From the IMG/VR virus record IMGVR_UViG_3300005340_000081, positions 1 to 22,291 of that record: a stretch of 22,291 nucleotides of DNA. One strand, given 5' to 3'. The notes beneath the pieces were generated by a model. The model worked only from the letters and a program-made list of their open reading frames with translations, did not search any database and had not been told where the DNA came from. Position numbers and translations under genes: made by a program. The DNA comes from a virus. This document shows positions 1-22,291 of the stretch, one piece after another (position 1 is the first letter of the stretch; each line of letters starts with the position of its first letter).

Positions 1-239
1 TGGAATGGCATCGTCGCCACTTCCTGAAGGCAGAGCGCGCGGCCGCGCATCTCGGTTTCTTCCGAGAGCTTGATCTCGCCGCCGAGCCAGCGTTCGCTTG
101 CGGCAGCCACCAGGTCGGTGCGGTAGTCGTCGAGGTATCGGCGGAACCACTTCGTCGCCGGGCTGTGCACCCAGCGCAGATAGTCCTGTTCCGTTAGTCC
201 CCGGACTTCCCTGGGTTCTTCCTTGGTCCCCTCGGCCAT
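1..239 (-). CDS. Hypothetical phage protein downstream of portal, N-terminal part
   Basis: Open frame from an ATG at 239 that runs off the left edge; about 79 residues are visible (begins MAEGTKEEPREVRGLTEQDY). The upstream gene's TGA overlaps this ATG by one base (TGATG), the usual translational coupling in this operon. The visible part is charged and helical, with aromatic positions such as YLRW and KWFRRYLDDY, and has no transmembrane segment. I do not recognise a family. Its place two genes after the portal gene suggests a role in head or packaging, but that is inference from position only. Confidence 0.6.
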   Translation of the reverse strand, partial: MAEGTKEEPREVRGLTEQDYLRWVHSPATKWFRRYLDDYRTDLVAAASERWLGGEIKLSEETEMRGRALCLQEVATMPF

Positions 240-553
240 CACTGGCCCGCCGCTGCCTCGGCGCTGCGCTTGGCTTCATCCGCCGCCTTCTTCGCCTGCT
301 CGGCGGCCGCCTCGGCGGCACGGTGAACCTGCTCGAGCGCATCGATGTGCGCCTTGAGCCCGCGATCGCTGACCGCGACGGCGAATGCATCGTCGGCAGC
401 GAGCATGGCGTTGACCGGGAACGTCTCCGGCTTGATCGCGACAACGGCGCCGCTGTCGTCGACCAGCGCGACTTCGATGCGGCCGTTGAGGTGCGCGGTG
501 CCGTCATTCTCGAACGTGATGTTGAGATGACGGACGAAACTTTTCTCTTTCAT
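239..553 (-). CDS. Hypothetical protein with C-terminal Ala-rich helix
   Basis: 104 residues. The first 60 look like a small beta-rich domain (alternating hydrophobics in RHLNITFENDG and GRIEVALVDDSGAVVAIK). From about residue 70 the chain becomes a long Ala/Glu/Lys helix (EQAKKAADEAKRSAEAAAGQ) typical of a coiled coil. The ATG at 553 overlaps the portal stop codon (ATGA), so it is translated with the portal gene. No family recognised; a head-associated or accessory structural role is only a guess from its position directly after portal. Confidence 0.65.
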   Translation of the reverse strand: MKEKSFVRHLNITFENDGTAHLNGRIEVALVDDSGAVVAIKPETFPVNAMLAADDAFAVAVSDRGLKAHIDALEQVHRAAEAAAEQAKKAADEAKRSAEAAAGQ

Positions 554-2691
554 GTGGGTGCTCCATTTGTCTCGGCTGGGATCGGCTCTGCGGGCGGTGC
601 GCCCAGGTTCGTCGGTTCGACTGACGTGTCGCCCTGCAGCAATTCCAATTCATGCTTGGCGACCGCGAGCTGCGTCGTGATCCACTCCGTCAGCGTGCCG
701 GCGGTCGCCTTGTCCGCATCAGCGAGATTCTTGATCGCCTGCGTCTTCATGACGAGTTCTTGAACGCGGTCCTTGCGCTCCTGGGACGCGACCTTCTTCG
801 CCTCGTTCGCGAGCTGCATCTTGGCGAGCCCGATGGCCGGATCCTCCGGCTGCTGCGGGACCTGCTTGACCAGGATCTTGTCGGCGCCGTCGATGCGCGC
901 GGCCTCGAAGATGCGCCGGCGCACCTCGAGCGGATCGCACAGCGGATCGTTCTGGTACTGCGAGAGGAAGTTGGCACGGCCAAGCATCTGCATGTCCGAC
1001 ACCATGGTCGGATCGGAGATCGGCTCGACGCCGTCGCCCTGCTTGTAGTCGTCGCGCGTTATGCGCTTCCACTGATCGCCGAGGCGATAGCCGGCCTGGT
1101 CCGAGAGGTAGAGCCGGTTGAGCCGGTAGAGCTTCTGGTATTCGTGCTTCTCGGCGCGATAGATGCGCTTGTAGATCGCCGTGAAGACCTTGAGGCCCTG
1201 CTCGATCAGCGCAAGCAGCGTGGTGGGCTGGATCGTCGGCGCAACGTCGCCGGATAGCACGTCCTTGACGGCCGCGATGTCCTTGCCGGCCTCGATCAGA
1301 GTGCCGAGCAGCTGGAACAGCACCGCGGACGGGCCCGGCGTTTCGAGATGCACGATCGCGTCGCGGATCGCCGCGCCGGTCGCGTTGATCGGCTTGTATT
1401 CGCCGAGCTTGAAGCGCACCGAGCCGCCATGCATGTTCAGGCCGCGGCCGATGAAGCCGCCGCCCACGACCTGCCGGTGACCGGCATCGATGAGCATGTT
1501 GAGCGTGGTGTTGACGCCGGCGTTGATCGGGTTGAGCAGCTGCCCGAAACCCATGCCGTAGATGCCGCCCTCGACGTTGGGGAGGAAATCGTACTTCGTG
1601 TAGTACTGCACCGGATCGATCTTCACGACCTTGTGGTCGCGGCGCGAGAAGTGGACACCTTCCGGATCGAAGCGCGCCACGATGCGCGCGACCTTCGTGG
1701 TCTCTTCGTGCATCGTGACGATGTAGGGTTCCGGATAGCCGTCCTTATCGAGGTCGAGCCAGCGGTGCTGCTCGATGAACCCGCGCTCCGCGTCGTCGTC
1801 GCTGGCATCGCTGTCGACCGATGCCGCATAGGTCTTGTCGAGGAACGTCTCGGCGCGGATCGCTTCCTCGATCTCGAGCGGATAGAGCTTCAGCCGCTCG
1901 GAGAGGCGCGGCGCCAGCTCGATCGACTTGGCCCGGTAGTTGACCACGAGGTTTTCGGCGGTGACGAGCAACGACATGTTGCGCGCCCACATCGGGTCGA
2001 AATAGCTCTTGCGGAACGCGCAGCCGACGATCGGCAGGATGTGCAGCAGCAGGTCGGTGTCGCTCTCCCACTCGCCCTGCTCTTCGAGCAGCTGCCAGGA
2101 CATGTGCTCGGCGATGCGGTCGGCGCGAGCCTTGCGGGCGCCAGGCTGCACCTGCCACACCGGCTGGGGGCCTTGCGGCGTCATCTGGACCGCGGGTTGT
2201 CCGTCCGGCCCCTGCGCCGAGATGCCCTCGTCATCGCCGTAGACGACGCCCTTCACGACGTTGCGGCCCGAGACGATCGCCGGGTAGGCACGCGCCGCGA
2301 ACTCGATGGCCGCCGTGGTCATCAGCGGATAGATGATGTTGCTGGCGTTCGGCCACGGGTAGGACTTGGTCTTGGCGACCTGCATGGCGAGATCGATCGC
2401 CGCCTCGCTGTCCGTCAGCCAGCCACTGCGGCTGTTGACATCGATCTTGTATTCTCGATCGACGCGGCCGCCGATGCGGCCCAGCTCTTCCTCGGAGAGT
2501 TCCTCCGCGATGTTCTTCGTCTCGCGCGGATCGGACCAGCGGGCGAGCTTCTTGTTCGGATCCTCATCCGGCCTGTCCTCGCCCGTGCGCACAACCGCCG
2601 GCGCCGACACTTGCTCGAGCGCATTGTCGACGGGCGCGGTCTCGCCGGCGGTGCCATAGCTGCCGCCGTCTGCCGCGCCGCCGAGGGCCAT
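550..2691 (-). CDS. Portal protein, P22-like (podovirus-type) family
   Basis: 713 residues, close to the size of P22-like portals and much larger than HK97-type portals. The portal forms the dodecameric ring at one capsid vertex through which DNA is packaged. Features: a variable charged N-terminus; a helical/wing region around residues 70-220 (PWPNASNIIYPLMTTAAIEF); a central part with YGMGFGQLLNPINAGVNTTL near residue 380, resembling the turn before the long stem and crown helices of P22-like portals; and a C-terminal helical tail with Gln/Ala/Lys-rich segments. It lies after terS/terL in the same orientation, separated by several small genes. Family assignment is from overall pattern and context; an unrelated large portal family is possible, but a portal role is likely. 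Confidence 0.78.
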   Translation of the reverse strand: MALGGAADGGSYGTAGETAPVDNALEQVSAPAVVRTGEDRPDEDPNKKLARWSDPRETKNIAEELSEEELGRIGGRVDREYKIDVNSRSGWLTDSEAAIDLAMQVAKTKSYPWPNASNIIYPLMTTAAIEFAARAYPAIVSGRNVVKGVVYGDDEGISAQGPDGQPAVQMTPQGPQPVWQVQPGARKARADRIAEHMSWQLLEEQGEWESDTDLLLHILPIVGCAFRKSYFDPMWARNMSLLVTAENLVVNYRAKSIELAPRLSERLKLYPLEIEEAIRAETFLDKTYAASVDSDASDDDAERGFIEQHRWLDLDKDGYPEPYIVTMHEETTKVARIVARFDPEGVHFSRRDHKVVKIDPVQYYTKYDFLPNVEGGIYGMGFGQLLNPINAGVNTTLNMLIDAGHRQVVGGGFIGRGLNMHGGSVRFKLGEYKPINATGAAIRDAIVHLETPGPSAVLFQLLGTLIEAGKDIAAVKDVLSGDVAPTIQPTTLLALIEQGLKVFTAIYKRIYRAEKHEYQKLYRLNRLYLSDQAGYRLGDQWKRITRDDYKQGDGVEPISDPTMVSDMQMLGRANFLSQYQNDPLCDPLEVRRRIFEAARIDGADKILVKQVPQQPEDPAIGLAKMQLANEAKKVASQERKDRVQELVMKTQAIKNLADADKATAGTLTEWITTQLAVAKHELELLQGDTSVEPTNLGAPPAEPIPAETNGAPT

Positions 2692-2697
2692 TGTGCG

Positions 2698-2994
2698 TTA
2701 GCCTGCCGTGTTGTCGAGCAGCGCGCGCGCGGCAGGTTGCGGCGCACGGTTGGCTTCCTCGACGACCTGCAGCAGCGGCGCGAGTTTCTCGACCTGCTCG
2801 CGCAAGCCGGCGACCTCGGATCGCAGAGCCGCGACCTCTTCGGCTGCCTTCGGATCAGCGGCCGCCGTCGCTGCATCGCCTTGGCCGAGCTTATGCTCGA
2901 GTTCCAGGACAGCATGTGCCGCCGTGTCCCAGCGGTCGTGTTCGATGACCTTCAGACTCTTCATCAGACCCTTCAGCTTTGTCAGTGCGCTCAT
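2698..2994 (-). CDS. Small coiled-coil protein upstream of portal
   Basis: 98 residues from the ATG at 2994, chosen because it overlaps the preceding stop codon as ATGA. A longer open frame to 3183 has an Arg/His-rich, shadow-like N-terminus and is not credible. The start is basic (MSALTKLKGLMKSLK), and residues 50-80 form a heptad-like helix (EEVAALRSEVAGLREQVEKL). The stop TAA at 2698 lies six bases before the portal ATG, so the two are probably co-translated. Function unknown; a chaperone or scaffold-like helper for the portal is one possibility. Confidence 0.65.
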   Translation of the reverse strand: MSALTKLKGLMKSLKVIEHDRWDTAAHAVLELEHKLGQGDAATAAADPKAAEEVAALRSEVAGLREQVEKLAPLLQVVEEANRAPQPAARALLDNTAG

Positions 2995-3341
2995 GTCTGC
3001 GATTCCTTGGGTTGCAGGATCAGTCCGATTTTCGCGGTCACGGACCAGCGCGGCTCGGCAGTGCGCTGCGTACCTTTGCTGTCCATGACGGTGATGTGCC
3101 ATTTGTCGAGATGCGGGCCATCCTTGAGCGCGCAGGCGATGGCGCCACGCTCGCGCAGGATCTCGATCGTCTCGCGCTGCCACGCGGTCACGGCGAGCTC
3201 GCGCGAGGCGTAAAGCGCCGGTTCGATATCGCGGTCGATGCGCAGCCCGCCCGACGTGATGTCGAGGGTCTCAGCGATATCGCTGGCGTCGTCGTTCGGA
3301 AACAACGCCTGAACGGCTGCGATAGCCTCGTCGAGGGTCAT
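2991..3341 (-). CDS. Hypothetical protein, packaging cluster
   Basis: 116 residues from the ATG at 3341, which overlaps the upstream stop as ATGA; the open frame continues upstream to 3653 but that part is an Arg-rich shadow. Residues 1-30 are helical and acidic (MTLDEAIAAVQALFPNDDAS). The middle contains RETIEILRERGAIACALKDG, and the C-terminal 40 residues are beta-like (KWHITVMDSKG, RWSVTAKIGLIL). I do not recognise a family. It belongs to a run of small coupled genes between the large terminase and the portal. Confidence 0.65.
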   Translation of the reverse strand: MTLDEAIAAVQALFPNDDASDIAETLDITSGGLRIDRDIEPALYASRELAVTAWQRETIEILRERGAIACALKDGPHLDKWHITVMDSKGTQRTAEPRWSVTAKIGLILQPKESQT

Positions 3342-3583
3342 GCGCTCACGATCTCCGGCGCGCCCTTGCCGAGCGTCGCGAACGCGGCCATGACGGCGCC
3401 GACGTCGCCATCTTCGCTCGCCCAATCGACCCGATAGAGCGCTTCGCCACACCGCACGAACGTTGCGGGTGTTTGCGTGTCGTGCACCGCGGGCGGCATC
3501 GAGAGCCCCGCATGGGCAATGCCGGCAGCATCGAGCGCGGCCGCCGCGTCGAGCATGTCCTGGCTGGCGCGAAGGCGAGGCAT
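3338..3583 (-). CDS. Hypothetical protein, packaging cluster
   Basis: 81 residues (MPRLRASQDMLDAAAALDAA...). It starts at the ATG at 3583, which shares its A with the preceding stop (TGATG), and its own stop overlaps the next start as ATGA. The sequence reads as a short helix followed by a strand-rich part (ATFVRCGEALYRVDWASEDG). No motif or family recognised. Tight coupling on both sides supports it as a real gene. Confidence 0.6.
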   Translation of the reverse strand: MPRLRASQDMLDAAAALDAAGIAHAGLSMPPAVHDTQTPATFVRCGEALYRVDWASEDGDVGAVMAAFATLGKGAPEIVSA

Positions 3584-3825
3584 CAGCCGACCTCGGCAGT
3601 TTCGCTGGCGGGCACCGCGGCAGCCGCTCTGAGCTTGGCAAGCTCTTCGGCATCGGCCTTCGCCTGCTTGGCGGTTTCCTCGGCGGCAGTGCGCTGTTGC
3701 GCTTCCTGCACGGTCACCTGCTGCTGCAGGTTCATGATGATATGCGCGACGTCCTTGAACGGCTTCTCGGCCAGGATGCCGGCGATCTGGTTGACGGTGG
3801 TCGGGTCAAGCGTGAGTGTGAACAT
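3583..3825 (-). CDS. Small coiled-coil protein
   Basis: 80 residues from the ATG at 3825. This start is preferred over the open frame's upper limit at 3885 because AAGGA lies about eight bases upstream and the first 20 codons of the longer frame look random. N-terminal residues 1-30 (MFTLTLDPTTVNQIAGILAE) resemble a small folded unit. Residues 35-68 form a Gln/Ala/Glu-rich coiled coil (QQQVTVQEAQQRTAAEETAK). Function unknown. The 130-base gap upstream (3826-3955) shows no further convincing gene. Confidence 0.6.
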   Translation of the reverse strand: MFTLTLDPTTVNQIAGILAEKPFKDVAHIIMNLQQQVTVQEAQQRTAAEETAKQAKADAEELAKLRAAAAVPASETAEVG

Positions 3826-3955
3826 GCATGAGGTCCTTCTTTGCGTCGTTGACTGCGTCAGAGGAGGACGAAGCGGAGTGCGCATGCCCCGCCGATATCA
3901 TGGCGCCAAAGCGTGCACGTCGGCGCCGCTCTGAGGATCAATCGTCGAAGCATCG

Positions 3956-4165
3956 TCAGTCTTTCGTCCCGCTCACAACGATCTTCGGCTGCGTCCGTGT
4001 GAACGTCTCGCGTTCGAAGTACTGACCCTTGCGCACACCGCTCTCGCGCAGCACGTAGCCGTTCGCGATCTTGCGGATGCAGACGTTGCGGTCATCGCGC
4101 GGCTTGGGATAGGCGGGACCGGCGAGACCGTCGCCCTTCGACTTGCCGGATGATTTCTTTGCCAT
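3956..4165 (-). CDS. Small basic hypothetical protein
   Basis: 69 residues from the ATG at 4165. The N-terminus is Lys/Ser/Gly-rich (MAKKSSGKSKGDGLAGPAYP) and probably disordered. The rest is strand-like with many charged residues (RNVCIRKIANGYVLRESGVR). The 139-codon open frame that contains it extends upstream as an unlikely His/Arg-rich sequence and overlaps the membrane protein gene. Net positive charge could fit nucleic-acid binding, but there is no recognised domain. Confidence 0.55.
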   Translation of the reverse strand: MAKKSSGKSKGDGLAGPAYPKPRDDRNVCIRKIANGYVLRESGVRKGQYFERETFTRTQPKIVVSGTKD

Positions 4166-4179
4166 CAGTCGACAGACCC

Positions 4180-4383
4180 CTATCGCAAACCGGGCAACTT
4201 GGGCACCGGCGCCAACCCGCCGATCGCGAGCAGGAACCAGATCACGACAATCGCCACCAGAACGACGATGGCGATTTCGACAAACTTCATGGCCGGCGGC
4301 GGCAACGGGAGTTGGCTCAGCAGATACCAGAGCACCAGGATGACGATGACGAGAACCGCGAACGTAACGATCCAACCGATCAT
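4180..4383 (-). CDS. Two-helix membrane protein, possibly holin-like
   Basis: 67 residues from the ATG at 4383, with AGAAGG about ten bases upstream. Two strongly hydrophobic segments are clear: residues 2-22 (IGWIVTFAVLVIVILVLWYL) and about 34-55 (VEIAIVVLVAIVVIWFLLAI), joined by a Pro-rich turn (QLPLPPPAMK). The C-terminal tail is short and basic (PKLPGLR). The size and hairpin topology match class II holins, small membrane proteins that time lysis. However, no endolysin is visible in the window and the gene sits among packaging genes, so the holin idea is weak; a membrane-anchored accessory protein is equally possible. Confidence 0.6.
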   Translation of the reverse strand: MIGWIVTFAVLVIVILVLWYLLSQLPLPPPAMKFVEIAIVVLVAIVVIWFLLAIGGLAPVPKLPGLR

Positions 4384-4399
4384 GGCAATGTCGCCTTCT

Positions 4400-4870
4400 T
4401 CAGGTGTAAAGCTTGCGCAGCGCCGCGTAGACAAGATGCTCGACGAGGTAGGCGTGGACTTCCTCGGTCTCCTCCTGGAGCGGCACACGGCGAGCGCGCA
4501 GCAGATACTGCGAGACGTGCACCATTTCGTGGGTGAGGATCGCGACCGCCTTGCGGAAATTACCCTTCTCGAGGCGCAGCATCACCACGAAGCCGCCGCC
4601 CATCTTCAGCATGCGGCCGTACACGCACGCAGCGTCGTCGTCCCAACCCGCCGCTTCCTCCTTGACTTCCGCGAGGTACTCGGCGTTCGAGCATGCACGC
4701 TTCACGGACCGCTCTAACTCGGCCTCCGACATGTTCACAGCGACGCCGACGTCGGTATTGAACATGTCGACCGAGAGCACGAAGAACTGCTTGTGCCAGA
4801 AGTCGCGCTTCGATTTACGCGTGCGCGGCTTGGCCAAAGCTAGACCATCTCGTCGCGGTGCGTAGCCCAT
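4400..4870 (-). CDS. Putative zinc metallopeptidase (HEXXH)
   Basis: 156 residues if started at the ATG at 4870; starts at 4891 or a TTG near 4833 are also possible because the upstream 48-codon gene overlaps. A clear zincin signature, ILTHEMVHVSQYLL, lies at about residues 111-124 (His114, Glu115, His118). About 18 residues later ETEEVHAYLVEHL supplies Glu residues that could be the third zinc ligand, with the E-x2-x-A-Y pattern seen in several gluzincin-like families. The N-terminus is basic, with no signal peptide. The protein is probably a small cytoplasmic peptidase or an inactive relative. Its role in a packaging cluster is unclear: prohead processing or lysis can be imagined, but neither is shown. 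Confidence 0.6.
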   Translation of the reverse strand: MGYAPRRDGLALAKPRTRKSKRDFWHKQFFVLSVDMFNTDVGVAVNMSEAELERSVKRACSNAEYLAEVKEEAAGWDDDAACVYGRMLKMGGGFVVMLRLEKGNFRKAVAILTHEMVHVSQYLLRARRVPLQEETEEVHAYLVEHLVYAALRKLYT

Positions 4871-4986
4871 GCAGCCCAGCCCGCAAGGCATGCTCGGTCG
4901 ATCCAGCGCACGTCAACGGACCGCACGACATCGCCGCGCTCGAATGCGCGGTAGGCGACCACAAAGCCGATGCCGGTGCCGATCAT
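4840..4986 (-). CDS. Short hypothetical gene after terL (48 codons)
   Basis: A 48-residue frame (MIGTGIGFVVAYRAFERGDV..., ending HRDEMV, TAG) starting at the ATG at 4986, one base after the large terminase stop codon, with GGGG about nine bases upstream. It reads like a folded peptide: a hydrophobic strand, then VRSVDVRWIDRACLAGWAAW. It overlaps the 5' end of the metallopeptidase gene if that gene starts at 4870 or 4891. The support is spacing, composition and lack of shadow character; function unknown. Confidence 0.45.
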   Translation of the reverse strand: MIGTGIGFVVAYRAFERGDVVRSVDVRWIDRACLAGWAAWATHRDEMV

Positions 4987-4987
4987 A

Positions 4988-6928
4988 TCAATACCCCGTC
5001 ACTTCGCTGCGGCTGTCGTCCGCATGCTCGCGCTCGGTCTCCTGATCGAGCACGCGGTCGGTGATCGCGATGTGTCCGCCCGACAAGCAGATCATGCCGG
5101 TCGCCCTCATGAGCCCGTCGTCGACGTCGGCGATATCGCCGGTCTTGTCGCGCCGGTAGTTGCGATACTCGGCAAGCCACTCCGGCATCGTCGTGAAGAT
5201 GCGCAGTCGCTTTGCCGCAAGCCTGGTCGTAACCTCGCCGACGAGCGCCTCGACCTCGGCCTCAACCGTGTAGAGGTCGACCTGCAGGTCGAGCAGCCGG
5301 CCGACGATGCGGTCGCCCTCTTCGGCGCTGCGCTTGCGGGCCCGGTGGTCGAAGATGCCAGGGACCCACGCCGGCAGATCGGGGTTCGACTTGCAGCGGT
5401 CCTTGATCGCGGCGGCATGAACGCCGAGGTCTGCGCGGCGCGCGACGTACTCGCCGTAGAGCCATACCGTGTTCGCGGCGCGGTCGATCGCGCCCCAGGT
5501 CGCGGCGACACGGTTGCGGTCTACGTCGAGCGCGAAGACGCGCGGCCAGTGACGCGGAATGTCGAAAGGTTCGGTGAGGATGTCGCGCTCGTCGGCGGTG
5601 TGCGTCATCTGGCCTTCCTGCAGCATCAGTTCGGTCAGCGCCCAGACCAGCGCGTCCATCCGGTCGGGCGAGTAGCCGGCGCCCTTGCGGTCGAAGTCCG
5701 ATGTGAACGCGCACATCTGGTCCTCGAGCTGGGGGAACGCACCGACGTGGTGGACCTTGCCCTGCTCGTAGAGCGCCGAGACCGGCTCTGCCCGGATTGC
5801 CTTGCCGCGCGAGGCATGCACCGCGGTGTACGGCACGTTCGGGTCGATGACGCGCACCGTCGCCTCGACCATCTCGCCGCCGTTGTTGACCTCGGCAACG
5901 ATGCGATCTGCTTTGCGCGCTTTGTAGAGGGCAACGGCTTCCGCAGCCCAACCTTCCGTGCCGGCCGGCTTGCGTATTGCCGAGACGTCGTCGAGCACGT
6001 AAGCGCGGCCGTTAATCCCGAGCCCGGCGCACACGATGCCGGTTTCGTTGGCATCCTCGCCGCTCGAGCCGGCGGGGTCGATCGCCACCACGATGCGGGT
6101 GAGCGTCGGCACCTCGACCGGTGCAACGCGCAGGTCCTCGATGCGAGCGCGCGACCACAGCGCGCCGGCGACCTCGTCGAGGACCTCGCCGCCGAGCTCC
6201 TGGCGACCAAGTCTCGTGCCTTGATAGCGCCCGACGATCGCGTTCAGGAACGTCGGCGCGAGGTTCGGTCTGTTCTCCTCGGTGGTCCCGCGCGTTACCT
6301 TGACGTCGGCATCGGCGCCGAGCGAGCGCGCGAGCAGCTCCTTGATCAGCTTCAGCGGCCGCGGCGTGGTCGTGATCACCACCCGCGGGCGATCGCCGAG
6401 ACGCAACCCGAACTGCAGCTGGTCCCATGCGTCCTGCATGTACTTCCAGGCCGCGAGCTCGTCGCACCATGCTCGATCGTGCTGCGGACCGCGCAGACGC
6501 TCCGGCTCCTCTGCCGAGTAGAGCGTTGCGATGGCGCCGTTCGGCCACCGCAGCTCGCGCTGCGTCGGCGCATACGTCGGGCGGAACCACGGTGGCGAGA
6601 TCGCGAGGATCCCCGACTCGCCCTCGACGATGACCTTGCGGGCATCGGATGCGGTCGGCGCAACGATCGCGACGCGGCGCGCACCGAAGTTCTCGACCTC
6701 GTCGCGCACCCACTCCGCACCGGTGCGCGTCTTGCCGAAACCGCGGCCGGCCAGGTTGAGCCAGATCGTCCAGTCGCCCGCCGGCGTCAGCTGCGAAGGG
6801 CGCGCCCAGAATGTCCAGTCGTAGGCGAGAGCGAGAGCTTCGGCATCGGTCAGGCCCGCGAGGAACGCCTGGCGCTGCTCAGCTGGCAGCGAGGCGAGCG
6901 AGCTTGCCCTCGATTGTGGCGCGTGCAT
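4988..6928 (-). CDS. terL: Large terminase subunit with an extra C-terminal RNase H-like domain
   Basis: 646 residues from the ATG at 6928; a GTG at 6952 would add eight. The packaging ATPase is at residues ~50-225: Walker A-type LAGRGFGKTRTGAEW (~60-74) and Walker B DEL near 157 (RAWCDELAAWK). An RNase H-fold nuclease follows at ~275-435 (IVVAIDPAGSSGEDANETG, IVAEVNNGG, SPDRMDALVWAL), as in gene-transfer-agent/Terminase_6 type proteins, which usually end near there at about 430 residues. Here a further ~200 residues (~460-620) look like a second terminase-type nuclease: FALDVDRNRVAATWG, WLYGEYV, WVPGIFDHRARKRS, EWLAEYRNYRRD, DDGLMRATGMI. The gene overlaps the end of terS by 50 bases, as packaging genes often do. 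It cuts concatemeric DNA and pumps it into proheads together with TerS and portal. Confidence 0.88.
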   Translation of the reverse strand: MHAPQSRASSLASLPAEQRQAFLAGLTDAEALALAYDWTFWARPSQLTPAGDWTIWLNLAGRGFGKTRTGAEWVRDEVENFGARRVAIVAPTASDARKVIVEGESGILAISPPWFRPTYAPTQRELRWPNGAIATLYSAEEPERLRGPQHDRAWCDELAAWKYMQDAWDQLQFGLRLGDRPRVVITTTPRPLKLIKELLARSLGADADVKVTRGTTEENRPNLAPTFLNAIVGRYQGTRLGRQELGGEVLDEVAGALWSRARIEDLRVAPVEVPTLTRIVVAIDPAGSSGEDANETGIVCAGLGINGRAYVLDDVSAIRKPAGTEGWAAEAVALYKARKADRIVAEVNNGGEMVEATVRVIDPNVPYTAVHASRGKAIRAEPVSALYEQGKVHHVGAFPQLEDQMCAFTSDFDRKGAGYSPDRMDALVWALTELMLQEGQMTHTADERDILTEPFDIPRHWPRVFALDVDRNRVAATWGAIDRAANTVWLYGEYVARRADLGVHAAAIKDRCKSNPDLPAWVPGIFDHRARKRSAEEGDRIVGRLLDLQVDLYTVEAEVEALVGEVTTRLAAKRLRIFTTMPEWLAEYRNYRRDKTGDIADVDDGLMRATGMICLSGGHIAITDRVLDQETEREHADDSRSEVTGY

Positions 6929-7346
6929 CCGTGATCCGCATTCCGATGTCACCGCCGTCGGCGCCGGTCAGCGCGACGCGGTCGCCGTAAACCTTCGGTG
7001 CCATGCGCGCCGCCGCCCACGTCAGCCCCTGGATCGCAACGCGCCCGACATCCGGAGCGATTTCGCCCTTGAGCACCTGGTCGACCACCGCGATCACGTC
7101 GTCGCCGTGTTTCATGCCGCGCGCAGCCATTGCGCGCAGGTAGTTGTCGCGAAAATCTGCGCGCTCTCCGATCCACCGGTAGATCTGCGCCTTGTTCGGC
7201 ATGTCCTTGTGCCGACAGATGCGCTCCACGCTCATGCCGCCGGCGAGACGCGCGAGAAAGCGCTCGGCCAGTTCGATCGAGTACAGCGACGGCCGCCCAA
7301 GCTTCTTCGGCTCGCGGCTCTTTGCGATCGGAACGATGTTCGTCAT
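6879..7346 (-). CDS. terS: Small terminase subunit
   Basis: 155 residues from the ATG at 7346. It recognises phage DNA and recruits the large terminase. After a short basic leader (KKLGRPSLYSIELAERFLAR), a helix-turn-helix lies at about residues 36-60 (GGMSVERICRHKDMPNKAQIYRWIGE), followed by helices rich in Arg/Asp. The C-terminal pattern TWAAARMAPKVYGDRVALTG matches the common phage small-terminase family in which a 'KLAPKKYGD' element follows the helical core. Its stop lies inside the large terminase gene. It is the first gene of the packaging operon; its promoter should lie in the 7347-7683 spacer. Confidence 0.85.
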   Translation of the reverse strand: MTNIVPIAKSREPKKLGRPSLYSIELAERFLARLAGGMSVERICRHKDMPNKAQIYRWIGERADFRDNYLRAMAARGMKHGDDVIAVVDQVLKGEIAPDVGRVAIQGLTWAAARMAPKVYGDRVALTGADGGDIGMRITDARATIEGKLARLAAS

Positions 7347-7418
7347 GGCTTGCCGGTTTGACGCGATCGAGAGCGCCGTCAGGCGCGCTGTCGTGATCGT
7401 CGCGCGCGGATACTGAGC

Positions 7419-7440
7419 TCAGATCTATCGGTAGACCTGA
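7419..7440. promoter_or_regulatory. Imperfect palindrome upstream of terS
   Basis: Half-sites TCAGATCTA (7419-7427) and TAGACCTGA (7432-7440) match in eight of nine positions around a TCGG centre. It lies about 75 bases before the terS start. It could be an operator for a late regulator or a small RNA hairpin; it has no T-run on either strand. Confidence 0.4.
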
Positions 7441-7470
7441 GGTGATGGACGGTTTTGATGTTTGGGGTGA

Positions 7471-7493
7471 AAAGCGCGCCCTTTGGGCGCTTT
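7471..7493 (-). terminator. Hairpin terminator between early operon and terS (candidate)
   Basis: Stem GCGCCC (7476-7481) and GGGCGC (7485-7490) with a 3-base loop, flanked by AAA and TTT so that either strand has a short U-run; on the minus strand it continues GCTTTTC. It lies downstream of the 7684-8304 gene and would stop early minus-strand transcription before terS. Confidence 0.45.
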
Positions 7494-7548
7494 CCCGCTC
7501 ACACTTCTAGATGCTTTTGTGTGATGCCTGCGCGAGAGAGTGCCAGCC

Positions 7549-7612
7549 AGTGCCAAATGTCAAATCGCACCCGCGCGGTTGTCATGTTGTTAACCGCGCG
7601 TTTTTTGGCACT
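7549..7612 (+). terminator. Strong rho-independent terminator reading on the plus strand
   Basis: Perfect 9-bp stem CGCGCGGTT (7572-7580) / AACCGCGCG (7592-7600) followed by six T (7601-7606). An outer pair AGTGCCAAA (7549-7557) / TTTGGCACT (7604-7612) can extend it. The T-run makes it a plus-strand terminator, yet all genes for 7 kb on the left are on the minus strand, so it would act on antisense transcripts. Confidence 0.7.
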
Positions 7613-7683
7613 TTTGCAAGGCGCGCCAACGGGATGTGTGATGCCGCAGTTTGTCATGTTGGCACCGCGCCGTTAACCAGCGC

Positions 7684-8304
7684 TCAGGTCACGACGACCC
7701 GGGCACTCGTCAGCCCGGCGACGACTGATTCGAGCCCGCGTTTGCGGTTTCGAAAGAACGTGCGCCGCGACATTCCGAGGCGTGCCACACGCCGATCAAT
7801 CTCCAGCTCGAGCGCCTTCCACATCGACCCTAGGAGCACGGCGCGGCTCGCTTCGGTGTCATCGCCGAGGTAAGTCAGCGGCCAGGCGAGCGCCTGTTCC
7901 ATCGCCGCGACCTCGTCGGCGGTTGCGCCTTTGTGCCGGTAGATCAGGCGGTTGCGCGCGCGTTTCAGATCGCGCTCGCCCTCACTCTGCGCCACGTAGT
8001 CGGCCCATTCGTGCGTGTAAGCCGGCATCGCGGTCCCGAACTCCTTGGGCGCGATCCGCATCGGCAGGCGGAACAGCACCTCGAAGCCCTGCACCAGCCG
8101 ACGGTCGACGTGCCCGATCGTCCATGTAGGAGGCGCCTCATAGCGCTGCGCGCGCTCCTGCCACCAGCCGGTGACGCGCTCGGGATCGACGTCGCGCTGG
8201 CCGTGGATGCGTCCGGGCGCTGTCCGGCTTTTGTCCGGAACCTGTCCAACCTGCATTTCGTGACCGTCTTTCGGCTCTTCGGACATATCGCCTTGTATTT
8301 CCAT
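7684..8304 (-). CDS. HTH-containing phage protein, possible late regulator
   Basis: 206 residues from the ATG at 8304. The body is helical; residues ~55-110 carry THEWADYVAQSEGERDLKRA and the C-terminus carries a helix-turn-helix-like segment, RRVARLGMSRRTFFRNRKRG (~170-190). This resembles the C-terminal 'G.SR.T..R...' element of phage proteins commonly placed just before the terminase genes (DUF6362-like); the assignment is tentative. It is the last gene of the early operon, and its 3' end abuts the control region ahead of terS, which would suit an activator of packaging genes. Its 5' part contains four phased TGTCCG-type repeats. Confidence 0.55.
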   Translation of the reverse strand: MEIQGDMSEEPKDGHEMQVGQVPDKSRTAPGRIHGQRDVDPERVTGWWQERAQRYEAPPTWTIGHVDRRLVQGFEVLFRLPMRIAPKEFGTAMPAYTHEWADYVAQSEGERDLKRARNRLIYRHKGATADEVAAMEQALAWPLTYLGDDTEASRAVLLGSMWKALELEIDRRVARLGMSRRTFFRNRKRGLESVVAGLTSARVVVT

Positions 8305-8437
8305 GGTTCTTTTCTTTGACGGCTACGGGCCGAACAGTTCGCCGATGTCAGCCTGTCCGCCGTCTGTCCGGTTTTGGTCCGGCATGCCGAGGGCGTCATC
8401 GAGCGCGCTGTCCGACCATTGTCCGCTCGTTGTCCGG
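8210..8437. repeat. Two clusters of 11-bp phased TGTCCG repeats: candidate replication origin
   Basis: Cluster A has units starting at 8210 (CGTCCGG), 8221 (TGTCCGG), 8232 (TGTCCGG) and 8243 (TGTCCAA), each exactly 11 bases apart. Cluster B has units at 8354, 8365, 8376 (GGTCCGG), 8409, 8420 and 8431, again on an 11-base grid with two degenerate units between. A reversed copy (CGGACA) lies at 8280-8285. Between the clusters, 8290-8322 is AT-rich. The clusters span the end of the primase-helicase gene and the start of the next gene. Eleven is not a multiple of three, so the pattern is not a by-product of a repeated peptide. Iterons around an AT-rich stretch within a replication gene recall phage origins such as lambda ori in O. 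Confidence 0.7.
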
Positions 8438-10740
8438 TCGCCGGCGTCCTTCGGCCGGGTCTCCGGAAAGCCGCGGATGACCTTGCCGGTCCATGACAGC
8501 CAAGGGCGCTTCCAGACGATGACGCCGGACGCGATCATGAAGCGCGAATAGCGGTCGAACCGCTTGCGGATGGCATCATCGCCAGGCGCTTCGCCTGCCT
8601 CGCCGCCGGCCACGCCCTCGACCTTGTAGGCCTCGCGCCAATCCCGGTAGTGCACCGCCATCCGATCGGCCGGCACACCGAGCGCCACCATCTCCTCGTT
8701 CGGCGCAACGGGTGCCTTGCGCAGGGCCGACAGCAGCGCGCGGAAGATCGGCTCCTCGGTCGGACGCAGCGCGAAGCCTTGAGCTGCCGTCTTCTGCTGC
8801 AGAGCCTCGTCGTCGCCGAGCGCGACGACCACGCACGACGTGATCGGGTGGCCGTCGGGCTCCTTGCCGACGTTCACGACCTGCAGCTTAGAGACCAGCG
8901 TACCGCCCTCCGGACCGTCCTTCATGTATTCGACCGTGGTGACGACGTTCTTGGCAGGGTCGCGCCGGATCGAGATCTGCGCATCCGCGGCGCCCGTCAG
9001 GCTGGAGTGCCCGCGCGGGCGCGCGCTCTCGATTCCACAGTGGTGGACGATCGGGACGACGCAATTGAACGCAGTGCGCACGGCGTCGGCCGCCTTCACA
9101 TAGTTGCCCATGTCCTGGTCGGAGGATTCCGAGCCCTGCAGCGAGCGGTTCAGGGTGTCGATCGCGACGACTGCCGGGTTGACGCCCGCAGGCAGCTGCG
9201 CGCGGATATCGGCGATGAGCTGCAGGTGATCGGCGACCAGGTTGAGACGCTGCGCGATCACGTAGAACGGCACCGGCTCGGTGCGGCTCTCGAGGAAGCG
9301 CTGACGGAACGCCTCGATACGATCGGAAAAACCTGTTTCGCCTTCCAGTATGACGTAGACGACGGCGCCCTGCTCGACCTTGCGGTTGCGATACGACCAG
9401 CCGAGCGCGACGTGGAACAGGAGATCGGACGTCCAGAACGATTTCCCGCACTTCGGCGGCCCCCAGATCACCACGACGCCGGTGAGTGGGATGATGCCGC
9501 GGACTAGGTAGCGCGGGCGCGACGAGACCTTCACGTCGCCGAAATGCACCATCTTGAAGCGCGGTGGCTTCGCCGGCGTTTGGCCGGCGGGACCGTCCCA
9601 TGGTGCATCATGCTGGTGCTCGGCGCGCGGCGCCCAATCCTTCGCGGCCGTCTCGGCGAGCCCATAGAGATCCTCAACGCTGTTGCCTTCCGCGAGCCAG
9701 TCGACGATATCGCCCTTGACCGGCAGGTCCGGCAGCTCGAGCACGCGCACACGCGCGGCGACGCCGTGCAGTTTGGAGGCGACGAGGTCCGCGTGATCTT
9801 TGCCGGGGAGCTTCTGCCGCCCGTCGGAATGGAAAAGAGGCTCGCCCTCGGCATTCGTCGACTGCGGGTCGTTATCCGGCAGGATGACGACGTCGGCGTC
9901 GCGAAAGTATTCGACGAGGTGATCGCCGAACTTGCCGGCGCCGCCCGAGTTGCACGTCGCCGGCGCGCCGGCCGCAATCAGTCGGTCGACCTTCTTTTCA
10001 CCTTCGACCACGAAGACCAGCCGCTCCATGGAGAGCGCCTCGAGCAGCTCCGCCACACGGTAGAGGCCATGCTGGATATTGGCGCCGACGAAGGTCCGGC
10101 GCTCCGTGTACCGCCACTCTTTGAAGTCGCGTTCGTCGAACCTTGACCAATCGGCACCCGGCCCGCGGCGCATGAATTCGTGCGGGTTGCCGTTCCGGTC
10201 GATGAGGTCGAGGCCCCAAATCCAAACGCCCTGCTCGTCAGGGGCAGGCCTGCGTTGGCCGAACGTCTTCCTGATCTTGCCGTCCTTATTGCGCTCCCAT
10301 CCGCCATCAGCGGTCCGAAACTGAAAGCGGACAACTTGGTAGGACAGCGCACCATCGGGCGCGACATAGTCGAAGGTGCCGACGATCTCGCGCTTTGGCT
10401 TCCGCTGCTTTCCCTCACCGTTCGGCCGGGAGGAATGGTCATCATGACCATTCCTGTGCACGCCATTCGACCGCGGCCGATCATCGACGTCGCAGCCGAG
10501 TTCCTTCAGGTAGGCGAAGGCCTCTGCACCCTCGAACCCCTTGCGTGCCTTGATGAAGTCGAGCACGCCGCCACCGCGGGACTCGGCGTGGTCGAACCAT
10601 GTGCCCTTCTCGATGTCGACCGAAAGCGAGCCGTTCGTCCCGTAACGCAGCTCCTTGCCGACCTTGGAGAGGCCCCAATTAGGATCGCCCAGAATAGCCT
10701 GGGCGACGACCGGCATATGCAGGGCGAGATCCGTTGCCAT
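8323..10740 (-). CDS. Bifunctional primase-helicase (TOPRIM + RepA-like P-loop ATPase)
   Basis: 805 residues from the ATG at 10740, with GGTGA just upstream; an ATG at 10755 is possible. Residues ~25-85 resemble the primase zinc-domain fold (SVDIEKGTWFDHAESRGGGV) but lack the usual Cys ligands. Residues ~120-165 carry the FDYVAPDGALSYQVVRFQFR element often found before phage TOPRIM domains. TOPRIM is at ~240-350 (LVFVVEGEKKVDRL, NSGGAGKFG, VVILPDNDPQ). A RecA/RepA-type ATPase is at ~405-650, with Walker A IWGPPKCGKSFWTSDL (~426-441), Walker B-like VVAIDTLNRSL, and VPIVHHCGIE with GHSSLTGAAD downstream. The C-terminus has a likely winged-helix and an acidic tail. It should prime and unwind phage DNA. 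Relative to common phage forms there is an insertion before TOPRIM (GLDLIDRNGNPHEFMRRG). The phased repeats lie in its last 120 bases. Confidence 0.85.
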   Translation of the reverse strand: MATDLALHMPVVAQAILGDPNWGLSKVGKELRYGTNGSLSVDIEKGTWFDHAESRGGGVLDFIKARKGFEGAEAFAYLKELGCDVDDRPRSNGVHRNGHDDHSSRPNGEGKQRKPKREIVGTFDYVAPDGALSYQVVRFQFRTADGGWERNKDGKIRKTFGQRRPAPDEQGVWIWGLDLIDRNGNPHEFMRRGPGADWSRFDERDFKEWRYTERRTFVGANIQHGLYRVAELLEALSMERLVFVVEGEKKVDRLIAAGAPATCNSGGAGKFGDHLVEYFRDADVVILPDNDPQSTNAEGEPLFHSDGRQKLPGKDHADLVASKLHGVAARVRVLELPDLPVKGDIVDWLAEGNSVEDLYGLAETAAKDWAPRAEHQHDAPWDGPAGQTPAKPPRFKMVHFGDVKVSSRPRYLVRGIIPLTGVVVIWGPPKCGKSFWTSDLLFHVALGWSYRNRKVEQGAVVYVILEGETGFSDRIEAFRQRFLESRTEPVPFYVIAQRLNLVADHLQLIADIRAQLPAGVNPAVVAIDTLNRSLQGSESSDQDMGNYVKAADAVRTAFNCVVPIVHHCGIESARPRGHSSLTGAADAQISIRRDPAKNVVTTVEYMKDGPEGGTLVSKLQVVNVGKEPDGHPITSCVVVALGDDEALQQKTAAQGFALRPTEEPIFRALLSALRKAPVAPNEEMVALGVPADRMAVHYRDWREAYKVEGVAGGEAGEAPGDDAIRKRFDRYSRFMIASGVIVWKRPWLSWTGKVIRGFPETRPKDAGDRTTSGQWSDSALDDALGMPDQNRTDGGQADIGELFGP

Positions 10741-10744
10741 GCGG

Positions 10745-11131
10745 TCACCGGTCATCAAGGACGGCGGCGGTCATCCCGTCGATCGCGATGTAACTCATCA
10801 ACTGCGCGACCAGCGCCCGCAGGCTCGTCCCCCGCTCCGTCGCCTCGACGGTCAGCTTCTGCGCGACCTCGGCGCTCACGATGATGCCGTTGAGCTCGAT
10901 GGTCCGCGCCTTGGTGGCATCGATGCGCGCCACGGCGCGATCATCTGCAGCTGGCCGCTCGACCTCCCGATCGGGCCCGAACCGCAGTGAGATGCCCATC
11001 TCCGAGGCGAGGTTGCGCAGCGTCCCGCGCGAGATGCCGAGCCGCCGCGAGATGTCGCGCGACGGCATCGTTCCGGCCAGGCGCCTGATCTCGGCGCGCG
11101 TCGTGCGGGTGTTTTCGAAGGGGGCGTTCAA
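10745..11131 (-). CDS. HTH DNA-binding protein
   Basis: 128 residues from the ATG at 11131, overlapping the upstream stop as ATGA. The N-terminal half has a helix-turn-helix: TRAEIRRLAGTMPSRDISRR followed by LGISRGTLRNLASEMGISLR (~residues 10-50). After an Arg/Asp linker, residues 80-118 (IIVSAEVAQKLTVEATERGT, SLRALVAQLMSYIAIDGM) resemble a ribbon-helix-helix-like or oligomerisation element. The layout (DNA-binding domain plus dimer domain, directly ahead of the primase-helicase) suits a regulator or an origin-binding protein. It is one candidate for binding the phased repeats. Confidence 0.6.
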   Translation of the reverse strand: MNAPFENTRTTRAEIRRLAGTMPSRDISRRLGISRGTLRNLASEMGISLRFGPDREVERPAADDRAVARIDATKARTIELNGIIVSAEVAQKLTVEATERGTSLRALVAQLMSYIAIDGMTAAVLDDR

Positions 11132-12030
11132 ATACGCGCCTCCGGCATCCCGTTGTGCTCGACGCCATCGAGGAGACGGCCGGCGGCCTTCTTACCGACC
11201 CTATAAAGGTCTGGCTCATCGTCGACGTGGCCCTCGCAGTTCGCGAGGTTCTCGCGGCTCATGAGCCAGCGATCGTCAAACCATGCGGCGGTTTCGACGG
11301 TGCCGCGCTGGCGCTCGACGTTCTCGCCGGACGTCCACTCACCCCACTGCTTGAATAAGAACGGCACGCGAGCCTCGGCGCATTGGTCACGGAGCGAGCT
11401 CGCCCATTCCGGATGCATCGGCCTGGCATGGGGTCCGGATTCACCGCCGACGATGACCCAACCAGGCAGCTTCCCGCGTGCATTGATCGGACCAAGCATC
11501 GGCTCCACGCTGGCGAACGTGAAGCGTGCACCAAGGACGAGACGCGCATGCTCAAGTTTCGGCAGATCCCGGTCCCATTCCTCCTGATTGATCATGGTCG
11601 CGCCAAGCGCGGTGTTCTCGGGCAGCGCAGCGCCTGACCCGTGGCGCGCGACGTCGCACATCTTCTCGGCATTGCCGATGCGTTTCGACAGGAGCAGGTA
11701 GAGCAAATTCGGCGTTTTGCGCATCACGTCGAACGCCTGCGTGCGCCAAAGCGGGTCGACTTCGTTATCCCATATGTCGCCGAGCGAGAGGCAGAACACG
11801 GTCGCGATCTTGCCGGCCGCAGTAGCTGCGCGGTCCCATTTGAACGGCTCGCGCCAATTTCCCGGCGAGGTCCGGACGCGATCCTGGCCGGCGCCCCACT
11901 TCGCCTTGCCGTAGCGCTCATCCATCATCACGCGGGCGTAACAGTGATCGCACGCTGGGCTGACCTCCGTGCATCCGAACCACGGATTCCAAGTATGGTC
12001 GCACCACTCAATCTTCGTGTTCTCAGCCAT
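11128..12030 (-). CDS. Phage Gp37/Gp68 (DUF5131) three-Cys-motif protein
   Basis: 300 residues from the ATG at 12030, overlapping the upstream ATPase stop. The N-terminus MAENTKIEWCDHTWNPWFGC, followed by C27 and C30 in SPACDHCYA, is the DUF5131 signature: a C-x6-C-x2-C motif (C20, C27, C30) inside a TIM-barrel-like chain that resembles radical SAM enzymes. Further hallmarks are SLGDIWDNEVDPLWR (~100), LLYLLLSKRI (~125), FASVEPMLGPI (~195), VIVGGESGPHARPMHPEW (~215) and FLFKQWGEW (~250). The protein is expected to carry an iron-sulfur cluster. The family is widespread in phages, and its substrate is not known to me. The 'three-Cys-motif partner' TcmP that often accompanies such proteins is not seen here. 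Confidence 0.85.
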   Translation of the reverse strand: MAENTKIEWCDHTWNPWFGCTEVSPACDHCYARVMMDERYGKAKWGAGQDRVRTSPGNWREPFKWDRAATAAGKIATVFCLSLGDIWDNEVDPLWRTQAFDVMRKTPNLLYLLLSKRIGNAEKMCDVARHGSGAALPENTALGATMINQEEWDRDLPKLEHARLVLGARFTFASVEPMLGPINARGKLPGWVIVGGESGPHARPMHPEWASSLRDQCAEARVPFLFKQWGEWTSGENVERQRGTVETAAWFDDRWLMSRENLANCEGHVDDEPDLYRVGKKAAGRLLDGVEHNGMPEARI

Positions 12031-14027
12031 TGGCGACCTTTTCCATGATCATCTCTCGCGCGCGCGTCTTCCCGACCTGACGCTCGTAACTGCGGTAGAG
12101 CTTCTGCATCTTCGGCGGGCACTTGAACTTCGCGGCCGTGAGTCGCGCCGCGACCTTCTCAGTCTTTGTTGCCTCCGCCTTCAGTTGCGCGCCGGCGCCG
12201 CGGCCGCGGAAGTCGAGCCGCAGCTGACCGGCCATGCGGGCGACGGTCGCGTAGGTTCGGCCCGGCAGCAGCCTCGGCACGTCGACAAGCTTGATGCCGT
12301 CCGAATGCGCCTTGCGGAGCAGCGCTTTCTCGTCGTCTGTCCACTTGAGCCGCTGCTTGAGGCCTAGCTGACTTGCCATATTCAGGATTGCGCCGCGTGA
12401 GCGATCCATGACCTGCATGATCTCGGCAGCCGACTTGTTCGCGTTGTACATCTCGGTCAGCATCGCGATGTCCGCGTCGGTCCACGGGATCGCGCTGTTG
12501 CGGCTAATGCCGTTGCGCTGTGCGAACTTGGTGATCCCCGTCACGCCGCGTTCGAAGCCGGCGGCCTTGAGCATCATGATGATCTCGCGCGTGGACTTGC
12601 CGTCGTTCAGGCCGGCGAGCGCAATGTCCGATTCTTCCTTGGTCCAGTAATTGACGCGATCGCGCGTGATGCCGAGAGCGATGGCGCGCATTTGCACGGC
12701 AACGCGGCCGCGGCTAAAGCCGTTCTCCGCAAGTCGCGTGACGATATCGATGATTTTGGTCTCCTTGAGATACTCGTCGCGAATGATCGCGTCCTCTTCA
12801 TCGGACCAGCCGATGATCGCTCGAGCGCTGATGAGGCCGAGCGCGTGCGCCCGGGTCGAGATGCCGCTCGTTGATACAATGCAGTTGGCGGCCGCGAGCT
12901 GGTTGGCGATCTCGGCGAGCGGCGTACCGGCGCCGTAGCCGTCGCGGATGATCTTGTCGTGATCGGGCGACCAGTCGATTCCGCGCTTGCCGCGTCGCGA
13001 CATGTGGTTGGCGACTACGGACGGCATGGCCTCCGGGTCCGCGTCCGGAACCGCCTTGAGCAGATCGAGCGCCGCCGCGGAGCTGATAGCGGGCGGCGCG
13101 GTGATCGCCGGCGCCTCACCCTTGTGCCGGGACTCTGCGGCAGCCGCCCGGAAGCGCACACGTGTCGGACCGGCGAGCGCGGGCCCGAGGCACAGGAACT
13201 CGCCCGCCGCGAGCGAGCGGAGCGCCCGAGCAGCGCCCGCGGTGAAGCCGATCAGTGCGCCGGCGCGCTCCTGGTCGATATCGAAGACGGTGCAGCCGAC
13301 TATGACGTTCGTCACCTTCGCGACCACCGCCTTCGACGTCTCGGCCAGCCGTTGCGTCGCGATGACGCCGGCGACGCCTCGCTTGCGGCCGCGCCCCATC
13401 ATGTCGGCAAGCGCCATGATCGCGCGCTTGCGCGTCTCGGGCTCGACATCGCCCGGATCGTAGTGAGGTGCCAGCGTCTGCGCCTCGTCGACGTGCACCA
13501 GTAGCGGGTGGCGGTGTTCTACAGGGCAGTCGATCAGGCCGGACGCCAGGTCGGCAACGATCGCCATTCTCTGCTCAGCTGTCGCGTCGGAGAGATCCAG
13601 CACAGCGCTATACCGATGCTCGCGCAGATGGAACGCGAACGAGCGCCCCCCCCACCCGCAGCACATCGGCCGCGCTGAGTACGGCCACGTCGAGCTTCTC
13701 TGCGAGCGTCGAGAATTCTCCGTCAGGGTCGACGAGCAGCTGCTGCACACGCCCGAAAGCCTGCTCGAAGATGCGTCGCAGCAGCATGGACTTGCCGGCG
13801 CCGCTATTACCCTGGATCAGCAGGCGCCCCTCGATCAGTTTGCCGAGGTCAAGACCGACGACGTCGCCGTTGCTCATCCGGCCGAGTTCGATCGACCCTT
13901 CGCGGAGCGGGCGCGGCTCCGGCGGTGCCGGAGGTTTCGGCGCCCCTGATCCTCCAACCCCAAACCCGCGGCCTGCGAGGGCGGCACCGAATGCGCTGTC
14001 CGCCGCGCGCGCGTCCATAACGGTCAT
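12023..14027 (-). CDS. HerA-type P-loop ATPase fused to five GcrA/Myb-like HTH repeats; frameshifted
   Basis: Two overlapping frames form one gene. It starts at the ATG at 14027 (ATGA overlap with the gene upstream) and would give 667 residues if one G of a G8 run (13646-13653) were removed. Residues ~40-290 are a HerA/FtsK-like hexameric translocase: Walker A LLIQGNSGAGKSMLL (~69-83), Walker B PLLVHVDEAQTLAP (~174-187), then GRGRKRGVAGVIATQRLAE and VGCTVFDIDQERAGALIGF, as in HerA. A Pro/Ala linker leads to five DNA-binding repeats at W352, W407, W461, W515 and W562, spaced 47-55 residues and each built as W[ST]..(D/E)...I......EI...L......A..LG[IL]. A basic tail follows. It probably moves or remodels DNA at bound sites. 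No NurA nuclease is next to it. The broken frame may be a sequencing error, a real mutation or recoding. Confidence 0.75.
12215..12985 (-). other. Region encoding five tandem GcrA/Myb-like HTH repeats
   Basis: The five units begin DWSPDHDKIIRDGY, GWSDEEDAIIRDEY, YWTKEESDIALAGL, PWTDADIAMLTEMY and KWTDDEKALLRKAH. They share a leading Trp, an acidic cluster and a middle EI/DI/DV, and most end in an A..LG[LI] helix. The fourth and fifth are shorter and look closest to the N-terminal HTH of the GcrA protein encoded at 16793-17371 (DWTSDAVERLKALWADGLSA). They have diverged in sequence, so the duplication is not recent. Confidence 0.75.
13646..13653 (-). other. Frameshift point in the HerA-type ATPase (run of eight G on the coding strand)
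   Basis: The N-terminal frame reads ...ADVLRVGG then loses similarity (ALVRVPSARASV, stop at 13608). The frame one base further on takes over with GGRSFAFHLREHRYSAVLDL, which continues the ATPase fold. The switch falls exactly in the homopolymer, needing a net +1 shift (one G fewer, or two more). It is the only clear frame break seen in the window. Confidence 0.8.
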
Positions 14028-14287
14028 GCCGACATCCCCTTCTCTCGCCACTTCTTGAAATCCGCCGCGCGCTCGCGGATGTAGGCAATCGCCATCTCGG
14101 CGTTCGCCACGACGGTCGCCGCCGCCTCGAGCACGTCCGCCCGACGGTTGAGACCCGACGCCGTCCCGGGCGAGCAGGCGCCTGCCCAGATGCGGGCATG
14201 GTCGGCTTCGGCTTGAACGGTCAGGATCATGTCGCGGACTTCGATTCTTGGTTTCTTGGCCGCTGGCGCTGAGGGTTCGTCGGTCAT
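14024..14287 (-). CDS. Small helical protein upstream of HerA-type ATPase
   Basis: 87 residues from the ATG at 14287 (ATGA overlap upstream); its own stop overlaps the ATPase start in the same way. The N-terminus is a short disordered stretch (MTDEPSAPAAKKPRIEVRDM). The rest is helical: ILTVQAEADHARIWAGACSP and LEAAATVVANAEMAIAYIRE, ending in a basic RAADFKKWREKG. No family recognised. Coupling to both neighbours suggests it works with the ParB-like protein or the ATPase. Confidence 0.65.
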   Translation of the reverse strand: MTDEPSAPAAKKPRIEVRDMILTVQAEADHARIWAGACSPGTASGLNRRADVLEAAATVVANAEMAIAYIRERAADFKKWREKGMSA

Positions 14288-15138
14288 GCGGTGGCGGCCT
14301 CGAGCCGCTCCTCGAGATGCGCGCCGAGCGACTCGATCAACGCAGCCGTTACCGTCATGCCGTCGTCGAATGAGCGCTTGCATGCGGCGTGGTACTCGGC
14401 GCCGAAGTTGAAGGTTTGCATCGCGCGGATCAGCGCCTTCTCATCAGCGAGCCAGTCCGGCTCGGCGTCGAGAGTCACGCACAGAGCATCGATGATCGCG
14501 GCGCGCAGACAGCCAGGGTTGCCGAGCTTGGTGCGCGTAATGCAACGCAGCGCGGAACGCAGGACGTCTGGCCCGTAACGCTTGAGCATCAGCGGCAGCT
14601 TGCCAGCGGCGAGCGTCTCGCCCGGCTTCATTAGCTTTGCGGGAACCGGATAGTGACAGATCGCGACATCTGCATCCGCCAGGACCGCCGCGAGCGCCAC
14701 AGCATCCTCATCACCGGCCACGACTCGGGCGTGATAGAGGTGCATCGCGGTGAGCGCGGTGACATTGCTGTTGATCGCCGCAAACGCCGTCGCCTGCATG
14801 GCGGTGCTGATCTTCACGATCTGGCAGGGCACGTCCTTGATCCCGCGCAACGCGGCTCCGGTCGTACGGTGCTGGCCGTCGATGACGAGGAAGATACCCT
14901 GGTCTGCTTCAGACACGATCACAGTGCCGAACTTGGCCCACGAGAATTCACGCGCGATCTTGCGGACGTTTTTGGCACCGCGCTCAAAGATCTCGCGCTG
15001 ATAACTCGGATCGATGCGCAACAGGTCGATCGCGATCCAGCGCAGCTGCGGCTTCTCGCCGGGGTCGTAATGCGGCGGCAGCGGCTGGCGCGGATCGGCG
15101 AACTGGCGGCCGTCGATTCTTCGTAGCGTGAGCGTCAT
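14284..15138 (-). CDS. ParB-like (ParB/sulfiredoxin fold) protein, DUF6551 type
   Basis: 284 residues from the ATG at 15138, which overlaps the upstream stop as ATGA. Residues ~30-110 match the ParB/Srx N-terminal fold: LRWIAIDLLRIDPSYQREIF, a middle strand GTVIVSEADQGIFLV, and the signature IDGQHRTTGAALRGI (~86-100). In this fold the GxxR/DGQHR region binds nucleotide in ParB relatives and acts in some nuclease-like members. Residues ~110-284 are helical (FAAINSNVTALTAMHLYHAR and onward), as in the DUF6551-like proteins of GC-rich phages. Those proteins usually lack the HTH of true partition ParB, and no ParA is present, so a partition role is unlikely; a DNA-processing or regulatory role is more plausible. 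Confidence 0.72.
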   Translation of the reverse strand: MTLTLRRIDGRQFADPRQPLPPHYDPGEKPQLRWIAIDLLRIDPSYQREIFERGAKNVRKIAREFSWAKFGTVIVSEADQGIFLVIDGQHRTTGAALRGIKDVPCQIVKISTAMQATAFAAINSNVTALTAMHLYHARVVAGDEDAVALAAVLADADVAICHYPVPAKLMKPGETLAAGKLPLMLKRYGPDVLRSALRCITRTKLGNPGCLRAAIIDALCVTLDAEPDWLADEKALIRAMQTFNFGAEYHAACKRSFDDGMTVTAALIESLGAHLEERLEAATA

Positions 15139-15500
15139 CGCCGCCCTCCCCGCACGAAATCGATCAGCCGCTTCCAGACCTTCCGCTCGGCCTCCGGCTC
15201 GACGCGGGCGAGCAGCGCGCGGACCTCGGCCTCGTGTGGGATGAGGCGCTTCATTAGGTCGTGCGCCTCCGCGATCCGTTCGCGATGCTTGCGCTCGGCG
15301 CCGAGAATGTGCGCGGTCGCGTCTTCGGAAAGCCCGATGCGCGCGGCCAGGACGTCGATCTTTAAGGCGCGATCGGACGCGAAGGCGGACTGGACCCAGG
15401 TCGCCCAGGCAAGTTCGGCGAAGTCGACGTCGCCGGTGGACTTTGCCACGGACAATTCGACGGCCAATTCTGCAAATGAGCTGGTCGAGAGGTCGGTCAT
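15135..15500 (-). CDS. Hypothetical helical protein
   Basis: 121 residues from the ATG at 15500, ATGA-coupled on both sides. Mostly helical. A short segment, LAARIGLSEDATAHILGAER (~51-70), has helix-turn-helix spacing. The C-terminus is basic (KVWKRLIDFVRGGRR). No family recognised. It sits directly before the ParB-like gene in the operon. Confidence 0.6.
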   Translation of the reverse strand: MTDLSTSSFAELAVELSVAKSTGDVDFAELAWATWVQSAFASDRALKIDVLAARIGLSEDATAHILGAERKHRERIAEAHDLMKRLIPHEAEVRALLARVEPEAERKVWKRLIDFVRGGRR

Positions 15501-15718
15501 GCCGCGATCCTTCCGATGGCGACTTCCGTTTCGTGCGACTGCTCGACGGCATCCTCACCGGGCCCTCCGGGGCCGTCGTCACCGACGAGTGCGACAAGCT
15601 CGATGCTTTCCAAGCGGTCCTCGATCCGATCCAGCTTGCGGTAGATCACGATCGGCCAGATCAGGATCGACGCGATCAGCGAGATGAGCAGGAAAGCGAC
15701 GAAGAATTCGGTGATCAT
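15497..15718 (-). CDS. Small single-span membrane protein
   Basis: 73 residues from the ATG at 15718, coupled to the resolvase stop as ATGA. A hydrophobic segment fills residues 4-26 (EFFVAFLLISLIASILIWPI). It is followed by a short charged helix, RKLDRIEDRLESIE, like the start of a coiled coil, and an acidic Gly/Pro tail. The topology resembles small phage inner-membrane proteins of the early region. Function unknown. Confidence 0.62.
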   Translation of the reverse strand: MITEFFVAFLLISLIASILIWPIVIYRKLDRIEDRLESIELVALVGDDGPGGPGEDAVEQSHETEVAIGRIAA

Positions 15719-16263
15719 GGTGCGCGCTCCGCGAAGAGTGCCGGATGCAGCGTCGTCACGCCGTAGGGCGCGACCTGGGTGCAGGCGTGGTGCCAGAGCC
15801 CTGCAGCCTCGGCCGCATTGTGATCGGGCGCGTCCCAGCCGAGCCGGCCGCAGAGCTTGACCGCCTCGCGCTTCGCGACATCGCCCTTGAGCTTGCCGTT
15901 GCCCAAAAACGCTTTCCGCCAAGTCTGGACGGCGACGATGCGCAGAGGGATCGATTTGCATTTCACGATCCCGATCACGATCGCGTAGATGCCGAGCGTA
16001 ATCAGCGTCGTGTTGTGGTTCGTGAAACCTTGTGCGGCCGAGGGCGGGACGACGCGCTCGATCGCGACAAGCCCCGGCGGGTCGGTCAAGAACCGATCGG
16101 CGAAGTAGAACATCGCCGCCTCGTAGAGGTCCTCCGGCGTGTCGGTCTCGTCGCGGCGGAAGTTGATCGTCTCAAGGCGCGGCACGGCGCCGGGCACGCC
16201 TTCGGCGATCCCAGACTTCGTATTCTGGTCGATCGCCAGAATTGGTCCGCCGCGATAGTCCAA
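15715..16263 (-). CDS. RuvC-like Holliday junction resolvase
   Basis: 182 residues with a TTG start at 16263, chosen because GGGGAGG lies five bases upstream and no ATG or GTG fits better. RNase H/RuvC fold signatures are in order: strand 1 with the first acidic residue (ILAIDQNTKSGIAEG, Asp12), a second acid after a strand (GLVAIERVVPP, Glu69), and a C-terminal pair (APDHNAAEAAGLWHHA, Asp147 and Glu152). These are the four positions that bind magnesium in RuvC-type enzymes. Length matches RuvC (~170-180). In phages such proteins resolve recombination and replication branches before packaging. It follows the GapR-like gene by 24 bases. Confidence 0.8.
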   Translation of the reverse strand: MDYRGGPILAIDQNTKSGIAEGVPGAVPRLETINFRRDETDTPEDLYEAAMFYFADRFLTDPPGLVAIERVVPPSAAQGFTNHNTTLITLGIYAIVIGIVKCKSIPLRIVAVQTWRKAFLGNGKLKGDVAKREAVKLCGRLGWDAPDHNAAEAAGLWHHACTQVAPYGVTTLHPALFAERAP

Positions 16264-16287
16264 CGTGCCCTCCCCGGTTCGGACGCG

Positions 16288-16764
16288 TCAGTGCTTGGCG
16301 AGCGAGTCGACGGCGGCCGCCTTGGCGTCTGCGCCCTTGCCGACCTTGGCAAGCTCCGCCTCGTCGGCGCGTGCCTGGTCGGCTTGCTTCAAGGCATCGG
16401 GGCGAAGATCGCGTTCGTCATCATCGTTCTTCGATTTATGACCCGCTGCCTTCGCTGCCGCTGCACCGAGCGGGCCGAGCGCCTCGCAGAGGAGCTCATA
16501 GGCTTCCGCCTCATCCTCATCGAGACCGTCGGCGATCGCGTTGAGCTTCTTGTCGAGAGCGCGCATCTTCACGACGCCGCGCAGCGCCTTCACCGGGACG
16601 CCGGCGTCCTTTGCCTCGGCATAGATTTCCTTGATGTCTTCGCGCCGCTCTTTGCACTCGGCCATATAGGTGCCCTTGGCCGACTCCATTTCGGCGAGCA
16701 GCGTCTCGATCCGCTTCAGGTATCCTTCCGCTTTGCCTTCCATCGAGTTCTTGGCGAGTGCCAT
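16288..16764 (-). CDS. GapR-like nucleoid protein (DUF2312 family) with long C-terminal extension
   Basis: 158 residues from the ATG at 16764, with a strong AGGAGGAG upstream. Residues ~10-100 follow the DUF2312/GapR pattern: helix EGYLKRIETLLAEMESAKGT, the hallmark DIKEIYAEAKDAGVPVKALR (~43-62), then VVKMRALDKKLNAIADGLDE and AEAYELLCEALG. Host GapR (about 90 residues) forms a tetrameric clamp on overtwisted DNA ahead of polymerases. Here a further ~55 residues, charged and Ala-rich (KNDDDERDLRPDALKQADQA), extend the chain. It lies between GcrA and the RuvC-like gene in the same operon. The phage copy may manage supercoiling at the replicating phage genome or interfere with the host protein. 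Confidence 0.78.
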   Translation of the reverse strand: MALAKNSMEGKAEGYLKRIETLLAEMESAKGTYMAECKERREDIKEIYAEAKDAGVPVKALRGVVKMRALDKKLNAIADGLDEDEAEAYELLCEALGPLGAAAAKAAGHKSKNDDDERDLRPDALKQADQARADEAELAKVGKGADAKAAAVDSLAKH

Positions 16765-16792
16765 TTCGTCTCCTCCTGGGTGAAGTTTCAGA

Positions 16793-17371
16793 TCAGGCCT
16801 GCATCAGCCGTTCTTTGTGGGCGGCAAGGTTCTTTCTCGCCTGGATCGCGCGCTGCGCACGGACGGCGTCGGTCAGCTCCGGCAAGCTCCGCCGGCTGGT
16901 CTGCACGCTCAGCCGATGGTGTCGCGGGCAATACGAGTGCTCGCCGTCGCGCGGTGAGCCGCAGACGAGCATGTCGGCGGCCGGGAAACCCAGCGGCCAA
17001 CAGCACTGCGCACGCTTGCGGTCGAGGAACGCGACGGCATCGGGTGATTGGTCAGGCGGCAACTCGACCGCGACCTCCGCCTCGAATTTGTGCGGATCAT
17101 TTTCAGCGCGAGGCTTCGAGGCAATGCGACGCAGCATGCCGGCGTCGGCGCGCAGGGTGAGACGCTGCACCGGCCGCGGCTTCGCCTGACCGACATTGGC
17201 CTGGTGGCGACCGGAAAGACCGAGCCGGTGCACTTTGCCAATGACGCCGTTCCGCGATGCGCCTATCTCGCGCGAGATCTGGCTCGCGGACAGACCGTCA
17301 GCCCAGAGCGCCTTCAAACGCTCGACCGCATCGCTCGTCCAATCGAAGCATTCAACACCGGGAACGCCCAT
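16793..17371 (-). CDS. gcrA: GcrA-family cell-cycle regulator
   Basis: 192 residues from the ATG at 17371, with GGAGAGGTGGA upstream. Residues ~10-55 are the GcrA DNA-binding domain: DWTSDAVERLKALWADGLSA, then SQISREIGASRNGVIGKVHR and LGLSGR, an almost consensus match. The C-terminal block is also typical: QCCWPLGFPAADMLVCG...SYCPRHHRLS, with four Cys/His positions and the conserved WP-G. In Caulobacter and relatives GcrA binds RNA polymerase sigma70 and activates promoters with CcrM-methylated GANTC sites. The 70-residue middle differs from the host-type linker. The phage copy could redirect host transcription or drive phage promoters. No CcrM-type methylase is encoded in the window. Confidence 0.88.
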   Translation of the reverse strand: MGVPGVECFDWTSDAVERLKALWADGLSASQISREIGASRNGVIGKVHRLGLSGRHQANVGQAKPRPVQRLTLRADAGMLRRIASKPRAENDPHKFEAEVAVELPPDQSPDAVAFLDRKRAQCCWPLGFPAADMLVCGSPRDGEHSYCPRHHRLSVQTSRRSLPELTDAVRAQRAIQARKNLAAHKERLMQA

Positions 17372-17372
17372 G

Positions 17373-17639
17373 TCAGTCCACCTCTCCGCAGTAGTTCTTC
17401 GGCTTCGTCGGCCGCCGCCCATCGAGCACCACGCGGTCAAGGATGTCGGCTTGGCGAGCGATGACCGTAAAAGCCCGCTCGGGCCCGACGCGCTGGACCA
17501 GCATTTCGGCGACGCCGGCGAGCAGCCCCTCGGCCGTCGCGATCGTCGCCTCGTCGGTTGCGTTCGCCGACGGCACGAAAGCGGCCTTGGCGAACATCTC
17601 GGATTTCTTGCGGATGAGGTCGGCGGTGGTCTGCGTCAT
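17373..17639 (-). CDS. Hypothetical protein upstream of gcrA
   Basis: 88 residues from the ATG at 17639, which overlaps the stop of a 54-codon gene as ATGA. The chain is helical: TTADLIRKKSEMFAKAAFVP, EATIATAEGLLAGVAEMLVQ, then AFTVIARQADILDRVVLDGR. No motif recognised. One base separates its stop from the gcrA ATG, so translation is probably coupled. Confidence 0.62.
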   Translation of the reverse strand: MTQTTADLIRKKSEMFAKAAFVPSANATDEATIATAEGLLAGVAEMLVQRVGPERAFTVIARQADILDRVVLDGRRPTKPKNYCGEVD

Positions 17640-17800
17640 GTCTGCTCGTCCCCCTTGCGACGCTCGCGGATACGAGCCGCCAGCGCGATCAACCTCTTTG
17701 CCCGATCACTCCACTTGCGCGACCTCGCCTGCGCGCGCGCGGACATCGCGACACAGAGCGCAGCTGCGCGTTCGATGATGTCGGAGAGCCATGCCCCCAC
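17636..17800 (-). CDS. Short gene with GTG start (54 codons)
   Basis: A 54-residue frame with a GTG start at 17800 and GGGA seven bases upstream; its TGA overlaps the next ATG as ATGA. Sequence runs MGAWLSDIIERAAALCVAMS and then a basic helix (ARAQARSRKWSDRAKRLIAL, AARIRERRKGDEQT). It fills an otherwise empty 200-base gap in a packed operon, which is the main argument for it. Net charge is strongly positive, so nucleic-acid binding is possible. Function unknown. Confidence 0.5.
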   Translation of the reverse strand: MGAWLSDIIERAAALCVAMSARAQARSRKWSDRAKRLIALAARIRERRKGDEQT

Positions 17801-17839
17801 GAATGCGTCCCAGCTTGGTTTGAGCGCGACTGGCGCGGG

Positions 17840-18262
17840 CTACTTCAAAAGCGACAGACGCAACTGCTTGATTTCTTCATCCTGCTCGGCCTGCATCTTC
17901 TCGATCTGCGCAAGCCGGGCCGTATTCTCGTGTCGGAGCCACCAGCGCGGACGTTCGCGCGCCGGCAGCGAGGTCATCATCGCGTCAAGTACGGCGCCGC
18001 CGTCGTCGCTCAGCAGCAGCGAGACGAACGCCTCCGCGCCCATGTCGCGGCGCTTGGATGGATCCTTCGCGGTCCAGTGCTCGACGGCGCGCGTAGAAAC
18101 GTCAGCACGAACAGCGACATTGGCGGCGAACTTCTCGGGATAAATCTTATGCAGCCGGCGCATGACGGCACCAATCGCCCGAACAGCGGGGGACTGATTC
18201 CCGAACACCTGTTCGGTGCCCGAATTTGCGTTCGCGCCGGTAGCTGGGGATGTTGCGGTCAT
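17840..18262 (-). CDS. CII-like or other HTH protein of the early operon
   Basis: 140 residues from the ATG at 18262 (ATGA overlap). Residues ~25-85 look like a DNA-binding core of the kind found second after cro in GC-rich alphaproteobacterial phages: IGAVMRRLHKIYPEKFAANV, VAVRADVSTRAVEHWTAKDP, and MGAEAFVSLLLSDDGGAVLD. The C-terminal part is a helix ending in QIEKMQAEQDEEIKQLRLSL, a probable coiled coil for oligomerisation. Position near the start of the minus early operon and an HTH plus coiled coil suggest a CII-type activator or another early regulator. The family call is tentative. Confidence 0.6.
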   Translation of the reverse strand: MTATSPATGANANSGTEQVFGNQSPAVRAIGAVMRRLHKIYPEKFAANVAVRADVSTRAVEHWTAKDPSKRRDMGAEAFVSLLLSDDGGAVLDAMMTSLPARERPRWWLRHENTARLAQIEKMQAEQDEEIKQLRLSLLK

Positions 18263-18480
18263 GAGCGCACCGCAAAAATCTGATCGTCGAGAAGGTCGAG
18301 CAGCAGCGCCTGCACTGACACGCCCGTCGTTATCTCGAACACATCGAGTGCAGCCGCCCGCGCCGGCGTCAGCTCGATTGTCAGCGTGCGGATCGTGCCA
18401 GGCGCTAGTTCGCGGACCTGTGCGTCACGCGCGGCACGGTCGACGAACGGAACGACGGCGTTGCGGCGCGGCGCGGTCAT
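18259..18480 (-). CDS. Small protein, first gene of the minus early operon after cro
   Basis: 73 residues from the ATG at 18480, with GAGG five bases upstream. After a basic leader the chain has a strand, IRTLTIELTPARAAALDVFE, and two helices ending in SVQALLLDLLDDQIFAV, an order compatible with a ribbon-helix-helix DNA-binding protein. No family recognised. Its ATG lies only 12 bases from the start of a divergent plus-strand frame. Confidence 0.6.
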   Translation of the reverse strand: MTAPRRNAVVPFVDRAARDAQVRELAPGTIRTLTIELTPARAAALDVFEITTGVSVQALLLDLLDDQIFAVRS

Positions 18481-18492
18481 GAGCGCCTCGTC

Positions 18493-18675
18493 ATGACGCC
18501 GGTCGAGTTCAAATCAGCGATCGTCACGCGAGACGACGGACAGGTCGTGATCGCTTTTTTTAACGGCGAGCCGGAACCCGCAAGCATTGCGCAGCTGAAG
18601 TGCTCGCGCGACGCCGCAAGAGCGCTGCGCCGCGGCTTGGATCGGGCAATCCGCTCCACGGGACGGGGCGAATAA
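18493..18675 (+). CDS. Small hypothetical protein on the plus strand
   Basis: 60 residues (MTPVEFKSAIVTRDDGQVVI...). It reads like a real small domain: two strands, then FFNGEPEPASIAQLKCSRDA and a basic helix ARALRRGLDRAIRSTGRGE. Third codon positions are mostly G or C, as expected for genes here, and the antisense frame looks like a shadow. The ribosome site is weak. It lies back-to-back with the minus gene starting at 18480, and its stop falls inside a pair of competing hairpins. Function unknown. Confidence 0.5.
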   Translation: MTPVEFKSAIVTRDDGQVVIAFFNGEPEPASIAQLKCSRDAARALRRGLDRAIRSTGRGE

Positions 18676-18694
18676 CCGTGGAGACCGTCCCGTG
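18654..18694 (+). other. Two mutually exclusive hairpins at the end of the 60-codon gene
   Basis: Stem 1 pairs CTCCACGG (18654-18661) with CCGTGGAG (18676-18683). Stem 2 pairs CACGGGACGG (18657-18666) with CCGTCCCGTG (18685-18694). Both are perfect, and they share bases 18657-18661, so only one can form. There is no T-run. The layout is like an attenuator or a site controlled by ribosome position, because the stop codon (18673-18675) lies in both loops. Confidence 0.55.
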
Positions 18695-19007
18695 ATGCGG
18701 CATCGCAGGTTCCACTCCCGCCCCCGCTATCAACATACGCATTCTGCGGGGGTGTGCCTTTCTGCCGGAGAAAACGACATTGCAACCCGTGGGCGATCGG
18801 CCCATCCGGGGGACTCTTCAAAGCGGCAGGCTTTAGGAAGCAAGAACAACAACTTGGTTGAAATGCCGATTTATTACACGCATCATCGCTGTGGATATTG
18901 GCACCCGATTCAATCCAAGCGACATTCAGGCGCCTTCCGAAGCTGCAATCTGAAGAACACAATCTCCCGGGCGACAAGAATGAAAAACAATGGGGGAGTG
19001 TGTTGCT
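18676..19007. other. Structured spacer without convincing genes
   Basis: 332 bases between two plus-strand genes. The first part holds the hairpins described separately and a tRNA 3'-end-like segment. Bases ~18841-18990 are clearly richer in A and T than the rest of the window, suggesting a different origin or a promoter for the 19008 gene. Open frames here are shadows or lack starts. Confidence 0.5.
18705..18752 (+). other. tRNA 3'-end-like segment plus CCCCCGC/GCGGGGG hairpin
   Basis: GCAGG-TTCCACT-CCCGC (18705-18721) has the layout of a T-arm with one mismatch. It is followed by CCCCGCT and ATCA where an acceptor strand, discriminator and CCA would stand; the segment resembles the 3' end of initiator-type tRNAs. 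No matching 5' half lies upstream. Instead GCGGGGG lies about 18 bases downstream and can pair with the CCCCCGC. This may be a decayed tRNA or attachment-site remnant, or simply a hairpin. Confidence 0.35.
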
Positions 19008-19313
19008 ATGTCTACGATCTTCGATCCCAAACGCGTCTTGCCAGCCGATGTGCCAGCTCTTTTCGTGCATGGGACTCGCCGGATCGATGTTCTTCCCGGC
19101 GATATTTTGCAGCTCTGGCTCTGCTTGGATCAGCCCACGAGCCACGAAGGACTTGCGGCGATGAGCGTGCCGGTGCAGCGCATCCAGATCCCGCTCCGCT
19201 CGTACGTCTGGAACGTCATGGCCTGCATGGAATGGGGCTTCAATCGCGGCCTGTTGCGAACGCCGGGCATCGGACCGACCGAACTGCGGCCGCAGCGCAG
19301 GCTGCTGATGTAG
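19008..19313 (+). CDS. Hypothetical protein convergent with cro
   Basis: 101 residues from the ATG at 19008, with GGGGGAG about nine bases upstream. It reads as a compact domain: FDPKRVLPADVPALFVHGTR, then DVLPGDILQLWLCLDQPTSH, VPVQRIQIPLRSYVWNVMAC, and a C-terminal GFNRGLLRTPGIGP. There is no signal peptide or obvious catalytic motif. It ends six bases from the stop of the convergent Cro-like gene. Its orientation against the early operon and the AT-rich upstream region suggest an independently expressed cargo gene ('moron'), possibly active in the lysogen; this is inference. Confidence 0.55.
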   Translation: MSTIFDPKRVLPADVPALFVHGTRRIDVLPGDILQLWLCLDQPTSHEGLAAMSVPVQRIQIPLRSYVWNVMACMEWGFNRGLLRTPGIGPTELRPQRRLLM

Positions 19314-19318
19314 CGCCG

Positions 19319-19573
19319 TCATGCGGCGGCTCCCGACGCGGAGGGCACAGCCGGCTCGATGTCGAAAAAATCGTCAGGGGTAAGGGCGACGTCGTTTTCG
19401 CGCGCGAGCCTCAGGAGCGTCGGCTGGTGGCGCGCCGGGATCACGCCACCGGTGCCGCCCTTCTCGCGCGAGTAGGTGAATTTGTAGACCTGCGCCAAGC
19501 TCAACCCGAGCCATTTCGCGACGGTCTGGTAGCCACCGCACTTGACGATCACGCGTTCGGCTGTCGTGTCCAT
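19319..19573 (-). CDS. Cro-like HTH repressor
   Basis: 84 residues from the ATG at 19573. Residues ~10-45 form a Cro/YdaS-type helix-turn-helix: IVKCGGYQTVAKWLGLSLAQ, then VYKFTYSREKGGTGG, with VIPARHQPTLLRLARENDVA following, the usual order for Cro-like proteins that choose operators opposite a CI repressor. The gene is divergent from the CI-like gene. Its ATG lies six bases after the -10 of a strong promoter (TTGACA, 17 bases, CAAATA), so the message should begin at or within a base of the start codon. A palindromic operator lies inside this promoter. Confidence 0.78.
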   Translation of the reverse strand: MDTTAERVIVKCGGYQTVAKWLGLSLAQVYKFTYSREKGGTGGVIPARHQPTLLRLARENDVALTPDDFFDIEPAVPSASGAAA

Positions 19574-19579
19574 TTGCGA

Positions 19580-19608
19580 TATTTGCTTTAATCGCAAATA
19601 TATGTCAA
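19580..19608 (-). promoter_or_regulatory. PR-type promoter for cro and the minus early operon
   Basis: On the minus strand: -35 TTGACA (19608-19603), a 17-base spacer, -10 CAAATA (19585-19580). The operator at 19581-19599 covers the spacer and -10. The expected start of transcription falls at about 19573, the A of the cro ATG. Confidence 0.72.
19581..19599. promoter_or_regulatory. Operator in PR (ATTTGCT-TTAAT-CGCAAAT)
   Basis: Seven-base inverted half-sites with a five-base centre, one mismatch between arms. An additional single half-site ATTTGCG lies at 19572-19578, next to the cro start, and a weaker one, ATTTGTG, at 19614-19620. Binding here would block the minus promoter. Confidence 0.7.
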
Positions 19609-19628
19609 GCCAGATTTGTGAAAATGCC

Positions 19629-19657
19629 CATGGCGAGATTTGCGTTTCTCGCGAATA
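19629..19657 (+). promoter_or_regulatory. PRM-type promoter for the repressor (weak)
   Basis: By the geometry of the other two promoters, the -10 is CGAATA (19652-19657) and the -35 position holds CATGGC, a poor match. The start of transcription would fall at about 19664-19665, on the repressor ATG, which has no Shine-Dalgarno sequence. A weak -35 fits a promoter that is autoregulated or needs activation. Confidence 0.45.
19638..19656. promoter_or_regulatory. Operator in front of the repressor gene (ATTTGCG-TTTCT-CGCGAAT)
   Basis: Same 7-5-7 layout as the other operators, with one mismatch. It ends eight bases before the repressor ATG and covers the presumed -10, so binding should repress the repressor's own gene. 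Confidence 0.65.
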
Positions 19658-19664
19658 TGGGCCC

Positions 19665-20273
19665 ATGGATGAGCAGCAGCCGTACCGGAACTGGATCGCC
19701 GAGGGCTTGAAAAAGCCCGGGAAAGGCAAGCGCAAGCTCGCCGACGCGCTCGGCGTCGATCCTTCCGCGGTAACTCGGATTCTTGACGGAACCCGGCAGG
19801 TCAAGCTGCACGAACTACCGAAGATCGCGGCTTACCTCGAGGAACCGGCGCCCGAATCGGACGGCTTCTACGAGCCCGAGGCCACATACGAGGAAGGGCC
19901 CGGAACGGTGCCCGTTCGCGGTTACGTGGGCGCTGGCGCAATGGCCTTCTACCTGCCCCAGGAAGTCGAGCTGGACCGCGTGGAAGCCCCGCCAGGCTCG
20001 ACAGACGCGACGATCGCTCTCGAAATCCGAGGCACGAGCCTGGGCGAACTGTTCGACCGGTGGCTGGTATTCCTGGACGATATCCGCACACCGGTCACGC
20101 CAGATCTGATCGGAAAGACCTGCGTCGTCGGGCTTACCGACGGCCGCGTCCTGGTGAAGAAGCTCAAGCGCGCCGGCGGTGGCCTTTTCGACCTGCTGTC
20201 GAACACCGAGGAGCCGATTCGCTCTGTCGCGGTCGAATGGGCTGCGCGCGTCAAGACGATGGCGCCGCGCTGA
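19665..20273 (+). CDS. CI-like repressor with S24 (LexA-type) peptidase domain
   Basis: 202 residues from the ATG at 19665; upstream in-frame starts would run through the operators. The N-terminal HTH spans ~18-58 (GKRKLADALGVDPSAVTRIL, DGTRQVKLHELPKIAAYLE). The C-terminal LexA/UmuD-like domain spans ~83-200. Gly-Tyr-Val-Gly-Ala-Gly near residues 86-91 contains a candidate Ala-Gly self-cleavage bond, Ser125 in EIRGTSLGEL is the likely nucleophile, and Lys165 or Lys166 in RVLVKKLKRA the general base. The usual GDSM is GTSL here. It should maintain lysogeny by binding the ATTTGC operators and be inactivated in the SOS response through RecA. Confidence 0.85.
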   Translation: MDEQQPYRNWIAEGLKKPGKGKRKLADALGVDPSAVTRILDGTRQVKLHELPKIAAYLEEPAPESDGFYEPEATYEEGPGTVPVRGYVGAGAMAFYLPQEVELDRVEAPPGSTDATIALEIRGTSLGELFDRWLVFLDDIRTPVTPDLIGKTCVVGLTDGRVLVKKLKRAGGGLFDLLSNTEEPIRSVAVEWAARVKTMAPR

Positions 20274-20451
20274 AATTGCGATCGCCCTCGAGGCATCTAT
20301 AAGCTCGCGCGCGCGGTATAGAGTTATTCTATATCCACAACTACTGAGTAACAGGCTCGATTCTACGTCCCATTCTACAAGCGGCCAACGGCCGCGCTCG
20401 TGGATAGATATGCGGATAGGTGGGAGTTTGTTGCTCTAGACGTGTTGGGTG

Positions 20452-20480
20452 AAAAGCACGCGCGCTAAAAGCGCGCTTTC
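20452..20480 (+). terminator. Hairpin terminator after the repressor gene (candidate)
   Basis: Stem GCGCGC (20460-20465) / GCGCGC (20471-20476) with loop TAAAA, followed by TTT on the plus strand and preceded by AAAA, so it could act on both strands. It lies 190 bases after the repressor stop and before the next promoter. Confidence 0.5.
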
Positions 20481-20574
20481 CCTGCACTCGGACTGGAATG
20501 CTCACACCAAAAATCGAGTTCATTGCGTGCGTTACAGGGCACCGCCGGCCTCGGCGCGCATGCCTTGCAAATAA

Positions 20575-20593
20575 ATTTGCTATAACAGCAAAT
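20575..20593. promoter_or_regulatory. Upstream operator of PL (ATTTGCT-ATAAC-AGCAAAT)
   Basis: Perfect 7-5-7 palindrome lying just upstream of the -35 of the plus-strand promoter. Its centre is 34 bases from the next operator, close to three helical turns, so repressor dimers could contact each other. Confidence 0.72.
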
Positions 20594-20599
20594 ATCTGG

Positions 20600-20628
20600 T
20601 TGACTCCTATTTGCGATTAGCGCAAATA
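20600..20628 (+). promoter_or_regulatory. PL-type promoter of the plus early operon
   Basis: -35 TTGACT (20600-20605), a 17-base spacer, -10 CAAATA (20623-20628). The expected start is near 20635, twenty bases before the first ATG. The same hexamers, spacing and embedded operator occur in the cro promoter. GACTC at 20602-20606, a GANTC (CcrM) site, overlaps the -35. Confidence 0.72.
20609..20627. promoter_or_regulatory. Operator inside PL (ATTTGCG-ATTAG-CGCAAAT)
   Basis: Perfect 7-5-7 palindrome between the -35 and -10 and overlapping the -10, in the same position as the operator in the cro promoter. Binding would exclude RNA polymerase. Confidence 0.75.
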
Positions 20629-20654
20629 TCCTCCCCACGACCGGGGAGCCTGCC

Positions 20655-21008
20655 ATGTCCGCCAACCGCCAAGACCTCTACGCCGCGCTGAACATGATCC
20701 GTCGCCAGCGCCGGCTTCCGGAATGCGCGATCGGGCACGCCTCGGAAGTCGAACTGCGCACGGCGATCGAGCACGAGATGGATGCGCTCGCCGGCAAGCC
20801 CTCGCGCATCCCGAACGAGATCCTGATCCACCTCGGCGAGACCGGCTGGCTCGCCACGTACACGGGCCCGCACGCGTTCGAGATCAGCGAGCTTTTCGAT
20901 GGCCCGACGATCCCGACTGCCTATACGGCGCATGCGTCGCGCGAATTCGTCATCGCGGAAATCCAGAAGCGCAACCCGGGCGCCGTCGTCCGCAACTGGA
21001 TCGGATGA
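20655..21008 (+). CDS. Hypothetical early protein
   Basis: 117 residues from the ATG at 20655, with GGGGAG seven bases upstream. Residues 1-55 are helical and charged (QDLYAALNMIRRQRRLPECA). The middle has strands (LIHLGETGWLATYTGPHAFE), and the C-terminus reads REFVIAEIQKRNPGAVVRNW. No family recognised. It is the first gene under the PL-type promoter, where phages often place anti-host or recombination functions; its own role is unknown. Confidence 0.65.
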   Translation: MSANRQDLYAALNMIRRQRRLPECAIGHASEVELRTAIEHEMDALAGKPSRIPNEILIHLGETGWLATYTGPHAFEISELFDGPTIPTAYTAHASREFVIAEIQKRNPGAVVRNWIG

Positions 21009-21517
21009 CCGCCGTGAACGCGCCTTCTTCCATCGCCGCCACAGCGTCCGTCGAGCCGACCCCCGGTCCGTGGAGCGTCGTCGAGCCGGTCGCCATCGAC
21101 TATCGCGCACCACTCATCTACGGCGCCGACGGCGGCTCGCTGATCGCCTGCGCGGAAGGCGGTGGCCCAAAGCGAGCCGTCAGCGGAGGGGAAGCGCGCG
21201 CCAACGCCACCCTCATCGTCCGCGCCTGCAACCTCGTCCTGGCCGGCCGCGCACTCCAAGCCGCGCAGCAGGCAAAGATCGCGGCACGCGGCGACCTGCC
21301 GCCCGATCTCGATTGGGGTTTATCCGAGGGCGAGATCGCCGCCGCGCTGATGATGAATGCGCTAATCGAGAAGAACGACAAGATGCTGGCGGCGCTCAAG
21401 CTGGCTTCGACGGTCATCGGCGAAATTCCGAGCGGTGTTCTCGGGACGCAAGAGCCCGCCTATCGCGCCCTGGGTGTGGTCGACGCTGCGATTGCCAGCG
21501 TGGAGGGACCGCTGTGA
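21005..21517 (+). CDS. Hypothetical early protein with 'TPGPW...ANA.LI' pattern
   Basis: 170 residues from the ATG at 21005, overlapping the previous stop as ATGA. Near residue 17 it has PTPGPWSVVEPVAI, and later GGEARANATLIVRACNLVLA. This 'PGPW ... ANA.LI..A..L' order is common in small proteins of GC-rich phages whose role is not known to me. The second half is helical (EGEIAAALMMNALIEKNDKM) and ends GVVDAAIASVEGPL. The C-terminal half may be a second domain added to the usual short form. Confidence 0.62.
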   Translation: MTAVNAPSSIAATASVEPTPGPWSVVEPVAIDYRAPLIYGADGGSLIACAEGGGPKRAVSGGEARANATLIVRACNLVLAGRALQAAQQAKIAARGDLPPDLDWGLSEGEIAAALMMNALIEKNDKMLAALKLASTVIGEIPSGVLGTQEPAYRALGVVDAAIASVEGPL

Positions 21518-21954
21518 TCACCCTCCCCGCCTGCCACGCCGCCTCCGATCGCCGCGGCGGCACGTCGACCGACCAGGCGCTCGCCGCCGTCGCCGCGTAC
21601 CAGCGCAGCAGGCGCGCCTACGCCTACGGCGAACTGCTCAATGCCGACGGCTCCTGCAACGTCGCGGCGTTCCATTGGATCCTCGCCCGCCGCATCGCCG
21701 CCGATATCAACATCGCGCTGCGCGGCGCCGGCGGCCTCGTTTGTCCGCGCAGCATCCCGTTCTCCGCGACGACCGAGTGGCGCGCCAAAGCCGCGGCGAC
21801 GGTCGACGCTGCGCTGGTGAGCCCGGCCGAGCGTGAGCGCATCGCCGAGCACCACGGTGCCGAGATGCTCGAGCTGGTGGCTGCCATGCAGCGCGCGGCC
21901 AAGCGCGATCGCGAGCAGCTGACGCCGCGCCAATTTCACATCGCGGCGGAGTGA
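21514..21954 (+). CDS. Hypothetical early protein (GTG start)
   Basis: 146 residues with a GTG start at 21514. GGAGG lies eight bases upstream, and the start overlaps the preceding TGA as GTGA, which decides the start. The chain is helical with many Ala and Arg: QALAAVAAYQRSRRAYAYGE, then FHWILARRIAADINIALRGA, and a C-terminal EMLELVAAMQRAAKRDREQL. No family recognised. Confidence 0.62.
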   Translation: MITLPACHAASDRRGGTSTDQALAAVAAYQRSRRAYAYGELLNADGSCNVAAFHWILARRIAADINIALRGAGGLVCPRSIPFSATTEWRAKAAATVDAALVSPAERERIAEHHGAEMLELVAAMQRAAKRDREQLTPRQFHIAAE

Positions 21955-21960
21955 GGCGTC

Positions 21961-22291
21961 ATGAACACCGGCCGCCCCGATTCATCTCGCGACCGTAAAC
22001 TGACCACGCAGGAAATCGGCATCCTGCTGTTTCTCCGACGCACCGGCGGAGACGGCCACAGGCCAGTGATGCTGCTGCCTGGCGCGCGCGATCGCGCCGG
22101 CCAGCTTGCTCGCCTTGGCCTCATCGACATCTGGCATCGTCAGTCGATTGCAAATTCAAAGCTTGAAGGCCCGTTCTACTCGCTGACGCCCGACGGCCGC
22201 GAGCGAGCGACTGTCCTCTACCTCAAGCGACAATCCCGCCCAGAGATCGAGCGCGACCTCTCAAGGTTGTCGTTCAGTGGAAGTACCCCCC
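21961..22291 (+). CDS. Winged-helix-like protein, truncated by the right edge
   Basis: At least 110 residues from the ATG at 21961, six bases after the previous stop; the frame stays open to the end. After a basic leader, LTTQEIGILLFLRRTGG, AGQLARLGLIDIWHRQ and GPFYSLTPDGRERATVLY follow the order of a winged-helix domain ('..L...GL......Y.LT..G...'), often found in small phage regulators. A regulatory role is possible. Confidence 0.55.
   Translation, partial: MNTGRPDSSRDRKLTTQEIGILLFLRRTGGDGHRPVMLLPGARDRAGQLARLGLIDIWHRQSIANSKLEGPFYSLTPDGRERATVLYLKRQSRPEIERDLSRLSFSGSTP

Follow-up and report, generated by a model that had tools for sequence, protein, structure and literature searches.

The C-terminal domain of the SaPI Rep helicase recognises an origin composed of multiple short iterons that lies directly downstream of its own gene, according to the portion of PMC7581432 that cites Ubeda 2007, and the C-terminal domain of the SCCmec protein Cch2 binds AAGTG direct repeats beside the helicase gene (PMC7581432). 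In satellite phage P4, primase, helicase and origin-binding part are fused in the alpha protein, and the iterons are short (see also PMC4234260). The primase-helicase ORF904 of pRN1 carries a C-terminal winged helix and has its origin just downstream of its gene, and in RSF1010 it is RepC, a protein of its own, that reads the iterons (both PMC4234260). In geminiviruses, short iterons vary between close relatives and match the cognate Rep (PMC12548392).

We analysed a window of 22,291 bp, which is the entire virus record and not a cut from a longer one, and in which a short-iteron array adjoins the gene for a RepA-like primase-helicase, as at the SaPI Rep origin. Unlike SaPI Rep, the family of the window protein has a helicase of a different superfamily, whose RecA fold is of the AAA_25/RepA-like kind, joined to a TOPRIM-type primase; it occurs in tailed phages and prophages, and displays a residue-to-base code that is visible family-wide. 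SCCmec Cch2 differs in its D5-type helicase, separate primase, three iterons and 3'-5' polarity, pRN1 ORF904 in its stem-loop origin without iterons, archaeal-type primase and SF3 helicase, and geminivirus Rep in being an unrelated protein of rolling-circle replication. The P4 alpha protein, an SF3-type helicase with an ori/crr arrangement, resembles the window protein in that a single chain holds the primase, the helicase and, towards the C-terminus, an origin-binding part, although the binding part is predicted in the latter. The window helicase domain is RepA-like both by sequence and by the model of a relative (L051), whereas recognition (predicted), helicase and primase are fused in the window protein, in contrast to the RepA/RepB/RepC system of RSF1010 with its separate RepC. 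By analogy, the window helicase may work as at the SaPI Rep, SCCmec Cch2 and P4 alpha origins; because the helicase cores of SaPI Rep, SCCmec Cch2 and pRN1 are of other types, we do not claim membership in those families. In the open-access literature we found no paper on such arrays for RepA-like phage helicases.

A phased hexamer array at the end of the helicase gene

The earlier note had described TGTCCG-type units recurring at exact 11-base steps. Exact copies lie on the + strand at 8221, 8232, 8354, 8365, 8409, 8420 and 8431 (CGGACA on the coding strand of the helicase gene), and a reversed copy is at 8280, as had been noted. The repeats themselves also stand, with two corrections: three of the listed units carry one mismatch—8210 (CGTCCG), 8243 (TGTCCA) and 8376 (GGTCCG)—and the two clusters do not share a register, with positions modulo 11 of 4 in cluster A and 5 in cluster B, i.e., a phase difference of one base. 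Units 8387 and 8398 are degenerate.

The array has five identical hexamers in one 11-bp phase, a number that no 6-mer at any lag of 7-23 attained when the whole window was dinucleotide-shuffled 200 times (best, 4). The eight hexamer copies within ±200 bp of the helicase stop were likewise equalled in 0/200 shuffles. These shuffles, together with those of the relatives described below, rule out chance as the origin of the array. A protein-coding cause is rejected as well, in line with the earlier argument that 11 is no multiple of three and that the run crosses two genes; in relatives, moreover, the array is partly intergenic. The phased TGTCCG/CGGACA repeats at 8210-8436 are therefore confirmed as real and far beyond chance.

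With the helicase stop at 8323-8325, cluster B falls within the last codons of the helicase gene and cluster A within the opening codons of the gene that follows. The AT-rich stretch that had been noticed between the clusters was borne out: it is mostly the intergenic region between these two genes, its AT content exceeds the 35% found across the window, and 208 of 22,255 equal-size windows are as AT-rich.

Table 1. Coordinates of the array, the primase-helicase gene and their parts within the window
Feature	Position	Strand	Basis or remark
Primase-helicase of 811 aa, RepA-like, with a TOPRIM-type primase part, an AAA_25 helicase and a predicted winged helix at the C-terminus; proposed as the iteron-binding initiator	8323..10758	-	Pfam, PHROG, profile
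AAA_25 (RecA/RepA-fold) helicase domain, residues 398-575	9034..9567	-	Pfam AAA_25; model of relative L051
C-terminal predicted winged-helix domain, residues 664-756	8491..8769	-	AlphaFold2 model m585499a09084
Predicted recognition helix, residues 727-744	8527..8580	-	AlphaFold2 model; carries covarying 732, 736, 737
Codon of K732, residue from which the iteron base 5' of ACA is predicted (K -> G)	8563..8565	-	Covariation
Iteron cluster B: 8354, 8365, 8376 (1 mismatch), 8409, 8420, 8431	8354..8436	-	Inside end of helicase gene
AT-rich gap between clusters, candidate unwinding region	8287..8322	.	58% AT
Inverted iteron copy, CGGACA on + strand	8280..8285	+	
Iteron cluster A: 8210 (1 mismatch), 8221, 8232, 8243 (1 mismatch)	8210..8248	-	Inside start of next gene
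Next gene downstream, phrog_6836, function not assigned by family	7684..8304	-	Overlaps cluster A; not a general binder

The helicase matches Pfam AAA_25 (1.9e-30) and primase/helicase families of PHROG, and contains an AAA_25/RecA-fold core with Walker A (Pfam and profile, as well as the model of L051). Among PDB sequences its profile hit RSF1010 RepA (1g8y, E 6e-8), and the core of the L051 model, which spans helicase and C-terminus, matches RSF1010 RepA (1nlf/1g8y) at E ~9e-11. Pfam and structure comparisons gave the AAA_25/RecA fold, with no D5 match and neither an SF3/D5 nor an MCM-like AAA+ core. An AlphaFold2 model (m585499a09084) of the C-terminal 160 residues predicts a helix, strand, helix, helix and two-strand wing, with pLDDT mostly above 90 there, and puts residues 732, 736 and 737 on the predicted recognition helix, the first two of them separated by one turn. 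A fold search with the lone C-terminal domain put winged-helix proteins (E2F-DP, ORC, CRP) at the top, with weak scores (best E 0.09). Among the scanned proteins of the window, whose contig is a fragment, there was no separate Rep initiator with twin winged helices of the iteron plasmid type (RepA/RepE/RctB) and no match to an O-like initiator of the lambda type; the iterons instead sit at the end of a primase-helicase gene.

Elsewhere in the window, overlapping frames at 12023-13750 and 13608-14051 (both - strand) each match a different part of phrog_7035, a HerA/VirB4-like ATPase family, so that this ATPase gene looks frameshift-split; its downstream part carries GcrA-like HTH repeats. The - strand also encodes a DUF5131/phrog_2045 protein (11128-12030; strong match, no assigned function) and a ParB-like/DGQHR-domain protein (14284-15597).

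Arrays across relatives of the helicase

Helicase relatives were taken from virus contigs and genomes, giving 76 non-redundant loci whose named hosts include Bradyrhizobium, Beijerinckia, Roseiarcus and Lichenibacterium, and which take in Rhizobium phage 16-3. A hexamer array lies within 200 bp of the helicase stop in 43 of the 76 loci (equalled in 0/200 shuffles), and the tile at the stop is the best of its locus in 42/76. More than 25 different hexamers are used, with CGGACA, GGGACA, GTCACA, GTTACA, GCAACA, TATACA and others found in different phages, and spacings of 9-12 bp—roughly one helical turn—account for 128 of the 254 same-strand distances up to 40 bp. One relative, L005, whose terminase is 55% identical to that of the window, carries GGGACA repeated every 22 bp where the window has its array. 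The helicase-end array is thus a family trait, not peculiar to the window phage, and its recurrence at the same place in many relatives at about one-turn spacing lends good support to the original reading of the repeats as iterons of a phage origin.

The earlier note had counted the absence of the array from close relatives with an intact primase-helicase as evidence against that reading. We found this in a minority of relatives only: about 30 of 76 lack a clear array at the helicase stop, and while some have none in the stretch examined, several carry one elsewhere. Dense displaced arrays were seen, relative to the helicase stop, at +500 to +750 in L037 (GTTGGCA x14), at +1842 in L098 and L104 (TCCGCA x9-10) and at +906 in L086 (GCTTCA x11). 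Six relatives (L010, L011, L014, L015, L018 and L024) have a strong palindrome of the CCCCCTTA...AAGGGGG type just after the helicase stop; this hairpin, which is not in the window, follows the direct repeats and has inverted copies of the iteron on either side. GC skew was uninformative in the window as well as in phage 16-3.

The surroundings of the array in the window also bear on a different function. Its TerS and TerL genes follow at 7346-4988, and L005 likewise has TerL downstream of its array, as might be expected if the small terminase encoded just downstream bound the repeats as its packaging site (pac/cos). In phage 16-3, however, the array beside p101—a scan of ~59 kb turned up no other—occupies 56.25-56.55 kb, whereas cos lies at 60,195, where the genome ends, and the start of terS is at 46, positions that exclude a packaging site there. 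Given also that a TerS homologue occurs at 1/45 and TerL at 4/45 array loci (with short flanks), and that packaging leaves the helicase code unexplained, we consider this function extremely improbable.

Covariation of a helicase residue with the iteron sequence

We compared the iteron motif with every column of the helicase alignment. Raw Mantel correlations over windows failed to separate the helicase core from the C-terminus, so we relied on single-column and held-out tests. The top four of 332 columns in the top-column test were all C-terminal—732, 736, 708 and 679—with family-wise p of 0.005-0.04; restricted to distant pairs, the column test was not significant. For the base 5' of ACA, the excess mutual information is 0.99 bits at column 732 and 0.44 at the next best of 334 columns, and columns 732 and 735 are the most informative for the base one further 5'.

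Among relatives with R736 and an array ending in ACA, the residue at 732 goes with the base before ACA as follows: K/R with G (18/18), E with C (4/4), T with T (6/6) and V/I/M with A (7/8), such that 35/36 representatives obey the code; the window phage has K and G. Relatives with Q at this position are mixed (A, C or G), and L020, L202 and L221 are exceptions. Since the residue classes were drawn up after the first data had been viewed, the code was tested on newly fetched loci, where 23 of 25 fit (the misses being L202 and L221; 0/100000 shuffles were as good), as did 9/11 of those less than 70% identical to any earlier locus. On a tree of the helicase core (AAA-only), changes to or from K/R coincide with changes to or from G in 8-10 independent pairs, with none in the opposite direction (p ~0.004). 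A subfamily comprising L138, L149, L176, L190 and relatives has a helix without R736 (NAIYEAKKRL type) and, in place of NNNACA, repeats TCGGAA or TCAGAA in its arrays, and may represent a second recognition mode.

Near-identical helicase cores carry different residue/base pairs, suggesting that winged helix and array are exchanged as a unit. Very close sisters that differ in both residue and base would also look like this if the adjacent helicase 3' end and array were simply swapped together as a cassette, their agreement then reflecting shared descent without any contact. L170 (K, AGACA) and L140 (T, TTACA) are close sisters whose code letters differ. Shared descent would lift all C-terminal columns alike and hence does not single out 732, yet 732 alone is outstanding among these equally linked columns. 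Loci less than 35% identical in the helicase domain still obey the code, with the same class and the same base in 106/109 pairs, and it also fits two arrays displaced upstream, by 4.8 kb in L057 (K at 732, CGGGACA) and by 1.4 kb in L040 (K at 732, GCGACA). We therefore regard a linkage artefact as highly unlikely.

The covariation points to a binder different from those first proposed. Candidates in the earlier note were HTH proteins of the window, and these are missing from nearly all array loci: homologues of the 10745 protein and of the HTH ATPase occur at 0/45 and the 7684 protein at 2/45, while the helicase is the sole gene common to array-bearing loci among the genes tested. Separate origin initiators are common in lambdoid phages, and the window does encode several HTH proteins, so one could envisage an origin bound by another initiator (one of the HTH proteins, 7684 or 10745, the HTH ATPase, or a protein of the host) that simply recruits the helicase. 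Against this stand the scarcity of the candidate genes and a base identity that follows one helicase residue; a shared host protein, for its part, would not account for more than 25 different hexamers. Such an initiator seems very unlikely, and the primase-helicase itself, probably acting through its predicted C-terminal domain, is the best-supported binder on sequence and model evidence.

A candidate origin proposed to be read by its own helicase

Phased sites on both sides of an AT-rich gap, marked by their own primase-helicase, fit best with a self-recognised origin, and we consider it highly probable that the array is the phage replication origin, read by the product of the helicase gene in which it lies. 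The arrays with their conserved position and spacing, the covariation and the predicted domain are computed results, from which we infer the physical steps of binding, melting and loading, as well as origin function. Copies of the primase-helicase would use the C-terminal winged helix to bind the CGGACA iterons, each turn of the DNA helix offering one unit, and would assemble on both sides of the AT-rich gap, which would then melt and allow the RepA-like ring to load and the attached primase to start synthesis. Residue 732 of the recognition helix would contact the base 5' of ACA, and residue 735 would assist in reading the preceding base. If these residues read the iterons, joint changes of helix and iterons could let phages drift to new, mutually exclusive origin addresses.

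The array overlaps the helicase 3' end and, in the window, the start of the next gene, an arrangement that could also suit a helicase binding mainly for self-repression, copy-number control or exclusion of rivals, with the origin elsewhere. This appears unlikely, as the array is at the gene's end and not at its promoter, displaced arrays lie 1.4-4.8 kb away, and the SaPI and SCCmec precedents are origins (PMC7581432).

Returning to a self-recognised origin, we think it reasonably likely that a very large family of phage primase-helicases addresses its own origins through a near one-residue-one-base code in the C-terminal winged helix, with helix and array exchanged together, keeping replication identities separate within one cell. 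Few phages have mapped origins. If true, origins of many uncultured and prophage genomes would become locatable and their specificity predictable from one protein residue, and changes in initiator specificity could be studied on the series of naturally matched protein-DNA pairs that the family provides. It would also extend the design of a helicase recognising its own origin from the D5-type to the RepA-like superfamily, and would suggest why the origin of one phage is not fired by another resident in the same cell.

Follow-up and report, generated by a model that had tools for sequence, protein, structure and literature searches.

Five GcrA-like helix-turn-helix units on a predicted HerA-type ATPase in phages of alphaproteobacteria

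Introduction

DNA motors of the HerA and FtsK kind are usually told apart by their partners. HerA is known from the HerA-NurA, HerA-SIR2 and HerA-DUF4297 systems, and in FtsK/SpoIIIE and TraB the motor is followed by a DNA-reading end; in FtsK and TraB this winged-helix end loads or orients the motor at a DNA site. Tandem three-helix DNA readers occur in Myb R1R2R3, SNAPc190 and Reb1, which are eukaryotic and do not carry them on motors. Sphingomonad plasmids such as Sphingobium baderi pDE1, finally, encode a module made of a DUF87 ATPase and a "hypothetical protein".

Counter-invader systems are described in which HerA/FtsK domains have helix-turn-helix (HTH) domains as companions (PMC10853773), and GcrA homologues are known in phages, namely phiCbK (PMC3556154). 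As far as titles and opening lines of abstracts in the open-access literature show, we found no description of a motor followed by an array of such HTH units, in agreement with the initial annotation, which knew of no phage protein of this build; this is no proof of non-publication. Nor did we find there any paper bringing together HerA, phage, helix-turn-helix and GcrA, or GcrA, GapR and phage.

We analyzed a linear virus record of 22,291 bases (IMGVR_UViG_3300005340_000081, hereafter the window), whose source phage infects alphaproteobacteria. It encodes a HerA-type motor whose partner is a long reading head of five HTH units. What is new is the combination of a known motor with a known unit fold, together with an unexpected mode of change.

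Results

One gene in two frames

A single gene joining a HerA-type ATPase to an HTH array had been proposed at 12023-14027. Both modules are indeed present, but the gene is split over two frames, and the break at a run of eight G had been silently read through. The features concerned are the following.

12023..14027, minus strand: whole gene, motor and five-unit array, split over two frames (intact frame in 17 of 17 relatives)
13608..14051, minus strand, 147 aa: first frame, N-terminal third of the ATPase with Walker A GNSGAGKS at 13788-13811 (DUF87, E=6e-9)
12023..13750, minus strand, 575 aa: second frame, remaining ATPase with Walker B DE at 13484-13489, followed by the array (open reading frame, unit profile)
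13646..13653, minus strand: run of eight G, site of the frame change (no such run in the homologous stretch of 11 listed relatives)

The 2005 bases from 12023 to 14027 do not make an integer number of codons and are covered by two overlapping frames, the second of which is in the motor reading frame only from about 13648 onward. Tryptophans W352, W407, W461, W515 and W562, given earlier as the starts of the units, are exact when the break is read through from the ATG at 14027; our own read-through begins at 13925 and numbers each of them 34 residues lower.

Judging from the sequences compared, the break is private to the window record, as an error or a mutation, because all 17 relatives of the same build have one intact frame. 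A programmed frameshift was considered and rejected: the 11 listed relatives lack the G run in their homologous stretch, and 16 aligned relatives are open without it. The run is the sole homopolymer of at least eight bases in the window. Should the break be a true mutation, the window copy would be a dead gene, a question separate from the function of the family. The two frames of the record speak for this, yet we find it rather unlikely, since the break sits in the longest homopolymer of the window, where errors are common, and third codon positions are the most divergent on both sides of it. Differences from the relative L010 at codon positions 1/2/3 amount to 0.29/0.20/0.48 before the break and to 0.31/0.23/0.52 and 0.19/0.18/0.48 after it, a pattern from which it follows, at most, that any loss of the gene is recent.

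A motor of predicted HerA/FtsK fold

The assignment to HerA-type ATPases was borne out, HerA profiles matching the read-through in addition to the DUF87 match of the N-terminal piece. DUF87 was found in 17 of 17 fused members and the Pfam family FtsK_SpoIIIE in only 6 of these 17. An AlphaFold2 model of L010, built from a 17-row alignment and of moderate confidence (mean pLDDT 71, pTM 0.49), consists of a RecA-like core and five three-helix units. The best fold match of this core is Sulfolobus HerA (4d2i; Z 26.9, rmsd 2.7 over 250 residues), after which come VirB4 (Z 22.6), TrwB (19.2), STIV B204 (17.7) and FtsK (17.6). The motor is thus predicted to have the HerA/FtsK fold and to lie nearer to HerA than to FtsK, from which it also differs by having no membrane part and five reading units rather than one.

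The phage protein shares with HerA the RecA-like core and the Walker motifs but has no HAS-barrel: ahead of the core, the L010 model has just a disordered stretch (1-35) and two strands, and its alignment to 4d2i begins at residue 107 of the latter, the region ahead of which we take to be the HAS-barrel. Walker A (GNSGAGKS), Walker B (DE) and an RGRKRG motif are conserved in all 17 rows of the alignment, which does not include L051. The sensor glutamine (ATQR) is replaced by S or G in 4 of the 17 rows, which appears as a point against a translocase and calls for caution. A domain search found no nuclease domain in the motor-array protein. Its motor matches phrog_7035 (function unknown) and its array phrog_323, and no PHROG spanning both was among the matches listed.

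Five units related to the GcrA DNA-binding domain

The array is made of the following units.

12833..12976, minus strand: HTH unit 1 (unit profile; three helices in the model)
12668..12811, minus strand: HTH unit 2 (unit profile; three helices in the model)
12506..12649, minus strand: HTH unit 3 (unit profile; three helices in the model)
12359..12487, minus strand: HTH unit 4, nearest the GcrA DNA-binding domain (5yiv_A, Z 8.6, rmsd 0.8 over 44; unit profile)
12215..12343, minus strand: HTH unit 5 (Pfam GcrA, E=1.5e-7; unit profile)

In the window frame, a profile made from the separate-gene arrays of other loci detected five units, neither more nor fewer (E=4.2e-38), whereas the best E was 0.071 when the array was shuffled 1000 times; the units of this profile had first been located by the fused-family profile, so that the two are not fully independent. 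By the unit profile, all 17 fused relatives have five units like the window. Structure prediction, on which the initial annotation had staked the HTH nature of the units, gave five times three helices for the window's own array (AlphaFold2, mean pLDDT 80, pTM 0.32), in support of HTH folds; with so low a pTM, the placement of the units relative to one another is not predicted.

The GcrA/Myb-like identity given to the units also stood. The top structural match of the array, on unit 4, is the DNA-binding domain of Caulobacter GcrA bound to methylated DNA (5yiv), with which it shares a three-helix unit (rmsd 0.8 Å over 44 residues). Lower Z values were given by Myb-type tandem domains and further structures, the likeness to Myb R1R2R3, SNAPc190 and Reb1 being weak, and Foldseek gave no match under E=0.001 for the window array. 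On unit 5, Pfam GcrA scored 32.4 bits (cut-off 26.9) over model positions 2-79 of 155. The rest of GcrA is not matched in the array protein, which, compared with GcrA, bears five tandem copies of the unit on a motor.

Fused and separate-gene relatives

A first scan of IMG/VR with the window frame alone returned no relatives. With a small alignment, 37 loci were obtained, in 16 of which (L010-L024 and L044) a single open frame encodes both modules and aligns across the window's break without a gap; scanning with the array alone gave the same 16 fused contigs and nothing else. The 17th full-length fused copy (L051) comes from genome G233, in the order of Aminobacter. The motor family is widespread in that order (matches at E<=1e-40 in 185 of 397 genomes), but the protein is full length in just two of these 185, Aminobacter included, the other matches listed being the motor alone. 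One genome scan gave three loci; among them, L047 is identical with L044 and L050, all three standing for one prophage gene, that of Aminobacter niigataensis DSM 7050. In 50,697 phage records no fused relative was seen, and the two best matches have separate genes. The fusion is therefore genuine, being present in 17 of 17 relatives of the fused type (16 IMG/VR contigs and one genome).

In 14 other loci (L002-L007, L026-L028, L030, L031, L033, L034 and L045), on phages and plasmids including sphingomonad plasmids, motor and array are adjacent genes, which overlap by four bases in L002, L004 and L005, for instance. Four to seven units were detected in the separate arrays, the four being those of L003, whose array is in pieces. 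L052 has a motor with a two-unit neighbour, and in the other 13 IMG/VR loci of the scan no array was detected with the motor. The initial annotation had held that separate genes in homologues would speak against its reading; they do occur in the wider family (these 14 loci and L052), which counts against that reading there, but not in the fused clade. The separate-gene motor keeps a C-terminal domain, by eye a winged helix, that is absent from the fused form.

In a motor tree of 74 rows (leaving out L001, L009, L046, L047 and L050), the 18 fused rows, the window among them, make up one clade (100/100), and the 14 split rows make up a second (100/100). These two clades group together with L025, L029 and L052 (91/80), and 28 chromosomal rows form a clade apart (98/98). 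Because all the fused rows fall in one clade, the sequences point to a single origin of the fused state. By hhalign (99.9% probability), the five units of the fused form correspond to the final five of the split arrays. As for the described systems, the ATPase of the sphingomonad plasmid module is 33-38% identical over the aligned proteins and its array is related to the fused one (hhalign probability 99.9), the module differing by its two genes, its 6-7 detected units and the C-terminal domain of its ATPase. The alphaproteobacterial chromosomal ATPase encoded beside murI and rpsD (S. meliloti) belongs to the same motor family, in a neighbouring tree clade, but has no detected array.

Some members of this wider family deserve a separate mention. 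In L046 (6920-9739), a related ATPase is interrupted by about 355 residues that match LAGLIDADG_3 (E=9.7e-9), an insertion which, from its sequence, looks like an intein. In Methylobacterium (L048, 7614-8936), a five-unit array stands behind an OmpR-type winged helix (PF00486, E=1.1e-7), with no motor in place. The array of L003 (4087-5307), a faecal phage record, is broken into pieces of 287 and 99 aa. The ends of the distant phage motors L032, L036 and L042 resemble, by eye, two tandem winged helices after a coiled coil, and Pfam named no domain in them.

Arrays exchanged on a nearly constant motor

Comparison of close relatives revealed that the array does not follow its motor. Between L016 and L044 (Aminobacter), the motors are 96% identical and the arrays 41%; DNA identity, about 0.85-0.9 over most of the motor, falls to about 0.5 in the array and recovers to 0.8-0.9 directly behind it. 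Single units can also differ. For L018 and L019 (motor 96%), unit 1 is 58% and unit 4 44% identical, with unit 2 at 98%, and for L021 and L023 (motor 94%) the greatest difference is in unit 4 (44% identical). In unit 4 of L018 and L019, differences at codon positions 1/2/3 are 0.42/0.42/0.49, as against 0.06/0.00/0.38 in the motor. Near-equal values of this kind would result from the replacement of the old unit by a diverged copy; strong diversifying selection may also produce them.

Over 136 pairs, motor and array identities are uncorrelated (Mantel rho 0.01, p 0.41), whereas the two halves of the motor give a rho of 0.73, as high a value being reached in none of 2000 permutations, in which sequences and not pairs are shuffled. 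Arrays are less than 50% identical in 10 of the 21 pairs whose motors are at least 85% identical; L017 and L020 are near-copies (motor 99%), so that pair counts are not independent. L051 lies outside the rows of the fused alignment, the identity comparison and the correlation test. The window itself has a motor closest to L011 and L015 (74%) and an array closest to L010 (77%). For the split form, 12 loci gave a rho of -0.04, over a narrow range and with no internal control, L003 (broken array) and L045 (near-copy of L002) being left out. Altogether, these comparisons indicate that the array changes independently of the motor, as a whole or by single units. They show exchange and not its cause, since phages are mosaic in general, and in mosaic genomes exchange alone is no proof of selection on specificity.

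Gene neighbourhood

The genes around the motor-array gene include the following.

14284..15597, minus strand: ParB-like protein (DUF6551), upstream neighbour, listed start provisional (phrog_1033, E=1.4e-22; DUF6551, E=2e-10)
11128..12030, minus strand: DUF5131 protein, overlapping the end of the motor-array gene by 8 bases (PF07505, E=1.4e-75)
8323..10758, minus strand: primase/helicase of the same block (phrog_906, 2.1e-30; AAA_25, 1.9e-30)

The ParB-like neighbour noticed at first recurs in 11 of the 17 records examined, window included, in all of which it adjoins the fused gene or lies within about 1.3 kb of it, upstream in the window and downstream in the other ten. It was not seen in the other six, which may be fragments. 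In the fetched flanks of the 18 fused loci, relatives of the primase/helicase were found in 7, of DUF5131 in 6 and a RuvC-like gene in 6. A full-length GcrA homologue apart from the array is encoded by 10 of 17 records. The phage L025 resembles the fused phages in much of its gene order, but no array was detected with its motor.

None of the named HerA partner families (nuclease, SIR2) was found among the neighbours scanned, although the ParB-like protein may have a nuclease role. That HerA partners usually supply a nuclease is not a rule in this sub-family, whose relatives end instead, by eye, in winged-helix-like C-termini.

Other genes of the window also drew our attention. A GapR-like protein (16288-16764, minus strand; PF10073, E=2.1e-7) adjoins a GcrA homologue (16793-17440, minus strand; PF07750, E=2.9e-29, positions 2-149 covered), which places two host cell-cycle/nucleoid proteins on one phage. 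The DUF5131 protein matches the PADLOC candidate-defence profiles PDC-M41B (E=1.8e-47) and PDC-M30B (E=3.7e-46). Four copies of a 22-bp near-palindrome of the ATTTGC..GCAAAT type (19580-19601, 19637-19658, 20574-20595 and 20608-20629) form two pairs around a gene for a CI-like repressor (19542-20273, plus strand) and are probably operators. As the first pair overlaps the TTG start listed for the CI-like gene, the true start is likely later.

Search for a target site

It had been suggested that the protein loads at a repeated site such as phased 11-bp repeats; our searches gave this no support, as no repeated site was found. Repeats as a loading site were set aside after a tandem-repeat search of the window gave just short arrays; the single 11-bp period that the program listed amounts to 2.5 copies and lies in the primase gene (8409-8436). 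In none of the 18 fused loci, to which the window belongs, is any 11-mer repeated three times inside 400 bp, and the words enriched in the window and five phage records, most of them codon-like, contained no common or head-specific candidate.

A separate observation concerns GANTC, which falls short of the number expected from a first-order Markov model by a factor of about 2.6 to 4.8 in the window and the 17 fused loci (31 observed against 124 expected in the window).

Discussion

The reading towards which we lean, and which we place just on the probable side, is that of a sequence-addressed translocase of double-stranded DNA with an exchangeable reading head, acting with its ParB-like neighbour on phage DNA. 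As the HerA fold suggests, the ATPase would form a hexameric ring and pump DNA. The five GcrA/Myb-like units of each subunit would bind a defined site, spanning very roughly 15-25 bp, and the array would load or orient the ring there, in the manner of the winged-helix ends of FtsK and TraB. Together with the adjacent ParB-like protein, the motor could then act on replicating or resident phage DNA, its task being to partition or resolve that DNA or to clear the replication region. The swapping of the reading head between close phages, as a whole array or as a single unit, would let each phage address its own site. In favour of this reading are the predicted fold, the catalytic motifs, the five units of every intact relative, the ParB-like and primase/helicase genes of the block, and the array exchange. 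Against it stand the searches that gave no repeated candidate site, the six records in which the ParB-like gene was not seen, the upstream place of that gene in the window, the sensor glutamine replaced in 4 of 17 rows, and the moderate confidence of both models.

A bolder hypothesis, which we hold as tentative and on balance doubtful, is that of a modular address: each of the five units would read part of the site, and the units would be shuffled on a constant HerA-type engine so as to retarget the pump in phage or plasmid. If true, unit swapping would change the target DNA of the pump, comparable to the swapping of target domains in restriction enzymes, and a role would be given to the "hypothetical protein" encoded on many sphingomonad plasmids. 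L016 and L044 constitute a natural experiment on two questions, namely whether a ring motor takes its address from the head and whether there is a unit-by-unit code.

One could also imagine that the protein excludes superinfecting phages or competitors, the array recognising the DNA of other phages or plasmids, the motor stripping or scanning it and the ParB-like protein being a possible effector. A protein reading foreign DNA that changes would account for array exchange equally well, a rapid change of reading units suiting an arms race, and HerA/FtsK domains with HTH partners have been proposed in counter-invader systems (PMC10853773). Moreover, the window read-through matches the defence profiles HerA (E=4.8e-16; best HerA coverage 383-540 of 576) and mad8 of MADS (E=2.8e-13; 28-308 of 314). 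These matches are, however, limited to the ATPase, the protein has no nuclease domain, and the part of the neighbours that was scanned contains no other gene of HerA- or mad8-type systems, MADS included. The gene also sits by replication genes, and the spread of chromosomal motor relatives over 185 of 397 genomes of one order is more like housekeeping. We therefore judge exclusion improbable.

About as improbable, in our opinion, is a transcription regulator whose array would bind promoters like GcrA, the ATPase being only an oligomerising or remodelling platform. This would account for the resemblance of the units to GcrA, for the name of phrog_323 (D5-like transcriptional regulator, E=7.3e-22) and for the array behind an OmpR-type winged helix in Methylobacterium L048. 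Yet no more than positions 2-79 of the 155 of GcrA are matched, the catalytic motifs are complete, DNA pumps give the best fold matches, and the phage already encodes a full-length GcrA homologue.

Lastly, a genome-packaging ATPase of the virion, for which the fold shared with packaging ATPases such as STIV B204 would speak, is very unlikely and is disfavoured here, for the window has its own large terminase (phrog_979, E=2.9e-39), small terminase (phrog_1482, E=1.4e-32) and portal, and plasmids carry the two-gene form. A match to phrog_2 was found in 3 of 15 records and one to phrog_979 in 1 of 17, from which it follows only that the other records employ different families or are fragments.
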